DNA of 64,000 nt from Burkholderia sp. BCC0506. Its GTDB lineage: Bacteria; Pseudomonadota; Gammaproteobacteria; Burkholderiales; Burkholderiaceae. The DNA is taken from contig NZ_CADFEN010000005.1 of NCBI RefSeq assembly GCF_902833145.1, positions 496,001-560,000 of the forward strand, given 5' to 3'. The position numbers and the translations under genes are program-made. Below are positions 1 to 64,000 of this stretch, one piece after another (the first letter of the stretch is position 1; each line of letters begins with the position of its first letter). The notes beneath the pieces were generated by a model. The model had not been told where the DNA came from and made no database searches. It worked only from the letters and a program-made list of their open reading frames with translations.

Positions 1-419
1 ACGTTCGTGCCGTTCTGCAGCACGACCGGCGCCTTCTGCTCGGCGCCGTTGTCGAGGTATTCGCCCGACGAGGCTTGCAGGCGGATGCCGACGTTGGTCG
101 CCGAGCCGACGGTCGCGATCAGCTTCGGCTGCGTCGCGTTCGACGAGCCCGTGAACGTGAAGAACGCGTTCTTCGCGATGCTGGTGTCGCAGTCGGTCAG
201 CTTGATGTCGAAGTTGGTCGGCGTGGACTTGTCGCCGGCCTGCTTGAACACGTTCGTCGGCACGAAGCCGAGACGCACGGTCTGGTCGACCGAACCCGCA
301 TCGATGCCGCATGCGCCCGCGACGATCTCGCCCGTGAAGTTGATCGTGCCGGTGCCCGCCGCGAACGCCGAGGTGGACAGGGCCGCGAGTGCGACAGCGG
401 TCAGGATGGATTTTTTCAT
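1..419 (-). CDS. Type-1 fimbrial major subunit (partial, 3' end outside window)
   Basis: First 139 codons of a FimA-like pilin; the 3' end lies beyond the left edge. The start MKKSILTAVALAALSTSAFA is a typical Sec signal peptide cut after residue 20. The mature part has two cysteines (about residues 37 and 77) placed as in the disulfide of chaperone-usher pilins, and the GTINFTGEIVAGACGI entry typical of the fimbrial fold. Such subunits are exported to the periplasm, bound by a PapD-like chaperone and polymerised at an usher. A GGGAA ribosome-binding sequence precedes the ATG. No chaperone or usher lies on the visible side of the gene; its partners may lie further left. It is a different gene from the pilin near 21 kb. 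Confidence 0.9.
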   Translation of the reverse strand, partial: MKKSILTAVALAALSTSAFAAGTGTINFTGEIVAGACGIDAGSVDQTVRLGFVPTNVFKQAGDKSTPTNFDIKLTDCDTSIAKNAFFTFTGSSNATQPKLIATVGSATNVGIRLQASSGEYLDNGAEQKAPVVLQNGTN

Positions 420-542
420 GACGTTTCCCGTAAGGAATGCAAGTGGAATAGACGACGTGGCGGACACAAACGGCAGCGCATGGCGGCTCCCGTCCGACAC
501 GAGGCGGCATTATCGAGATAACCGTGAAAGATTTTTGTAAAT

Positions 543-566
543 CATTGTCAAATGGTTCTGACAATG
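543..566. promoter_or_regulatory. Inverted repeat upstream of the pilin gene, possible operator
   Basis: CATTGTC - 10 bp - GACAATG, perfect 7-bp arms, about 125 bp upstream of the pilin ATG. On the pilin (minus) strand one arm contributes a TTGACA hexamer, so a regulator bound here could touch the promoter. Regulator unknown; inferred from symmetry alone. Confidence 0.35.
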
Positions 567-1182
567 TTCGATTCAGCCCTCTAAAGCCTCACCCCTTCCC
601 TTCGATTTTCAATCTTGCGATTTTTTGTCCGCAGTCCTTTTTTATTTTTCGGAACCAATTGAAGATTAAGGGAATTTCTTTCCGATAATCGTCACGACCC
701 CGCCTCCCCTTCCCCACGTTGACTTGCGCTTTACTCCCCACTCAAAAGACAAAATATTGTCCAATGCCGCCACCGTTGCTCGATTGCAACGCGAATATCC
801 AATCATTTTCAACCGACATGAAATAAAGACCACATTCAATCAATATGGATTTATCGCGCAAACGATTGCGAAATGCAGACAAACGTTTTGCTGCGACATT
901 TTGCCGCCACCATTCATTCCAATATGTTGATTAATTCGATCGTCAATTACAAATCGGGAATCGCATGCATGCGCGGCCGCCGGAATGCGGCTGACATGCC
1001 GGACTAAGCGAGCGCAAAAAAGAGGAAGCGGCGCGGCATACGTTTGCGCCGCCGGATCGGAAAGTGAGGAGAAGATGTGCGCGGGACAGCGAAGGGAAGC
1101 GCCGATGACGATCGGCGGTACGACGGGCAGCATGGCCTGTCGAAGTAGCGGCCGCACGATCGTACGGCCGCCCGTCATGCCA

Positions 1183-1204
1183 CCCGACACGCCGCGGTGT
1201 CGGG
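1183..1204 (-). terminator. Hairpin downstream of oprA
   Basis: CCCGACAC and GTGTCGGG separated by 6 bp, starting 15 bp beyond the oprA stop codon. There is no T-run, so it may protect the RNA 3' end or work with Rho rather than act as a classical intrinsic terminator. Confidence 0.4.
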
Positions 1205-1218
1205 CGACGAATCGCACG

Positions 1219-2682
1219 TCACGCGGAAGCCGCGGCCTGCGTCGATGCCGGCGCCCAGCCGCCGCCGAGCGCACGGTACAGCGCGATCGCATTCTCGAGT
1301 CTGAGCTGCCTGAGCCGGATCAGCGCCTGCCCGGACTCGTACGTGCTGCGCTGCGCATCGAGCAGTTCGAGATAGGTCGCGACACCGCCCGCATAGCGAC
1401 GCTCGGCGAGCTTCAGGCGCGCGCCGTCCGCCGCATACACGTCCTGCTGCGCGGCAAGTTGCCGGTCGATCCAGTCGCGCGCGGCGAACGCATCGGCCAC
1501 TTCGCGAAACGCGGTCTGCACCGCCTTCTCGTATTCGGCCACCGCGATGTCCTTGCGCGCGTGCGCGACGTCGAGATTCGCGCGATTGCGGCCGCCCGCG
1601 AAGATCGGCAGCGTGATGCGCGGCGCGAACGTCCACACGCTCGTACCGGCCCTGAACAGGCTCGAGAACGCATCGCTCACCGAGCCGTAGTCGGTCGTCA
1701 ACGCGATGCGCGGGAAGAACGCCGCGCGCGCCGCGCCGATGTTCGCGTTCGCGGCCTTCAGCCGTGCCTCCGCCTGCCGAATGTCCGGCCGCCGTTCGAG
1801 CAAGTCGCTCGGCGCGCCTGGCGCCACGGGCGCGATCGACAGCGTGTCGAGCGCGGTCGCGTCGTCGGGCACGGTGCGCGCGAAATCGCCCGCCAGCAAC
1901 TGCAGCGCCCGTACGGCCTGCGCATGCTCGCGCTGCAGCGCGGCGTGCGACGCGCGCGCGGACGCCACCAGCATCTCGGCCGAGCGCAGTTCGATCGCGT
2001 CGCTCGTGCCGGCGGCATAGCGGCGTTGCGTGAGCGCGGCCATCCGCTCGCGCGCCTCGAGCGTACGCTGCGCCAGCGCACGCTGCTCGCGCAGCGCCCG
2101 CTCCGATACGTACGCGCCGGCCACTTCGGCGATCACGCCGATGCGCACCGTGCGCTGCGCGTCGGCCGTCGCGAAATACTCGGCAAGCGCCGCGTCGGAC
2201 AGATTGCGCACGCGGCCGAACAGGTCCAGCTCGTACGCGCTGACGCCGACGCCCGCGCGATACAGCCCGCTGATCGCGCTTTCCCGCACGACCGGGTCGT
2301 ACTGGCGCGCGCGCTCGTAGCCGAGATTCGCCTCGACCGACGGCATCAGGTCCGCGCGCTGCACGCCGTACAGCGCGCGCGCTTCCTCGAGCCGGCCGGC
2401 GGCGATCCGCAGGTCGCGGTTGTTCGCGAGCGCCGCATCGATCCACGCCCGCAGCGCCGGATCGGTGAAATACGCATGCCAGTCGTCGAGCAGCGCCGCA
2501 TCCTGCGCGGCGGCCGGTTCGGCCGCCGGCATCGTGCCGCCGTCGACCGGCGCATAGGTCGCCGGCACCGGCGCGGCCGGGCGCTCGTAGCGCGGCGCGA
2601 GCGAACACCCGGCGAGCGCGAGCGCGGCGGCCAGCGCGAGCTGAACCCGCAGCGCGGCGCGTGCATTCAGCGCAAACATCAT
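1219..2682 (-). CDS. oprA: RND efflux outer-membrane factor lipoprotein (OprA/OprM, NodT family)
   Basis: 487 aa. The outer-membrane exit duct of a tripartite drug pump. The N-terminus ends in LALAGC with a lipobox cysteine at residue 26, so it is predicted to be lipid-anchored. The body has the two repeated OEP halves of the TolC/OprM family (phrases such as RRPDIRQAEARLKAANANIGAARAAFFP). The start overlaps the stop of the permease gene as ATGA, so the two are translationally coupled. The family is about 470-510 aa, so the length is normal. With the adaptor and permease upstream it completes a pump matching AmrAB-OprA of B. pseudomallei or RND-3 of B. cenocepacia; that assignment rests on remembered similarity and gene order. 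Confidence 0.92.
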   Translation of the reverse strand: MMFALNARAALRVQLALAAALALAGCSLAPRYERPAAPVPATYAPVDGGTMPAAEPAAAQDAALLDDWHAYFTDPALRAWIDAALANNRDLRIAAGRLEEARALYGVQRADLMPSVEANLGYERARQYDPVVRESAISGLYRAGVGVSAYELDLFGRVRNLSDAALAEYFATADAQRTVRIGVIAEVAGAYVSERALREQRALAQRTLEARERMAALTQRRYAAGTSDAIELRSAEMLVASARASHAALQREHAQAVRALQLLAGDFARTVPDDATALDTLSIAPVAPGAPSDLLERRPDIRQAEARLKAANANIGAARAAFFPRIALTTDYGSVSDAFSSLFRAGTSVWTFAPRITLPIFAGGRNRANLDVAHARKDIAVAEYEKAVQTAFREVADAFAARDWIDRQLAAQQDVYAADGARLKLAERRYAGGVATYLELLDAQRSTYESGQALIRLRQLRLENAIALYRALGGGWAPASTQAAASA

Positions 2683-5600
2683 GGTTGCGAACCCTCCATC
2701 GTCGCCGGCTGCGCCCCGCCGCGCCGGCGCGGGCCGACGTCGAACAGGCGGCCGACGATCACGAAAAACAGTGGAACGAGAAATACCGCGAGCACGGTCG
2801 CCGTGATCACGCCGCCGAGCACGCCGGTGCCGATCGCCCTCTGCGCGCCGGACGCCGCGCCCGACGCGAACGCGAGCGGCAGCACGCCGACGCCGAACGC
2901 GAGCGACGTCATCACGATCGGCCGCAGCCGCAGGCGCGCGGCCTCGAGCGCCGCGTCGACGAGCGACATGCGCTGCGCGACCAGATCCTTCGCGACCTCG
3001 ACGATCAGGATCGCGTTCTTCGCGGACAGCCCGATCGTCGCGATCAGTCCCACCTTGAAATAGATGTCGTTCGGCATCGCCCGCAGCGTCACGCCGAGCA
3101 CCGCGCCGATCACGCCGAGCGGGACGACCAGCATCACCGCGAACGGAATCGACCAGCTCTCGTAGAGCGCGGCGAGCGCGAGGAACACGACGAGCACCGA
3201 CAGCGCGAACAGCATCGGCGCCTGCGCGCCCGACAGCCGCTCCTCGAACGACTGCCCCGACCACGCATGGCCGATGCCGGCCGGCAGCTTCGCGGCGATC
3301 CGCTCGATCGCGCTCATCGCCTCGCCGCTGCTGTGGCCTGCCGCGGCCGAGCCGTTGATCGTGAACGACGGATAGCCGTTGTAGCGCGTGAGCTGCGGCG
3401 GCCCGAGCGTCCAGTGCAGCGTCGCGAACGCCGCGAGCGGCACCATCTCGCCGCGCGCGTTGCGCACGCGCAGCTTCTTCACGTCGTCCGGATCGAGCCG
3501 GTGCCGCCCGTCGGCCTGCACCATCACGCGCCGCACCTGCGTGCCGTGCATGAAATCGCCGATATAGTCGGAACCGAACATCACCGCGAGCGTCGTGTTG
3601 ATCTCGTCCATCGACACGCCGAGCGCGGACGCCTTCGCGCGATCGATGTCGAGCTTGAGCTGCGGCGCGTCCTGCGTGCCCGCGAACATCAGGTCGGTGA
3701 GCGCGCGGTCCTTGCCGCCCGCCGCGAGCAGTTGCTCGCGCGCGGCGCTGAACGTCGCGTAGTCGAGCCCGCCGCGGTTCTGCAGCCGGAAGTCGAAGCC
3801 GCTCGACGAGCCGAGATCCGGCAGCGCCGGCGAGTTCATCGCGAACACCGTCGTGTTCGGCGTGCCCGCGAAGCGTTCGTTGATGCGCGCGACGATCGCC
3901 TGCACGTGGTCGCGCGCGGCCTTGCGTTCCTTCCAGTTCTTCAGCGTGACGAAGATCATCCCGCCGTTCGGCCCTTCGCCGTACAGGTTGAAGCCGCCGA
4001 GTGCATACGTATAGGCGGTCGGCTCGTCGCGGCGGATGGCCGACTCGACCGCGCGCACGCTCTGCATCGTTTCCGCGAGCGGCGTGCCTTGCGGGCGGAT
4101 CACCATCACCATGAAGTTGCCCTGGTCCTCGTCCGGCAGGAACGCGGTCGGCAATTGCGTGAGCATCAGCGCGGCCGCGGCGGTCAGCGCGCCGTATACG
4201 ACAAGCCAGCGCACCGGTTTCTTCAGCATCGCGCCGACCCGTGTCGCATAGCGCTGCGTCGCGCGCGCGACGAAGCGGTTGAACCCGCCGAAGAAGCCGC
4301 GCTTCTCGTGATGGTCGCCGGACACCGGCTTGAGCAGCGTCGCGCACAGCGCGGGCGTCAGCGACAGCGCGAGGAACGCCGAGAAGCCGATCGACACCGC
4401 GAGCGACAGCGCGAACTGCCGGTAGATGTTGCCCACCGCGCCGCCGAAGAACGCCATCGGCACGAACACCGACGTCAGCACCACGGTGATCCCGACGATC
4501 GCGCCGCTGATCTGCTTCATCGCCTTGACCGTCGCGTCGTACGGCCCCAGCCCCTCCTCGACCATCAGCCGCTCGACGTTCTCGACGACGACGATCGCAT
4601 CGTCGACGAGGATGCCGATCGCGAGCACCATCCCGAACATCGTCAGCACGTTGATCGAGAAGCCGGCCGCGTACATCACGCCGAACGTGCCCGCGAGCGC
4701 GACCGGCACGACGAGTGTCGGAATCAGCGTCGCGCGCAGGTTCTGCATGAACAGGAACATCACGAGGAACACCAGCACGCCGGCCTCGATCAGCGTCGTG
4801 ACGACCTTGTTCATCGACACGCGCACGAACGACGACGTCTCGTACGGGATCTGGTATTTCACGCCCGGCGGGAAGTACGCGGACAGCTCGTCCATCGTCG
4901 CGCGCACGCGCTTCTCGGTCGCCACCGCGTTCGAGCCCGGCGCGAGCTTGATGCCCATCCCGGTCGCGACCTTGCCGTTCACGTACGACGGATAGTTGTA
5001 GTCGTTGCCGCCGAATTCGATGCGCGCGACGTCACGCAGGAACAGCGCGGCGCCGTCGGGCCGCGCGCGCAGCGCGATCGCGCCGAAATCGGCCGGCGTC
5101 TTCAGCGGTGCGTCCGCGAACACGGTCGCGGCGATCGGCGCGCTGTCCGGCACCGCGCTGCGGCCGATGTCGCCGATCGTCACGCGCGCGTTGTGCGCGC
5201 GCACGGCCGACGCGATGTCCGACGCGGTGAGGCCGTGCCCGGCCAGCTTCACCGGGTCGGGCCAGATCCGCATCGCATATTCCGCGCCCCAGAACTGCAC
5301 CTTGCCGACACCCTCGACGCGGCGCAGCGCCTGCACGACGTTCGCCGACGCGTATTCGCCGAGCTGCACGTCGGTCATCCGGCCGTCGTCGGACGTCAGC
5401 GACACGACGAGCTGGATGTTGTCGGCGGCCTTCTCGACCTGGATGCCGTCGCGGCGCACGGGCTCGGGCAGGCGCGCATCGACCGTCTTCAGCCGGTTCT
5501 GCACTTCGACGGCCGCGAGGTCGGCATTCACGCCCTGCTTGAACGTCAGGTACAGCGACGCCGCCCCGGCGCTGCTCGTCGCGGACGTATACAGCAGCCC

Positions 5601-5819
5601 CGGCGCGCCGTTCATCTCGCGCTCGATCAGCGCGGTCACCGATTCCTCGACGACCTGCGCGGACGCGCCCGGGTACGTCGCATAGATGCTGACCACGGGC
5701 GGCGCGATGTCCGGGTACTGCGCCACGGGCAGCGCGCGGATCGCGAACAGGCCGCCCAGCATGATGAAGATGGCGATCACCCACGCGAAGACGGGGCGGT
5801 CGATGAAGAAACGTGCCAT
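2679..5819 (-). CDS. amrB: RND multidrug efflux permease, HAE1 family (AmrB/MexB-like)
   Basis: 1046 aa, the expected length for AcrB/MexB. The inner-membrane proton antiporter of the pump. It begins MARFFIDRPVFAWVIAIFIM (first transmembrane helix). The TM4 proton-relay pair is at D406-D407 in GILVDDAIVVVENVERLM, matching D407/D408 of AcrB, and the TM10 lysine is in GLSAKNAILIVEVAKD. Two large periplasmic porter/docking loops follow TM1 and TM7. Central gene of the operon adaptor-permease-OprA; the stop overlaps the oprA start. Likely substrates are aminoglycosides and macrolides if it is truly AmrB; the sequence alone does not fix the substrate range. Confidence 0.95.
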   Translation of the reverse strand: MARFFIDRPVFAWVIAIFIMLGGLFAIRALPVAQYPDIAPPVVSIYATYPGASAQVVEESVTALIEREMNGAPGLLYTSATSSAGAASLYLTFKQGVNADLAAVEVQNRLKTVDARLPEPVRRDGIQVEKAADNIQLVVSLTSDDGRMTDVQLGEYASANVVQALRRVEGVGKVQFWGAEYAMRIWPDPVKLAGHGLTASDIASAVRAHNARVTIGDIGRSAVPDSAPIAATVFADAPLKTPADFGAIALRARPDGAALFLRDVARIEFGGNDYNYPSYVNGKVATGMGIKLAPGSNAVATEKRVRATMDELSAYFPPGVKYQIPYETSSFVRVSMNKVVTTLIEAGVLVFLVMFLFMQNLRATLIPTLVVPVALAGTFGVMYAAGFSINVLTMFGMVLAIGILVDDAIVVVENVERLMVEEGLGPYDATVKAMKQISGAIVGITVVLTSVFVPMAFFGGAVGNIYRQFALSLAVSIGFSAFLALSLTPALCATLLKPVSGDHHEKRGFFGGFNRFVARATQRYATRVGAMLKKPVRWLVVYGALTAAAALMLTQLPTAFLPDEDQGNFMVMVIRPQGTPLAETMQSVRAVESAIRRDEPTAYTYALGGFNLYGEGPNGGMIFVTLKNWKERKAARDHVQAIVARINERFAGTPNTTVFAMNSPALPDLGSSSGFDFRLQNRGGLDYATFSAAREQLLAAGGKDRALTDLMFAGTQDAPQLKLDIDRAKASALGVSMDEINTTLAVMFGSDYIGDFMHGTQVRRVMVQADGRHRLDPDDVKKLRVRNARGEMVPLAAFATLHWTLGPPQLTRYNGYPSFTINGSAAAGHSSGEAMSAIERIAAKLPAGIGHAWSGQSFEERLSGAQAPMLFALSVLVVFLALAALYESWSIPFAVMLVVPLGVIGAVLGVTLRAMPNDIYFKVGLIATIGLSAKNAILIVEVAKDLVAQRMSLVDAALEAARLRLRPIVMTSLAFGVGVLPLAFASGAASGAQRAIGTGVLGGVITATVLAVFLVPLFFVIVGRLFDVGPRRRGGAQPATMEGSQP

Positions 5820-5834
5820 GTTGGTTTGAACCGG

Positions 5835-7037
5835 TCAGGTTTGACGGGCGGCCGCCTGCGAAGCGGCCGCTGCCGGCGCCGCCTTCGTCGGCGACGCCTT
5901 CTCGACGGGCTTGACGGTCGTACCGGGCGCGAACTGCGCGGCGTCGTCGACGATCACGCGCTCGCCGCCCGCGAGGCCGCGCGTGATGCGCCAGTCGTGG
6001 CCGCTCATCCGGTCGGCCGTGACTTCGACGTCCTTCACCTTGCCGTTCGCGCCGACCACGCGCACCGACGTGCGGTCGGCCGTGCGCAGCAGCGCGTCGC
6101 GCGGCACGAGGATCGCCCGCTGGTCGACCGCCGTGTCGAGCGCGATCCGCACATACGCGCCGGGCAGCAGCTCGCGCTCCGGATTCGGGAACAGCGCGCG
6201 CATCGCGACGGTGTCCGTCGTCGGATCGACCGCGAGATCGCTGAACAGCAGCTTCCCCTTCAACGGATACGCGGAGCCGTCGGCGCGCAGCAGCGTCACC
6301 GCGACGTCGTGCTGCGCGATGCCCGTCGCGCGCCCGCTCTTTACCGCGCGGCGCAGTGCGTCCACGTCGGCGGCCGGCTGCGAGAAGTTCACGTAGATCG
6401 GATCGAGCTGCTCGACGGTCGTGAGCGGTGTCGCCTGATCCTGGCCGACGAGCGCGCCCTCGGTCACGAGCGCGCGCCGTGCGCGTCCCGCGATCGGCGC
6501 GGTGACGGTCGCGTAATCGAGCTGCAGTTGCGCGCGCGCGAGTTCCGCCTTCGCGGACGCGACCTCGGCCTTCGCCTGCGTATCGGCCGCGACGGCCTCG
6601 GTATGGTCGCGCTCGCTCACCGCGCGATCGCGCACGAGATCGTCGTAACGGCGGCGCTTGTCGGTCGCCGCGAGCGCGGCGGCCTGCGCCTTCGCGAGCG
6701 CGCCCTGCGCGGCGTCGCGTGCGGCCTTCAGCGGCGCTGGGTCGATGCGGAACAGCACCGCGCCCTGCTTCACTTCCTGCCCTTCCTCGTACGTGCGCGC
6801 GGTGACGATGCCCGCGACCCGCGCGCGGACTTCCGCCTGCCGGTACGCGTCGAGCCGGCCCGGCAGCTCGACGGTCATCGGCACCGCCGTCGGGCGCACC
6901 GTCACGACGGTGGCCTGCTTCGCGGTCTGCGGCGCGGCATCCTCGTCGCTTTTTCCGCATCCGGCCACGGCCAGCAGGGCCGCGAGCGCGAACGGCGCCA
7001 GCCGCATGCGGCGCCACAGGGTGCGTTTGTTATTCAT
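5835..7037 (-). CDS. amrA: RND efflux periplasmic adaptor lipoprotein (AmrA/MexA-like)
   Basis: 400 aa. Membrane-fusion protein linking permease and outer-membrane duct. I chose the ATG at 7037 because it is preceded by GAGGT at proper spacing; an upstream in-frame start at 7070 lacks this. The leader ends in LAVAGC with lipid-attachment Cys27. The biotinyl-lipoyl half-motifs (VELPGRLDAYRQAEVRARVAG and, later, TVTAPIAGRARRALVTEGAL) flank a coiled-coil hairpin (around residues 90-160). The C-terminal beta-barrel and membrane-proximal domain end in an Ala/Pro-rich tail. First gene of the pump operon, 15 bp from amrB, transcribed divergently from the TetR repressor. Confidence 0.94.
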   Translation of the reverse strand: MNNKRTLWRRMRLAPFALAALLAVAGCGKSDEDAAPQTAKQATVVTVRPTAVPMTVELPGRLDAYRQAEVRARVAGIVTARTYEEGQEVKQGAVLFRIDPAPLKAARDAAQGALAKAQAAALAATDKRRRYDDLVRDRAVSERDHTEAVAADTQAKAEVASAKAELARAQLQLDYATVTAPIAGRARRALVTEGALVGQDQATPLTTVEQLDPIYVNFSQPAADVDALRRAVKSGRATGIAQHDVAVTLLRADGSAYPLKGKLLFSDLAVDPTTDTVAMRALFPNPERELLPGAYVRIALDTAVDQRAILVPRDALLRTADRTSVRVVGANGKVKDVEVTADRMSGHDWRITRGLAGGERVIVDDAAQFAPGTTVKPVEKASPTKAAPAAAASQAAARQT

Positions 7038-7091
7038 GTTCTGACCTCGGATCGTTCGCCACCGATACAATGCGGCGGCTCAGGGTGGCCG

Positions 7092-7115
7092 ATTATAATC
7101 AGTCACGACTGATTA
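7092..7115. promoter_or_regulatory. Pump promoter with TetR-type operator
   Basis: TAATCAGT - 4 bp - ACTGATTA (7096-7115) is a perfect 8-bp inverted repeat between the divergent pump and regulator genes. On the minus strand a TATAAT -10 hexamer (7092-7097) overlaps one arm, so the operator fills the -35/-10 spacer of the pump promoter. This is the usual geometry for repression by the adjacent TetR protein; the pairing is inferred. Confidence 0.75.
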
Positions 7116-7188
7116 AATACATGCCGTTTCAATCCGGCTGACATACTGTCTCAATAAAACGACAGCGAACTGTAAGGAATTTCACGAC

Positions 7189-7836
7189 ATGGCCCGCAAG
7201 ACCCGGGAAGAATCGCTCGCCATCAAGCACCGGATCCTCGATGCCGCCGAGCTCGTGCTGCTCGAACGAGGCGTCGCGCAAACCGCGATGGCGGACCTCG
7301 CCGAGGTTGCCGGGATGTCGCGGGGCGCCGTCTACGGCCACTACCGCAACAAGATGGAAGTGTGTCTGGCGATGTGCGACCGCGCGTTCGCGCGCACGTC
7401 GGAAGGCTTCGACGCGGGCGACGGCCTGCCGCCGTTCGCGACGCTGCGGCGCGCCGCGTCGCACTACCTGCGGGAATGCGGCGAGCCGGGCCCGATGCAG
7501 CGCGTGCTCGTGATCCTCTATACGAAGTGCGAGCAGAGCGAGGAAAACGGCGCGCTGCAGCGGCGCCGCATGCTGCTCGAGCTGCAGATGCTGCGGATCA
7601 CGAAGGCGCTGCTGCGTCGCGCGATCGCGGCCGGCGAAATCGCCGCCGATCTCGACGTGCATCTGGCCGCCGTCTATCTCGTGTCGCTGCTCGAAGGCGT
7701 GTTCGCGTCGATGATCTGGACCAACCGGCTGCGCGGCAACCTGTGGAACGACGCCGAGGCGATGCTCGATGCCGGGTTCGACGCCGTCCGTACCTCCGCC
7801 GCGCTGCGCGGGCGCGCGCAAAAATTGCCGGGCTGA
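7189..7836 (+). CDS. amrR: TetR-family repressor of the RND pump (AmrR-like)
   Basis: 215 aa. The N-terminal TetR domain has the helix-turn-helix MADLAEVAGMSRGAVYGHY at about residues 32-50, followed by a longer ligand-binding region resembling AcrR/MexZ/AmrR regulators. The start is supported by AAGGA upstream of the ATG. It is divergent from the pump operon and shares a 151-bp spacer holding a palindromic operator, so it probably represses amrAB-oprA and itself until a ligand binds. Length fits the family (about 210-225 aa). The name amrR follows from the pump assignment. Confidence 0.9.
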   Translation: MARKTREESLAIKHRILDAAELVLLERGVAQTAMADLAEVAGMSRGAVYGHYRNKMEVCLAMCDRAFARTSEGFDAGDGLPPFATLRRAASHYLRECGEPGPMQRVLVILYTKCEQSEENGALQRRRMLLELQMLRITKALLRRAIAAGEIAADLDVHLAAVYLVSLLEGVFASMIWTNRLRGNLWNDAEAMLDAGFDAVRTSAALRGRAQKLPG

Positions 7837-8165
7837 CGGAAATCGTCGTAACAAATGCTGATTTAACCCGACTTACCGCACTGCGAAACGAATGAGCTGA
7901 CCCTCTTTAAAATTTTTAACGTTTCGCGGAACATCGGTAGACTGACGCTGTCATCTTTCCTTAGCGTCTTCGTGATAACCGGGTTCGACCCGGGATGCAC
8001 GCCGCCGTTCGAAGCGGGCCTGCCCCGCGCGTTGGGTCGAACGGAAACGACACAGGCCCCTCGCGGGGCCTGTTTTGTTGCACGCCCGCCGCCCGCCCCG
8101 TCGCCGTTCGACGATGTGCCGCCGGTGGCTCCCGCCCACACCCCTTTTGAACCGCTTTCCTGGAT
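7837..8165. other. Spacer with two hairpins between the TetR gene and the M23 peptidase gene
   Basis: No protein gene. It contains a compact hairpin CCGGGT-TCG-ACCCGG (7979-7993) and an intrinsic terminator at 8053-8080. The AT-rich block near 7900-7925 could be a promoter, so a short untranslated RNA ending at the terminator is possible but unproven; it could equally be the 3' UTR of the regulator. Confidence 0.4.
8053..8080 (+). terminator. Intrinsic terminator upstream of the M23 peptidase gene
   Basis: CAGGCCCC stem pairing with GGGGCCTG around a 4-nt loop, followed by TTTTGTTG. Oriented for plus-strand transcription, about 215 bp beyond the TetR gene. Confidence 0.7.
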
Positions 8166-9440
8166 GTGGACACCTTGGTCAAGTCTGTCGCAACCCCTGA
8201 TGCCGTCGCGCCCGGTCGCGCGCAGCGCGTCGTGCGCGCGCTCGTGCCGGCCGCCGTGCTCGGCGCCCTCGCCGCATTCGGCCTCGCCGCCGCGCTGCCG
8301 GCCGTGTCGCAATTGCCGGGCGCGGTCGACTCGGGCACGGCCGCGCTGCCGCAGCGCGTGCTGTCCGATACGCCGTTTCCCACCGCGCAGCACTTCGTGA
8401 CGAGCGAGATCGCCCGCACGATCGGCGAACGTAACGAATACGTCGACCGCAACGACCGCAGCCTGCAGCCGGGCCTGTTCGCGCCGCTCAGCGCGCATCG
8501 CAACGACATGCTCGGCTACACGAGCCTGTTCCAGTTCGCCGCGCCCGACCACCGGCAAGGGATGCGCGCGGGCGACATCGAGCTCACGCTGTCCGATACG
8601 CTGAACCGTCTCGACGTGCCGCCCGAAATACGCATCCAGCTCGGCGATCTCGTGACCGGCAAGGTCGCGATGCGCGCGGGTGCGCAGCGCGGCGATTATT
8701 ACCGCCTCGCGTTCGACACCCACGACGGCACGCCGCGCCTCACCGCGCTGGAGCTACGCGTCGCCGGCCGCACGTTCGGCGCGATCTGGTTCCGCGCGCC
8801 GGGCGCCGAGCACGGTGCGTACTATGCGCTCGACGGTTCGCCGCTCGAAGCCGCCGCGTTCACGATGCCGGTCAAGTGGACGCGCATCAGCTCGTTCTTC
8901 GGCGAGCGCATCCATCCGCTGTCGCAGGCGATGGCGTTCCATACGGGCGTCGATCTCGCCGCGCCGAGCGGCACGCCGGTCGATGCGGCGGCCGACGGCG
9001 TCGTGTCGTTCGTCGGCACCGATCCGGGCGGCTACGGCCGCTATGTGATCGTCGATCATGCGGACGGCTATTCGACCTACTACGCACATCTTTCCGCGTT
9101 CGCACACGGGCTCAAGGCCGGCGAAACGGTGAAGCAGGGCCAGCGCATCGGCTCGGTCGGGATGACGGGCGCGGCGACGGGCCCGCACCTGCATTTCGAG
9201 GTGCGAGTCGCGAACGATCCGGTCGACCCGCTCGTCACGCTCGCGAGCGCGCAGACGGCGCTGTCCGACATGCAGCTCACCGCGTTCCGCCAGGAAGCCG
9301 CGCAATGGCGCTTGCGCCTCGCGTCGATCAACACGACGCCATTTGCGTTCGCGCAGAACGACGGGCCGCTGTGGGGCGATTTCGCGACCGACACGTCGAC
9401 GCTGCGCGCCGTGTTCAACACGCATTACTCGGCATCGTGA
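8166..9440 (+). CDS. M23 family (LytM/NlpD-type) metallopeptidase
   Basis: 424 aa with a GTG start. One N-terminal membrane segment (about residues 26-47) anchors it in the inner membrane with a periplasmic body. The C-terminal M23 domain has both zinc signatures: H259-x3-D263 in FHTGVDLAAPSG and H341-L-H343 in GPHLHFEVRV. Such enzymes cut peptidoglycan cross-links or serve as amidase activators; intact zinc ligands favour catalysis. The middle region (about residues 60-240) resembles the OapA/Csd-type segment preceding M23 domains. The ribosome-binding site is weak, so a nearby alternative start is possible. It stands alone between a terminator and a convergent ABC operon. Confidence 0.88.
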   Translation: MDTLVKSVATPDAVAPGRAQRVVRALVPAAVLGALAAFGLAAALPAVSQLPGAVDSGTAALPQRVLSDTPFPTAQHFVTSEIARTIGERNEYVDRNDRSLQPGLFAPLSAHRNDMLGYTSLFQFAAPDHRQGMRAGDIELTLSDTLNRLDVPPEIRIQLGDLVTGKVAMRAGAQRGDYYRLAFDTHDGTPRLTALELRVAGRTFGAIWFRAPGAEHGAYYALDGSPLEAAAFTMPVKWTRISSFFGERIHPLSQAMAFHTGVDLAAPSGTPVDAAADGVVSFVGTDPGGYGRYVIVDHADGYSTYYAHLSAFAHGLKAGETVKQGQRIGSVGMTGAATGPHLHFEVRVANDPVDPLVTLASAQTALSDMQLTAFRQEAAQWRLRLASINTTPFAFAQNDGPLWGDFATDTSTLRAVFNTHYSAS

Positions 9441-9468
9441 CGCACGCGTCGCGTACGGCGACGCGACG

Positions 9469-10194
9469 TTACCGCGCGGGTTCCCTGTACTCGGTCGTCG
9501 CCTGCGCCGCGCGTTGCTCCCTCGGCCGCCACACCAGCAGCCAACGCGCCGCGCCGTCGAGCGACGTGCACAGCACCAGATAGATCATCGCGACGAACAG
9601 GAAGATCGGCGCCGGATACACCATCAGCCGGTTGTTCACCTGCGTCGCGACGAACGACAGCTCGGGCACGCCGACGATATACGCGAGCGACGTGTCCTTC
9701 ACGAGCGCGACCCACTGGTTGACGAACGACGGTGTCATGATCCGGATCGCCTGCGGCAGCAGCACGTAGCGCACCGTCTGCCAGCGCGTGAGCCCGAGCG
9801 ACAGCCCGGCCTGCCATTGCCCGTCGCCCGCGGCGACGATTCCCGCATGCACCGCATGCGCGAGATATGCGCCGCCGATCAGCGCCAGCGCGCACACGAC
9901 CGTCGCGAGCCCCGGCACATCCACGTGCAGCAGCACGGGCATCAGGAAATACGTCCAGAAAATCAGCATCAGCACCGGAATCGCGCGGAAGAAGCCGATG
10001 AACGCGAGCAGCAGCACGCGTACCGGGCCGCGCGCAAGCGCCATCGCGACGCCGAACGTCACGCCGAGCACGGCCGATGCGATCGCGGATGCGAGCGCCA
10101 GCACCAGCGACAGCGCGGCGCCGCCGAGCGGGCCGTCCGGAAATGCGCCGACGAGCAGGTACGGCAGATTCGAGAGCAGCAGCGAAAGGTCCAT
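9469..10194 (-). CDS. Polar amino-acid ABC transporter permease (HisM/GlnP family), second subunit
   Basis: 241 aa. Inner-membrane permease of the His/Glu/Gln/Arg/opine family: several hydrophobic helices and an EAA-like loop around DGQWQAGLSLGLTRWQTVRYVLLPQA, the ATPase contact. It lies 2 bp behind the first permease gene, so the two probably form a heterodimeric channel. The substrate cannot be read from the permease. No ATP-binding subunit gene follows; the operon ends here against the convergent M23 peptidase gene. Confidence 0.9.
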   Translation of the reverse strand: MDLSLLLSNLPYLLVGAFPDGPLGGAALSLVLALASAIASAVLGVTFGVAMALARGPVRVLLLAFIGFFRAIPVLMLIFWTYFLMPVLLHVDVPGLATVVCALALIGGAYLAHAVHAGIVAAGDGQWQAGLSLGLTRWQTVRYVLLPQAIRIMTPSFVNQWVALVKDTSLAYIVGVPELSFVATQVNNRLMVYPAPIFLFVAMIYLVLCTSLDGAARWLLVWRPREQRAAQATTEYREPAR

Positions 10195-10196
10195 CG

Positions 10197-10919
10197 TCAG
10201 CGCCCCGCTCCGATCCGGTCGCGCCATTGCGTGGCCGCGTACGCACCGGCCTCGATCGCGGCCACCGCCGCGACGTACAGCAGGGTCGCGACGCCGAACG
10301 CGGCGAACGTCTTGAACGTCTCGGTCTCGACCTGCCGCGACGCATACGACAGCTCGGCCACGCCGATCGCCATCGCGAGCGACGAGTTCTTCACGAGATT
10401 CATGTATTGGCCGAACAGCGGCGGCAGCGCGATGCGCACGGCCTGCGGCAGCACCACGTAGCGCAACGATTGCATCGGCGTGAGGCCGAGCGCGGCGGCC
10501 GCATCGTGTTGCGCACGCCGTACGCCGCGCAGGCCGGCCTCGCATTCCTCGGCGACGAACGCGGCCGTATAGGCGCTCAACCCGACCCACCCTGCCACGA
10601 ATTCGAACGACGGCCACGCGAGCGCGAACGGGCCCACGCTCACCGCATGGCGCGCATTGAGCCACGTGATCCACGTATCGGGCAGCAACGACGCGACGCC
10701 GAAATACCAGAACAGCAACTGCACGAGCAGCGGCGTGTTGCGCAACGCGACGACGTATGCGGTGGCGGCCGTGCGCAGCGCCCTGCCGCGCGCATGCCGC
10801 ATCACGGCGAGCAGCAGCCCGCCGACGGTCGCGGCGACGGCCGACGCGGCCGCGAGACCGAGTGTCAGCAGGAAGCCCTGCCAGAGCCAGGACAGATATT
10901 TGGGCGCCAACCCGAGCAT
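10197..10919 (-). CDS. Polar amino-acid ABC transporter permease (HisQ/GltJ family), first subunit
   Basis: 240 aa starting MLGLAPKYLSWLWQGFLLTL. The permease signature is in RNTPLLVQLLFWYFG and the EAA loop in HDAAAALGLTPMQSLRYVVLPQA. It follows the substrate-binding protein gene after a spacer with a strong hairpin and precedes the second permease by 2 bp. Longer in-frame starts exist upstream, but they would run through that hairpin; the ATG at 10919 gives the usual family length. Confidence 0.9.
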   Translation of the reverse strand: MLGLAPKYLSWLWQGFLLTLGLAAASAVAATVGGLLLAVMRHARGRALRTAATAYVVALRNTPLLVQLLFWYFGVASLLPDTWITWLNARHAVSVGPFALAWPSFEFVAGWVGLSAYTAAFVAEECEAGLRGVRRAQHDAAAALGLTPMQSLRYVVLPQAVRIALPPLFGQYMNLVKNSSLAMAIGVAELSYASRQVETETFKTFAAFGVATLLYVAAVAAIEAGAYAATQWRDRIGAGR

Positions 10920-10954
10920 GCTGGGGAGCGCGCACGACGCGCGCGATCGGATGA

Positions 10955-10999
10955 AAACGAAAAGCGCCGCGCGGCCAATGTTCCGGCCAGTCGCGGCGC
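10955..10999 (-). terminator. Hairpin between binding-protein and permease genes
   Basis: GCGCCGCG (10964-10971) pairs with CGCGGCGC (10992-10999), with an inner GGCC/GGCC stem; on the minus strand it is followed by TTTTCGTTTT. It probably ends most transcripts after the binding-protein gene, letting the periplasmic protein outnumber the permeases, a common pattern in such operons. Confidence 0.65.
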
Positions 11000-11013
11000 G
11001 CGTGCGGAACCGG

Positions 11014-11829
11014 TCAGGTCTTGTCGCCGATGCGGAAAATGCGCGTAAGCGGCGTTTTCGTCGTCGGTCCGAACCAGGCGTCGTAGATCTGCGCCGCGCG
11101 GCCATTCGCCTCGAGCCCCTTCAGCGTGTCGTTGACGAAGCCGAGCAGGCGCGTCTCGCCCTTCGGCACGCCGACGCCCATGTAGTCGTTCGAGATCGTG
11201 AACGCGGGGATCTCGTAGTTCTGCTTGTCGGGCACGTTCGCGAGCAGGCCGATCAGTTTCGGGCCGTCCTGCGTGATGGCCTGCACGTTGCCGGCGCGCA
11301 GCGCGGCGAACGCGAACGGCGTGTCGTCGTACGCGACGATCGTCGCCTTCGGGAATTTCTCGCGCAGCGTGATCTCGTTGGTCGTGCCCTTGTCCGCGCC
11401 GACGCGCAGGCCGTTCAGTTGGTCGGCCGATTTCAGCACGCCCTTCTTCGCGAGAAACTGCTGGCCCGACGAGAAATACGGAATGCTGAAGTCGACCTGT
11501 TTCGCCCGCTCGTCGGTGATCGTGAAGTTCGCGAGCACGAGGTCGACCTTGCCGGACGTCAGGAACGGGATGCGGTTCGCGGGGTTGGTCGGCTGCAGTT
11601 GCAGCTTCACGCCGAGCTTGTCGGCAAGCGCCTTCGCGTAATCGACGTCGAGACCGACGATGTGGTTGCTTTTCGCATCGACATAGCCGAACGGCGGATT
11701 GCTGTCGAACGTTGCGACGCGCAGCACGCCGGCCTTCCTGATGTCGTCGAGACGGTCTGCATGCGCGACGGTGCCTGCGGTCACGAGCGCGACCCCGACG
11801 AGCCACGTGGCGAGAGTGTGGATTTTCAT
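11014..11829 (-). CDS. Amino-acid ABC transporter periplasmic substrate-binding protein
   Basis: 271 aa. Family 3 solute-binding protein. The signal peptide MKIHTLATWLVGVALVTAGTVAHA is cut after residue 24. The mature protein begins DRLDDIRKAGVLRVATFDSNPPFGYVD and carries the family signature GLDVDYAKALADKLGVKLQL; an Arg and Asp typical of alpha-amino-acid binding appear in NPANRIPFL and YDDTPFAF. It captures an amino acid and feeds the two permeases downstream. First gene of the operon; the hairpin behind it should raise its share of the mRNA. The exact amino acid is not determinable here. Confidence 0.9.
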   Translation of the reverse strand: MKIHTLATWLVGVALVTAGTVAHADRLDDIRKAGVLRVATFDSNPPFGYVDAKSNHIVGLDVDYAKALADKLGVKLQLQPTNPANRIPFLTSGKVDLVLANFTITDERAKQVDFSIPYFSSGQQFLAKKGVLKSADQLNGLRVGADKGTTNEITLREKFPKATIVAYDDTPFAFAALRAGNVQAITQDGPKLIGLLANVPDKQNYEIPAFTISNDYMGVGVPKGETRLLGFVNDTLKGLEANGRAAQIYDAWFGPTTKTPLTRIFRIGDKT

Positions 11830-12020
11830 GAGCACGACCTGTTTGTTATGGAGGCCACCGCGGATCGCGCGGCGGCACGGTTCGAAGAACATCGCGACGG
11901 AGTGTGCCGGCGCGAAGCCGCTAACGTATCAGCGCGTGCGGCGAATCCGAACCAACAAATGGTGCTTTGCTCTGCGGGTTTCGTGATGAGGCCGGGCCGG
12001 CTTGCGTGCGGGCCTCGCGC

Positions 12021-13193
12021 TCACGGAAACGTGAACGTGAATTCCGCGCCACCGCCGGCATAGCCGGGCGCCAGTTCTCCGTCCGCGCCGGTGCGAATGT
12101 ACTGGGCTCGCAACGGCATCACGGCCAGGTCGCCGGACCGGCGCATCGGATACCTGGTGGCCGTGCCCGGCTCGCCGTAGGCGATCCGCTCGCCGCTCAG
12201 CCCATTCGTCATCACGATGTTGAACCCGCGCGCCACCGTCTGGCCGGCCGGCGCGCTGAGTTGCAGCAGCGTGCTGTCCGGATTCGGCCGGGCAGCCTTG
12301 TCGCGGAAGCTGATCGAAGGCTTCGCCGCGGCCGCGCACTGGTTGAGCGTGATATCGAAATCGACCGGCTTCGATGTCGTATTCACACTCGGAAACTGAC
12401 TGACCGAAAATTTGCCGAGCGTGACCGGCACGATCATGCCCGACTGAATCTCGCAGCGGTTCGGCACCGTGATCTCGCATTCGCTGCCGATACAGACGTT
12501 GCCGACGCCGACGAAGAACTTGCCCTGCTTGCACAGATTGGGGGGCACCGTCGACTCCGGCACGGTCACGGTTGCGCCCTCCGATACGGCGCCTTTCGGA
12601 AAATCGATCGCATACAGCGCCACGGTCGGGTTGCCCGGCAGGCTCCTGACCACCAACTTCCCTTCCGGCAACTGGGAAACCGGCTGATCGAGCACCAGGA
12701 ACTGCCGGAAGCGCATCACCCGCGCATCGGTCCCGCCACCCGACGGCAGGAGTGCGTTTTTCGCGGTCACCATCGGCAGGCCGCTTTGTCGCAGCGTACG
12801 CTCGACGCCATCGCCGGAAACGCCGACCCATTTGAAGCCGATGCCGGACACGTTCGTCTGCGCGACGCCATCCGGGACGACCGTGCCCGGCGCCCAGTGT
12901 CCGGCGCTCGCCAGCTCGTGCGCGCTCGACGCGTTGCCGTACTTGAACGCGACCATCAGCGTCACCGTGCGTTGATACAGCGTCGAGCCGACCGGCGTCG
13001 CACTCGTCAACGGGGTGATCATCCGCCAGGGTGTCGCATCGACGTTGCTGAACGTGCAATCCAGCGCCGTCGTGCCGCTGTTGCCTTGCGCCGCTGCAGG
13101 CGCGCAGAATGCGAGCGCCACGCATCCGGCCGTCGCGAATCGACGCATCGCCAGGCCTGCTTGCCTGAATCCGCGCCAGTGGATCGTCTTCAT
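12021..13193 (-). CDS. Fimbrial tip-like subunit (two-domain adhesin)
   Basis: 390 aa, twice the size of a major pilin. Signal peptide about residues 1-36 (cut near APAAAQ). An N-terminal domain of about 200 residues without obvious pilin features is followed by a C-terminal pilin-like domain from about residue 225, with cysteines in NVCIGSECEITVPNRCEIQSG and an alternating C-terminus (GGGAEFTFTFP) as recognised by PapD-type chaperones. This layout fits a tip adhesin: receptor-binding domain plus pilin domain. Last gene of the fimbrial operon, 65 bp after the haemagglutinin-like gene, with a long hairpin in the gap. The receptor is unknown. Confidence 0.8.
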   Translation of the reverse strand: MKTIHWRGFRQAGLAMRRFATAGCVALAFCAPAAAQGNSGTTALDCTFSNVDATPWRMITPLTSATPVGSTLYQRTVTLMVAFKYGNASSAHELASAGHWAPGTVVPDGVAQTNVSGIGFKWVGVSGDGVERTLRQSGLPMVTAKNALLPSGGGTDARVMRFRQFLVLDQPVSQLPEGKLVVRSLPGNPTVALYAIDFPKGAVSEGATVTVPESTVPPNLCKQGKFFVGVGNVCIGSECEITVPNRCEIQSGMIVPVTLGKFSVSQFPSVNTTSKPVDFDITLNQCAAAAKPSISFRDKAARPNPDSTLLQLSAPAGQTVARGFNIVMTNGLSGERIAYGEPGTATRYPMRRSGDLAVMPLRAQYIRTGADGELAPGYAGGGAEFTFTFP

Positions 13194-13211
13194 GGTGTTT
13201 CCCGTGGAAGC

Positions 13212-13251
13212 GGCGGCGGGCGCCATCTGCTTGCGATGGTCGCCCGCCGCC
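13212..13251 (-). terminator. Long intercistronic hairpin before the tip subunit gene
   Basis: GGCGGCGGGCG pairs with CGCCCGCCGCC, with an inner CCATC/GATGG stem: about 16 bp with one bulge. No T-run follows, so it more likely stabilises the upstream mRNA or tunes distal expression than ends transcription completely. Confidence 0.5.
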
Positions 13252-13258
13252 AGTCGCG

Positions 13259-16255
13259 TTACTCGATCACGCCAAGATTGAGGCCCGCGATCTTCTGCAG
13301 CGCAGCCTCGCCAGACACGATGCTGTTGCGGAACGTGCCGCGGTTGATGCCGACGAGACCGCCGAAGGTCTGAGTCGACGATCCGTTGACTCGCCCGCTT
13401 GCGGCAGCGCGCTCGACGAGGCCCGCGTTCATGCCGACGAAGCCGCCGAGCGCCGCGTAGCAGCCGGCGCCGATCGTCCCCGACGCCGACGCGTCGGTCA
13501 CCGTGCCGAGGTTTTCACCGACAAACCCGCCCACCGTGCCCGACGTGCCGCCGGACACGTTGCCGGTGGCCGACGCGGTCGAGATCGTGCCGTACGTCAT
13601 GTTGATGCCGGCGAAACCGCCGGCCGACGCGCCGGTTCCGGCGGATACATCGCCGCTCGCGTCGACGTTGGACAGTTCGGCCGAGTTGCTGCCGACGAAG
13701 CCGCCGGTCTTGCTGTAGCTGCCGCCGGTCGTCTTGCCGCGCGCGACGGCATGGGAAATCCGGCCGCCGGCGTGATTGCCGACGAAGCCGCCATTCGCGC
13801 CCTGCCCACCGCTGACCGCACCGTGCGCTTCCGCCATGTCGATTTCCGCGTCCGCGCCCATATTCATACCGACGAAGCCGCCGGTCGAACCCGTCGATGC
13901 GCTCGTGACCGCGCCCAGCGCCTTGCTGTCGGTCACCGCCCCCTGGTTCATTCCGACAAAACCGCCGATCGCCTGCGCATACCGGCCATCCACGATGCCG
14001 CTCGCGCTCGAACCCGCGATTTTGCCGGTGTTACTCCCGACGAGCCCGCCGGCCGCGCCGCCCGAGCCGCCCGTCACGCGCCCCAGTGCCGTCGCACCGG
14101 TGATGGTGCCCAACAGGTTCGCACCCACGAACCCGCCGACGTTCACGCCCGCCAGATTGAAGCCCGACGTGGTGCCGCGGCTCGTCGAGCCGACGATTTC
14201 CCCGCCGCGGTTCACGCCGACGAGGCCGCCGATCGACGCCAGATTCGATGCACCGCCCGATACGTTCGCGTTCGACTCGCCGTCCGACACGAGCCCCGCG
14301 TTCCGGCCCAGTCCGTTTTCGCCGACCAGGCCGCCGACCGCATACGACATGCCGTTGCCCGACACCGATCCGGTGTACGACGTGTGCAAGATGTCGCCGT
14401 GGTTGATGCCGACCAGACCGCCCAGCGCATTGCTGCGGCTGGCGCCGGCGCTCACCTGCATGTTCGTCGCGTTCACGTTCGAGATCGTGCCGACGTTCTC
14501 GCCCACCAACCCGCCGATGGCGACCGGCCCCACGCCCGACGCGGCGCTGACGCGCAGCGACTTCAGGTTGAGGTTGGCGAGGACGCCCGCGTTGCGACCG
14601 AACAACCCGGCATAGGGATCGTTGCTCGAGATCGTGAGGTTGCTGATCGTGTTGCCGAGGCCGTTGAACACGCCCGCGAACGACGCGCCCGAGCCGATCG
14701 TCTTGAATGTGCTGCCGTAGTACGAGCCGGCGATGTCGTTACCGAGCACGTACAGTCCGCCGAGGTTCGCATTGACGGCCTGCAATTGCTGCAGGTTCTG
14801 GATCACGGTGTAGCGATAGCCGTTCGATTCGAAGCCGGCTCCGGCACCCGACAGCGTCACCGCCGCGCCCCCCGTCAACGCATGCGCGACGCCGTAGTCG
14901 AGCGTAAGCAACGCGTTCGCGCCGGTCAGTGCGATCGGTGCCGCGATCGAGACGTTGTCCCGTGCCGCGATCGCCATGCGCGCATTCGCACCGGTTGCGC
15001 GCAGCGGCCCCTTGACCGATACGTCGCCCTGCTGGCTGGCCAGTTTCAGGCGGTTGCCGCTCGCCCACGTCACCGGCCCCTCGACCGACAGCGTGCCGCG
15101 TTCGGCCACCAGCTCGACGTCGGTCGTCGCGAGGTTGCGCGACAGCGTGTCGGCCACGATCGTGCCCGACTGGTTCGCGCCCGCCGTGACGCCCAGGTTC
15201 GAGGTCGCGATGCGCCAGGTGCCGCTGCGCCCGTTGACCGCGCGCGTATCGACCATCGTCCCGAGCGCGACCTTCACGTCGGCGCCGCGCGTGTCGACCG
15301 TACCACCGTTGCCCGGCGCCGTCGCGCTCGCGTTCAGCATGCCCGCGACATTGACCGTGCCGGCGTCGTACCCGTCCAGCGAGATTCGGCCCGCCGTGTT
15401 CCTGAGCGTTCTCGCCTCGATGCTGCCCTGGTTGTTGACCACCGTGCGCAGCACCGCATCGGCCGTCTTCGCGCTCATCAGTACCTGCCCGCCGTCGGCC
15501 TTCAGCAACTGTTCGTTGCTCGCCAGCGCGTTGACGATGCCCCGATCGATCTGCACGTTGAGCAGCTTGCCGCCGTCGAAATTCAGCGTCACGTCGCTGC
15601 CCGCACCGAGCGCGACGGTCCCCATCTGCGCCTGCACGATACCGCGGTTCGTCACGCGTGCGCCGAGCAGCGCGATCGAACCGCCTTCGCTCGCGACGAG
15701 ATTGCCGAAGTTCTGCACCTCGGCCGGGGAGTCGCCGGAAAACCGCAGTCGACCTGCTTCGAAGTCTTCGTCCTTGATGTGCAGGGTCGTCGCGACCAGC
15801 CCGCCGACGTTGACCTGTGCCCCCTTGCCGAACAGGATGCCGTTCGGGTTCACGAGGAACACGCGGCCATTCGCGTCGAGTGCGCCGTAGATCGCGCTGC
15901 CGTCCTGACCGACGACGCGGTTCAGCGCGATCGACGTGGTGGACGGCTGGTTGAACGTGACGCGTTGCCCCTTGTCGATGTTGAACGACTTCCAGTTCGT
16001 CACCAGCTTGTCGGTATGCTGGTTGATCGACATCTGCTGCCCGTTGTCGTAGGTCAGCATGTCCGCCTTTCCGGACACGACGGTCCCGTCCACCGGCAAT
16101 GCGTATGCGGACGTCAGCGTGCCGCCCGTGAGCAGCGCGAGCACCGCGACGGTACGCGCGCGCGTCGCGGATTTGCCGCGCCGACGTGCCCGCTCGCCGG
16201 CTACCTGCCAGACACCCTGCCTGCTGTTCCATACCAAAGCGTACGATTTGTTCAC
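13259..16255 (-). CDS. Filamentous-haemagglutinin-like (TpsA-type) adhesin with GLUG repeats
   Basis: 998 aa, GTG start overlapping the upstream chaperone stop (GTGA), with AAGGAA upstream. Domains in order: extended signal peptide region of type V proteins (MNKSYALVWNSRQGVWQVAG); Sec signal peptide ending about residue 52; TPS/haemagglutination-activity domain (about 53-170) with the VNPNGILFGKGAQVNVGGLV signature; beta-helical stretch to about 500; then 14 GLUG-type repeats with core GG(L/F)VGxN every 25-50 residues to the C-terminus. TpsA proteins are normally exported by a cognate TpsB pore, but no TpsB gene is in the window; this gene sits inside a chaperone-usher operon. There is no membrane anchor, so release or another surface-holding mechanism is implied. 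Confidence 0.88.
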   Translation of the reverse strand: MNKSYALVWNSRQGVWQVAGERARRRGKSATRARTVAVLALLTGGTLTSAYALPVDGTVVSGKADMLTYDNGQQMSINQHTDKLVTNWKSFNIDKGQRVTFNQPSTTSIALNRVVGQDGSAIYGALDANGRVFLVNPNGILFGKGAQVNVGGLVATTLHIKDEDFEAGRLRFSGDSPAEVQNFGNLVASEGGSIALLGARVTNRGIVQAQMGTVALGAGSDVTLNFDGGKLLNVQIDRGIVNALASNEQLLKADGGQVLMSAKTADAVLRTVVNNQGSIEARTLRNTAGRISLDGYDAGTVNVAGMLNASATAPGNGGTVDTRGADVKVALGTMVDTRAVNGRSGTWRIATSNLGVTAGANQSGTIVADTLSRNLATTDVELVAERGTLSVEGPVTWASGNRLKLASQQGDVSVKGPLRATGANARMAIAARDNVSIAAPIALTGANALLTLDYGVAHALTGGAAVTLSGAGAGFESNGYRYTVIQNLQQLQAVNANLGGLYVLGNDIAGSYYGSTFKTIGSGASFAGVFNGLGNTISNLTISSNDPYAGLFGRNAGVLANLNLKSLRVSAASGVGPVAIGGLVGENVGTISNVNATNMQVSAGASRSNALGGLVGINHGDILHTSYTGSVSGNGMSYAVGGLVGENGLGRNAGLVSDGESNANVSGGASNLASIGGLVGVNRGGEIVGSTSRGTTSGFNLAGVNVGGFVGANLLGTITGATALGRVTGGSGGAAGGLVGSNTGKIAGSSASGIVDGRYAQAIGGFVGMNQGAVTDSKALGAVTSASTGSTGGFVGMNMGADAEIDMAEAHGAVSGGQGANGGFVGNHAGGRISHAVARGKTTGGSYSKTGGFVGSNSAELSNVDASGDVSAGTGASAGGFAGINMTYGTISTASATGNVSGGTSGTVGGFVGENLGTVTDASASGTIGAGCYAALGGFVGMNAGLVERAAASGRVNGSSTQTFGGLVGINRGTFRNSIVSGEAALQKIAGLNLGVIE

Positions 16256-17118
16256 TTCATTTTTCCTTGTTGTGGTTGAATTCCTGCCGATTGCCCCGGC
16301 AGGACGGGTACTGCAAGCGATGTGCGAGGCGGGGCGAGCGCCGCGCGATATTCATGCGATGCGCCGTTGTCGTCGACCGCGTCGAACGTGATGTCGCCGG
16401 CATGGGTGTCGGCGTCCGCACCGATCGGGACATCCACACGATCGAACGGGGCGACCTCGACCGAGCCGTTCGCCAGCGCGACCGGTTCGCCGTTCAGCAG
16501 CAGGCGCGTGAGCGTCACGTAGTACGGCGTGGGATTGATCGCCGTGACCGGTGCGGTTGCGCTTCCGCCCGCGCGCGTCCACGCAAGCCGATTCGGTGCG
16601 TCGTCCGCCTCGCCGGCGAGACCGGCCGGCCGATACAGCACCTTCATCCTCAGCCGGTACGCGATGCGCAGCGTGTGGTCGCCCGCGCGGGCGGCCGGCG
16701 GCACTTCGAGCAAGTTGATCCAGAAGCGGGATTCGCGATCCGGTGCGAGCGCGCCGACAGCTTGCACGCGGATCGACAGCGACTGCGCCGGTTCGACACG
16801 CGCAAGCGGCGGCGTGACGACGAACGGCACGCGAAGATGGCTCGGATCGGCATTCGCGTCGCCGTCATCGAGCCACGCCTGCACGAGGATCGGCGCTTCA
16901 CCGCCGTTGCGGGCCAGCATCGTCATCGCGTGCGCATCGCCCGGATAGACGAACCGCGTGCCGACCACGTACAACGCCGCGTCGCAGCGCATCGCGGCGG
17001 TGCTTGTCGCACCGGCGAGCAACACCACACGCACGACGCGGGCAGCCCTCGCGCGACCGCTCGAACGACGCGGCGGCACACCGCTCACCGATTCCGTACG
17101 AACAACGTAACCGCGCAT
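16252..17118 (-). CDS. Fimbrial periplasmic chaperone (PapD/FimC family), second copy
   Basis: 288 aa. Two immunoglobulin-like domains of a pilus chaperone: N-terminal strand with ALYVVGTRFVYPGD, the conserved RESRFWINLLEVPP segment in the F1-G1 region, and NPTPYYVTLTRLLLNG in domain 2. The N-terminus is Arg-rich with a weak signal peptide to about residue 48. It lies 4 bp after the usher stop and overlaps the haemagglutinin-like gene. With another chaperone gene at the front of the operon, this one may serve the distal products, the tip subunit or even the haemagglutinin-like protein; that is inference. About 40 residues longer than typical, through both termini. Confidence 0.9.
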   Translation of the reverse strand: MRGYVVRTESVSGVPPRRSSGRARAARVVRVVLLAGATSTAAMRCDAALYVVGTRFVYPGDAHAMTMLARNGGEAPILVQAWLDDGDANADPSHLRVPFVVTPPLARVEPAQSLSIRVQAVGALAPDRESRFWINLLEVPPAARAGDHTLRIAYRLRMKVLYRPAGLAGEADDAPNRLAWTRAGGSATAPVTAINPTPYYVTLTRLLLNGEPVALANGSVEVAPFDRVDVPIGADADTHAGDITFDAVDDNGASHEYRAALAPPRTSLAVPVLPGQSAGIQPQQGKMK

Positions 17119-17122
17119 CGCG

Positions 17123-19894
17123 CTAACGCTCCCGCACGGCGGACGGTTCGGCGACCAAAGGCGCCGTGGCCGATGCGCGGCAGGTACCGGGCAACGTCAC
17201 GTAACCGCGGCCGGAACGTTGCGCATCCGGTATCGCGTAATCGATCACGCACTGCTGGTCCTCGCGCGTGCCCCATTCGACGCGAATCTGCCCGTCGTTG
17301 TCGGCGCTGCGCACGAACAGCCGGCTACCTTGGCCCACCACGCCGAGCGCAGCGCCCGAGCGCGCGTCGACGGCGCGGGCCGCGAACGGCAGCGGTCGGC
17401 CGTCTTCGGTCTGTGCGTCGATCAGCAAGGCGCGCGCCCTCAACGTGTCGTACGGCAGCAGCACGATCGAACCCGCACGCGGCGCCACGCTGTTCGACAC
17501 CGTCTTCAGTTCCACATCCTCCGGAACGTCCTTCGGATCGATGTCGACGCGGTTCAGCTGATACGGAATCAGACTCGGCACGATCGCGTAACCGAACCGG
17601 TTGACACGTGCGCTCGTATTCGCCACCCGCGCGCCGCGCGCGTCCGGTGCATGCACGATACCGACCGTCTCGCTCAGCGTCGGCGCCGCGATCAGGCCGC
17701 CGCGATGCAGCACCAGGCCGCCCGTCGCATTCGCCGACGCCTGCTGATAGTCGCGCCCGAGCCCGATGTTCGCCGACAGCGACGTGGCCGGCATCTGATA
17801 GCCGACGCCGAAACTGCCCGACGATGCGCGGTGGTTACCGTCGTAGCTGGACGACAACGAGAACGATCCATCGCCCTGTTCGCCGAAGCGGCCGGCCAGG
17901 CTCGCGGTGGCGCTCGTGCCGGTGCTGCTGTCGTGCGTCATGAGCGTGCTGAAGGTCGGTGCACGGCGCGAGTTGCGTCCCAGCGGGATCGACAGGTTCA
18001 CGCTCACGAGCGTGCCCGATCCGCCGCCGTACCATGGATCGCGTGTGGACAGATTGCGTACGCGCTGCACCGACGTGGTCAGCGTCGCATCGCGCCATTG
18101 CGTGCTGTAGCCGATCGTGAACCCGATCGACTGCCCTTTGCCGGCCCAGTAGCTGAGTGCCGACCCGTTTGCATAGACGCTCCCCGCGCGCCCGATCTGC
18201 TGACTCACGTTGAGGTCGACCCGGTTGCGCAACCGTGGGAATGACGCGGCGTCCGCGCCCTGGGCGCTGCTGCCGTTCAGCAGCAGCGCGTCGCGCAGCC
18301 CCAGATAACCCTTCGTCGAGTAGCGATACGCGAGCAGCGAGAAGTTCGTGCCGCTGTTCGGCAGGTTCTTGCTGTACGACACGCGAATACTCGAACCGGT
18401 CTGGCGCTCGCTGCCGGACGGTTGGGCCCGCGAGACCGTGACGTCCGTCGCGAAGCCGCCGATCGACGTATTGAGCGCGACCCCCATCAGTACCGATTGA
18501 TAGCGGTTTGCAAACGCCGCGCCGCCGTAGGCGGTCACCGCGTTGCTGACGCCGCGCTGCACCGTGAACTGGCCGACGTACTGCGTGCCGATATCGCCGC
18601 CAAGTTCGATCGCGCGGCCGGCCATCGCGCTGAACCGCGTACTGCCAGGACGAAGCAATTGCACCGTCGTCGCGAACGGCACGACGAAGCTGCGCGTTTC
18701 GCCGTTGGCCTCGGTCACCGTCACGTTCAGGTCGCCGCCATAGCTCATCGCCTGCAGGTTGTCGATCGCGAACGGACCGGGCGCGACGGTCGTCTCGTGG
18801 ACCAGATATCCGCGCTGGTAGATCGACACCTTCGCGTTCGTCTGCGCGACGCCCCGCACGACCGGCGCGTAATAGCGCTGTTCGTCGGGCAGCATCCGGT
18901 CGTCGCTGGCGATCTGCACGCCGCGAAACGACACCGCATCGAACAGCGCGCCGCTCGTCGAACTCTCGCCCGCGAGCAACTGGGCCTGCCAGTCCGGCAA
19001 GTCGGTTTGCGCATACACGTAGCCGCGCTGGTAGCGCGCGCCACCGCGTTGCGACCAGGTCAGGTTGCCGTTGTGGCGAATCCGGAACCGGCCCGCGCTC
19101 GCGCCCATCGACAGGCCCGTGTAGAACTGCGTGAATTCGGCGCCGCCGGAGCGCGTCGTAAACACGCTGGCGTTGTAGTTCACCAACGCGGCAGGCACAC
19201 CGTTCGTCCAGTGCGCCGGATCGACGTAGGTGCTTTGGCTGGCCAGCCGCATGTAGAACTGCGGCACGGTCAGATACAGCTTCTGCTCGGCCGAGTCGAA
19301 CGACAACTGCGCGCCGGGCACGTAACGCGACAGTGGCGCGCAGATCAACCCGTCGGGCATCGGGTTCGGCGGCTGGCTGGCGTCCTGACCGCGTTCGCTG
19401 CGATCGAGATCGACACCGACGCGCCGCAGCAGCGCGCGGTCATAGCATGGCGAAACGTCGCCGTGCTCGTCGGGGCGAAACGTGATGTCCTCGATGCCGC
19501 GCCACTGCCCGTTGACGATCAGATCCGCGCGGTGCTGACCGGCCGCCACGCCGTTCGGGCGCTCGAACGGCGTCGTATCGATCGGCGCGCTGCCGGCCCC
19601 GACCATCAGCATCGAATCGTCGAAATGCGTCGCGCCGGAGGGCCGCGCATCGCGCGAGGCCTTCGGATCGTTACCCCGATCGATCGTCTCGGCCAGCGCG
19701 CTGACGCTTGCCGCCATCGCAATCGATGCGACTGCCGACGCGACTGCTCGCCGGCACGGATGTTGCGGAGCAAACGGCGCCGGACACGAAGCAAATGAAA
19801 AGGGAAAACCTGCTGGACGCCGCATGTCGAGTGTCGATACAGTTGTTTTGCATGACGAATCGATATCGCGTATTCGCGGCATCCGGTTCGGCAT
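17123..19894 (-). CDS. Fimbrial outer-membrane usher (PapC/FimD family)
   Basis: 923 aa. Forms the outer-membrane pore that assembles and exports pili. Visible parts: an N-terminal domain binding chaperone-subunit complexes (ADLIVNGQWRGIEDITFRPD, with the CYDRALLRRVGVDLD region), a 24-strand beta-barrel with internal plug, and C-terminal domains ending in CVIDYAIPDAQRSGRGYVTLPGTC, the conserved disulfide. The start is uncertain: an ATG at 19894 gives a long Arg/Pro-containing leader, while an internal methionine (MRRPAGFPFSF) would shorten it by 23 residues. Third gene of the operon. Confidence 0.92.
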   Translation of the reverse strand: MPNRMPRIRDIDSSCKTTVSTLDMRRPAGFPFSFASCPAPFAPQHPCRRAVASAVASIAMAASVSALAETIDRGNDPKASRDARPSGATHFDDSMLMVGAGSAPIDTTPFERPNGVAAGQHRADLIVNGQWRGIEDITFRPDEHGDVSPCYDRALLRRVGVDLDRSERGQDASQPPNPMPDGLICAPLSRYVPGAQLSFDSAEQKLYLTVPQFYMRLASQSTYVDPAHWTNGVPAALVNYNASVFTTRSGGAEFTQFYTGLSMGASAGRFRIRHNGNLTWSQRGGARYQRGYVYAQTDLPDWQAQLLAGESSTSGALFDAVSFRGVQIASDDRMLPDEQRYYAPVVRGVAQTNAKVSIYQRGYLVHETTVAPGPFAIDNLQAMSYGGDLNVTVTEANGETRSFVVPFATTVQLLRPGSTRFSAMAGRAIELGGDIGTQYVGQFTVQRGVSNAVTAYGGAAFANRYQSVLMGVALNTSIGGFATDVTVSRAQPSGSERQTGSSIRVSYSKNLPNSGTNFSLLAYRYSTKGYLGLRDALLLNGSSAQGADAASFPRLRNRVDLNVSQQIGRAGSVYANGSALSYWAGKGQSIGFTIGYSTQWRDATLTTSVQRVRNLSTRDPWYGGGSGTLVSVNLSIPLGRNSRRAPTFSTLMTHDSSTGTSATASLAGRFGEQGDGSFSLSSSYDGNHRASSGSFGVGYQMPATSLSANIGLGRDYQQASANATGGLVLHRGGLIAAPTLSETVGIVHAPDARGARVANTSARVNRFGYAIVPSLIPYQLNRVDIDPKDVPEDVELKTVSNSVAPRAGSIVLLPYDTLRARALLIDAQTEDGRPLPFAARAVDARSGAALGVVGQGSRLFVRSADNDGQIRVEWGTREDQQCVIDYAIPDAQRSGRGYVTLPGTCRASATAPLVAEPSAVRER

Positions 19895-19934
19895 GCTGGT
19901 TCGTGCCTCAAAGCCCGTTGCGTAGGCCGACGGA

Positions 19935-20714
19935 TCAGTCGGTCAGTTTTTTGGTTATCGTGCTGCGTCCGCCGTAGTCGTCGATGACCATGTAGCGGAC
20001 CGTCGCCGGCCGATGCGCACGCGCGCCGACACCCGGCAACGCGAAGCGCTCCGTACCGAACGGCGCCACCATGCCGCCACCGGCGGGCACGAACGTGCCG
20101 TCGATCTCGCCCTCCACCGACCCGAAGGAAACGTAGTAAGGCGTCGGATTGGAAACCTCGAGCGACACGCGGCGCTCGTTGTTGCGCTGCGGGTCGGCGG
20201 CCATCTTCCAGACCAGTTTGTCCGCCGCCAGGTCGACGTCGTTTGCGAGCGCGGCAGGTCGGTAAAACAACTTGATGCGCGTCCGAAATGCGAAACGCAG
20301 CATGTTGTCCTGGTCCTGCTCGGCCGCCGGCACCTCGAGCACGTTCAGCCAGAACACCGATTCGCGATCGGCGGGCAGCGGATCCTCCATCCGCGTAATG
20401 CGCAGCACGGCGCCTCGCCCCGCTTCGACGCGCGTGAGCGTCGGCGCGACGACGAACGGCGTGCGCATCTGCTCGGGCGGAACGTTCGCACGGCCGTCGT
20501 CGATCCAGCTCTGTGCGAGCACGGGCTGAGTTCCGGCGTTTTCCATCCGGACGGTCACGTCGCGGGTATGCTCGGGAAAAATCACCCGGGTACCGTTCAA
20601 CAGCAGTGCCGCCTGCGCCAGCGACGCGCAGGCGGCCCACGCCACGACGCTCGCCACGGCTTTACGATAAGGAATGCGAATAGACAAGATCATGGCGTGG
20701 AGCGGAAATGGCAT
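19935..20714 (-). CDS. Fimbrial periplasmic chaperone (PapD/FimC family), first copy
   Basis: 259 aa. Signal peptide to about residue 35 (ACASLAQA), then ALLLNGTRVIFPEHTRDVTVRMENAG, the classical first strands; RESVFWLNVLEVPA gives the interactive G1-strand neighbourhood and RIKLFYRP the conserved Lys/Arg subunit-docking cleft. Domain 2 has SNPTPYYVSFGSVEGEIDG. It lies 3 bp after the major pilin stop, so it is co-expressed and caps that pilin in the periplasm. Typical length. A methionine at residue 8 (MILSIRIP) is an alternative start. Confidence 0.92.
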   Translation of the reverse strand: MPFPLHAMILSIRIPYRKAVASVVAWAACASLAQAALLLNGTRVIFPEHTRDVTVRMENAGTQPVLAQSWIDDGRANVPPEQMRTPFVVAPTLTRVEAGRGAVLRITRMEDPLPADRESVFWLNVLEVPAAEQDQDNMLRFAFRTRIKLFYRPAALANDVDLAADKLVWKMAADPQRNNERRVSLEVSNPTPYYVSFGSVEGEIDGTFVPAGGGMVAPFGTERFALPGVGARAHRPATVRYMVIDDYGGRSTITKKLTD

Positions 20715-20717
20715 CGA

Positions 20718-21296
20718 TCAGTGGTAAGCGAGCGTATAGCGGATGAACGAGTTACCCGTACCGGTCCCGACCGTGCTCTTCGTCGACACATACGCAGCCG
20801 AATAGGTCAGCGTCGCAGTGTTGTTCGCGATCGTCGCGACCTGCGCGTCGGTCATGTTCTGCGGTTGCCCGAGCGTGATCTTGCCGCTCTTGCCGTTGCC
20901 CGCGTCGCTGATCTGGATCTCGACGCCATCCGCCGGCTTGGTGCCGATGAGCTTCAGGTTGCCGGTTGCCGGGTTGATGTTGACCGACACGGGATCGAAA
21001 TCGATCACGACCTTCGTGCCGTTGGTGCAACCCGTGTTACCGCCGATCTTCAGGTCGAACGTGACGGGCGTCGACGTCGCGCCGACCTTGTCGAACGTGC
21101 TCGGGCTGATGCGGTCGCCCAGTTGCACTTCCTGCCGGTTGCCCGGACCGGGCGCTTGGCCGTTGATGTTGCAGGTGACGTCGGAGATGCTGCCGTAGAA
21201 GGCGAGTTCGCCATCGAACGCGTGGGAGATCGACGGCACCAGTGCGGCACCGGCGATGGCAGCAGCAACACAACCCCGGACGAAATTCACTTTCAT
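20718..21296 (-). CDS. Major fimbrial subunit (type-1 pilin)
   Basis: 192 aa. Signal peptide MKVNFVRGCVAAAIAGAALVPSISHA, cut after residue 26. Mature pilin with FDGELAFYGSISDVTCNINGQ at the donor-strand end, Cys42 and a second Cys near GGNTGCTNGTK for the family disulfide, and the penultimate aromatic C-terminus RYTLAYH recognised by chaperones. AGAGGA precedes the ATG. First gene of the six-gene fimbrial operon (pilin, chaperone, usher, chaperone, haemagglutinin-like, tip-like), so the promoter should lie just upstream in the AT-rich region 21.3-21.7 kb. Confidence 0.92.
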   Translation of the reverse strand: MKVNFVRGCVAAAIAGAALVPSISHAFDGELAFYGSISDVTCNINGQAPGPGNRQEVQLGDRISPSTFDKVGATSTPVTFDLKIGGNTGCTNGTKVVIDFDPVSVNINPATGNLKLIGTKPADGVEIQISDAGNGKSGKITLGQPQNMTDAQVATIANNTATLTYSAAYVSTKSTVGTGTGNSFIRYTLAYH

Positions 21297-21694
21297 CTTT
21301 GATTCCTCTCAAAATGGATATCTTTCTCGAAACAGCCCGACCCACGTACGAACACTCGCCACGTCAATCGGATCGCCATATCCGGGACATGAAAATCAAT
21401 TTGACCCTGAGAATTGACGATCGCGCCATTCTATTTGACCGCCCTTATTCCCGATATCGTACGAGTAAGAAATATGAGATTCATTTTTTGCCGTGCCGAT
21501 ATCACGGCTCGACCGACCGAAACACGGCGTCGAGAGCGCGTTCCGGGAGGCGTCCGAGCGTCATACGGCGATTCGGCCAGATGGAATATGCCAATGAGGC
21601 AAATACATGGACGGTAAAACTGTTTAATTCGCCGTCAACGTCTCTCTCTCGACGCGGAGATTTGTGAACTTTCTTAACGCCCCGGGCCTGAAAT

Positions 21695-21708
21695 TAGGAT
21701 AAGTCCGA
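21695..21708. promoter_or_regulatory. RcsB-like box upstream of the fimbrial operon
   Basis: TAGGATAAGTCCGA matches about 11 of 14 positions of the enterobacterial RcsB consensus as I remember it and sits 399 bp upstream of the pilin start. LuxR/NarL-type response regulators commonly control fimbriae; the identity of any regulator is speculation. Confidence 0.25.
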
Positions 21709-21903
21709 ATATGCCCCCCCTGATTTCACATACGGAACAGTGTTGCTCCGTTTATCGCGGTTTTAATTCTTCAAAGGGGGTGCCGCCGCGCGGCTGTACC
21801 GCATCGGCCAGAGGGTCGGTAAAAGAGAATGAATGTCCGTCGTACTGCCGCAGGACCGCCGCCGGCATCGCGGGCCGGCACGCCGCGTACAACGCCCGCG
21901 CAT

Positions 21904-21932
21904 AAAAAAACGCCCGCTGCAAGCAGCGGGCG
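21904..21932 (-). terminator. Intrinsic terminator of the candidate sRNA
   Basis: CGCCCGCTG and CAGCGGGCG form a tight stem followed on the minus strand by TTTTTTT. Strong classical terminator. Confidence 0.8.
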
Positions 21933-21966
21933 CGAATCCCAGTCAAGGAGGTGTCACACGAACTAC
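21904..21966 (-). ncRNA. Candidate ~60-nt sRNA with anti-Shine-Dalgarno segment
   Basis: A short minus-strand unit: promoter at 21973-22001, predicted start near 21966, a single-stranded stretch containing CACCTCCTT (identical to the 16S rRNA anti-Shine-Dalgarno tail), then a 9-10-bp GC stem (CGCCCGCTG/CAGCGGGCG) and seven T residues ending at 21904. It lies beyond the kgtP terminator, so it is probably its own transcript. Such a molecule could mask ribosome-binding sites. No expression evidence; the call rests on promoter, motif and terminator occurring together. Confidence 0.5.
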
Positions 21967-21972
21967 GGGCTC

Positions 21973-22001
21973 AGGATAAGAGCATCGGCGGCGGCGAACA
22001 A
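21973..22001 (-). promoter_or_regulatory. Sigma-70-like promoter of the candidate sRNA
   Basis: On the minus strand: -35 TTGTTC (21996-22001), a 17-bp spacer, -10 TATCCT (21973-21978). Correct spacing and close hexamers in a GC-rich genome make this a credible promoter reading left toward the terminator at 21904. Confidence 0.5.
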
Positions 22002-22013
22002 CGAAGCGATTGT

Positions 22014-22025
22014 GATATCGATATC
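22014..22025. promoter_or_regulatory. 12-bp palindrome GATATCGATATC
   Basis: Perfect palindrome, 12 bp upstream of the -35 of the candidate sRNA promoter. Possible operator or activator site; no regulator is suggested by neighbours. Confidence 0.3.
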
Positions 22026-22075
22026 GCACGTGCCTCGATGAGCTTGCGCGCGCGCCAGCCAACTCGTTCCCGATG

Positions 22076-22110
22076 AAAAAACGGCGCGCCGCCTGCGTGG
22101 CGGAGCGCCG
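22076..22110 (-). terminator. Intrinsic terminator of kgtP
   Basis: CGGCGC and CCGCC pair with GCGCCG and GGCGG around a TGCGT loop; on the minus strand a T6 run follows. Lies about 55 bp beyond the kgtP stop. Confidence 0.8.
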
Positions 22111-22165
22111 TCGTGCTGCGTGTCGAGACGGACACCGGGCCGCGCCGGCCGGGCCGCCCCGCCGA

Positions 22166-23470
22166 TCACGGTTCGTGACGCAGATACCCCTCCTTGCTCG
22201 GATCGCGCATCCGCCACGATACGATCAGCGAGATCGCGCACAGCGCGGTCACGTACCAGTAGAAGGTTTCCTCGCTGCCGATCGACTTGAACCACAACGC
22301 GACGTACTCGGCCGAACCGCCGAAGATCGCGTTCGCCACCGCATACGACAGGCCGACGCCCATCGCGCGCACTTCCGGCGGGAACATCTCGGCCTTGATG
22401 AGACCGCTGATCGACGTGTAGAAGCTGACGATCGCCAGCGCCACCGTGATCAGCACGAACGCGGCCACCGGGCTCGTCACGTCCTTCAGCGCATGCATCA
22501 GCGGCACCGTGCCGATCACCGCGAACGCACCGAACAGGATCATCGACGTGCGGCGGCCGATCTTGTCGGACAGCGCGCCGAACACCGGCTGCATCAGCAT
22601 GTAGACGAGCAGCGCCACCGTCATCACGTTGCTGGCCGTCTTCGCATGCATGCCGGCCGTGTTCACGAGGTACTTCTGCATGTACGTCGTGAACGTATAG
22701 AAGATCAACGAGCCGCCGGCCGTGAAGCCGACCACCGTGAAGAACGCGCCCTTGTGCTGCCACACGCCGCGGATCGTGCCGGCGTCCTTCTTGTCGCGCG
22801 ATGCGCTCGTCGACGTCTCGTCGAGCGATTTGCGCAGGTACAGCGAGATCAGCGCGGCCGCCGCGCCGACCACGAACGGAATGCGCCAGCCCCACGCCTT
22901 CAGTTCGCCGGCCGACAGCGTCTGCTGCAGGATCACGAGCACCAGCAGCGCACACAGCTGGCCGCCGATCAGCGTCACGTACTGGAACGACGCGAAGAAG
23001 CCGCGACGGCCCTTCAGCGCGACTTCACTCATGTAGGTCGCGCTCGTCCCGTACTCGCCGCCCACCGACAGCCCCTGGAACAGGCGCGCGACCAGCAGCA
23101 GCGCCGGCGCGAGCGCACCGATCTGCGCATAGGTCGGCAGCACCGCGATCACGAGCGACCCGCCGCACATCATCAGCACCGAGATCATCATCGCCGTGCG
23201 ACGGCCGTGACGGTCGGCGATACGGCCGAACAGCCAGCCGCCGATCGGACGCATCAGGAAACCGGCCGCGAACACGCCGGCCGTGTTCAGCAGTTGCGTC
23301 GTCGTGTTGCCGCTCGGGAAGAACGCCGGCGCGAAGTACAGCGCGCAGAACGAGTAGATGTAGAAGTCGAACCACTCGACGAGGTTGCCCGACGAGGCGC
23401 CGACAATGGCGAACACGCGCCGCCGGGTGTCATGCGCGGACAGCGCAGCTTGGTCGGTCTGGACGTCCAT
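22166..23470 (-). CDS. kgtP: 2-oxoglutarate/H+ symporter, MHS-family MFS carrier (KgtP-like)
   Basis: 434 aa, 12 predicted transmembrane helices. It closely follows E. coli KgtP as I remember it: [20 protein letters not shown] in TM1, [21 protein letters not shown] in the TM2-TM3 loop (the MFS signature), [20 protein letters not shown] in TM4-5, and [20 protein letters not shown] late. Imports 2-oxoglutarate with protons for use as carbon source. The start at 23470 ([18 protein letters not shown]) aligns with the KgtP N-terminus; an upstream in-frame start at 23542 adds 24 unlikely residues. Single-gene transcript with its own terminator. Confidence 0.92.
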
Positions 23471-23650
23471 GGATTGGTCTGTTCCTTTTAGTGCTTTCTG
23501 GGCGAGACGGCTGGAGCCGCCGCGTGCGGTCGCGCGTGGCACCGGTTCCGGCGCACGGCGCTACGGGATTTTAGCGAAATGTAAAGTAACGAGCGCTCCG
23601 GGTTCGTCCCGATGTAGAAAATTTTTCTCCCGCCTTGCGCGCGTCATATG

Positions 23651-23674
23651 AAAACGCCAGCCCTCCGGCTGGCG
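23651..23674 (-). terminator. Intrinsic terminator of the prkA-yeaH-spoVR operon
   Basis: CGCCAGCC and GGCTGGCG pair around a 4-nt loop, followed by TTTT on the minus strand. About 30 bp beyond the SpoVR stop. Confidence 0.75.
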
Positions 23675-23705
23675 TCCGATGCAAACATTTTTCAAGCCGC
23701 GACGA

Positions 23706-25229
23706 TCACACACGCACCTCGGGCGGCACGTAGCGGCACTCGTAGCGCTTGCGAACGGTACCGGCCTCGTCGACGCTTTCCAGGTACACGTCGAACTGCC
23801 AGAGCCGCGCCATGTGCTTGAGCACTTCGTCGCTGTCGTTGGACAGGTGGCGGTTGTCGGTCATGAAGTGACGCAGCGTGAGGCTACGGTCGCCGCGCGT
23901 GTTGACGGCCCACACCTGGATGTTCGGCTCGCGGTGATGGATGTCGTACTGCCGCGACAACGCCTGCCGCACGTACTGGTAGCCTGAATCGTCGTGGATC
24001 GCCGATACCTCGAGCGAATCGCGCATGTCGTCGTCGAGCACCGAGAAGAGCCGCATCTCGCGGATCAGGTTCGGCGACAGGTACTGCGCGATGAAACTCT
24101 CGTCCTTGAAGTTGCGCATCGCGTAGTGCATCGCCGGCAGCCACGGCGTGCCCGCGATCTCCGGAAACCACTTGTAGTCTTCCTCCGTCGGCGCTTCGCA
24201 GATCCTTCGGATGTCGCTCATCATCGAGAAACCGAGCGCATACGGGTTGATCCCGCTGTAGTACGGCTTCGTGACGGGCGGCTGGTAGACCACGTTGCTG
24301 TGCGAGTGCAGGAACTCCATCATGAAGCCGTCTTCCAGCTTCCCCTGGTTGTACAGCGTGTTGAGCAGCGTGTAGTGCCAGAACGTCGCCCAGCCTTCGT
24401 TCATCACCTGCGTTTGCCGCTGCGGGTAGAAATACTGGCCGATCTTGCGCACGATGCGGATCACTTCCCGCTCCCACGGTTCGAGCAGCGGCGCATTCTT
24501 CTCCGCGAAATACAGCAGGTTCTCCTGCGGCTCGGGCGGATAGCGGTCTTCCTGCTCTTCCATCAGCTCCGGCTTCTTGCCCGGCAGCGTGCGCCACAGT
24601 TCGTTCACCTGCGACTGCAGGTACGCCTCGCGCTCGCGCCGCAGCGCCGCTTCCTTCGACAGCGACGGTTTCTGCGGCCGCTTGTAGCGATCGACGCCGT
24701 AATTCATCAGCGCATGGCACGAGTCGAGCAGCTCCTCGACGCGGTCGAGCCCGTAACGCTCCTCGCATTCCGCGACGTAGTTCTTCGCGTACACGAGATA
24801 GTCGATGATCGCGTGCGCGTCGGTCCACAGCCGGAACAGGTAGTTGCCCTTGAAGAACGAGTTGTGCCCGTACGCCGCGTGCGCGATGACGAGCGCCTGC
24901 ATCGTCATCGTGTTCTCTTCCATCAGATACGCGATGCACGGGTTCGAATTGATGACGATTTCGTAAGCCAGGCCCATCTGGCCGCGGCGATAGCTCTTCT
25001 CGGTCGCGAGGAAGTGCTTGCCGAACGACCAGTGACGGTAGTTGACGGGCATCCCGACCGACGCGTACGCATCCATCATCTGCTCGGCGCTGATCAGCTC
25101 GAGCTGGATCGGGTAGATGTCGAGCTCGTATTGTTCGGCGACCTGCGAGATGTGCGTGTCGTATTCCTCGAGCAATTCGAACGTCCAGTCGGACGGGCAC
25201 GGCAGTGGCTTGCGTTCGGCAACGTTCAT
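23706..25229 (-). CDS. SpoVR family protein (YcgB-like)
   Basis: 507 aa from the ATG at 25229, which is preceded by AGGA with normal spacing and gives the length of E. coli YcgB (510 aa). An in-frame ATG at 25385 overlaps the YeaH stop (ATGA) and would add a 52-residue Pro/Gly-rich leader; either start may be used. The conserved SpoVR core is obvious: SAEQMMDAYASVGMPVNYRH, GLAYEIVINSNPCIAYLMEE, YGHNSFFKGNYLF, QTQVMNEGWATFWHYTLLN. The His/Glu-rich pattern suggests a metal-dependent fold, but the biochemical role is unknown. In non-sporulating bacteria it travels with PrkA and YeaH, as here. Confidence 0.9.
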   Translation of the reverse strand: MNVAERKPLPCPSDWTFELLEEYDTHISQVAEQYELDIYPIQLELISAEQMMDAYASVGMPVNYRHWSFGKHFLATEKSYRRGQMGLAYEIVINSNPCIAYLMEENTMTMQALVIAHAAYGHNSFFKGNYLFRLWTDAHAIIDYLVYAKNYVAECEERYGLDRVEELLDSCHALMNYGVDRYKRPQKPSLSKEAALRREREAYLQSQVNELWRTLPGKKPELMEEQEDRYPPEPQENLLYFAEKNAPLLEPWEREVIRIVRKIGQYFYPQRQTQVMNEGWATFWHYTLLNTLYNQGKLEDGFMMEFLHSHSNVVYQPPVTKPYYSGINPYALGFSMMSDIRRICEAPTEEDYKWFPEIAGTPWLPAMHYAMRNFKDESFIAQYLSPNLIREMRLFSVLDDDMRDSLEVSAIHDDSGYQYVRQALSRQYDIHHREPNIQVWAVNTRGDRSLTLRHFMTDNRHLSNDSDEVLKHMARLWQFDVYLESVDEAGTVRKRYECRYVPPEVRV

Positions 25230-25381
25230 ACGCGCTTCCTTTTGCCCGGAACCGGGCAAGTCGGCGGCCGGCGGCGGCGGTTCGGCCTGCCCGCGTTGCT
25301 GCGGTGCGGCAGGGCCGGCCGTGTCGTCGCCGGAAGGGCGCGGCTCGTAGCCGCGCGACTCGTTGTGCAGATGGCGGGTCG

Positions 25382-26650
25382 TCATGACATTTCCACCTGC
25401 TTTTCGAACAATTCGCGAAACACCGGGTAAATGTCCGCAGCCGATTCCACTTTTTTCATCGCGAGATGCGGTTGCGACAAGGCCAGTTGCGCGTATTCCA
25501 GCCACAGATTCTGCTCTTCCGGCGCGACCTGGATATACGCGAAGTAACGCGTCTTGGTGAGGATATCCTCTTCCAGGATTTTGCGACACTTGGGCGAATC
25601 GTCGGTCCAGTTGTCGCCGTCGGACGCCTGCGCGCCGTAGATGTTCCACTCGGTCGGCGAGTAGCGCTCGTCCATCACCTTGCGCATCAGTTCGAGCGCG
25701 CTCGACACGACCGTGCCGCCGCTTTCGGTCGAATGGAAGAAGGTATCCTCGTCGACTTCCTCGGCGCGCGTGTGGTGCCGGATGAACACGACTTCGATGC
25801 GCTCGTAGTTGCGCTTGAGGAACAGGTACAGCAGGATGAAGAAGCGCTTCGCGAGATCCTTGCGCTGCTCGTCCATCGAGCCCGACACGTCCATCAGGCA
25901 GAACATCACGGCCTGGCTCGACGGTTGCGGCTGCTTCACGCGGTTGATGTAGCGCAGGTCGAACGGATCGATGAACGGAATCCGCCAGATGCGCCCTTTC
26001 AGATGATGGATCTCGGCCTCGAGCGTCGCGATTTCCGCGCGGCGGTCTTCGGGGTCGTTCTTCAGCGCTTCCAGCTGCGCCTCGAGCTCGCGCAGCTCGT
26101 TGACGAGCGGCGAGCCGAGCGCGATGCGCCGGCCGAGCGCGCTGCGCAGCGAACGCACCACGTCGATGTTGTTCGGCGTGCCTTCCGCCGACCAGCCCGC
26201 GCGCACGTTTTTCCAGCTCGGCACGGTCAGCAGGTGCGTCTTCACGAGGCGCGGCAGTTCGAGATCGTCGAAGAAATACTGCATGAACTCGTCGCGCGAC
26301 AGCTCGAACACGAAGTCGTCCTGCCCTTCGCCCTCGTTGCTCGCCTGGCTCCCGCCGCCGCCCGAGCCGCCCTGCGGACGCGGAATCTTGTCGCCGCGCA
26401 CGTAGTCCTCGTTGCCGGGGTGCACGTACTCGCGACGCCCGCCCGGCGCGTGCCGGAAATTCGGCTCCGCGATGTCCTTGCGCGGGATCGTGATGCTCTG
26501 CGTGCTCTGGATATCCTTGATGCTACGGTCGCGCACCGCGTCGGACACGGCACGACGAATGTAGTTCTTGACGCGACGCAGAAAGCGTTCGCGATTGGCG
26601 ATGCTCTTGTTCTTGCCGGCCAGCCTGCGGTCGATGATTTGATGAAGCAC
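25382..26650 (-). CDS. YeaH/YhbH family protein (DUF444, VWA-like)
   Basis: 422 aa. The N-terminus MLHQIIDRRLAGKNKSIANRERFLRRVKNYI is the conserved DUF444 opening. The second half carries a von Willebrand A-type fold with the metal-site motif DVSGS in VMFCLMDVSGSMDEQ and a later STESGGTVVSSALELM. Gly-rich loop in the first third (QGGSGGGGSQASNEGEGQDD). Middle gene of the prkA-yeaH-spoVR operon, which in enterobacteria responds to starvation and acid or nitrogen stress. Probably an adaptor working with the PrkA kinase; molecular role unsettled. Confidence 0.9.
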   Translation of the reverse strand: MLHQIIDRRLAGKNKSIANRERFLRRVKNYIRRAVSDAVRDRSIKDIQSTQSITIPRKDIAEPNFRHAPGGRREYVHPGNEDYVRGDKIPRPQGGSGGGGSQASNEGEGQDDFVFELSRDEFMQYFFDDLELPRLVKTHLLTVPSWKNVRAGWSAEGTPNNIDVVRSLRSALGRRIALGSPLVNELRELEAQLEALKNDPEDRRAEIATLEAEIHHLKGRIWRIPFIDPFDLRYINRVKQPQPSSQAVMFCLMDVSGSMDEQRKDLAKRFFILLYLFLKRNYERIEVVFIRHHTRAEEVDEDTFFHSTESGGTVVSSALELMRKVMDERYSPTEWNIYGAQASDGDNWTDDSPKCRKILEEDILTKTRYFAYIQVAPEEQNLWLEYAQLALSQPHLAMKKVESAADIYPVFRELFEKQVEMS

Positions 26651-26775
26651 TCCCGGTCTCCCGCTCGAAAGTCGATCTGCCGGGGCACTCGCCGCGCATG
26701 CTGTCTGCCGTCATGCGGGCGGCGCCTCTGAAAGCGCCCGTACGGACTCGCCATACGGGCACGATACCGCGCGTG

Positions 26776-28698
26776 TCATGACGACTTGCGCACGCGCAGG
26801 TACCAGTCGCAAAGCAGCCTCACCTGCTTCGGCGTATAGCCCTTCGCGACCATCCGGTTCACAAAGTCCTCATGCTTGCGCTGCTCCTCCGCCGAGCCCT
26901 TCGCGTTGAACGAAATGACCGGCAACAGTTCCTCGGTATTCGAGAACATCTTCTTCTCGATCACGACGCGCAACTTCTCGTAGCTCGTCCACACCGGGTT
27001 CTTGCCGGCGTTCGCCGCCCGTGCGCGCAACACGAAGTTCACGATCTCGTTGCGGAAATCCTTCGGATTGCTGATCCCGGCCGGCTTCTCGATCTTCTCC
27101 AGCTCCGCGTTCAGCGCGGCCCGGTCGAAGCTCTCGCCCGTGTCGTGATCGCGGAATTCCTGGTCCTGGATCCAGAAGTCCGCATACGTGACGTAGCGAT
27201 CGAAGATGTTCTGACCGTATTCCGAATACGACTCGAGGTAGGCCGTCTGAATCTCCTTGCCGATGAATTCCGCGTAGCGCGACGCGAGCACGTCCTTCAC
27301 GAACGACAGGTACTTCTGCTCCGTTTCCGGCGGGAACTGCTCGCGTTCGATCTGCTGCTCGAGCACGTACATCAGATGCACCGGGTTCGCCGCGACCTCG
27401 CTCGTGTCGAAGTTGAACACGCGCGACAGGATCTTGAACGCGAAGCGCGTCGACACGCCCGTCATCCCTTCGTCCACGCCCGCGTAGTCGCGATACTCCT
27501 GGTACGACTTCGCCTTCGGATCGGTGTCCTTCAGGTTTTCGCCGTCGTACACCTGCATCTTCGAGAACAGGCTCGAATTCTCCGGCTCGTGCAGGCGCGA
27601 CAGCACCGAGAACTGCGACATCATCTTCAGCGTGCCCGGCGCGCACACGGCCTCGGCCAGCGACGAATTGCGGATCAGCTTCTCGTAGATCTTGATCTCT
27701 TCCGACACGCGCAGGCAGTACGGCACCTTCACGACGAAGATCCGGTCGAGCAGTGCCTCGTTGTTGCGGTTGTTGCGGAAGGCCTTCCACTCCGACTCGT
27801 TCGAGTGCGCAAGAATCACGCCGTCGAACGGAATCGCGCCGAAACCTTCGGTACCCTTGAAGTTGCCTTCCTGCGTGGCGGTCAGCAGCGGGTGCAGCAC
27901 CTTGATCGGCGCCTTGAACATTTCGACGAATTCGAGCAGGCCCTGGTTCGCGAGACACAGGCCGCCCGAGTAGCTGTACGCGTCGGCATCGTCCTGCGCG
28001 TACTGTTCGAGCTTGCGGATATCGACCTTGCCGACCAGCGACGAGATGTCCTGATTGTTCTCGTCGCCCGGCTCCGTCTTCGCGATGCCGACCTGCCGCA
28101 GGATCGACGGATAGCGGCGCACCACGCGGAACTGGCGAATGTCGCCGTTGTATTCGTGCAGGCGCTTCACGGCCCACGGACTCAGGATGCTTTTCAGGTA
28201 GCGGCGCGGAATGCCGTACTGTTCCTCGAGGATCGGACCATCCTCGTCGTAGTCGAACAGCCCGAGCGGCGATTCGTTGACGGGCGAACCCTTCAGCGAA
28301 TAGAACGGCACGCGCTCCATCAGTTGCTTCAGGCGCTCGGCGATCGACGACTTGCCGCCGCCCACCGGGCCCAGCAGATAGAGGATCTGCTTCTTCTCTT
28401 CAAGGCCTTGCGCAGCGTGGCGGAAGTACGCCACCACCTGCTCGATCACCTCCTCCATTCCGTAGAACTCACGGAATGCCGGATACACCTTGATGACCTT
28501 GTTCGCGAAGATCCGCGACAGGCGCGGGTCGTTGCGGGTATCGATCTGTTCAGGTTCCCCGATTGCTGCCAGCATGCGTTCACCAGCCGTCGCGTACGCG
28601 GATGGATCGTTCTTGCAGAGCGCGAGATACTCCTCCAGCGAGAGCTCTTCCTCTCGCGTTTTTTCGAAGCGGTTCGCGAAGCTGCTGTAAATATCCAT
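26776..28698 (-). CDS. prkA: PrkA family serine protein kinase (YeaG-like)
   Basis: 640 aa. The ATG at 28698 has a strong GGGAGGT upstream and starts MDIYSSFANRFEKTREEELS, the usual PrkA N-terminus. The AAA+ domain has Walker A GPVGGGKS at 110-117; the C-terminal kinase-like domain ends in GYTPKQVRLLCDWYLRVRKSS. Length matches E. coli YeaG (644 aa). First gene of the operon, 125 bp ahead of yeaH. The family acts in stationary-phase and starvation responses; some members may act as ATP-dependent proteases rather than kinases. Confidence 0.93.
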   Translation of the reverse strand: MDIYSSFANRFEKTREEELSLEEYLALCKNDPSAYATAGERMLAAIGEPEQIDTRNDPRLSRIFANKVIKVYPAFREFYGMEEVIEQVVAYFRHAAQGLEEKKQILYLLGPVGGGKSSIAERLKQLMERVPFYSLKGSPVNESPLGLFDYDEDGPILEEQYGIPRRYLKSILSPWAVKRLHEYNGDIRQFRVVRRYPSILRQVGIAKTEPGDENNQDISSLVGKVDIRKLEQYAQDDADAYSYSGGLCLANQGLLEFVEMFKAPIKVLHPLLTATQEGNFKGTEGFGAIPFDGVILAHSNESEWKAFRNNRNNEALLDRIFVVKVPYCLRVSEEIKIYEKLIRNSSLAEAVCAPGTLKMMSQFSVLSRLHEPENSSLFSKMQVYDGENLKDTDPKAKSYQEYRDYAGVDEGMTGVSTRFAFKILSRVFNFDTSEVAANPVHLMYVLEQQIEREQFPPETEQKYLSFVKDVLASRYAEFIGKEIQTAYLESYSEYGQNIFDRYVTYADFWIQDQEFRDHDTGESFDRAALNAELEKIEKPAGISNPKDFRNEIVNFVLRARAANAGKNPVWTSYEKLRVVIEKKMFSNTEELLPVISFNAKGSAEEQRKHEDFVNRMVAKGYTPKQVRLLCDWYLRVRKSS

Positions 28699-29257
28699 GC
28701 TACCTCCCTCGCCTGAGTCTGAAGACGGGCCTGCCTTCGTATGACTGCGCAGAAGCAAGCGCGTTCGAATTCATCCTAAACCCTTTCTTATTTTTTTTCA
28801 CGAACTCTTCGTATGAAGTTCGTCATTCTCGACAACACCGCTTGGACAACGCATTTCGCCGTTTTACAATCGATCTCCCGGGCCGCAGAAACTGCATCCG
28901 CCGCGTCTCGTCGAACATCGAAACCTCTCGTGCGTTGGACACCTCCGACGTCGCCGCTTCCCCCCTTCATCCCTATACGCTCGAGCGAGCGCGTGCGATG
29001 ACACGCCGCGCGCACCGTTACAAATTTTTTTCGCCGCCCCTTACGGACATACCCGTACGACGAACGCAGGAACGCGACGTGCACGCGGCGCTTCTCCGCG
29101 TGTCCGTCGGAGCGCGACACGCGACACGGATCGCGATGCGCGATCGATCGTCCGCGTTGTCACATTTCGTCCGTCGCGCAAACGACGACGCCCGCGCAGC
29201 GCGGGCGTCGTTCTTCACCTCTTCACCAAATGGGGATAGATACGCGGCGCGCGCGGA
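28699..29257. other. 559-bp region upstream of prkA, convergent side of the chemoreceptor gene
   Basis: No credible gene. The prkA promoter must lie at 28700-28860, where an A/T-rich block occurs around 28785-28800 next to an inverted repeat ACGAACT-10-AGTTCGT (28801-28824). I saw no convincing sigma-54 box (TGGC-N8-TTGC). The chemoreceptor terminator is at 29185-29211. Confidence 0.5.
29185..29211 (-). terminator. Hairpin terminator behind the chemoreceptor gene
   Basis: ACGACGCCCGCG pairs with CGCGGGCGTCGT, a 12-bp stem with a minimal loop, 47 bp beyond the stop codon. On the minus strand only a short CGTTTG follows; on the plus strand TTCTTC, so it may work in both directions. Confidence 0.6.
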
Positions 29258-31018
29258 TCAGAACGTCTCCCAGTCGTCGCCGCCGGCGGTCGCGGCCGCC
29301 GGCGCGGGGGCGGCCGATACGGCGGCAGGCTTGCGCGGCGGCACCGCGGCGCCCGCGCGTTTCGGCGCGGCCTCGCGTTCGACGCGCGCCGCAGCCGGTG
29401 CGGGCGCCGCCGGCGGCGTGGAAGATGCATGACGCGCTGCAACCGCAACGGCGGTGCCCGCGCGTGCCGCTTCGTCGTCGAGCTGGAATACCGCCGCCGT
29501 TTCGCGCAGGCGCGTCGCCTGTTCGTCGAGCGCTTGCGCGGCGGCCGCGGCTTCCTCGACGAGCGCGGCATTCTGCTGCGTGACCTCGTCCATTTGCGCG
29601 ACCGCGCGCGCCACCTGGTCGATCCCGCCGCTCTGTTCCTCGGAGGCCGCCGCGATCTCGCCCATGATGTCCGTCACGCGCTGGACCGCGCCGATCACGT
29701 CGCTCATCGTGCGCCCGGCTTCGTCGACCAGTGTGGAGCCCGTCCGGATGCGCTCCACCGACGCGTCGATCAGCGCCTTGATTTCCTTCGCCGCGCTCGA
29801 CGAACGCTGCGCGAGGCTGCGCACTTCGCCCGCGACGACCGCGAAGCCGCGGCCTTCCTCGCCCGCCCGCGCGGCTTCGACCGCCGCATTCAGCGCAAGA
29901 ATGTTGGTCTGGAACGCGATTCCCTCGATGATCGCGATGATGTCCGCGATTTTCGCCGAACTGTCGTTGATTTCGCCCATCGTGCCGACCACCTGGCCGA
30001 CCACCGTATTCCCCTTGTTTGCAATTTCGGACGCATTCGCGGCCAGCGAGCTTGCCTGGCGCGCATTGTCCGCGTTCTGCTTCACGGTGCCCGTCAGTTG
30101 CTCCATGCTCGACGCGGTTTCCTGCAGCGCAGCCGCCTGTTCCTCCGTGCGCGACGACAGGTCGATGTTACCGGCCGCGATCTGGCGGGCCGCGGTCGCG
30201 ATCGACTCGCTGCCGCCGCGCACGGTGCGCACCGTATCGACGAGTCCGCGCTGCATCCGCCCGAGCCCTTCCAGCAACTGGCCCATCTCGTCGCGCCGGT
30301 TCACGACGATCGGCCGGCGCAGGTCGCCTGCGGCGATCGCGTCGAAATGCGACAGCGCGTCGGCAATCGGGCGTCCGATCGCGCGGCTCAGCGTCAGCCA
30401 CGACAGCACCGCGGCGCCGATGCCGGCCAGCAGCACGACGATCGACAGCATGCGCATCGTCTCGAACACCGACTCCGCCCGATCGAAGCCCGCCTGCGCA
30501 TCGGTGAACTGGAAGTTGCGCAGCGCTTCGCCGGCCACGGCCAAATCGTTGAAGCGTGCCTGAAGCTGCTTCGCACCCTCGCCGATCCGGTCGTGATCGC
30601 CGGCCCCGATCGCACTCGCGAACGCGTCGCAACTGTCCTGCAGCGCCTTGCGCCGGGCGGCGACGTCCTGTGCGAGCCGATCCTCGTCGGCGCCGCGCGG
30701 CAGGGCGAGGTATTTCTGCCACCACGCGTCCGACTGCGTACGCATCGCGCGGCTGCGCTCCACGGCCGCCGCCGAGTCGGGTGTGCCGGCCAGCAACGCG
30801 GCCCGGTCGAGTGCGAGGCGCTCGCGCGCGGCGAACATTTCGGCGACCGCCACGTCGACCGCGCTCGGCATCTGGTTCGTGAAAATTTCGCGCGTCGAAT
30901 CATTCGAACGCGTCATCCCGTACAGACCGAGCACGCCGGTGACACCCAGCAGTACCGCCAGAAACGCCATCGTCAAACCGATGCGCGCACGAATCGTCAG
31001 GTTCCTGAACACCATCAT
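29258..31018 (-). CDS. Methyl-accepting chemotaxis protein (Tsr/Tar type)
   Basis: 586 aa. First membrane helix at about residues 8-33, periplasmic four-helix sensor to about 190, second helix ([20 protein letters not shown]) about 191-212, HAMP, then the long signalling coiled coil with the hairpin tip [32 protein letters not shown]. Glu/Gln methylation helices flank the tip. An Ala/Pro-rich linker ends in DWETF, a variant of the NWETF pentapeptide that tethers CheR/CheB, so it looks like a major, methylation-competent receptor. Ligand unknown. Two adjacent ATGs at 31018 and 31015; the second is slightly better spaced from AGGGTGG. Confidence 0.93.
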
Positions 31019-31305
31019 CCACCCTGTGTTGCGTCGTCATGAACGGGCCCGGCCCGTTGGCTCGAAGCATTGCTTCACTCGGTGCATTTACGACCGTGTG
31101 ACGCATAACTTGATGGTTTTGCCGCCATTATTTCGAATTATTCGTCTGTTTATTACAGATTACTGAATAATTGACGCAATTCGGGTCGGGACGGAGAAAC
31201 AGCAGGAAAGAGATGTCGGCAGCCGATGCACTGCCCACCGCGCGACCGCGCCGCCTCGTACGGCTGGCCGGCCACGCGGTGGCGTCGGAAACCGGTGATC
31301 CGGCC

Positions 31306-32235
31306 CTAGTCGGCCAGCTCGGCGCGTGTCGGAATCGACGGCTGCGCGCCCGCGCGCGTGACCGACAGCGCCGCCGCCCGTTGCGCGAAGCGGATGGCCG
31401 TGTCGACGTCCGCGCCGGCCGCAAGTCGCGCGGAGAAGCCGCCGATGAAGGTGTCGCCGGCCGCCGTCGTGTCGACGGCCTGCACGAGCGGCGCCGGATA
31501 GTGGCGCGCGGTGCCGTCGGCCGTCAGCGCGAGCACGCCGCGCGCGCCGAGCGTGACCAGCACGTTGCGCGCGCCGCCGGCCTGGAGCGCCCGTGCGGCG
31601 GTTTCGGCTTCCACGGGGTCGCGCACGGGCAACCCGGTCAGCGCAGCCGCCTCGACTTCATTCGGAATCAGGTAGTCGACGAGCGGCAGCCAGCCGTCCG
31701 GCAGCGGCGCGACGGCCGGGGCCGGATTGAGCACCACCGTGCGGCCGAGCCGGCGCCCGGCCGACAGTGCCGCGAACACCGCGGCCGGTGGCGTCTCGAG
31801 CTGGCAGATCAGCACGTCGGCCGCCGCCAGCGCGGCTTCGTGCCGCGCAATCGTGTCGGTCGTGACCTCGCCGTTGCCGCCTGCAACGATCACGATCGCG
31901 TTCTGGCTCGCATCGTCGACGACGATCAGCGCGACGCCGGTCGACGCCGACGCGCTCGTCGCGAGCCCCGTGCAGTCGATTCCCTCGGCCTCGAGGCCCG
32001 CGCGCAGCGCCGTGCCGTGCGCATCCGCGCCGACGCATCCGATCATCGCGACCTGCGCGCCGAGCCGGGCGGCGGCGACGGCCTGGTTGCCGCCCTTGCC
32101 GCCCGCCGCTTGCGCAAACGCATGCCCGGCGAGCGTTTCGCCCGGCAGCGGCAGCCGCGGCGCCCGCACGACGAGATCCATGTTGAGGCTGCCGACCACC
32201 GTCACGCGGCCGGCGCCCTTTGCCGTCGCCGTCAT
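31306..32235 (-). CDS. rbsK: Ribokinase
   Basis: 309 aa, PfkB-type sugar kinase. The N-terminal signature GGKGGNQA is at 45-52 and the catalytic/anion-hole motif DTTAAGDTFIGG at about 255-266 (catalytic Asp at about 261). NMDLVVRAPRLPLPGET is the ribokinase opening. Phosphorylates ribose taken up by the adjacent ABC transporter to ribose-5-phosphate. Last gene of rbsBACRK. Its ATG overlaps the stop that the regulator gene would have if its reading frame were intact, which helps reveal a frameshift in that gene. Confidence 0.94.
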   Translation of the reverse strand: MTATAKGAGRVTVVGSLNMDLVVRAPRLPLPGETLAGHAFAQAAGGKGGNQAVAAARLGAQVAMIGCVGADAHGTALRAGLEAEGIDCTGLATSASASTGVALIVVDDASQNAIVIVAGGNGEVTTDTIARHEAALAAADVLICQLETPPAAVFAALSAGRRLGRTVVLNPAPAVAPLPDGWLPLVDYLIPNEVEAAALTGLPVRDPVEAETAARALQAGGARNVLVTLGARGVLALTADGTARHYPAPLVQAVDTTAAGDTFIGGFSARLAAGADVDTAIRFAQRAAALSVTRAGAQPSIPTRAELAD

Positions 32236-33268
32236 GCGCGGCCGCCCGGTGCGGCCGGTTCGCGATAGACCGCCGTCGATTCGCGCAGCACGAGGCGCGG
32301 CGACACGACGCGGCGACGGCTCGGCACGGCACGGCGGCCGAACCGCCGCCGATCCGTTCGATCAGCGTCTGCGCGGCCATTTCGCCGAGCGCGCGCACCG
32401 ATTGGCCCACCGTCGACAGCGCCGGATACGTGTAGCGGGAAAACTCGATGTCGTCGAAGCCGATGATCGAACAGTCGTCGGGCACCCGCAGCCCGCGCTC
32501 GGCCGCCGCGCGCAGCGCGCCGACGCCCATCAGGTCGTTGCCCGCGAAGATCGCGCTCGGCCGCACCGATTCGAACAGCCGCGACGCCGCGTGATAGCCG
32601 CCCAGGCACGAGAAATCGCTTTCGGCGATCGCGCCCGGCACGATGTCGACGCCGCGCTCGGCCATCGCGCGGATGAAGCCGTGCACGCGCATCGCGCTGA
32701 CGGCGGTGTCGGTCGGCCCGGTGATGCAGCCGATCTTCGCGTGCCCGAGTTCGAGCAGGTGGCGCGTCGCCAGATACGCGCCGCGCTCGTGGTCGATCTG
32801 CACGAGATCGGCCGCGAGCCCCTCGATGTTGCGGTCGACGACGACGAGCGGCGCGTGCGTGTCGGCCAGCGTCTGCGCGAGCACCGCATCCTCGCCCGCC
32901 GACGCGACGATCAGTCCGTCGATGCGCTTTTCCTGCAACACGCGCAGGTAGTTGCGCTGCTTCACGGGATCGTCGTCCGAATTGCAGAAGAACACGCAAT
33001 AGCCGTTGGCCGCGCACTGATCCTCGATGCCGCGCGCAAGCTCCGCGAAGTACGGATTCGTGCTGTTCGGCACGACAAGGCCGATCGTTGCCGTCGCCCG
33101 CGCCTTCAGCGAGCGCGCCACGGCCGATGGCACGTAGTTCAGCTCGCGGATCGCGCCCTCGACCTTCGCACGCACATCCGCGGACACCGGCCGCGAATTG
33201 TTCACCACGTGCGAGACGGTCGTAAACGACACGCCCGCCATGGCCGCCACATCCTTGATCGTCGCCAT
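32232..33268 (-). CDS. rbsR: LacI-family ribose regulator, frameshifted near its C-terminus
   Basis: N-terminal LacI helix-turn-helix [24 protein letters not shown], then a periplasmic-binding-protein-like sugar domain ([41 protein letters not shown]). The coding frame is clean to about codon 313, where a 5-bp tandem duplication (CGGCA twice, 32322-32331) shifts the frame. Without the duplication the protein would end [29 protein letters not shown] with a stop overlapping the rbsK ATG, normal for the family (about 345 aa). With it, translation runs antiphase through rbsK to 31658, giving 536 aa with an Arg-rich tail. DNA-binding and most ligand residues are intact. Could be a real mutation or an assembly error. 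Confidence 0.85.
32322..32334. repeat. 5-bp tandem duplication causing the rbsR frameshift
   Basis: CGGCA CGGCA CGG: two full copies plus a partial third. Removing one copy restores the expected LacI C-terminus and the overlap with rbsK. Confidence 0.75.
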
Positions 33269-33303
33269 TTCCCGTTTCTCTCTGGTCTGTTATGTCTGTC
33301 TTG

Positions 33304-34323
33304 CTACCGCGCGCGTGCGCGCCGGCTGCGATACGTATCGAGCACGACCGCCACCACGATCACCGCGCCCGTGATGATCCGTTTGGTCGGCTCGTTCGCA
33401 CCGATCTGCGCCAGCCCCGCGGCCAGCACGGAGATGATCAACACGCCGAAGAACGTGCTGATCACCGAGCCGCGCCCGCCCATCAGGCTCGTGCCGCCGA
33501 TCACGACGGCGGCGATGACCTGCAGTTCGAGGCCCGCGCCCGCGTTCGGATCGGCCGCCTCGAGCCGCGAAATCTGGAACAGCGACGCCAGGCCCGCGAG
33601 CGCGCCCATCAGTGCGAATACGAGGATTTTATACGGCCTCGGGTTAACCCCTGCAAGTCGCACCGCTTCCTCGTTCGTGCCGATGCCGACCAGATAGCGC
33701 CCGAACACGGTGCGCGTGAGGACGAACTGGGCCGCGATCATCACCGCGACCGCGATCAGGAATGCCGGCGAGATGCCGAGCGCGATCGGGTTCGACAGGA
33801 AATCGAACGCGTCGCCGATATACGCGGTGCGCGAATTCGTCAGCTGGTACGCGAGGCCGCGCGCGGCTTCCAGCACGCCGAGCGACACGATGAACGACGG
33901 AATCCGCCAGCCGACCGTGACCGCGCCGGTCAGCGTGCCCGTCGCGGTCGCGACCGCGATCCCGATCAGCGCGGCGGGCAGCGGCCCCCACTGCCATTTC
34001 AGCGCGGCGACGCTGACCATCGACGCGGCGAGCGCGAGCACCGAGCCGACCGACAGGTCGATCCCGGCGATGATCAGCACGAAGGTCATCCCGACCGACA
34101 TCACGACGAGATCGGGAATCTGGTTCGCGATCGTGCTGAACGTGTCGTAGGTCAGGAAATGCGAGCTCAGTACCGAGAACAGCGCGATCATCGCGGCCAG
34201 CGCGCCGGCGAGCCCGAGATAGTTCGACAGGCCGAGCCGGGTGCCGGACAGCGTGCGCGCGCGGCGCCCCGTCACGTCCTGCTGCGCGCCTGCGTCGGTC
34301 GGGGATACGGGAGGCTGGGTCAT
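33304..34323 (-). CDS. rbsC: Ribose/sugar ABC transporter permease
   Basis: 339 aa. RbsC/AraH-family permease with about 8-10 hydrophobic helices; signatures SVGMTFVLIIAGIDLSVGSVLALAA and VIAAVVIGGTSLMGGRGSVISTFFG. Its ATG overlaps the rbsA stop (ATGA). It pairs with RbsA and the periplasmic RbsB to import a pentose, most likely ribose given the linked ribokinase. The hydrophilic N-terminal extension of about 30 residues is common in Burkholderia homologues. Confidence 0.93.
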   Translation of the reverse strand: MTQPPVSPTDAGAQQDVTGRRARTLSGTRLGLSNYLGLAGALAAMIALFSVLSSHFLTYDTFSTIANQIPDLVVMSVGMTFVLIIAGIDLSVGSVLALAASMVSVAALKWQWGPLPAALIGIAVATATGTLTGAVTVGWRIPSFIVSLGVLEAARGLAYQLTNSRTAYIGDAFDFLSNPIALGISPAFLIAVAVMIAAQFVLTRTVFGRYLVGIGTNEEAVRLAGVNPRPYKILVFALMGALAGLASLFQISRLEAADPNAGAGLELQVIAAVVIGGTSLMGGRGSVISTFFGVLIISVLAAGLAQIGANEPTKRIITGAVIVVAVVLDTYRSRRARAR

Positions 34324-35933
34324 TGCTGTCGTCCTGTCGTCGAAGTGCCCGGAGCGGCGCCGCGCGCCTGCTCCGTGTCGGGATGCCGCATCGCCTCGGC
34401 CGGCGTCTCGCGGCCGAAGCCGGCGAACGCCGCGGCCAGCAGCGCATCCTGGGTCCAGTTGCCGCGCTCGAACACGGCGGTCATGCGGCCGGCCGACATC
34501 ACGCCGATCCGGTCGCAGATCAGCATCAGCTCGCGCAGGTCGCTCGATACGACCACCAGCGCGCGGCCTTCGCGCGCGAGCGCGCCCATCAAAGTGTAGA
34601 TCTCGAATTTGGCGCCGACGTCGATCCCGCGCGTCGGCTCGTCGAACAGCAGCACGCCCATGTCGCGCGCGAGCCAGCGGCCGATCACGACCTTCTGCTG
34701 ATTGCCGCCCGACAATTCGCCGACCGGCTGCGCCGCCCCGTTCGTACGAATCCGCAGCGCGTCGATCTGCTGCTCGGCGAGCGCCGTTTCGCGTGCGGAA
34801 TCGACGATGCCGCCGCGCGCGAGCCGCTCGAGCTGGCCGAGCGACACGTTCGCGGTGATCGACTGCGACAGCAGCAGCCCTTCGCCCTTGCGATCCTCGG
34901 TGATCAGCGCGATGCCCAGCTTCACCGCATCGACGGGCGACGCGATCCGCGCCGGCTTCAGCGGCTGGCCGACCGCGATCGTCCCGGCATCCGGTGTATC
35001 GGCGCCGTAGATCAGCCGCAGCAGCTCCGTGCGCCCCGCGCCGATCAGCCCCGAGATGCCGAAGATTTCGCCCGCGCGCACCTCGAGCGACACGTCGCGC
35101 ACGGCCGTGCCGCGCGTGAGGCCCGATACGGCGAGCCGCGGCGCGCCGAAACGGCGCTCGCCGAGATCGATGTGCTCGCCGACCTCGCGCCCGACCATCA
35201 GCGTGACCAGCCCGTCGGACGTCGTCGCCGCCATGTCGCCAGCATGCACGAGCCGGCCGTCGCGCAGCACCGCGACGCGCTCGGCGACGCGTGCGAGCTC
35301 TTCGAGCCGGTGCGAGATGTAGACGATCGCGACGCCGCGCGCCTTCAGCCGGTCGATCTGCTCGAACAGCAGCTCGACTTCGCGCGCGGTCAGCATCGCG
35401 GTCGGCTCGTCGAGAATCAGTACGCGACAGTCGCCGATCAGGTTGCGCGCGATCTCGACCATCTGCTGATGGCCGATGCCGAGCGCGCCGACCGGCGTAT
35501 CGGGATCGACCGCGTCGAGCCCGACCTGCGCCATCGCCGCGCGTGCGTCATCGCGCAACCGCGCGCGATCGATGATCCCGAAGCGCCGCGGCAGGCGGTT
35601 CAGGAACAGGTTTTCGGCGACGCTCAGCGTCGGCAGCAGGTTCAGTTCCTGCATCACCATGCGCACGCCGAGCGCCTCGGCCTGCGTACGGCTCGCGGGC
35701 GCATAGGCCTGGCCGCCGAGCTGCATCGTGCCGGCGGTCGGGTCGACGAGCCCGCCGATGATCTTCGACAGCGTGCTCTTGCCGGCGCCGTTCTCGCCCG
35801 TCAGCGCGAGCGCCTGGCCCGCGTCGAGCGTGAGCGTGACGTCGGCGAGCACGGGTTCGGCATAGGTCTTGCCGATGCCGGATACGGACAGCACGGGATG
35901 GGCTGAACGGGAGGGTTGGAAGGTCGGTTCCAT
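34320..35933 (-). CDS. rbsA: Ribose/sugar ABC transporter ATP-binding protein (double cassette)
   Basis: 537 aa, two fused ABC domains as usual for RbsA/MglA. First cassette: Walker A GENGAGKST, signature region LGIGHQQMVEIARNL and Walker B VLILDEPTAML. Second cassette: degenerate Walker A (GLIGAGRTEL), intact signature LSGGNQQKVVIGRWL and LLFDEPTRGID. I chose the ATG at 35933, preceded by AGGA at good spacing; an upstream in-frame start at 35984 is weaker. The C-terminal tail (about 40 residues) is Ala/Thr-rich and unconserved. 147 bp separate it from rbsB. Confidence 0.93.
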   Translation of the reverse strand: MEPTFQPSRSAHPVLSVSGIGKTYAEPVLADVTLTLDAGQALALTGENGAGKSTLSKIIGGLVDPTAGTMQLGGQAYAPASRTQAEALGVRMVMQELNLLPTLSVAENLFLNRLPRRFGIIDRARLRDDARAAMAQVGLDAVDPDTPVGALGIGHQQMVEIARNLIGDCRVLILDEPTAMLTAREVELLFEQIDRLKARGVAIVYISHRLEELARVAERVAVLRDGRLVHAGDMAATTSDGLVTLMVGREVGEHIDLGERRFGAPRLAVSGLTRGTAVRDVSLEVRAGEIFGISGLIGAGRTELLRLIYGADTPDAGTIAVGQPLKPARIASPVDAVKLGIALITEDRKGEGLLLSQSITANVSLGQLERLARGGIVDSARETALAEQQIDALRIRTNGAAQPVGELSGGNQQKVVIGRWLARDMGVLLFDEPTRGIDVGAKFEIYTLMGALAREGRALVVVSSDLRELMLICDRIGVMSAGRMTAVFERGNWTQDALLAAAFAGFGRETPAEAMRHPDTEQARGAAPGTSTTGRQQ

Positions 35934-36080
35934 CGCGATCCTGGTTGCGGCCGCGCGCCCGGGGCGCGCGGGTATGACGCTCACAAGTGCATGTGCATGC
36001 AGTGGCCGTGATCGCGCTCACACCGGATAACGGCCGCCGCGCCGGATTCTTGAGCGCGGCGGCCGGACCGGTGCGGCGTC

Positions 36081-37031
36081 TTACTTCGTCACGAGGTCCA
36101 CCGGCGTCTCGACCACGCCGGACATGTCGGCCTGCTTGCGATGCTCGGCGATCGCCTTGAGCGCCGTGTCGATGCCGAACACGGCCTGCTTCGCCGCGTA
36201 CTGGTCGGCGGTCGCAAGCACGCGGCCGTCCTTCAGCATCGGCTTGATCGCGTTGATGTTGTCGTAGCCGACCACGAACACCTTGCCCTGCTTGCCAGCC
36301 GCGCGCACGGCGGACACGGCGCCGATCGCCATGTTGTCGTTGCCGCACAGCAGCGCCTTCAGGTTCGGGTATTCGTTGAGCATCGCGGCGGCCACCGCAT
36401 TGCCCTTGTCGATCTCCCATTCGCCCGACTGCACCGACACGACCTTCATTCCGCCCGCCTTCATCGCGTCCTCGAAGCCGGCCGTGCGTTGCTGCGCGTT
36501 GGTCGTCGTCGACACGCCTTCGACGATGCCGACCTGGTCGCCCGCCTTCAGCCGCTTCGCGAGGTAATCGCCGATCTTGCGCGCGCCCTTGCGGTTGTCC
36601 GGGCCGACGAACGGCACGTTCAGGTTCTTCGACTTCAGCACGTCGGGATCGAGCCGGTTGTCGATGTTCACGACGATGATGCCGGCGTCGACCGCCTTCT
36701 TCACGACCGGCACGAGCGCCTTCGAATCGGCCGGCGCGAGCACGATCGCGTCGACCTTCGAGACGATCATCTGCTCGACGATGCGGATCTGGTTCGCGGT
36801 GTCGGTCTCGTCCTTGATGCCGTTGGTGACCAGGTCGAACTGGTTCGCGTTGTGTTTCTGGTATTCCTTCGCGCCCGTTTCCATGGTCAGGAAGAACTCG
36901 TTGGCGAGCGACTTCATCACGAGCGCGACCTTCGGCTTGGCCGCGGATTGCGCGTGGACGGCCGGTGCGGCGGCCACCGCGACGGCGGCGAGCGCGGCGG
37001 TCAGGAAGCGACGGCGAAAGCGGACATTCAT
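36081..37031 (-). CDS. rbsB: Ribose/sugar ABC transporter substrate-binding protein
   Basis: 316 aa. Signal peptide MNVRFRRRFLTAALAAVAVAAAPAVHA (cut near residue 27-29), then the RbsB-type core PKVALVMKSLANEFFLTMETGAKEYQK, NGIKDETDTANQIRIVEQMI and GYDNINAIKPMLKDGRVLATADQ. Start chosen at the second of two close ATGs because AGGAG abuts the first one but is 6 bp from the second. First gene of the operon rbsBACRK, preceded by a perfect LacI-type operator. Binds a pentose in the periplasm. Confidence 0.93.
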   Translation of the reverse strand: MNVRFRRRFLTAALAAVAVAAAPAVHAQSAAKPKVALVMKSLANEFFLTMETGAKEYQKHNANQFDLVTNGIKDETDTANQIRIVEQMIVSKVDAIVLAPADSKALVPVVKKAVDAGIIVVNIDNRLDPDVLKSKNLNVPFVGPDNRKGARKIGDYLAKRLKAGDQVGIVEGVSTTTNAQQRTAGFEDAMKAGGMKVVSVQSGEWEIDKGNAVAAAMLNEYPNLKALLCGNDNMAIGAVSAVRAAGKQGKVFVVGYDNINAIKPMLKDGRVLATADQYAAKQAVFGIDTALKAIAEHRKQADMSGVVETPVDLVTK

Positions 37032-37092
37032 ACACATCTCCTGGCGACTGGCCCGAAGGGCCGATTGTTGTTTGACTGTTGTTTTAATGTGA

Positions 37093-37104
37093 GCAAACGT
37101 TTGC
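37093..37104. promoter_or_regulatory. LacI-family operator of the ribose operon
   Basis: GCAAACGTTTGC, a perfect 12-bp palindrome matching the CAAACGTTTG core bound by RbsR/PurR-type repressors, 62 bp upstream of the rbsB ATG. The obvious ligand is the RbsR encoded in the same operon, giving autoregulation. Confidence 0.8.
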
Positions 37105-37586
37105 GCCACACTACCCGGGCAATGGCCATCGATGCTGCTGTCGGTACCGCGGAATGGAAGCGAGGCAGACGGCCGACTGCCTGGCGCGTGCTGTCGTCGA
37201 CGCGCCGCCGCCGGCGGGACGCCGGCGGGGTGGAGGCTATGCTGTACCGATTCGCTTCGGCGCGCAACCTGTCTGATCAATATTTAAGGGTTTATTCGGA
37301 GCGCGCGAGCGTACTTCACGACGCGCAAAAGCGACACTCGCGATGCCGGCGGCGGTTCGCCGAAGCGCTGCGCAGGTTCGGCGTGGCCGGTCGTTCTTGT
37401 TTTTATGTCGGCACGGAAAGGCAGGTCGATCGTCGCCTGATGCGACGCACCCGATCGGGCGCCTCCGCTGACGCTTCAAGCGCGACGGCGAAAATCCGCC
37501 ACCGGTGCAGCGTACGGCAAGGTATGCGTGGCGCATGTCGCGTGCCGTCCGCGGCATCTGCCCGGACGGCGCGCGCCACGCGGGGG
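37105..37586. other. 480-bp region between cysB and the ribose operon
   Basis: No gene I can support. The rbs promoter lies at the left end next to the operator. A short AT-rich stretch occurs at 37275-37300. A quasi-palindrome around CCCGATCGGG (37449-37458) lies behind cysB and may help terminate it; no T-run is visible. Confidence 0.5.
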
Positions 37587-38513
37587 TCAAACGGCTTCGC
37601 GCAACAGCCCCGCGATTTCCGCCTCGTTCAGGTGCGGCGCGAACATTTCGATCAGCCGGTACGCATACGCGCGCAGGAACGCGCCCTTGCGCAGCCCGAC
37701 CCGCGTCGTGCTCGCCTCGAACAGGTGCTGCGTGTCGAGCGCGACGAGCCCCGTGTCGCGCTGCGGATCGTAGGCCATCGCCGCGACCACGCCGATCCCC
37801 ATCCCGAGTTCGACGTAGGTCTTGATCACGTCCGCGTCGATCGCGGTCAGCACGACGTCGGGCACGGCGCCCGCCTGAGCGAACGCCTGGTCGATGTGCG
37901 AGCGGCCCGTGAAGTCCTGGTCGTACGTGATGATCGGGTATTCGGCGATTTCCTCGAGCGTCAGGTTCTCGCGCCCGACGAGCGGATGGCCCTTCGGCAC
38001 GACGACCGTGTGGTGCCACGAATAGCACGGGAACGTGACGATGTCCGGATAGCGGTCGAGCGCCTCGGTCGAGATGCCGAGATCGGCCTCGCCGTTCAGG
38101 ATCATCTGCGCGATCTGTTGCGGGCTGCCCTGGCGCAATGCGAGATGCACCTTCGGGAACACGTCGGTGAACTGCCGGATCACCTTCGGCAGCGCGTAGC
38201 GCGCCTGCGTGTGCGTCGTCGCGACGACGAGGTGGCCGCTGTCCTGATCGGCGAACTGGCGCGCGACGCGGCGCAGGTTCTCGGCATCGAGCAGCATCCG
38301 CTCGATCAGCTGGTGCACGGCCTTGCCGGGCTCCGTGAGCCCCGTCAGCCGCTTGCCGCGCCGGATGAAGATGTCGACGCCCAGCTCGTCTTCCAGATCC
38401 TTGATCTGCTTCGACACGCCCGACTGCGACGTGTACAGCACGTTCGCGACTTCCGTCAGGTTCATGTTCTGGCGCACCGCTTCGCGCACGAACCGCAATT
38501 GCTGAAAATTCAT
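37587..38513 (-). CDS. cysB: LysR-family transcriptional activator CysB
   Basis: 308 aa. Begins MNFQQLRFVREAVRQNMNLTEVANVLYTSQSGVSKQIKDL, the CysB-type helix-turn-helix (about residues 19-38). The effector domain has RYALPKVIRQFTDVFPKVHLALRQGSP and the inducer-site segment FTGRSHIDQAF. Activates sulfur assimilation with N-acetylserine or O-acetylserine as inducer. Last gene of the sulfate operon, 75 bp after cysA, as in other Burkholderia. A related regulator (SsuR) exists in the genus; location here favours CysB. Confidence 0.92.
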   Translation of the reverse strand: MNFQQLRFVREAVRQNMNLTEVANVLYTSQSGVSKQIKDLEDELGVDIFIRRGKRLTGLTEPGKAVHQLIERMLLDAENLRRVARQFADQDSGHLVVATTHTQARYALPKVIRQFTDVFPKVHLALRQGSPQQIAQMILNGEADLGISTEALDRYPDIVTFPCYSWHHTVVVPKGHPLVGRENLTLEEIAEYPIITYDQDFTGRSHIDQAFAQAGAVPDVVLTAIDADVIKTYVELGMGIGVVAAMAYDPQRDTGLVALDTQHLFEASTTRVGLRKGAFLRAYAYRLIEMFAPHLNEAEIAGLLREAV

Positions 38514-38588
38514 GGGTATGCCTCTTAGGCTGTCGTTGTTTGATTGTCGAACCGCAGCGAATCCCGCCCGCTGCCCTGCATGGTGTCG

Positions 38589-39647
38589 TCAACGCGCGGG
38601 GAACACCCGCACGGCGCGCGGCACGGCCGTCGCGCCGTCGCCGACCTGCAGCGAAAGCGCCCGCCACGCATCGCGGTCGAGTTCCGCCTCGAGCGCGCCG
38701 CCCGCGCGCGCCTCGAGCTCCACGCGCACCGAGCCGCCGAGCGGAATCACGCGCCGCACGTCGACCGCGATACCGTCGCGGTGCCCGTCGCCCGCCGGCC
38801 ACAGCTGCAGATCGTGCGGCCGCACGTACGCGTTCGCGGGGCCCGCGAAATCCGCGTCGACCTCGATCGGCGCGGCCGCGCCCTCCGCAACGAAGCCGCG
38901 CCCGGCAACCGTGCCCGGCAGCCGGTTCGCCGCGCCGAGGAATTCGTACACGAACGCACTTTGCGGATGATCGTAGACGTCCTGCGGGCTGCCGACCTGC
39001 TCGACGTGGCCGCGATTCAGCACGACGATGCGATCGGCCACTTCGAGCGCCTCTTCCTGGTCGTGCGTGACGAAGATCGTCGAGATGTGCAGGTCGTCGT
39101 GCAGGCGACGCAGCCAGCCGCGCAGCTCCTTGCGGACCTTCGCGTCGAGCGCGCCGAACGGTTCGTCGAGCAGCAGCACCTTCGGCTCGACCGCGAGCGC
39201 GCGGGCAAGCGCGATGCGCTGGCGCTGGCCGCCGGACAGCTCGGACGGATAACGCTGCGCGAGCCAGTCGAGCTGCACGAGCTTGAGCAGCTCGTGCACC
39301 TTCTCGCGAATCGCGGCTTCCGACGGCCGTTCGCGGCGCGGCTTCACGCGCAGCCCGAACGCGACGTTTTCGAACACCGTCATGTGGCGGAACAACGCGT
39401 AGTGCTGGAACACGAAGCCGACCTGGCGGTCGCGCGCGCCGACCGACGCGACGTCGAGCCCCTGCAGCACGACCTGGCCGGCGTCCGCGTGCTCGAGGCC
39501 CGCGATCACGCGCAGCAGCGTGGTCTTGCCGCAGCCGGACGGCCCGAGCAGCGCGACCAGTTCGCCGGGCGGAAAGTCGAGCGACACGTTGTCGAGCGCC
39601 GTGAAATCGCCGAAGCGCTTCTGAAGGTTACGGACGGTGATACCCAT
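38589..39647 (-). CDS. cysA: Sulfate/thiosulfate ABC transporter ATP-binding protein
   Basis: 352 aa. Walker [11 protein letters not shown]-loop [24 protein letters not shown] signature [17 protein letters not shown], Walker [14 protein letters not shown]-loop [16 protein letters not shown], then a TOBE-like C-terminal regulatory domain. Start at 39647 ([15 protein letters not shown]) agrees with CysA family N-termini and GAGG upstream; an earlier start at 39698 would overlap cysW. It powers the CysTW channel. Confidence 0.94.
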
Positions 39648-39660
39648 TCTGGTTGCCTCT

Positions 39661-40596
39661 TTACGATTTCGACGAAACGGCGCCGACAGGGCCGGCATGT
39701 GCGGGAACGGCGTCGGCCAGTTCGGCGGCGAGGTGACGCTCGGCGATCAGCTTCAGCGCGAGCGTGACGAGCGCGAGCAACGCCAGCACCGACGCCACCG
39801 CGAACGCCGCCGCGAAGTTGTATTCGTTGTACAGGATCTCGACGTGCAGCGGCATCGTGTCGGTCACGCCGCGGATGTGGCCGGACACGACCGACACCGC
39901 GCCGAACTCGCCCATCGCGCGCGCATTGCACAGGATCACGCCGTACAGCAGGCCCCACTTCACGTTCGGCAGCGTCACGCGGCGGAAGATCTGCCAGCCC
40001 GACGCGCCGAGCACGCGCGCGGCTTCTTCCTCGTCGGTGCCTTGCGCCTGCATCAGCGGAATCAGCTCGCGCGCGACGAACGGGAACGTGACGAAAATCG
40101 TCGCGAGCACGATGCCCGGCACCGCGAAGATGATCTGCACGTCGTGATCCTGCAGCCAGGGGCCCAGCCAGCCCTGTGCGCCGAACAGCAGCACGTATAC
40201 GAGGCCCGAGATCACCGGCGACACCGAGAACGGCAGGTCGATCAGCGTGGTGAGCAGCGCCTTGCCGCGGAATTCGAACTTCGCGATCGCCCACGATGCG
40301 CACACGCCGAACACGAGGTTCAGCGGCACGGCGATCACGGCGACGGTCAGCGTCAGCTTGATCGCCGACCATGCGTCGGGATCGGCCAGCGATTCGAGAT
40401 AGAAGCCGACGCCCTTGCGCAGCGCCTCGACGAACACCGCGGCGAGCGGTACGACGAGGAAGCACGCGAGGAACGCCAGCGCGATGCCCGTGAGCAGCCA
40501 GCGCACGACGCGCGACTCGCTGACGGGGTCGAGCCGCTTCGCGGCACGCGCGGCCGGCGACGGGGTTTTCAGCACGACGGTGGCCTCCTGGCTCAT
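39661..40596 (-). CDS. cysW: Sulfate ABC transporter permease CysW
   Basis: 311 aa. Six predicted helices with the CysW signatures [20 protein letters not shown] and [30 protein letters not shown] (EAA loop), then [19 protein letters not shown]. Its ATG overlaps the cysT stop (ATGA). Forms the membrane channel with CysT. Ends 13 bp before cysA. Confidence 0.94.
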
Positions 40597-41486
40597 TGCT
40601 GGCCTCCTGCTGCTGCGGCGTTGACGGTGACGGGCGCCGGACCGCTCGCGCCCTTGCTCGTACGACGCTGCAGATACCACTGCAGCGTGTTGATCAGCAG
40701 CAGCATCAGGAACGACACGACCAGCATCACGACCGCCAGCGCGGTCGCGCCCGCATAGTCGTACTGCTCGAGCTTCGTGATGATCAGGAGCGACGTGATC
40801 TCGGACTTCATCGGCACGTTGCCGGCGATGAAGATCACCGACCCGTACTCGCCGAGCGCGCGCGCGAACGCGAGCGCGAAACCGGTGAGCAGCGCGGGCA
40901 GCACGGCCGGCAGCACGACGCGACGGAACGTCAGCCAGCGCGATGCGCCGAGGCACGCGGCGGCTTCCTCCTGCTCGCGCTCGAAATCCTCGAGCACCGG
41001 CTGCACGGTGCGCACGACGAACGGCAGCCCGATGAAGGTCAGCGCGACCAGCACGCCGGCCGGCGTGAACGCGATCTTGATGCCGAGCGGCGCCAGATAC
41101 TGGCCGACCCAGCCGTTGGTCGCGTAGACGGCCGCGAGCGAGATGCCGGCCACCGACGTCGGCAGCGCGAACGGCAGGTCGACGATCGCATCGACGAGGC
41201 GCTTGAACGGGAACGTGTAGCGCACCAGCACCCACGCGACGAGGAAGCCGAACACGGCGTTGATCAGCGCGCCGCCGAGCGCGGCCGAGAACGTCAGCCG
41301 GTACGACGCGAGCACGCGCGGCGACGTGACGGCGGTGACGAACTGGTCCCACGACAGCGTCGCGGTCTTCAGGAACGTGGCGGCGAGCGGAATCAGCACC
41401 ACGAGGCTCAAATAGGCCACCGTGATGCCGAGTGTCACGCCGAAACCGGGCAGCGCGCTCGGCTTGCGAAAGATGTACGTCGTCAT
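40593..41486 (-). CDS. cysT: Sulfate ABC transporter permease CysT (CysU)
   Basis: 297 aa. [26 protein letters not shown] starts the first helix; [26 protein letters not shown] and [28 protein letters not shown] are CysT hallmarks, the latter the EAA loop. Partner of CysW. 135 bp downstream of the binding-protein gene; the stop overlaps the cysW start. Confidence 0.94.
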
Positions 41487-41621
41487 CGGATGCTCTTGCT
41501 GGGTCGATCCTGCTCACGGGTCCGACGCAAACGCCGGCGCAGTGAATCGCGCCGGCGGCCCGTCGGGGAGGCGACGCGCTGTCGTGGCGCGCCGCTTGTC
41601 GTTATGGTGTGACTGCGTGCG

Positions 41622-42659
41622 TTACTGCGGCTTGTAGATCGAGTCGAACACGCCGCCGTCCGCGAAATGCGTCTTCTGCGCATTCGTCCAGCCGCCGAAC
41701 GTGTCGTCGACCGTGTACAGCTTCAGCTTCGGGAACTGCTTGGTCAGCTCCGCCGGCACGTTCTTCGAACGCGGCCGATAGTAGTTGCGCGCCGCGATCT
41801 CCTGGCCCTGCGGGCTGTACAGGAAGTTCAGGTAGGCCTCGGCCAGCTTGCGCGTGCCCTTCTTGTCGACCACCTTGTCGACCACCGCGACGGGCGGCTC
41901 GGCCAGGATGCTCACCGACGGCACGACGATCTCGAACTTGTCGGTACCGAACTCCTTGACCGACAGGAACGCCTCGTTTTCCCATGCGATCAGCACGTCG
42001 CCGATCCCGCGTTGCACGAAGCTCGTCGTCGCGCCCCGCGCGCCCGAATCGAGCACGCCGGCGTTCTTGTAGAGCTTCGTGACGAATTCCTTCGCCGTCT
42101 GCTCGTTGCCGCCCGGCTTGTGCAGCGCATATGCCCATGCGGCGAGGTAGTTCCAGCGCGCGCCGCCCGAGGTCTTCGGGTTCGGCGTGACGATCGAGAT
42201 GCCCGGCTTGGTCAGGTCGTCCCAGTCCTTGATCCCCTTCGGATTGCCCTTGCGCACCAGGAACACGATCGTCGACGTGTACGGCGATGCGTTGTCGGGC
42301 AGGCGTTTTTGCCAATCCTTGTTCACGAGCCCCTTGTTCGCGAGCGCGTCGATGTCGTACGCGAGCGCCAGCGTGACGACGTCGGCCTGCAGGCCGTCGA
42401 GCACCGAGCGCGCCTGCGCGCCCGAGCCGCCGTGCGACTGCTTGAAGTTGACCGTCTCGCCCGTCTTCGCCTTCCACTCCTTGCCGAACGCCTGGTTGAA
42501 ATCCTGGTACAGCTCGCGCGTCGGGTCGTACGACACGTTCAGGAACGTCGTATCGGCCTGGGCATGCGTCGCGACGCCCAGCGCCGCCGCCGCGCCCAGC
42601 GCGAGTGTTGCGATCAGGCGGCCCACGCCGCCCGCCAGCCCCGTATTGCGTTTCGCCAT
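41622..42659 (-). CDS. sbp: Periplasmic sulfate-binding protein
   Basis: 345 aa. Signal peptide cut near residue 35 (VATHAQA). Mature start [23 protein letters not shown], then [30 protein letters not shown] and [20 protein letters not shown], the oxyanion-binding loops of Sbp/CysP. Binds sulfate and delivers it to CysTWA. First gene of the operon; promoter in the AT-rich gap toward lexA, where a candidate CysB-type palindrome lies. Sbp versus thiosulfate-preferring CysP cannot be decided by eye. Confidence 0.93.
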
Positions 42660-42720
42660 CCTTGGTTCTCCAGTGTTGTCGGTATTGCGATGTCGGGCCA
42701 GTCTATCGAACGGGTTACAT

Positions 42721-42734
42721 GATTAAAAATAATC
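42721..42734. promoter_or_regulatory. Palindrome in the sbp promoter region
   Basis: GATTA-AAAA-TAATC, 62 bp upstream of the sbp ATG in an AT-rich block. Position and AT content suit a CysB or promoter element; the match to a CysB site is inferred from location, not from a firm consensus. Confidence 0.35.
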
Positions 42735-42880
42735 GTTCCTCATTTTTTAATACTCAAAAGTGCTAACGCAGACGGGATGGACGGTTGCGGCGGACAAACC
42801 GGCGTCCGGGCGTCGCGAAATCACGTCGGAACCGGCGCGATCGCGTCGAACCTCAAGTAACACTTGAAATTCACCAAGTA

Positions 42881-42896
42881 CTGTATAAAAATACAG
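42881..42896. promoter_or_regulatory. SOS (LexA) box 1
   Basis: CTGTATAAAAATACAG, exact CTGT-N8-ACAG LexA operator, 28 bp upstream of the lexA ATG. Confidence 0.92.
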
Positions 42897-42900
42897 CTCA

Positions 42901-42916
42901 CTGTCTATCCATACAG
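42901..42916. promoter_or_regulatory. SOS (LexA) box 2
   Basis: CTGTCTATCCATACAG, a second exact CTGT-N8-ACAG operator starting 20 bp after the first and ending 7 bp before the lexA ATG; the tandem arrangement implies tight autoregulation. Confidence 0.92.
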
Positions 42917-42923
42917 TTGAGCC

Positions 42924-43571
42924 ATGACCAAACTCACCGCCCGTCAGCAGCAAGTGTTCGACTTGATCCGTCGCGCGATCGAGCGCTCCGGATTCCCGCC
43001 CACCCGTGCCGAGATCGCGGCCGAACTGGGCTTCAGCTCGCCGAATGCGGCCGAGGAACACCTGCGCGCGCTGGCGCGCAAGGGCGTGATCGAGCTGGCC
43101 GCCGGCGCCTCGCGCGGCATCCGGCTGCTCGGCGTCGACGACATCCCGCACCAGTTCACGCTGCCGCACGCCGGACTGATGCAACTGTCGCTGCCGCTCG
43201 TCGGCCGCGTCGCGGCCGGTAGCCCGATCCTCGCGCAGGAGCACATCTCGCAGCACTACGCGTGCGATCCCGCGCTGTTCACCAGCAAGCCCGACTACCT
43301 GTTGAAGGTGCGCGGGCTGTCGATGCGCGACGCCGGCATTCTCGACGGCGACCTCCTCGCCGTGCAGAAGCGCACCGAAGCGAAGGACGGCCAGATCATC
43401 GTCGCGCGTCTCGGCGACGACGTCACGGTCAAGCGTCTGATGCGCCGGCCCGGCGGCCTCGAGCTGATCGCGGAGAACCCGGATTACGAAAACATCTTCG
43501 TCAAGGCCGGCAGCGCGGATTTCGCGCTGGAAGGCATCGCCGTCGGGCTGATCCGCTCGGGCGAACTCTGA
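42924..43571 (+). CDS. lexA: SOS repressor LexA
   Basis: 215 aa. N-terminal winged helix starting [20 protein letters not shown]; the autocleavage site is Ala98-Gly99 in [10 protein letters not shown]; catalytic Ser133 (RGLSMRDAG) and Lys170 ([11 protein letters not shown]) form the self-cleaving dyad. Represses DNA-damage genes; RecA filaments trigger cleavage. Two SOS boxes overlap its promoter and leader. Length as in other beta-proteobacteria. Confidence 0.97.
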
Positions 43572-43597
43572 CATTCCGTCTCGCTGAGGAGAACATC

Positions 43598-43933
43598 ATG
43601 GAACGCCTTGCCCGTCTGCTGCCTTTCCGTCAATTCGGTCGCCTGCGTCATCTGCGCGGCCGCACGCCCTGCGCACCGCTGTCCGCGGCGGCGCCTGTGG
43701 AACAAGAAGTCGCAGTCGAACGGCAGGCGTCCCTGCTGCCGTCAGCGCTCCCCGCATTCGCGCGGGTATCGCTGAACGCCGGCCTCAATCACGCGGAACC
43801 CGCGCGCCGCGCGCCGGTGCGCGTCTATCACGGCCGGTCGCGCCTGATCATGGTCGGCACGATCGATGCCGTGTGCCGGATGATCGATCGCTGCATCGCA
43901 GAGGAACGATCGGCCACGCCGGGCAGTCTCTGA
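43598..43933 (+). CDS. Small hypothetical protein downstream of lexA
   Basis: 111 aa. Starts 26 bp after lexA with GAGGAG before the ATG, so it is probably co-transcribed and SOS-induced. The N-terminus (MERLARLLPFRQFGRLRHLRGR) is Arg-rich; the C-terminal third VRVYHGRSRLIMVGTIDAVCRMIDRCIAEE looks folded. By position it recalls the sulA gene that follows lexA in pseudomonads, but I see no SulA motif. Function unknown. Confidence 0.7.
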   Translation: MERLARLLPFRQFGRLRHLRGRTPCAPLSAAAPVEQEVAVERQASLLPSALPAFARVSLNAGLNHAEPARRAPVRVYHGRSRLIMVGTIDAVCRMIDRCIAEERSATPGSL

Positions 43934-43962
43934 TTGCGGGACCTTCCCGTACCGGAGGCAAC

Positions 43963-44673
43963 GTGACTGGATCGTCGCGCCTTGCATGGCGACTCAAGCC
44001 CCTGCTGATCGTCGCGCTCGTCGTCGCCGTCATGGCGGCGCTCGGTTATGCATACGCGTCGCCGTATGTCGCGCTCGGTCGCCTGAAATCGGCGATCGAT
44101 GCGCGCGATGCGCAGGCGATCAGCGAGTATGTCGACTTTCCGTCGCTGCGCATCAGCCTGAAACAACAGGTCACGGAAGAATTGATGCGCCGGATCGACG
44201 CAGTGAAGAAGGACAATCCGTTCGCGGTGCTTGGCGCGCTGATCGGGTCCGCGTTGATCGGCCCGCTGGTCGATGCGTACGCGACCCCGGAAGGCGTCGC
44301 CGCGCTGATGAGCGGATTGCCGCCGCGCGGCAATCCGGGCGAACGCCCACCCGAATGGTCGAATCAACCGTCGGCAGGCAATGCACCTGGCAACACGCCG
44401 GCCGCACCGCCCACCCATCCGGCGTCGGCAAGCGCGGGCGGTCCGGGCGGCAATGCGGCCGCATCGGGTGCCTCGTCGCCGGCATCCACCCCGGCCAGCC
44501 CGAGCGAAGCCGCGCCTGCGCCGCACCAGCAGCAAACCAGCGCGGGATACCGCAATATCGATGAATTCGTCGTCACGTATCAGCGCAGCGCCGACGGCAC
44601 GCGCTATGCGGCGATCTTCCACCGCTTCGGGCTGTTCTCGTGGAAGTTGTCCGGAATCGACCTGCATGCCTAG
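43963..44673 (+). CDS. DUF2939-like membrane-anchored protein
   Basis: 236 aa from a GTG start preceded by GGAGG. One N-terminal membrane helix (LLIVALVVAVMAALGYAYA) followed by ASPYVALGRLKSAIDARDAQAISEYVDFPSLRISLKQQ, the DUF2939 core. A Pro/Ala/Ser-rich linker (about residues 125-195) joins a short C-terminal module (IDEFVVTYQRSADG... LFSWKLSGIDLHA). Predicted periplasmic. It follows the small lexA-linked gene by 29 bp and may share its transcript. Function unknown. Confidence 0.75.
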   Translation: MTGSSRLAWRLKPLLIVALVVAVMAALGYAYASPYVALGRLKSAIDARDAQAISEYVDFPSLRISLKQQVTEELMRRIDAVKKDNPFAVLGALIGSALIGPLVDAYATPEGVAALMSGLPPRGNPGERPPEWSNQPSAGNAPGNTPAAPPTHPASASAGGPGGNAAASGASSPASTPASPSEAAPAPHQQQTSAGYRNIDEFVVTYQRSADGTRYAAIFHRFGLFSWKLSGIDLHA

Positions 44674-44760
44674 CACGCCGCGCTCCACGCCCGCTCTGCC
44701 AATGCCGTGCAATGCCTGACCGGCACACATCGCCGGTCAGACGGTCGTCCAGTCTTCAGG

Positions 44761-45258
44761 TCATGTGCCGTTCGCGATGGCCGCCTCGCGCTCGCGCGCG
44801 ATCTCGGCCTTCTGCTCTTCCGCCGACGAACACGCAACCAGAATGCTGCAGTTCACGCGATCGAGCAGTTGCGTATTGCCCGACCCCATCCACCATCTCG
44901 ACAATCCGCTGCGGCACCGATGGCCGACGACGACGAGATCGACCTTCAGTTCCGACGCCAGATTCGCGATTTCGTCGATCGGATAACCGAACGCGAAATG
45001 GCCTTCGGCCTGCACACCGCGCTCACGCAGCCAGTTCACCCCCTCCTGCAGAATCTCGCGCGCGGTTTCCTCGAATCGGCCGCATGCGACATCGGTCAGC
45101 AGGCCTGCGCTCTGCGCAATGCTCGAACGCATGTCGACGACCGACAGCAAGTGCGTTTCAGCCTTCAGGTCCATTGCGAGATTGGCCCCGCAGCGTAGTG
45201 CCTTGCGCCCTTCGAGCGTGCCGTCGTAACACAGCAAAATCTTGTTGTAGCTAGCCAT
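44761..45258 (-). CDS. Universal stress protein (UspA family)
   Basis: 165 aa. ASYNKILLCYDGTLEGRKAL forms the first strand and loop; GHRCRSGLSRWWMGSGNTQLLDRVNCSILV is the ATP-type G-x2-G-x9-G(S) motif, so it probably binds ATP. AGGGAGG precedes the ATG. Stands alone, divergent from the nodI-like gene. Typical of stationary-phase or anoxic stress induction. Confidence 0.9.
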   Translation of the reverse strand: MASYNKILLCYDGTLEGRKALRCGANLAMDLKAETHLLSVVDMRSSIAQSAGLLTDVACGRFEETAREILQEGVNWLRERGVQAEGHFAFGYPIDEIANLASELKVDLVVVGHRCRSGLSRWWMGSGNTQLLDRVNCSILVACSSAEEQKAEIAREREAAIANGT

Positions 45259-45562
45259 GAAACCTCCCTATCGCGACAACGAGCCTACGCATTCATCATG
45301 GTGCGCCGCAATTCAGGACGCAAGGGATGGAAAACGCTGATTCGCCCCGCGCGGCGCGTACGCGATGATGCGGTGCACGATCGGCACGCAGTTGCATCGC
45401 ACCGGGCAGACATGCGCTGAAGCGATGCAGCCGATGCACTAGAATGGCCCGTTCGCCCTTCAGCGGGCCGCCGCGCGCCGGCGTCGAGCGCTTCGGTCAT
45501 GCCCGTGTGACACGCCTGCGCCCGATCCGTTCGCACACCGGCGCGCATCCGGGCAGCAGAGC
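45259..45562. other. 304-bp divergent promoter region of the usp and nodI-like genes
   Basis: No gene. A possible plus-strand -10 (TAGAAT, about 45439-45444) lies upstream of the ABC exporter operon. No strong operator symmetry noticed. Confidence 0.4.
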
Positions 45563-46516
45563 ATGCCTACTTACAACGACAACCCGCCCATGTCCGTTGC
45601 ACCGATCGATTTCCGCAACGTCGAAAAGCGCTACGGCGACAAGCTCGTCGTCAACGGCCTGTCCTTCAATGTGAAGGCAGGCGAATGCTATGGCCTGCTC
45701 GGGCCGAACGGCGCCGGCAAGACCACGACGCTGAAGATGCTGCTGGGCCTCGCGCACCCCGATGCAGGCACCATTTCGCTGTGCGGCGAACCGGTTCCAT
45801 CGCGTGCGCGACACGCACGCCAGCGGGTCGGCGTCGTCCCGCAGTTCGACAATCTCGATCCCGACTTCACGGTCCGCGAAAACCTGCTCGTGTTCAGCCG
45901 CTATTTCGGGATGTCGGCGCAGGCCGCACGCGCGCTCGTGCCGCCGCTGCTCGAATTCGCGAAGCTGGAAAACAAGGCCGATGCGAAGGTCGGCGAGCTG
46001 TCGGGCGGCATGAAGCGCCGTCTCACGCTCGCCCGCGCGCTCGTCAACGATCCCGATGTGCTCGTGCTCGACGAACCGACGACAGGCCTCGACCCGCAGG
46101 CGCGGCACCTGATGTGGGAGCGGCTGCGCTCGCTGCTCGCGCGCGGCAAGACGATCCTGATCACCACGCATTTCATGGAAGAAGCCGAGCGCCTGTGCGA
46201 TCGGCTGTGCGTGATCGAGGAAGGCCGCAAGATCGCCGAAGGCGCGCCGCACGCACTGATCGAATCGGAGATCGGTTGCGACGTGATCGAGATCTACGGG
46301 CCCGATCCGGCCGCGCTGCGTGACGAGTTGTCGGCGGAGTTGCCGGCATTCGCGAAGCACACCGAGATCAGCGGGGAGACACTGTTCTGCTATGTGACCG
46401 ACCCCGAACCGCTCAGCGCACGGCTCAAGGGTCGGACGGGGTTGCGCTATCTGCATCGCCCGGCCAATCTGGAGGATGTGTTCCTGCGGCTCACGGGCCG
46501 CGAGATGCAGGATTGA
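45563..46516 (+). CDS. nodI: ABC exporter ATP-binding protein (NodI family)
   Basis: 317 aa. Walker [10 protein letters not shown], signature [17 protein letters not shown], Walker [16 protein letters not shown]-loop [13 protein letters not shown]-terminal domain of about 75 residues ends in [14 protein letters not shown] as in NodI/DrrA/CcmA-type exporters. A second in-frame ATG at 45590 ([16 protein letters not shown]) is an alternative start. Forms an exporter with the downstream NodJ-type permease. NodI is named for nodulation-factor export, but the family is widespread in non-symbionts, so the substrate here is unknown. Confidence 0.88.
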
Positions 46517-46521
46517 TCGAC

Positions 46522-47355
46522 ATGGACGTCCGCAACTATTCCGCGACCACGCCGTCGGCCCCGCCACGCGAATCACGCTTCGCGATCGCGATGCCGGCGA
46601 ACGCGAGCAACTGGGTCGCCGTCTGGCGGCGCAACTATCTCGTGTGGCGCAAGCTCGCGCTCGCGTCGATGTTCGGCAATCTTGCCGATCCGATGATCTA
46701 TCTGTTCGGGCTGGGTTTCGGGCTCGGCCTGATGCTCGGCCACGTCGACGGCGTGTCGTACATCGCGTTCCTCGCGGCCGGCACGGTCGGCTCGAGCGTG
46801 ATGATGTCCGCGAGCTTCGAGTCGATGTATTCGGGTTTCTCGCGGATGCACGTGCAGCGCACGTGGGAAGCGATCATGCATACACCGCTCGCGCTCGGCG
46901 ACATCGTGCTCGGCGAGATCGTCTGGGCGGCCAGCAAGGCGATGCTGTCGGGCGGCGCGATCATGTTCGTCGCGGGTGTGCTCGGCTACGCGCGGTTTCC
47001 GTCGATGCTCGCGGTGCTGCCCGTGATCGCGCTGGCCGGCCTCGCGTTCGCCAGCATCGCGATGATCGTCACGGCGCTCGCGCCGTCCTACGATTTCTTC
47101 ATGTTTTATCAGACACTCGTGCTGACGCCGATGCTGCTGCTGTCGGGCGTGTTCTTCCCGATCACGCAGTTGCCGCCGCTTGCACGGCACGCGGCGCAGG
47201 CGCTGCCGCTCGCGAACGCGGTCGAGCTGATCCGGCCCGCGATGCTCGGCCGGCCGGCGACCGACATCGCGTTGCACGTCGCGGTGCTCGCCGGCTACGC
47301 CGTGGGCGGATTCCTGCTGTCCGCGTGGCTGTTCCGGCGGCGGATGATGCGTTGA
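46522..47355 (+). CDS. nodJ: ABC exporter permease (NodJ/ABC-2 family)
   Basis: 277 aa from the ATG at 46522, 5 bp after the nodI-like stop; an overlapping TTG at 46513 is less likely. About six helices with the ABC-2 signature [43 protein letters not shown]-terminal cytosolic segment of about 35 residues. Partner of the upstream ATPase in exporting an unknown lipid, drug or oligosaccharide. Confidence 0.88.
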
Positions 47356-47392
47356 CGGCCGACGCACCGGGCGCCGGCTTCATGCGACGACG

Positions 47393-47815
47393 TTACTCGT
47401 CGTCGTCGCTCCACGGAATCTCGACGTCGGTCAGGAACGCGACGGTCGCGAGCGGGCCGCCTTCGTGGCGGCCGAGCTTGCCGTCCGCGCGATGCCATTC
47501 GACGCGGAATTGCGTGCCCGGATCGTCGGCCACCAGATAGACCGTGCGCAGCTCTTCCTTGTCGGCTTCGGCCACCGGGCCGTCGAACGACACCAGCATC
47601 TTCTGCGGCCACAGGCCGTTGACGGGATCGTAAATTCGATCGCCTTGCGGAATGTCGATGCTGGCCTCGACGCCGATCGTCGCGGAGGCCTCGATGATCA
47701 TCGTGCCGAGTGCGTGCAGCACGGCAGTCGCCCGCGCGGAATTGGCCTGGCGGATCGCGAGATCGCCGCGCGTCAGCGCCTTTTCGAGTCGAGGATGAAT
47801 CTTCGGTTGGGTCAT
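47393..47815 (-). CDS. Hypothetical protein downstream of the selU-permease pair
   Basis: 140 aa. MTQPKIHPRLEKALTRGDLAIRQANSARATAVLHALG at the N-terminus, acidic C-terminus EIPWSDDDE. No signal peptide or membrane segment; predicted soluble alpha/beta protein. It follows the permease gene after a 101-bp gap on the same strand and may share its transcript. I do not recognise the family. Confidence 0.7.
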   Translation of the reverse strand: MTQPKIHPRLEKALTRGDLAIRQANSARATAVLHALGTMIIEASATIGVEASIDIPQGDRIYDPVNGLWPQKMLVSFDGPVAEADKEELRTVYLVADDPGTQFRVEWHRADGKLGRHEGGPLATVAFLTDVEIPWSDDDE

Positions 47816-47916
47816 GCGTTTTCCTGTTTGCTTCTTGTAAAGGGCGCCGCACACGTGAAGCGGCGGCGCCGGATGAATACGACGACGGCGTGCGCACGGC
47901 GCGCCGTGCGCGTGCG

Positions 47917-48975
47917 TCAGAACCCGAACGCGATCGCGAGCAAGCCGCTCGCGATTCCGAACACGACGACGAGCGTCGCGACGATCGCCAGCATGTAAGG
48001 CTTGAACGAACGCGCGAGCATCGCGAGCGACGGCACGCTGATCGGCGGCAACGTCATCAGCAGCGCGGCGGCCGGACCGACGCCCATGCCGAGCGACAGC
48101 ATCGCCTGGATGATCGGCACCTCGCCGGCCGTCGGGATCACGAACAGCATGCCGGCGACCGCGAATGCGACGATCCAGCCGAGATGATTGCCGATGTCCG
48201 GGCCGATATGGGGAAACAGCCATGCGCGTGCGGCGCCGAGCAGCAGCACGAGCACGATGTATTCGGGTACGAGCCGCACGGCCATGCGCGCGAGCAGCGT
48301 CATCCAGCGGACGAAGGGATTGCCCGCCGCGGCCTGCTCGGCCGCCAGCGCGGCGAGTTGCGCATCGTCGATGCCGCGGTCTTCGGGACGCGCGATGCGG
48401 TTCAGCAGATAGCCGATCCCGAACACCATCGCGATGCCGAGCACGAGGCGCAGCGCACTCCAGTGCCAGCCGAGCACGAAGCCCATGAATACCAGCGCCG
48501 CCGGGTTCAGCACGGTGTTGCCGAGCCAGAACGCGACCGCACCGCCCGGCGACGCGTGGCGCGCACGCAGCCCCGCGACGACCGGCGCCGCGCAGCACGT
48601 ACACATCATCCCGGGCAGCGACAGCAGCCCGCCCGCGGCGACGCTGCCGAATCCCGTGCGACCGAGCACGCGCGCCACCCAGTGCGCGGGCAGCAGTGCC
48701 TGCACGGCCGAGCCGAGCAGCAGGCCGAGCACCATCGCCTGCCAGATCGCCTTGCCGTATGCCCACGCGTAGTCGAGCGCCGCCTTCAGCGACGGCTCGG
48801 GTGCGGCCGCCGACGTGCCCATCAGGATCGACTGGCCGATCGAATGGTGCTCGGCGGCAACGAACGCCTTGTTGTAGTACGGGAACCATTTCACGTAGAA
48901 CAGTCCCGCGACCGCGATCAGCAGGAAGGTCATCCAGCCAAGGGCCGGACTGGGTTGGGTGCGTGTGGTCGTCAT
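47917..48975 (-). CDS. Permease of the ArsP-like (DUF318/UPF0718) family
   Basis: 352 aa, about 8-9 helices. Hallmark LSLPGMMCTCCAAPVVAGLRARHASPGGAVAFWLGNTVLNPA contains the CTCC cysteine cluster typical of this family; FVIPTAGEVPIIQAMLSLGMGVGPAAALLMTLP repeats the motif in the second half. Some relatives export organoarsenicals. The ATG overlaps the selU stop (ATGA), so it is translationally coupled to the tRNA selenation enzyme; a selenium- or sulfur-related substrate is a reasonable guess but not shown. Confidence 0.85.
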   Translation of the reverse strand: MTTTRTQPSPALGWMTFLLIAVAGLFYVKWFPYYNKAFVAAEHHSIGQSILMGTSAAAPEPSLKAALDYAWAYGKAIWQAMVLGLLLGSAVQALLPAHWVARVLGRTGFGSVAAGGLLSLPGMMCTCCAAPVVAGLRARHASPGGAVAFWLGNTVLNPAALVFMGFVLGWHWSALRLVLGIAMVFGIGYLLNRIARPEDRGIDDAQLAALAAEQAAAGNPFVRWMTLLARMAVRLVPEYIVLVLLLGAARAWLFPHIGPDIGNHLGWIVAFAVAGMLFVIPTAGEVPIIQAMLSLGMGVGPAAALLMTLPPISVPSLAMLARSFKPYMLAIVATLVVVFGIASGLLAIAFGF

Positions 48976-50105
48976 CGTGTGGTGGTGGTGGTCGATTGAT
49001 CTTGGTCGGTTTCGGATGCCGCGCCGGCGGCAAGCGCGGCCGATGTGGGCAACCCGGCTCGCGCGAGTTCGGCCAGCAGCGTGCGCGCCTGATCGCGCAC
49101 GTCGGCCGCGTTGGGCCGGAACGTGAACGTCAGCGCACGGTTCGGCTTGTTGTACGTCGCGCGGTAAGTGCGCGCATAGGCGGGATCGTAATGCCTGTCG
49201 ATCAGCTCGGCGAACAATTCGGCCCGCGCGCCGGCGTCGATCAGCCCCTTCCAGCGCGTCACCTGTTCGCGGCTGTGCAGGCCGATCAGCCGATGAAGCT
49301 GCGCCTTGAACGCGTCCGGTTCGTCGAACAGGTGCACGTAATCGTCGAGCAGGAACGCGATCCGCTCGTCGTGGGCCGCTTCGACCTGCACCCACGGCCC
49401 CGCGTGAAACGCCTCGATCAGCGCGATCGGCAACTGCACGAGCCCGATCCTGCGGCTTTCCGATTCGACGAACACCGGCCATTGGGGGTCGAAACGCCCG
49501 AGCGTCTCGACGAGTCCCGAATCGAACCCCTTCTGCGCCGGTTGCGGCTTGCCCGGCAACGCACCGAGCAGCGAGCCGCGATGGCACGCGAGCGCCTCCA
49601 GGTCGAGCGTCTGCGCGCCGACGTCGCGCAACGCGTTCAGCAGGCGCGTCTTGCCGCAGCCCGTATGGCCCACGAGCGCGATGTAGCGAAAGCGTGTCGG
49701 CAGCGATGCGAGCGTCGCACACACCGACTGGCGGTACGCCTTGTAGCCGCCGTCGAGCTGGCGCGCCTTCCAGCCGATCAGGTTGAACCAGGTCGTCATC
49801 GAGCCCGAACGCTTGCCGCCGCGCCAGCAGTAGATCAGCGGCCGCCAGTTGCGCGGCCGGTCGGCGAACGTCGTGTCGAGATGGCGCGCGATGTTGCGCG
49901 CGACGATCGCCGCGCCGACGCGCGTCGCCTCGTACGGCGACACCTGCCGGTACATCGTGCCGACGAGCACGCGCTCCTCGTTGCTGAGCACGGGCGCGTT
50001 CAACGCGCCGGGGATATGGTCCTCGGCGAACTCGAGCGGCGTGCGCACGTCGATGATCTCGTCGAACTCGCCGGCGCGATCGAGGGTAACAATCAGGTTC
50101 TTCAA
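48972..50105 (-). CDS. selU: tRNA 2-selenouridine synthase (SelU/MnmH)
   Basis: 377 aa. N-terminal rhodanese domain with the catalytic Cys93 in YCWRGGKRSGSM; P-loop GHTGCGKT at 146-153 for the geranyl/ATP-dependent C-terminal domain. It replaces sulfur by selenium in 2-thiouridine of tRNA-Lys/Glu/Gln wobble bases, using selenophosphate. Length typical (about 365-380). Ends in a Thr/Gln-rich tail. No selD is in the window; selenophosphate must come from elsewhere in the genome. Confidence 0.94.
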   Translation of the reverse strand: MKNLIVTLDRAGEFDEIIDVRTPLEFAEDHIPGALNAPVLSNEERVLVGTMYRQVSPYEATRVGAAIVARNIARHLDTTFADRPRNWRPLIYCWRGGKRSGSMTTWFNLIGWKARQLDGGYKAYRQSVCATLASLPTRFRYIALVGHTGCGKTRLLNALRDVGAQTLDLEALACHRGSLLGALPGKPQPAQKGFDSGLVETLGRFDPQWPVFVESESRRIGLVQLPIALIEAFHAGPWVQVEAAHDERIAFLLDDYVHLFDEPDAFKAQLHRLIGLHSREQVTRWKGLIDAGARAELFAELIDRHYDPAYARTYRATYNKPNRALTFTFRPNAADVRDQARTLLAELARAGLPTSAALAAGAASETDQDQSTTTTTR

Positions 50106-50169
50106 TTTGGCGTCGAACAGGGGCGATGCGGCTCGAGAAGCCGCATGGGCGCGGAAGGCGGATTGACGA

Positions 50170-51123
50170 TTATCTCACGGGCCGGCGTCCCGGGCCGCGC
50201 GCGGCAGTCGGCGGCGGCGAGGCGGCCCGCATCGCGTCGATCAGGTGGTCGCGGAATGCGCGCACCGACGCGGGCAGATCGCGCCCCGCCATCGTCTGCA
50301 CCTGGATGCTGCGTTCGCGCAGTTGCGGGTTCGTCACGGGCACGACGACGAAGCCGTCCGCGTCGGAGCGGTCGCGCACCGATAGCAGACCCGTGAACAT
50401 CACCGCGCCCGTGCGCCGCGCGTAGCCGTACATCGCCGCGGTGTTGTTGCTCGTCAGCTCGGGCTCGAGCAGCAGCCCGTCGAGCGCGCATGCGATATCG
50501 ATCAGTTGCCGCACCGTCGTGCCGGCTTCGGGCAGCACGTGCGCGTGCCGCGCGACATCGGCGAGCGACACCGCGTCGCGCGCCGCGAGCGGATGATCGT
50601 GCCGGACCAGCGCGAAGACCGGCGCGCGCTCGGTGTGATCGACGCGCACGCCCTTCTCCGGCGCGAGGCTGAAGGTCAATGCGATGTCCGCGTCTCCGTC
50701 GCGCACGCGCCGGGTCGCGTCCGCCGGCGACACGACCCACACGGTGAAATCGACGCCCGGGTGACGCGCCTTGAAGCTCGCGAGCACGGCAGGCAGGAAG
50801 TCGATCGCGAACCCTTCCGAGCATGCGATCTTCAGCAGGCTGCCGTGCAGCGCGTCGAGCCCGCCGATGTCCTTCATCACGTGCTCGGCCTCCAGCAGGC
50901 TGCGCTGCGCGAACGCCAGCAGCCGCTCCCCGGCCTCCGACAACGCCATCCCGCGCGGGCGCCGCTCGAACAGCGGCGCCCCGAGCTCGCTCTCCAGCTT
51001 CGCGATCTGGCGGCTGATCGCCGACACGGCCACGTGCAGCCGCGCGGACGCGTCGCTGATCGACCCGGTACGCGCCACCTCGACGAAATATCGCAACGCC
51101 AGGCCATGCAGGAAAGCCGCCAT
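50170..51123 (-). CDS. LysR-family transcriptional regulator
   Basis: 317 aa. HTH in LALRYFVEVARTGSISDASARLHVAVSAISRQIAKLE (about residues 6-40), then the LysR effector domain. Divergent from the M20 peptidase-MFS pair with a 163-bp shared promoter region, so it probably controls them in response to a peptide- or amide-like substrate. Start chosen at MAAFLHG; an upstream ATG would add 7 residues. Confidence 0.9.
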   Translation of the reverse strand: MAAFLHGLALRYFVEVARTGSISDASARLHVAVSAISRQIAKLESELGAPLFERRPRGMALSEAGERLLAFAQRSLLEAEHVMKDIGGLDALHGSLLKIACSEGFAIDFLPAVLASFKARHPGVDFTVWVVSPADATRRVRDGDADIALTFSLAPEKGVRVDHTERAPVFALVRHDHPLAARDAVSLADVARHAHVLPEAGTTVRQLIDIACALDGLLLEPELTSNNTAAMYGYARRTGAVMFTGLLSVRDRSDADGFVVVPVTNPQLRERSIQVQTMAGRDLPASVRAFRDHLIDAMRAASPPPTAARGPGRRPVR

Positions 51124-51195
51124 CGTTCTGTCTCCGCGCCGCATTCGGCCGCGCTGCTTTGCCTTTTCGGCAAAGAAAGGTTCGAAATTCGATCA

Positions 51196-51224
51196 TTGTG
51201 ACAAAAAAACCGGCTTTCTAGAAT
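51196..51224 (+). promoter_or_regulatory. Promoter of the M20 peptidase-MFS pair
   Basis: -35 TTGTGA, a 17-bp spacer, -10 TAGAAT. The -10 overlaps TTCTAGAA, an 8-bp palindrome that a LysR-type regulator could contact. Start codon 62 bp downstream. Confidence 0.55.
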
Positions 51225-51286
51225 CGATCGCACTTCACGTTGCCTGCGCGGCCCGCGCGCCGCGAACCTGTCAGAGGAGACCCGAT

Positions 51287-52708
51287 TTGACCCGTACCGC
51301 TGCCATCCAGCACGCGCTGAACCAGTTCGAATCCGGGGCGTTCTTCGCGACCCTGAGGCGCCGCGTCGGCCTGCGCACCGAAAGCCAGGAAAGCGGCAGC
51401 GAAGCCGCGCTGCACGCCTATCTGACCGACGAGATCGCGCCCGAGGCCGCCCGGCTCGGCTTCGCGTCGCGGATCGTCGCCAACCCCGTCGACGGCGGCG
51501 GGCCGTTCCTGCTCGCGTCGCGCCAAGAAGACGACGCGCTGCCGACCGTGCTGATCTACGGCCACGGCGACGTCGTGCGCGGCTACGACGCGCAGTGGCG
51601 CGCGCCGCTGTCGCCGTGGACGCTCACGGCCGACGGCGACCGCTGGTACGGCCGCGGCAGCGCCGACAACAAGGGCCAGCACACGATCAACCTGGCCGCG
51701 CTGGCGAGCGTGCTCGACGCGCGCGGCGGCCGGCTCGGCTTCAACGCGAAGCTGCTGATCGAGATGGGCGAGGAAACCGGCTCGCCGGGCCTCGACGCGC
51801 TGTGCCGCCAGGAGCGCGACGCGCTCTCGGCCGACGTGCTGATCGCCTCCGACGGCCCGCGCATCGCCGCCGCGCGCCCGACGGTATTCCTCGGCTCGCG
51901 CGGCTCGGTCAATTTCAAGCTGAGCCTGCGCGCCCGCGACGGCGCGCATCACTCCGGCAACTGGGGCGGATTGCTGCGCAACCCCGCGATCGTGCTCGCG
52001 CACGCGCTCGCCAGTCTGGTCGACGCGCGCGGCGCGATTCGTGTCGCCGGGTTGCGCCCGCCGCCGATCCCGGCCGCGGTGCGCGACGCGCTTGCCGATC
52101 TTTCCGTCGGCGGCGGGCCCGGCGACCCCGCGCTCGACGCCGGCTGGGGCGAGCCCGGCCTGTCCGCGGCCGAGCGCGTGTTCGGCTGGAACACGTTCGA
52201 GATCCTCGCGTTCAAGGCCGGCAACCCGGAGCATCCCGTCAACGCGATCCCGCCCGCCGCGTATGCGCACTGCCAGTTGCGCTTCGTCGTCGGCACCGAC
52301 TGGGAAGCGCTGCATGCGCACCTGCGCGCGCACCTCGATGCGCACGGCTTCGCGGACATCGAGATCGACGTCGAACGCGGCGCACCGGCGACGCGCGTGC
52401 CGCCGGACGATCCGTGGGTCCGCTGGGCCGTCGCGTCGCTCGCGCGCACCACCGGCAAGAAGCCCGCGGTCCTGCCGAATCTCGGCGGCACGCTACCGAA
52501 CGAGGTATTTGCCGACACGCTCGGGCTGCCGACGCTGTGGGTGCCGCACTCGTACCCGGCGTGCTCTCAGCACGCGCCCGACGAGCACCTGCTCGCGAGC
52601 GTCGTCAGCGAGGGGCTGCAGATGATGGCCGGCCTCTTCTGGGATCTCGGCGACGACGCGCCGCCCGTTCGCCGCGCGGCATCCGCCGCGGCCGGCGCCG
52701 CCCTGTAA
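51287..52708 (+). CDS. M20 family metallopeptidase / amidohydrolase
   Basis: 473 aa, TTG start preceded by GAGGAGA. Zinc ligands are all recognisable: H93 and D95 (YGHGDVV), bridging D127 (GSADNKG), catalytic E162-E163 (EMGEETGS), and a late His in WVPHSYPACSQH. A dimerisation domain is inserted in the middle. This subgroup hydrolyses dipeptides or N-acyl amino acids. Its gene is followed by a carrier of the metabolite-H+ symporter type, so uptake and hydrolysis of the same compound seem coupled. Confidence 0.9.
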   Translation: MTRTAAIQHALNQFESGAFFATLRRRVGLRTESQESGSEAALHAYLTDEIAPEAARLGFASRIVANPVDGGGPFLLASRQEDDALPTVLIYGHGDVVRGYDAQWRAPLSPWTLTADGDRWYGRGSADNKGQHTINLAALASVLDARGGRLGFNAKLLIEMGEETGSPGLDALCRQERDALSADVLIASDGPRIAAARPTVFLGSRGSVNFKLSLRARDGAHHSGNWGGLLRNPAIVLAHALASLVDARGAIRVAGLRPPPIPAAVRDALADLSVGGGPGDPALDAGWGEPGLSAAERVFGWNTFEILAFKAGNPEHPVNAIPPAAYAHCQLRFVVGTDWEALHAHLRAHLDAHGFADIEIDVERGAPATRVPPDDPWVRWAVASLARTTGKKPAVLPNLGGTLPNEVFADTLGLPTLWVPHSYPACSQHAPDEHLLASVVSEGLQMMAGLFWDLGDDAPPVRRAASAAAGAAL

Positions 52709-52743
52709 CACGCTTCGCCCCTTTCACGGGACCTGCACACACG

Positions 52744-54030
52744 ATGAATACGACCACCCTGACCTCGCAGGACGCCGCGCGCCCCGGCGCCGCGAAGATC
52801 CGGCGCATCATCTTCGCAGCGTCGATCGGCAACGCTCTCGAATGGTTCGACCTGATCGTCTACGGCTTCTTCGCGGTCACGATCGCCAAGCTGTTCTTCC
52901 CCGCCACGAGCGAAGCGACGTCGCTGATGCTGACGCTCGGCACGTTCGGGCTGTCCTACCTGATCCGGCCGATCGGCGGCTTCGTGCTCGGCGCGTACGC
53001 CGACCGCGCGGGCCGCAAGGCGTCGCTGCTGCTGTCGATCGCGATGATGATGGCTGGCACGCTGCTGATCGCGCTGATGCCGACCTATGCATCGATCGGC
53101 ATGCTCGCGCCGCTCGGGATCATGCTGTCGCGGCTGATGCAGGGGTTTTCCGCCGGCGGCGAATTCGCGAGTTCGACCGCGTTTCTCGTCGAGCACGCGC
53201 CGCAGCGGCGCGGCTTCATGTCGAGCTGGCAGTTCGCGAGCCAGGGCCTCGCGACGTTGCTCGCCTCGGGCTTCGGTGCGCTGCTGACGGCCACGCTGAC
53301 CTCCGCGCAACTCGAAAGCTGGGGCTGGCGCGTGCCGTTCCTGTTCGGTCTCGCGATCGGTCCTGTCGGGCTGTACATCCGCCGCTACGTCGACGAAGGC
53401 GTCGAGTTCAAGACGCAGGCGCGCGCCGAAGCGCCGGTGCGCGAGCTGTTCGCGGGCCAGAAGTTGCGGCTGTTGCTGTCGATCGGCGCGCTCGTGATCT
53501 CGACCGCGATCAACTACATGATCCTGTACATGCCGACCTACGCGATCAAGCAGCTCGGGCTGCCCGCATCGACCGGCTTCGCGGCGACGCTCGCGACCGG
53601 TTTCGTGCTGACGCTCGTCACGCCGGTCGTCGGCCACCTGTCCGATCGCACCGGGCGGATCCGCATGATGGCGGCCGCGGCCGTGCTGATGCTCCTGACC
53701 GTCTGGCCGACGTTCGCGTGGCTCACGCGTCATGCGTCGTTCGCGACGATGCTCGCCGCACTGGTCTGGATCGGCGCGCTGAAGGCGATGTACTGCGGCG
53801 CGCTGCCGGCGCTGATGGCCGAACTATTCCCGCCGCAGACGCGCGCCACCGGGCTCGCGGTCAGCTACAACACCGGCGTCACGCTGTTCGGCGGTTTCGC
53901 GCCGTTCGTCATCACCTGGCTGATCAGCACGACCGGCAACCGGCTGTCTCCGGCGCTCTATCTGATCGGGTGTGCGCTGCTGAGCCTCGCCGCGCTGTTC
54001 GTCGCGCGCACGCGGCTGAAGATGCGTTGA
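52744..54030 (+). CDS. MFS transporter, metabolite:H+ symporter (MHS) family
   Basis: 428 aa, 12 helices. FAASIGNALEWFDLIVYGFFAVTIAKLFFP in TM1, SYLIRPIGGFVLGAYADRAGRK as MFS signature, SRLMQGFSAGGEFASSTAFLVE in TM4-5, ELFPPQTRATGLAVSYNTGVTLFGG late. Same family as KgtP elsewhere in the window but divergent. Lies 35 bp after the M20 peptidase gene, in one operon. Probably imports its substrate. Confidence 0.9.
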   Translation: MNTTTLTSQDAARPGAAKIRRIIFAASIGNALEWFDLIVYGFFAVTIAKLFFPATSEATSLMLTLGTFGLSYLIRPIGGFVLGAYADRAGRKASLLLSIAMMMAGTLLIALMPTYASIGMLAPLGIMLSRLMQGFSAGGEFASSTAFLVEHAPQRRGFMSSWQFASQGLATLLASGFGALLTATLTSAQLESWGWRVPFLFGLAIGPVGLYIRRYVDEGVEFKTQARAEAPVRELFAGQKLRLLLSIGALVISTAINYMILYMPTYAIKQLGLPASTGFAATLATGFVLTLVTPVVGHLSDRTGRIRMMAAAAVLMLLTVWPTFAWLTRHASFATMLAALVWIGALKAMYCGALPALMAELFPPQTRATGLAVSYNTGVTLFGGFAPFVITWLISTTGNRLSPALYLIGCALLSLAALFVARTRLKMR

Positions 54031-54107
54031 CACGGGAAAGCGCGGCGCCGCGATGCGCCGCCGACGCGGCCCGTCGTGGCATCGCCGCCGCGCGGGCCGC
54101 GCGCCGT

Positions 54108-55160
54108 TTACGGCGCCGGATTCGGCTGCAGTTCGTGCAGCGCGTCGATCTCGGCGAGGATCTCGTCGGACAGCTTCACGTCGATGCTGCCGATGTTCTC
54201 CTTCAACTGCTCGAGCGACGTCGCACCGATCAGGTTGCTGCGCACGAACGGGCGGCTGTTGACGAACGCGAGCGCCAGTTGCGCGGGCGACAGCCCGTGA
54301 CGCTGTGCGAGCGCGACGTAACGCGACGTCGCTGCCACGGCCTGCGGCTTGCTGTAGCGCTGGAAGCGCTCGAACAGCGTGATGCGCGCACCGGGCGGAC
54401 GTGCGCCGTTCTCGTACTTGCCGGACAGCCAGCCGAACGCGAGCGGCGAATACGCGAGCAGGCCGATGCCGTCGCGATGCGTGAACTCCGACAGCCCGTT
54501 TTCGAACGTGCGGTTGAGCAGGCTGTACGGATTCTGGATGCTCGCGATGCGCGGCAGCCCGAGTTTCTCGGCCGCGCGCAGGAATTGCGCGACGCCCCAC
54601 GGCGTTTCGTTCGACACGCCGATCGCGCGGATCTTGCCTGCCTTCACGAATTCCGCGAGGACGCCCAACGTTTCCTCGATCGGCACCGTGTACGCATCGT
54701 CGACCCACGGATAGGCGGTGCGGCCGAACGTGGTCGTGCTGCGATCGGGCCAATGCAGCTGGTAGAGATCGACGTAGTCGGTCTGCAGGCGCTTGAGGCT
54801 GCCGTCGAGCGCTTCGGTCAGGTTCTTGCGGTCGAACTGGTTGCCCTCGCCGCGAATATGGCGCGGATTGTGCGGCTGCCGCGCCGGCCCGGCGATCTTC
54901 GTCGCGAGCACGATGCGCTCGCGCTGCGCGCGATGCTGCGCGATCCAGGTGCCGATGTATTGCTCGGTGCGCCCCTGCGTGTCGGGTTTCGGCGGCACCG
55001 GATACATCTCCGCGGCGTCGATCAGCGTCACGCCCTGCCCGAGCGCGTAGTCGATCTGCTCGTGCGCGTCGCGCTCCGAATTCTGTTCGCCCCACGTCAT
55101 CGTACCGAGACCGATCAGGCTGACCTCGATGCCCGAATCGCCGAGTGTGCGGTATTCCAT
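54108..55160 (-). CDS. Aldo/keto reductase (Tas-like)
   Basis: 350 aa. MEYRTLGDSGIEVSLIGLGTMTWGEQN, catalytic Asp and Tyr in DAAEMYPVPPKPDTQG, Lys in LATKIAG, His in YQLHWPD; NADPH site in the C-terminal SNLIGATSLEQLKENI. Close in length and sequence to E. coli Tas (346 aa). Reduces aldehydes or ketones with NADPH; physiological substrate unknown. Monocistronic, convergent with the MFS gene. Confidence 0.9.
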   Translation of the reverse strand: MEYRTLGDSGIEVSLIGLGTMTWGEQNSERDAHEQIDYALGQGVTLIDAAEMYPVPPKPDTQGRTEQYIGTWIAQHRAQRERIVLATKIAGPARQPHNPRHIRGEGNQFDRKNLTEALDGSLKRLQTDYVDLYQLHWPDRSTTTFGRTAYPWVDDAYTVPIEETLGVLAEFVKAGKIRAIGVSNETPWGVAQFLRAAEKLGLPRIASIQNPYSLLNRTFENGLSEFTHRDGIGLLAYSPLAFGWLSGKYENGARPPGARITLFERFQRYSKPQAVAATSRYVALAQRHGLSPAQLALAFVNSRPFVRSNLIGATSLEQLKENIGSIDVKLSDEILAEIDALHELQPNPAP

Positions 55161-55305
55161 GCTGTTCCTGTCGCGTCGGTGGAAAGCAGGAACGCTATCA
55201 CATCGAAGCGACTGCTTCAGACGGGCGCCGCGCACGCTTACAAGCGGCCTTCGGCGCTGCCCCGCGCGTTCGCGCCCGCTCGGGCGGGGGTGTGACCGGC
55301 CTCCT

Positions 55306-55743
55306 TCACTGCGGCCGCTGGATGAAGCAGGTCGCCGACGCATGCGCGACGATCTTGTCGTCCGGCGTCTTCAGCGTGCCCTCCGCGACGCCCAGCGAAC
55401 GCGACAGATGAATCACGCGCCCTTCCGCGATCAGGTCGACGTCGCGCGGCACGGGCCGCAGCATCTTCACGTGCAGATCGACGGTGCCATATCCGATGCC
55501 CGCGTCGAGCATCGAATGCACCGCGCACCCGGTGACCGAATCGAGCACCGTCGCGGCGAACCCGCCGTGCACGCCGCCCAGCGGGTTCAGATGCCGGCCG
55601 TCCGCCCGCGCCGAAAACTTCACGTAACCGAGCTCGACGTCGAGCGGACGCATCGGGATCGTCTCGGAAATCGATGCAAGGGGTACATCGCCCGACGCGG
55701 CGGCACGCAGCAGGTCGAGGCCAGACAGGGAAAGCGGATTCAT
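55306..55743 (-). CDS. PaaI-type hot-dog thioesterase
   Basis: 145 aa. Single hot-dog domain with HLNPLGGVHGGFAATVLDSVTGCAV, the HGG motif and helix of PaaI-like acyl-CoA thioesterases, and GRVIHLSRSLGVAEG later. Hydrolyses acyl- or aryl-CoA. Divergent from an HxlR regulator whose binding motif occurs in both promoters. Start at 55743 is preceded by GGAGA; an upstream in-frame start at 55803 would cross the operator. Confidence 0.88.
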   Translation of the reverse strand: MNPLSLSGLDLLRAAASGDVPLASISETIPMRPLDVELGYVKFSARADGRHLNPLGGVHGGFAATVLDSVTGCAVHSMLDAGIGYGTVDLHVKMLRPVPRDVDLIAEGRVIHLSRSLGVAEGTLKTPDDKIVAHASATCFIQRPQ

Positions 55744-55784
55744 CGGGTTGTCTCCGGGTTGAAAGCACGTCGCCGCGCTAGTAC

Positions 55785-55799
55785 GTTCTAAATTGGAAC
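55785..55799. promoter_or_regulatory. HxlR-type operator, thioesterase side
   Basis: GTTC-N7-GAAC, lying 42 bp upstream of the thioesterase ATG and overlapping a TTTAGA-like -10 on the minus strand. Same pattern as the second site at 55862-55876. Confidence 0.55.
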
Positions 55800-55857
55800 T
55801 CATTATCGTCAGCGATGCCGGCCGTTGTCAACGCGGCTGCGCCCGTTGCGACCGAAG

Positions 55858-55880
55858 GCGGGTTCTATAATCGAACCCGC
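55858..55880. promoter_or_regulatory. HxlR-type operator overlapping the regulator's -10
   Basis: GCGGGTTC - TATAATC - GAACCCGC: perfect 8-bp arms around a 7-bp spacer that itself contains TATAAT. Binding here would block RNA polymerase directly, giving autorepression of the adjacent HxlR gene. Confidence 0.7.
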
Positions 55881-55930
55881 TATTTCGCTGAACCGCCGCA
55901 CGACCGCCGCAAGAGGCAAGAGATTCGACG

Positions 55931-56419
55931 ATGAAATGGGATGACATCGGCACGCTGAACTGTTCGGTCGCGCGCACGCTCGCCGTGCTCGGCGACCGCT
56001 GGACCATGCTGATCCTCCGCAACGCATTCCTCGGCTGCCGCCGCTTCGATGCGTTCCAGGCCCAGCTTGGCCTGACGCGCCACGTGCTGGCCGAACGGCT
56101 CGCACGGCTCGTCGACGAAGGCGTGCTCGTCAAGCGCGCGTATCAGGAGCGTCCGCCGCGCTTCGAATACCGGCTGACCGAAAAGGGCCTCGACCTCTAC
56201 CCGGCCCTGCTCGCGATGATGGCGTGGGGCGATCGCTGGAAGGACGACGGCCAGGGGCCGCCGATGCAATTGCGCCACCGGACCTGCGGGCAACTGATGC
56301 ATGCGGTGGCCGTATGCTCGGCCTGTGGCGAACCGCTCGACGCGCACGACGTACAGCCCGAGCCCGGGCCCGGATGGATCGCGTCAGACGAGGCCGGAGC
56401 GTCTGCCGCGGAAGATTGA
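55931..56419 (+). CDS. HxlR-family transcriptional regulator
   Basis: 162 aa. Winged helix with CSVARTLAVLGDRWTMLILRNAFLGCRRFDAFQAQLGLTRHVLAERLARLVDEGVL, the HxlR/MarR-like signature; LTEKGLDLYPALLAMMAWGD forms the dimer helix. A C-terminal extension has HRTCGQLMHAVAVCSACGEPL with CxxC, possibly metal- or redox-binding. Divergent from the thioesterase; two GTTC-N7-GAAC sites in the shared region suggest it represses both. Confidence 0.9.
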   Translation: MKWDDIGTLNCSVARTLAVLGDRWTMLILRNAFLGCRRFDAFQAQLGLTRHVLAERLARLVDEGVLVKRAYQERPPRFEYRLTEKGLDLYPALLAMMAWGDRWKDDGQGPPMQLRHRTCGQLMHAVAVCSACGEPLDAHDVQPEPGPGWIASDEAGASAAED

Positions 56420-56743
56420 CGATGCGCTGACCGACTGACGCGCCCGGCGCGCATACGGCTTCGGCCACCGGACGCAGCGCGTGCGAGGCCGTCCGACCGG
56501 ACGCGCGCATCGCTCGTACGCAAGCACCCGGCAACGGCGAACACTCTCGCGCGTCATCACCCGCCCTCTCCCCGATCCGTTGATCGCCCGCTCGCACACA
56601 CGGGCTCCACAACGCAACCGTGCGTCGCCGTGCCCCCCCTGCCGATCAGCACGCGGACCATTGCTTCGCATTCGCACGTGGCCGGGCCGCCACGCGTGCG
56701 TTACACTCACGGCCCGCTGTCTCGAAATTATCCGCTGTCCAAG
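56420..56743. other. 324-bp spacer between the HxlR and PLD genes
   Basis: I see nothing convincing here: GC-rich, no long inverted repeat, no clear promoter hexamers except weak candidates close to the PLD gene. Confidence 0.4.
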
Positions 56744-57367
56744 ATGTTGTCGCGCAATCGCCTCGCTGCCGCCTGTCTCGCTGCTTCCCTGCTCGCCACA
56801 CCCTTCGCCGCCCTCGGCAAGACACAAAGCGAATCGCTGCTCCAGCAAGCGATCGATCTCGTGTCGCGATGGCTGCCGGCCCCCACTCACGAAGCACCCG
56901 CGACCCAGGTGGTCGAATCGGCATTCTCGCCCGACGGCGGCGCCGAAGCGCTCGTGCTGAAAGCGATCGGCGCGGCGCGCAGCTCGATCCGGGTTGCCGC
57001 CTACTCGTTCACGTCGCCGCCCGTCACGCGTGCACTGCTTGCCGCCAAGCGCCGCGGCGTCAATGTCGCAGTGGTCGTCGACGACAAGGGCAACCGCGCG
57101 AAGAGCAGCAAGCAGGCACTGAACCTGCTCGTCAACGCGGGCATCCCGACGCGCACGATCGACGCCTATACGATTCATCACGACAAGTACCTCGTGATCG
57201 ACGCCGAACACGTCGAAACGGGTTCGTTCAACTACAGTGCGTCGGCGGCCAGCCGCAATTCCGAGAACGTCGTCGTGGTCTGGAACAATCCGCAACTCGC
57301 GGCGCGCTACCTCACGCACTGGCAAAGCCGCTTCGATCAGGGCACGCCGTACCGCTCCAGCTACTGA
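56744..57367 (+). CDS. Phospholipase D-family nuclease (Nuc-like, periplasmic)
   Basis: 207 aa. Signal peptide MLSRNRLAAACLAASLLATPFAALG (about 25 residues). A single HKD motif, H146-x-K148-x4-D153 in HHDKYLVIDAEHVETGSFNYS, as in the small Nuc endonucleases that act as dimers. ALVLKAIGAARSSIRVAAYSF is the conserved opening. Probably a secreted or periplasmic phosphodiesterase/nuclease. Upstream in-frame starts exist, but this one gives a proper signal peptide. Confidence 0.88.
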   Translation: MLSRNRLAAACLAASLLATPFAALGKTQSESLLQQAIDLVSRWLPAPTHEAPATQVVESAFSPDGGAEALVLKAIGAARSSIRVAAYSFTSPPVTRALLAAKRRGVNVAVVVDDKGNRAKSSKQALNLLVNAGIPTRTIDAYTIHHDKYLVIDAEHVETGSFNYSASAASRNSENVVVVWNNPQLAARYLTHWQSRFDQGTPYRSSY

Positions 57368-57527
57368 CGTGCGACATGCGTTTTCGCCCGACGCTCGACC
57401 GCTCGCATGCACGCCACCGTGGTGCCGATGATCGGCGAGCGCGGCGCGATGTTCAATTCGGCCGAATGGCCAGCATGCCGCCTTGCGAAGCGTCCGTCAC
57501 GCGCGGCGCCGCCGTGCTCGATCGATT

Positions 57528-57746
57528 TCAGGCTCCCCGCCCGGCCGCGATGCCGACATGCGCGTTCGGCACACAGCGGTTCGCGTGCCCGTCCGCATCG
57601 CTTGCCGAATTCGCCGACAGCCCAAGGGCGCCCATCGGCAGCGCGCTGCGCACGCAATCGGTACTGAACGTCAGCGTGTTCTGCACCAACGGGTAAAGGA
57701 GATACAGCGCAAACGCGAGATAGCCCGCGTACAGAATTCGAATCAT
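57528..57746 (-). CDS. Small membrane ORF next to a pentanucleotide repeat
   Basis: 72 aa. MIRILYAGYLAFALYLLYPLVQNTLTFS forms one hydrophobic helix, followed by a Ser/Ala/His-containing tail. Its ATG abuts an array of five GGATG units, which occupies the position where the ribosome-binding site should be; no clear Shine-Dalgarno is visible. No recognised family. May be a real small protein under repeat-length control or a chance ORF. Confidence 0.4.
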   Translation of the reverse strand: MIRILYAGYLAFALYLLYPLVQNTLTFSTDCVRSALPMGALGLSANSASDADGHANRCVPNAHVGIAAGRGA

Positions 57747-57750
57747 GATG

Positions 57751-57775
57751 GGATGGGATGGGATGGGATGGGATG
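57751..57775. repeat. Pentanucleotide tandem repeat (GGATG)5
   Basis: Five perfect GGATG units (CATCC on the minus strand), flanked by degenerate units TGATG and CGATG. It sits 5-29 bp upstream of the ATG at 57746. Pentamer arrays change reading frame or promoter/RBS spacing when they slip. Confidence 0.85.
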
Positions 57776-58084
57776 CGATGAACGGTTGGACTCGTCCTGT
57801 TTACGGCATCGCGACGCGCACCTTGAGGTATCGCCTGTCCAGCGCTGCATCGGGACGAAACATGGGCCGATGACGCGCGCTTCGTCCTGCATCTCCTCCG
57901 TCCCCGCCGCCACGCCATCACACCGTCGCCGAGCTACTTGTATCGGAAGATCGCCGGATGGACGAACACCAGCCGCGCGGCGAGACGGCCGGCGCATGAC
58001 CGCGAACGGGCCAGGCGGGCGCGGGCGGGATCGAGCCGCCGCGCCCGCACAGCCGCTTTGCCGCGATCGTGCGACGGTGTCGGT
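57776..58084. other. Spacer between the repeat and the VOC gene
   Basis: About 310 bp with no supported gene. The minus-strand frame entering the pentamer repeat here (ending HPIPSHPIPS) is Arg/Cys-rich and looks like chance. Confidence 0.4.
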
Positions 58085-58558
58085 TCAGCTGCCGCAGGGC
58101 GGCGCGCTCGCCATTGCGTCCGCGATCTGCTCGGGTGTCAGGTCGCGCTGATGCGTCGCCAGCGACCAGCGATGCCCGAACGGATCCTCGACCTGCCCGT
58201 AACGATCGCCCCAGAACATGTCGGCGGCCGGAATCGTCACCGTCGCGCCGGCCGCGACCGCCTTCGCGATCGCCGCATCGGTGTCCGGCACGTACAGATG
58301 CAGGCAGACGGGCGTACCTTTCAGCGCTTTCGGCCCCAGCGCACCGTGCTCGGGCATTTCATCCACCAGCATCAGCGTCGAATCGCCAATCGCGAGGCAC
58401 GCATGCGCGAGCCGGCCGTCGGGCATCGCGAGGCGAAACCGTTCGGTCGCATCGAATGCGCGCTTGTAGAAATCGATGGCTGCGGTCGCGCCTGCACAGA
58501 TCAGGTGCGGGGTCAGCGTGCGCATCCCTTCCGGGATCGGCTTGACGGATGTGGGCAT
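58085..58558 (-). CDS. VOC-family (PhnB/glyoxalase-like) protein
   Basis: 157 aa. RTLTPHLICAGATAAIDFYKRAFDATERFRLAMPDGRLAHACLAIGDSTLMLVDE and FWGDRYGQVEDPFGHRWSLATH are the paired betaalphabeta-betabetabeta modules of PhnB-type proteins (YdcI/PhnB). The metal-ligand pattern H...E/D is partly kept (HA..., QVEDPFGH). Function in the family is varied or unknown. Start has AAGGAG upstream. Confidence 0.88.
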   Translation of the reverse strand: MPTSVKPIPEGMRTLTPHLICAGATAAIDFYKRAFDATERFRLAMPDGRLAHACLAIGDSTLMLVDEMPEHGALGPKALKGTPVCLHLYVPDTDAAIAKAVAAGATVTIPAADMFWGDRYGQVEDPFGHRWSLATHQRDLTPEQIADAMASAPPCGS

Positions 58559-58785
58559 GATGTCGCTCCTTCAGTCGGTTGTCGTATCGAAAATCGGGAC
58601 GGACGCGCGATGCGCACGCCTCCGATGCTACGACGGACGACTCCGACGGAAATCGACACGGCGCCCAGGATTTTTGTTTGCTCGAATGGCGGTGCGCAGG
58701 ACGCCGCGTCGCCCTCATCTGCCCGTCCGGTCGGCCGGTTCGTCCGGGCGGCCGAACCGACGGCGGCAGGCCTCGAGCAACTCGG

Positions 58786-59241
58786 CTACCGCGTCGAGCG
58801 GAAGACCGGCAGCATCACGCCACCCGGCACCTTCGGGCGCGACGAATGGGCGGAGCACGGGTACCCGATGTAATGATTACCGGCGACGCTGACGATCCGG
58901 AATTCCGTCACGTCGTGCCATGGTGTGGCGGGTTTCTCGCGCGCGGAGCCGATCAGCCGGAAGCCCGTCTCGGCGATCCGCAGCGCCATCCTGCGCCGCG
59001 ACGAGACGAACAATGCAGCACCGGCCAGCCCCAACAATACGGCGAGCGCCGCCACCGGCCAGAGCGCCAAGGCGGCCGCGTAACCGCACAGGGTCGCCGC
59101 GGCCAGCGCCGCGCACACGGCCGCCCGGCTTTTCAGGCTCCGGCTGTCGACTGCCAGCGTGATCGGCAACGAGCCGGCGAGCGCTCCCGCGACGGAATCG
59201 ACGTGCCGGCCGGAATCCGTCGTTTCGCGTTCGTCGTTCAT
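58786..59241 (-). CDS. Hypothetical membrane protein, possibly frameshifted at the C-terminus
   Basis: 151 aa. Soluble N-terminal 38 residues, two hydrophobic helices around residues 40-83 (AAVCAALAAATLCGYAAALALWPVAALAVLLGLAGAALFV), then a cytosolic tail LRIAETGFRLIGSAREKPATPWHDVTEFRIVSVAGNHYIGY. After IGY the frame becomes unlike protein (PCSAHSSRPKVPGG) and stops, whereas a shift into another frame gives LPLDAVAELLEACRRRFGRPDEPADRTGR ending at 58715, which looks like a genuine helix. A single-base indel near 58865 is possible. Family unknown. Confidence 0.6.
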   Translation of the reverse strand: MNDERETTDSGRHVDSVAGALAGSLPITLAVDSRSLKSRAAVCAALAAATLCGYAAALALWPVAALAVLLGLAGAALFVSSRRRMALRIAETGFRLIGSAREKPATPWHDVTEFRIVSVAGNHYIGYPCSAHSSRPKVPGGVMLPVFRSTR

Positions 59242-59344
59242 GACATGCGGGTGCGTGTCGACACCCGCCGGCTCATCGACGCGGGCGGCATGTCAGGATT
59301 CCAGTCCCGTTTGCGCGAATCGCGCGCCATTGCACCGATGTCGG

Positions 59345-59593
59345 TCAATTGCATACCTTGACGGTACCGTTGGTCGTGCATTGACCGATGGCCCAGTGGC
59401 TCTGCCCTGCCAGACGCGGTACGACGCCGATCCCGCGAATCGGCGCGGCCGGCGGCGACGATCCGGGAACGGTCGCCGACGCGGTCTCGGGCGACGGCTG
59501 CACGGGCGCCGGCGCGGACGCGGTCTGGCAGGCGGCAAGCGCCAGACACAGCGTGAATGCCAGCGGGGCGATGGCGGATCTGTACAGGGTCAT
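59345..59593 (-). CDS. Small putative lipoprotein
   Basis: 82 aa. Leader MTLYRSAIAPLAFTLCLALAAC with lipobox LAAC (Cys22), then a Pro/Ala/Ser-rich spacer and a short C-terminus with two Cys (GQCTTNGTVKVCN). Predicted outer-membrane or periplasmic lipoprotein of unknown role. Confidence 0.65.
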   Translation of the reverse strand: MTLYRSAIAPLAFTLCLALAACQTASAPAPVQPSPETASATVPGSSPPAAPIRGIGVVPRLAGQSHWAIGQCTTNGTVKVCN

Positions 59594-59633
59594 GGGCACG
59601 CTCGCGCGATTCGTTTTGGGCAACGGCCCGCAG

Positions 59634-59942
59634 TCAGATCTGCGGCAGATCGCGCAACGTGCGCGACTCGCTCGTTGCATCGATGTCGAGCTCGATGCCT
59701 TCCGACGCGTCGCGATACAGCACGCGTTTCAGCCTGGGCCCGATTGCGGTGGTATCCGACGCCGAGAAGATCGCGCGGACATCGTTACCGGACGCGAGCG
59801 CGCGCGCCACATCCGCCACCGGCGCCTCACGGGGCGTCGCCGCCCACGAGCGATCGGCCGGGTTCACGGCCGCCCAGCGCACGTGCGTCACGCGCGCGCT
59901 GAGCGGATCGATTCGGACACCATTCACGGCAAACGTCGACAT
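59634..59942 (-). CDS. Small hypothetical protein
   Basis: 102 aa. Start at the second of two close methionines, 6 bp after AGGGAG. MSTFAVNGVRIDPLSARVTHVRWAAVNPADRSW suggests a compact beta-rich protein; ends LDIDATSESRTLRDLPQI. No signal peptide. Same strand as and 40 bp upstream of the lipoprotein gene. Family not recognised with certainty. Confidence 0.65.
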   Translation of the reverse strand: MSTFAVNGVRIDPLSARVTHVRWAAVNPADRSWAATPREAPVADVARALASGNDVRAIFSASDTTAIGPRLKRVLYRDASEGIELDIDATSESRTLRDLPQI

Positions 59943-60119
59943 CGGCATCTCCCTGGAATTCTTGCTGCTCCATGCAGCGACGGCTGCGAACGGCCCGCCC
60001 CTCGCCTGCGCGGCGCGCACGGCCCGCGTTCCTGTGCGCGGCTGCGGCCAACCCGATTTTCGATGATACATTGGGACGCTTTGCAACCGTCAACAGACGA
60101 TCGTGTACGGGAGAAACAC

Positions 60120-60863
60120 ATGAGCGACGCCTGGGGAACCTTCCCTGCCCGAATGGGCGACCATCAGGCTTTCATCAGCTTCAACCACGACTTTGCGGAA
60201 ATCGCGGAAGGCGATCCGCGCGCGTCGCTGCTCAGCGTGCGCGTCCCCTTCGTGCATCCGTCGCCCGAAGGCCTGCCGATCGGCGACGAATTCGCCGCTC
60301 TCGCGAAGATCGAGGATCTGCTCGACGCCGCGATCACCGCGAAAGGCGGCGTGCAGGTCGGCCGCATCACCGTCGACGGCAACCGCGATTTTCTTTTCTA
60401 CGTGCCGTTCGACGAAGCGGCAGCTGCGGAAATCATCGACGCGCTGGACGACCAGACGACCTATGCGCTTCAGTACGCCCATCAGGACGATCCGGACAAG
60501 ACGACGTACTGGCAGACGCTCTACCCGACGGACGACGACTGGCAGATCATGCGCGACATGCGCACGCTGGATACGCTGCGGCAGCAAGGCGACGTCCCCG
60601 ACGTGAGCCGGCGCGTGATGCACTGGGCGTACTTCGCCGACCCGAGCGACGCGCATCAGTTCGCGGACTGGGCCGAAGCGAAAGGCTACCCGGTCGAATC
60701 GGTCGCGCCGACCGAAGACGGCAAGTCGGCCGTGCATTTTTCGCACGAAGGCACGATGGCGCTCGCCGACATCACGCGCCATACGATCGCGCTCAATCGC
60801 GAGGTGCGCGCGCTCGGCGGGAACTACGACGGATGGGAAACCAGCGTCGAACAGGCAGGGTGA
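60120..60863 (+). CDS. DUF695 plus RraB-type domain protein
   Basis: 247 aa. N-terminal half (MSDAWGTFPARMGDHQAFISFNHDFAEIAEG to about residue 150) is DUF695-like, with LYPTDDDWQIMRDM at its end. The C-terminal 85 residues (VMHWAYFADPSDAHQFADWAEAKGYPVESV ... GGNYDGWETSVEQ) match the RraB family that inhibits RNase E. So a fused two-domain protein that may influence RNA turnover; inhibition is inferred from the family only. ATG at 60120. Confidence 0.82.
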   Translation: MSDAWGTFPARMGDHQAFISFNHDFAEIAEGDPRASLLSVRVPFVHPSPEGLPIGDEFAALAKIEDLLDAAITAKGGVQVGRITVDGNRDFLFYVPFDEAAAAEIIDALDDQTTYALQYAHQDDPDKTTYWQTLYPTDDDWQIMRDMRTLDTLRQQGDVPDVSRRVMHWAYFADPSDAHQFADWAEAKGYPVESVAPTEDGKSAVHFSHEGTMALADITRHTIALNREVRALGGNYDGWETSVEQAG

Positions 60864-61544
60864 ACGGCGCGCGATGTCCGTGACGCGTGACGTGACGTCG
60901 GCATGCGACGCAAAAAACATCCCGGCGGCGTGGTTGCACGCCGCCGGGATCAAGGCATCGCCGGCAAAAACCGGCGATGGGCCTGAGGGTTCGCTCAGGC
61001 ACGAGGAAAGCGATTCGAACGGATCAGGCGGGATGTCAGGTGCGAACGCGTGCCGTTGCGCTGCCCGCCGAACGCCTGTCCGGTTCCGCCGACGCAGCCT
61101 TCCGGCGTCGGGGGGCAAAAAGCCCCCGCTCCTGCGCGAGCGAGCGGGGAAATGGTTGACCGGGCCGGGGAAGAACGGTCAACCGGTCAAATTGTGATCG
61201 CGGGTCATGCAACGGTCTGTGCGGCAACTCACCCTTTAGTGACAACATGACGGCACCGGCATGCTCGCGTATCGCCGAGTATCGTCATGATTCAAGCGCG
61301 GTGCGTGGCTTGCCGGCCTCGCCGACAAGGCCAGCCACAGCATTCGCCTTTTCATTCCAGCGTTTTATTTTGTTTTAATTCAAGTCGATTTTTCAGATCC
61401 GGACGGGGCGCAGTTTCCGGCAATTCACGGATATTGTCAAAGCAGGATTATTCTATTTTTTTGGCACAAGGCGATTTCCGCCTCATTTTTTCGCGCGGAA
61501 TTTCGCGCACACAATGATCTGCGTCACGAAAACACGCGTTTTCG
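60864..61544. other. 680-bp spacer with five tandem hairpins
   Basis: No protein gene. Between 60919 and 61184 lie five perfect or near-perfect hairpins: 60919-60950, 60957-60978 (ATCGCCGG/CCGGCGAT, loop CAAAAA), 60981-61000 (GCCTGAG/CTCAGGC), 61089-61127 (CCGACGC/GCGTCGG then GGGGGC/GCCCCC) and 61154-61184 (GGTTGACCG/CGGTCAACC). The right part (61330-61540) is AT-rich, as expected for a promoter or imported DNA. Confidence 0.6.
60912..60950 (-). terminator. Strong intrinsic terminator (minus strand)
   Basis: ATCCCGGCGGCGTG pairs with CACGCCGCCGGGAT (14 bp, 4-nt loop) with TTTTTT following on the minus strand. Possibly ends a short minus-strand RNA from 61.0 kb; it also faces the end of the DUF695-RraB gene. 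Confidence 0.7.
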
Positions 61545-61940
61545 CTACAACGAACTACTGGAAAACCAGTCGGCAACGATATCGATCCAGTCGAGATTGC
61601 CGACGATTTCGATCGCAACATCGCCGACGATTTCGGCTGTCGGTGAATCTGCCGCCACCGCGCCGGTTGCCGCCGCACTCGCCTTCGCAATCCCGGTCGA
61701 TGCGACGGGCCGCGGATCGGCAAGCCGCTCCAGCCACTCGACGATATTGGCGCGCGCGTCTTCCTCGTCGGCGAAATCGTTCCGCTCGAGAAAACGATCG
61801 AACACGATCCACCCGAGCGTCTTGCTTCGCACCTCGGATTCGAGCTGTCTGTCGACAACGGCGACACGACCGGACGCCGTGATTTCCAGCGTTGCGGTGA
61901 AACGGTAATCGAGATATTCAATCTCCAATTTCGACGGCAT
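61545..61940 (-). CDS. Hypothetical acidic protein
   Basis: 131 aa from the ATG at 61940 (GGAG upstream). MPSKLEIEYLDYRFTATLEITASGRVAVVDRQLESEVRSKTLGWIVFDRFLERNDF is a compact beta-rich N-terminus; acidic, no membrane segment. Middle Ala-rich, end IDIVADWFSSSSL. Divergent from the fertility-inhibition-like gene. Family not recognised. Confidence 0.65.
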   Translation of the reverse strand: MPSKLEIEYLDYRFTATLEITASGRVAVVDRQLESEVRSKTLGWIVFDRFLERNDFADEEDARANIVEWLERLADPRPVASTGIAKASAAATGAVAADSPTAEIVGDVAIEIVGNLDWIDIVADWFSSSSL

Positions 61941-62157
61941 GGCTTCTCCGCTCAATCTGCCCTCTCAATTTGATGAGGCTCCGCGCCTGACCGGCTTCAC
62001 GACACAGTATGAATCTTGCGTGAATTTCGCTCGGGCTGCCGTCCTCGTCGGCAATATCGCGATATTCTCGCGGCCTGTCGATATCGACCTGCTCCGAGGC
62101 CGTCATCGCGCTGCTAAACTCGGATCACAACGACCGCTCGCGCCACCAGAGGAAACA

Positions 62158-62622
62158 ATGACGCTCGCTCACGCACGGGAAGGCGGCGTAGACGTCTGGA
62201 TCGTCCGGCTTCCCGGGCACGCCCCCTATGCCTACACGCACCTCAAGCGGATATTCTCGTCCGACGACTCTCGACATCGGGTCGTGACGATCGACCTGCA
62301 GAAACTGCTCGCCTGCGCGGATCGCGACACCACCGACTATGTGCTGCCGTCGGTTCAGTACTGGGCGCCCGGAAAAGCCGCGGGCATTCGCGAATTCCTC
62401 GATCCGAGCCGGGAGCGGATTCCGGACATGCCGTTCATCACGTTTCGCGAGACGAGAACCCGAACGTGGCTCGGCATTCCCGGCCTGTCGAAAGTCGGCG
62501 TCGCATCGTTCCGTAACGGCCAGCATCGCGCGCGCTATCTCGCATATGCCGGTGCGGCGACGTTACCCGTCGAAGTCCACGAAACCGAAGCCGATTTGCT
62601 CGTGCGCTATTGCGGCGAGTGA
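62158..62622 (+). CDS. Plasmid fertility inhibition factor-like protein
   Basis: 154 aa from the ATG with GAGGAAA upstream. WIVRLPGHAPYAYTHLKRIFSSDDSRHRVVTIDLQKLLACADRDTTDYVLPSV and VGVASFRNGQHRARYLAYAGAATLPVEVHE resemble the FiwA-type fertility-inhibition family I recall; the FRNGQHRAR stretch also resembles a ParB-like NTP-binding motif. Such factors block conjugation of other plasmids; chromosomal copies suggest a past mobile element. Assignment from memory, not from a search. Confidence 0.6.
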   Translation: MTLAHAREGGVDVWIVRLPGHAPYAYTHLKRIFSSDDSRHRVVTIDLQKLLACADRDTTDYVLPSVQYWAPGKAAGIREFLDPSRERIPDMPFITFRETRTRTWLGIPGLSKVGVASFRNGQHRARYLAYAGAATLPVEVHETEADLLVRYCGE

Positions 62623-62675
62623 CGACTGGCGTGGCTGTGCTGCGTGCTGCCGCTCGCGTCGATGCCGGCCAGCGT

Positions 62676-63191
62676 TCAAGCCCGGATCGCGTAAATCCGG
62701 TCGGTGACTTCCGTTTGTCCGATGCGGCTCGTTTCGACACCGGCCAATTGCCAGCCGTTGTGTTCGTAGAACCCGATCGCACGCACGTTGCCCTCCAGCA
62801 CCTGCAGATGGACCCGGTCCACACCGATCGACCGGGCCCATGCGCGAACGGCTTCGATCATGCGCTTGCCCGTGCCGCCGCCGTGATGCGAAGGATGGAC
62901 GTGCAGGCAGTCGAGCAATACGCCACGCGCCGGATCGACGGGGCGCTCGGCGCTGACGAAGCCGACGGGCTCGCCATTCGCCTCCGCAATCAGCACGAGC
63001 CCCCACTCGCTCTCGTTGCGCTCGAGATACTTGCGCCATCGCAGCGCGTGTTCCGTCGGCAGCTCGTCGGACAGGTAGCTGGCCGGAAGGATGTGGCTAT
63101 AGGCGGTTTGCCAGCTCAGCGTGTGCAGGCGGGCAATGTGGTGCGCGTCGCGGGCCGTCGCGGCGCGCAGCGTGGTCCGGCTATCCGGCAT
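62676..63191 (-). CDS. GNAT-family N-acetyltransferase
   Basis: 171 aa. TTLRAATARDAHHIARLHTLSWQTAYSHILP opening, the acetyl-CoA loop VHPSHHGGGTGKRMIEAVRAWARS, and VLEGNVRAIGFYEHNGWQLAGVE are the GNAT motifs. Substrate unknown. GGAG lies 9 bp before the ATG at 63191; a TTG three codons upstream is also possible. Confidence 0.88.
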   Translation of the reverse strand: MPDSRTTLRAATARDAHHIARLHTLSWQTAYSHILPASYLSDELPTEHALRWRKYLERNESEWGLVLIAEANGEPVGFVSAERPVDPARGVLLDCLHVHPSHHGGGTGKRMIEAVRAWARSIGVDRVHLQVLEGNVRAIGFYEHNGWQLAGVETSRIGQTEVTDRIYAIRA

Positions 63192-63304
63192 CGGTAGCAA
63201 CTCCTTCTGCTGGTTCGCTTGATCGGCATGGGTCTTCGCAAAATATACCGTGCTTTGCGAGATGCCTCTCGCAGGACTCGTCGTCGGATGCTCGGCACGC
63301 GGGC

Positions 63305-63340
63305 AAAAAAAATCCCGACGCCTTCATCGGTCATCGGGAT
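63305..63340 (-). terminator. Intrinsic terminator upstream of the GNAT gene
   Basis: ATCCCGA pairs with TCGGGAT, followed by eight T on the minus strand. Ends a minus-strand transcript from about 63.4 kb before the GNAT promoter. Confidence 0.75.
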
Positions 63341-63450
63341 CGAACGGCCCTGCAAAGCAAGAGGGCACGAGGAAGGTCACACATTACACGCATGTAAGAC
63401 TGTTGCGCTTTGTCGGTTCGCGCCAAGACCCTGTTCGATTCCGCCAATCA

Positions 63451-63466
63451 GCCGCTCATGAGCGGC
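63451..63466. repeat. 16-bp perfect palindrome
   Basis: GCCGCTCATGAGCGGC, just beyond the terminator at 63475-63507. Could be a second RNA hairpin or a protein site. Confidence 0.6.
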
Positions 63467-63474
63467 CGTAAACG

Positions 63475-63507
63475 AAAAAAGCCTGCTCGCGTTTGGCGCG
63501 AGCAGGC
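63475..63507 (-). terminator. Intrinsic terminator
   Basis: GCCTGCTCGCG pairs with CGCGAGCAGGC (11 bp, 5-nt loop), followed by TTTTTT on the minus strand. Preceded by a CCTCGTGCC motif, so it may end a short RNA starting near 63.55 kb. Confidence 0.8.
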
Positions 63508-63940
63508 AAGAAAACGGATCAGCATTCGAGGCACGAGGGCTGTCCATAAAAGATAACGGCACGGCGCGCAGGAACCTTAGGCAAAATTGGAACGTTGCAG
63601 AGAACCGGCCCGAACGTTGTCATCGCAACGACACGAAAACGCGACACGAAGCACGCCGCGCCTGCTTCGCCCCCTCCGCCATCCATGAACCTGCGGCGCT
63701 ATCGGTCCATACCGCGCACGATGCGCGCCCGAGTTCGACACCCGTTCGTCTCGCCTCGTCCGAGGTCCGATATTCGGTAGCGAAGTCATCTCGCCGGAGC
63801 GAGTCGTCTCGGTGCGCTTTACGCAATCGTTCTTTTGAAGCGCGAGGCCTAGACGGGATCCAGTTGATTCATTGAATACGCGGATACCCTTCGCCACGGA
63901 CGCGCCGACTAAAACACATTGGCTGTGTTCGAACGCGAGA

Positions 63941-63979
63941 AAGCAAAAAGCCCGGCTCAATGAACCGGGCTTTTTGCTT
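63941..63979 (-). terminator. Terminator of tRNA-His
   Basis: AAGCAAAAAGCCCGG pairs with CCGGGCTTTTTGCTT, 9 bp beyond the tRNA 3' end. The A/T-flanked stem is symmetrical, so it can also terminate plus-strand transcription. Confidence 0.85.
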
Positions 63980-63987
63980 GAATTTGT

Positions 63988-64000
63988 TGGGGTGGCTGAT
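63988..64000 (-). tRNA. tRNA-His, 3' end (partial)
   Basis: Reading the minus strand, the last bases are ATCAGCCACCCCA: the 3' half of an acceptor stem (CAGCCAC), an unpaired C at the discriminator position and encoded CCA. C73 before CCA is the hallmark of bacterial tRNA-His, and the acceptor sequence agrees with E. coli tRNA-His as I remember it. The terminator just downstream fits. The rest lies beyond the right edge. Confidence 0.75.

Follow-up and report, generated by a model that had tools for sequence, protein, structure and literature searches.

Introduction

The closest described relative of the locus studied here is cupB of Pseudomonas aeruginosa, which is treated as a six-gene cluster in the portions of the literature that we draw on (PMC3031594, PMC5022761, and PMC12051241) and which encodes, in order, a pilin, a chaperone, a P-usher, a second chaperone, the TpsA-like protein CupB5, and an adhesin (PMC3031594). 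Two answers have been published to the question of how CupB5 exits P. aeruginosa. According to the first, as summarized in a passage of PMC3031594 that cites Ruer 2008, the usher CupB3 carries an N-terminal POTRA domain and is itself essential to CupB5 secretion, and the chaperone CupB4 is needed for both CupB1 and CupB5 at the surface, where deletion of CupB4 abolishes both. According to the second, given in a passage of PMC12051241 that cites Garnett 2015, LepB is the transporter that takes LepA as well as CupB5 through the outer membrane. An excerpt of PMC5422565 describes some TpsB proteins that export two or more TpsA proteins or seem promiscuous.

We analyzed a 64,000-nucleotide stretch of the genome of Burkholderia sp. 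BCC0506 (positions 496001-560000 of contig C5 in a 7.29-Mb genome, G000), referred to as the window herein. A preliminary description of the window had reported a fimbrial operon with an embedded FHA-like adhesin gene and had proposed that this adhesin is either exported by a distant TpsB or built into a hybrid surface structure with the help of the usher or chaperones. These options correspond to the two published positions on CupB5, namely the usher CupB3 and LepB. The preliminary description did not recognize the operon as cupB1-6.

Results

The window contains a cupB-type operon

Our ORF and Pfam analyses found six ORFs arranged head to tail on the minus strand from 21296 to 12021, encoding a pilin, a chaperone, an usher, a second chaperone, a TpsA, and a tip protein, exactly as had been described, and all six products match Pfam families above the curated cut-off (Table 1). 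The intergenic distances are, in order, 3, 40, 4, -4, and 32 bp. The earlier account of close packing with a 4-bp overlap is thus accurate, while its upper gap of 65 bp is too large. The overlap is formed by the GTG start of tpsA (16255) and the TGA of the second chaperone gene. For the usher, we counted residues from the first ATG, although, judged by eye, the ATG at residue 24 seems the more probable start. The flanks of the operon, as read from their ORFs, resemble genes for an amino-acid ABC transporter and an MFS transporter.

Table 1. Genes and domains of the cupB-type operon (positions within the window).
Feature	Position	Strand	Evidence
Major pilin (CupB1-like), 192 aa	20718..21296	-	Pfam FimA, E 3.7e-8
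First periplasmic chaperone (CupB2-like), 259 aa	19935..20714	-	PapD_N/PapD_C; top solved match CupB2 3q48, E 8.5e-75
Outer membrane usher (CupB3-like), 923 aa from first ATG	17123..19894	-	PapC_N, Usher, PapC_C
Second periplasmic chaperone (CupB4-like), 288 aa	16252..17118	-	PapD_N/PapD_C; top solved matches YadV 5ghu, CupB2 3q48
TpsA-type adhesin (CupB5-like), 998 aa, GTG start	13259..16255	-	ESPR, TPS, Glug
ESPR extended signal peptide of TpsA, residues 1-46	16118..16255	-	PF13018, E 4.8e-12
TPS secretion domain of TpsA, residues 57-303	15347..16087	-	PF05860, E 2e-45
GLUG repeat array of TpsA, about residues 578-998, 14 GG[LF][VA]G motifs	13262..14524	-	PF07581, motif count
Two-domain tip adhesin (CupB6-like), 401 aa	12021..13226	-	Fimbrial domain; CupB6 structure 5cyl, E 3.4e-67, residues 53-401

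The same gene order is found at a locus of P. aeruginosa PA7 (L151), where all six genes were matched. Since the order is shared, the tip protein matches CupB6, and the first chaperone matches CupB2, we assign the locus to the cupB type. On sequence grounds, it is the Burkholderia counterpart of P. aeruginosa cupB1-6, from which it differs in its host genus and in its sequence (aligned parts 40-54% identical to PA7). The six-gene operon is accordingly one already known from P. aeruginosa, of which the window holds a Burkholderia member. Its chaperones, usher, and pilin come from the same families as those of standard chaperone-usher pili such as type 1; in contrast to these, it adds a second chaperone and a TpsA, and its tip protein is of the CupB6 type.

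The embedded adhesin resembles two-partner secretion substrates

The preliminary description had assigned an ESPR, a TPS domain, and 14 GLUG repeats to the FHA-like protein. Pfam returned all three families, and we counted 14 GG[LF][VA]G motifs, while 8 Glug stretches pass individually. With a signal peptide of the ESPR type followed by an N-terminal TPS domain, the protein has the predicted layout of a substrate of two-partner secretion (type Vb). A structural model built with 15 sequences (mean pLDDT 80.9) consists of nearly all strands with a few short helices, as would be anticipated for a beta-helical passenger; its low-confidence parts are residues 1-51 and about 210-290, the latter including part of the TPS domain. 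The top structure matches of the model were whole TpsA chains or TPS secretion domains (EtpA, HxuA, HMW1, and HpmA), with E values from 1e-18 to 6e-10 for EtpA, HxuA, and HMW1 and low TM-scores over the whole query (0.14-0.25). Like EtpA, HMW1, and HxuA, which belong to ordinary two-partner secretion, the window TpsA has a TPS domain both by sequence and in the model; unlike them, it is encoded in a pilus operon and lacks an adjacent TpsB in the window. Among the best 50 matches listed, none was to a pilin fold except one Thermus pilin at E 1.3, and neither Pfam, the model, nor the structure matches gave TpsA a domain of the pilin or donor-strand kind. When 15 TpsA proteins are aligned, each row stops about 30 residues past the last G-G/S-LVG motif.

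The gene order is conserved across three genera

We sought related operons via the tip gene, so the resulting sample does not lean towards TpsB. A full-length tip gene was found in 15 of 65 Burkholderia genomes, and the six-gene order is complete in all 14 genus relatives that have one. The pilins of these 14 relatives are 62-81% identical to that of the window. Named relatives, among them B. anthina, B. catarinensis, B. multivorans, B. paludis, and B. stagnalis, are in keeping with the assignment of the window to Burkholderia. This conservation (14/14) makes the arrangement more than chance and rules out a one-off recombinant. In the family sample, the tip matched in 19 of 398 genomes, five of which belong to the sister genus g274. 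A tip match was obtained in 10 of 398 sampled genomes for Pseudomonas, for which a separate scan gave nine loci, partly from the same genomes. In the class-wide sample, the only carrier among 369 genomes was that of the window itself.

The final tally comprises 34 operons in which the stretch from the second chaperone to TpsA is in view (15 from Burkholderia, 14 from Pseudomonas, and 5 from g274). We kept G044, despite an in-frame TAG in its TpsA; P. protegens 14B2, where TpsA is matched in two different frames; P. edaphica, whose tip lies on a separate contig; the draft assembly G1155, whose usher matches in two frames; and the three Pseudomonas operons (of 14) that gave no match to the pilin of the window (that of G764 and the second operons of G503 and G792). 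Left out were L155 (67 tip residues and no operon gene matched), G541 (tip and TpsA end only), and tip pieces in G008 and, as a second one, in G032. Loci L139-L146 are the same as eight of the L050-L063 set, and a single P. edaphica operon is split over the contigs L149 and L199.

In all 34 operons, TpsA follows the second chaperone. Relatives with an intact fimbrial operon and an absent or displaced adhesin gene, which the preliminary description had named as a finding that would speak against it, were not seen, the gene being in place in 34 of 34, although a stop interrupts it in G044 and it is matched in two frames in P. protegens 14B2. The 4-bp overlap of the second chaperone and TpsA genes, which the preliminary description had correctly pointed out, recurs less widely: it is present in only 2 of the 15 Burkholderia operons, the other 13 having gaps of 78-152 bp (152 bp in B. 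stagnalis). We therefore ruled out the overlap as a functional key.

Half of the related operons carry a LepB-class TpsB

As had been noted in the preliminary description, the window holds no TpsB gene. We found six ShlB-type matches in the genome, all of them outside the window (C5:305268, C2:235477, C2:401888, C2:578231, C10:50046, and C18:44026), along with nine TPS regions. With 58-59% identity, the TPS domains most similar to that of the window belong to a trio of TpsA proteins on contig C2 (225-235 kb); the next-best identity is 34% over 93 residues. The trio adjoins a TpsB of the LepB class (G000:C2:235357-236943). The contig of the C18 TpsB gave no TPS match.

A comparable relationship is found in PA7, where the TPS domains of CupB5 and LepA are 59% identical. 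The PA7 locus that we take to be lepBA, from its domains and from its ndh- and clpB-like neighbors, encodes a TpsA with ESPR, TPS, and Glug domains and a TpsB with POTRA_2 and ShlB domains. This TpsB is 53% identical to the one beside the trio, and the C2 locus is the counterpart of P. aeruginosa LepBA (Tps4) in the window's genome. The two differ in that the Burkholderia locus has three TpsA genes beside one TpsB gene, and we do not claim protease activity for the trio.

Inspection of the 34 operons located a LepB-class TpsB gene inside the operon in 17, just upstream in 1, and elsewhere in the genome in 14; it was not found in 1, and the remaining operon (G1005) fell outside the TpsB search. 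By genus, the in-operon gene is present in 13 of 14 Pseudomonas operons (PA7 being without it), 4 of 5 g274 operons (all but G1005), and none of the 15 in Burkholderia, where no TpsB lies between the second chaperone and TpsA. In all 17 cases, the LepB-class gene sits between these two genes and, on computed coordinates, ends 66-83 bp before TpsA. The one in-operon copy that we scanned has POTRA_2 and ShlB domains. When all six TpsB proteins of the window's genome were used as queries, the LepB-class protein gave the best match inside each related operon.

Outside the operon, the LepB-class gene is found elsewhere in 13 of the 15 Burkholderia genomes with an operon (59-100% identity to the G000 copy, itself counted) and, as LepB, in PA7. 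In B. stagnalis, it lies 282 bp upstream of the pilin gene on the same strand. Two further TpsA proteins at contig ends in B. stagnalis (L238 and L239) matched neither the window TpsA nor one TpsA of the trio and were taken as another TpsA class. The exception is G048 (Burkholderia sp. Bp8963), which has the operon with an open tpsA, but none of its three ShlB-type TpsB proteins, in an assembly of ∼210 contigs, is of the LepB class (best identity 27%).

Following the suggestion in the preliminary description that TpsB co-occurrence be examined in relatives, we found a LepB-class TpsB (≥57% identity) in 37 of 65 genus genomes, comprising 14 of 15 operon carriers versus 23 of 50 others (Fisher p 0.001 by a test that ignores species kinship). 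G055 has an open TpsB frame beside a TpsA remnant of some 55 residues, as if the TpsB had been kept for another client. As judged from all classes together, weak C18-type TpsB matches occur in many genomes with and without the operon. TpsA proteins similar to that of the window also occur at stand-alone tpsBA loci.

The six-gene form is probably a reduced operon

Trees of the usher and TpsA intermix six- and seven-gene operons, and the six-gene form takes three changes, at least two of which are forced by well-supported branches. A branch (95/93; recovered in 92% of 200 bootstrap trees) separates the 17 in-operon TpsB proteins from all others. LepB of PA7 joins the Burkholderia TpsB proteins in one tree and lies next to the in-operon TpsB proteins in the other; since its position shifts with the rows used, its placement is unsure. 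A single tpsB insertion with later losses would be simpler than repeated insertions at one junction, in trees that are unrooted and do not tell loss from primitive absence in Burkholderia. We suggest that the six-gene form is probably a reduced seven-gene form, and that tpsB would have been the seventh gene of an ancestral operon, located after the second chaperone gene and before tpsA. The six-gene form is that of PA7, Burkholderia, and one g274 genome, mostly with a TpsB of the same class elsewhere, where this was looked for.

The usher lacks a detectable POTRA domain

CupB3 is described as a P-usher. At a threshold of E 1, Pfam searches detected no POTRA family in either the window usher or its PA7 counterpart. 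By eye, the window usher starts with what resembles a signal peptide and reaches PapC_N through a linker of low complexity; the 13 other genus ushers (of 14) that were read in frame and the PA7 usher share this layout, the linkers being some 20 to 60 residues long throughout. POTRA_2 of Pfam has 76 positions. A profile of 21 usher N-termini compared with TpsB POTRA regions gave a probability of 0.1, while a control with five other TpsB proteins gave 99.7. A hidden POTRA domain was thus found neither by Pfam, by eye, nor by profile comparison, and both the window usher and that of PA7 differ in this from CupB3 as described. The region may be POTRA-like under some other definition of POTRA.

Discussion

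We propose that the window holds a cupB-type operon whose TpsA leaves the cell through a LepB-class TpsB encoded elsewhere in the genome rather than through the usher, a reading to which we assign a probability of roughly 0.77 from comparative sequence evidence. By homology with other chaperone-usher systems, the two chaperones and the usher would assemble the pilin and the tip protein into a pilus. TpsA would not be a substrate of the usher; instead, its TPS domain would be recognized by the POTRA domains of the LepB-class TpsB. Judging from the kinship of CupB5, LepA, and LepB and from the literature on them, TpsA would cross the outer membrane through the TpsB beside the C2 trio, and the same pore may also serve the three neighboring GLUG-type TpsA proteins. 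Export through a separate pore is the most likely route, given the many related operons that include a gene for such a pore. Of the two options in the preliminary description, a distant TpsB is favored by TPS-domain kinship, TpsB co-occurrence, and the 17 in-operon genes, while a hybrid with the usher as exporter of the adhesin is unsupported, since no POTRA domain was found and a TpsB gene lies inside or directly beside 18 of the 34 operons. B. stagnalis, with its TpsB gene just upstream of the operon, and G055, with its open TpsB frame, act as natural tests that also speak for a distant TpsB. A hybrid surface structure assembled after export, involving the second chaperone and the tip protein, is possible. 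Against a distant TpsB stand G048 and second-hand reports of a dependence of CupB5 on CupB3 and CupB4.

Those reports underlie the model in which TpsA is exported together with the pilus subunits by the usher, which would use an N-terminal POTRA domain and the second chaperone. It would account for the constant presence of TpsA in the operon and for G048, where no LepB-class TpsB was found, and it has been reported for P. aeruginosa CupB3 (PMC3031594, in a passage citing Ruer 2008). We nevertheless consider it improbable: the ushers of the window and of PA7 show no POTRA domain and, by eye, no space for one, half of the operons encode a LepB-class TpsB of their own, with POTRA_2 and ShlB domains in the scanned copy, and the transporter of CupB5 is named as LepB in the relevant passage of PMC12051241. 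Export by a TpsB of another class from the same genome, for instance that on C18, is suggested by the absence of a TPS domain from the contig of that gene and by a similar TpsB in G048; the breadth of some TpsB proteins (PMC5422565, in excerpt) would allow for it. Yet the only TPS domains close to that of the window belong to clients of the LepB-class TpsB, weak C18-type matches are found in many carriers and non-carriers of the operon, and it is the LepB-class query that best matches the genes inside the related operons, which together make this route highly improbable.

A further reading accepts the same export route and so overlaps with ours, differing on shared use: TpsA may be a mere passenger gene, co-transcribed and exported independently with no working link to the pilus. 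The TpsA-type fold, free of any pilin or donor-strand domain, and the similar TpsA proteins at stand-alone loci are consistent with this. Its unvarying place after the second chaperone in 34 operons of three genera argues against it, as does the reported loss of both CupB1 and CupB5 from the surface upon deletion of CupB4 (PMC3031594, in a passage citing Ruer 2008), and we hold it to be a tenable but somewhat doubtful account. The fact that tpsA is always next to the second chaperone gene suggests that the pilus and the adhesin may be in shared use at the cell surface. In its fullest form, this would be a seven-gene machine with two outer membrane pores, the usher and TpsB, in which the exported TpsA is held or displayed on the pilus by the second chaperone and the tip protein to make a composite organelle, and whose six-gene form borrows a TpsB from another locus; we regard this elaboration as speculative and rather unlikely.

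The open-licence PubMed Central literature that we searched, as far as its text was accessible and with subscription journals lying outside the search, yielded no mention of a seven-gene cupB form. The 17 of 34 operons that encode an usher as well as a LepB-class TpsB favor TpsB as the exit of CupB5-type adhesins, and they offer strains in which the question may be settled by removal of single genes.

Surroundings of the cupB-type operon

Further features of the Burkholderia sp. BCC0506 genome (G000), near the operon and on other contigs, are collected in the table below. Upstream of the pilin, GC content falls to as little as 43% per 100 bp within the stretch that carries no listed gene, and this stretch is a possible control region. 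At the opposite side, beyond the left edge of the window, lies a second usher; the beginning of the first ORF of the window (1-500), when read by eye, resembles a fimbrial protein.

Further features of G000, near the cupB-type operon and on other contigs
Feature	Coordinates	Position
Stretch of ~870 bp without a listed gene	window 21297-22165	upstream of pilin
Further chaperone-usher usher	G000:C5:493638-495269	immediately left of window, ~13 kb from cupB-type operon
TpsB	G000:C18:43393-44820	
Three tandem GLUG-type TpsAs and one adjoining LepB-class TpsB	G000:C2:225019-236943 (L064)	

TpsA variation in relatives

In G044, the tpsA gene (L051:8884-11886) contains an in-frame TAG at about mid-gene; the remaining five genes of the operon were matched across most of their length. 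In G055 (L236), the frame of the LepB-class TpsB is still open and the adjoining TpsA is a short remnant. Five Pseudomonas seven-gene operons (L152, L154, L153, L202, and L204) carry one to two additional TpsA copies directly 3′ of the tip gene, the copy in L153 extending past the end of the locus. The cupB-type operon of Burkholderia anthina is followed, after ~3 kb, by the start of a very large TPS protein with a 3881-aa frame (L053 from 16020; G037:C1:1461168).

Other TPS loci in the genome

For the TpsB on C18, we found no TPS match on the same contig; weak matches suggest that similar TpsBs are present in many Burkholderia genomes. The TpsAs of the C2 trio are 977-1151 aa each, counted from the ESPR start, and their TPS domains are 95-97% identical to one another. 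Several TpsA clients at this locus may be served by a single LepB-class pore.
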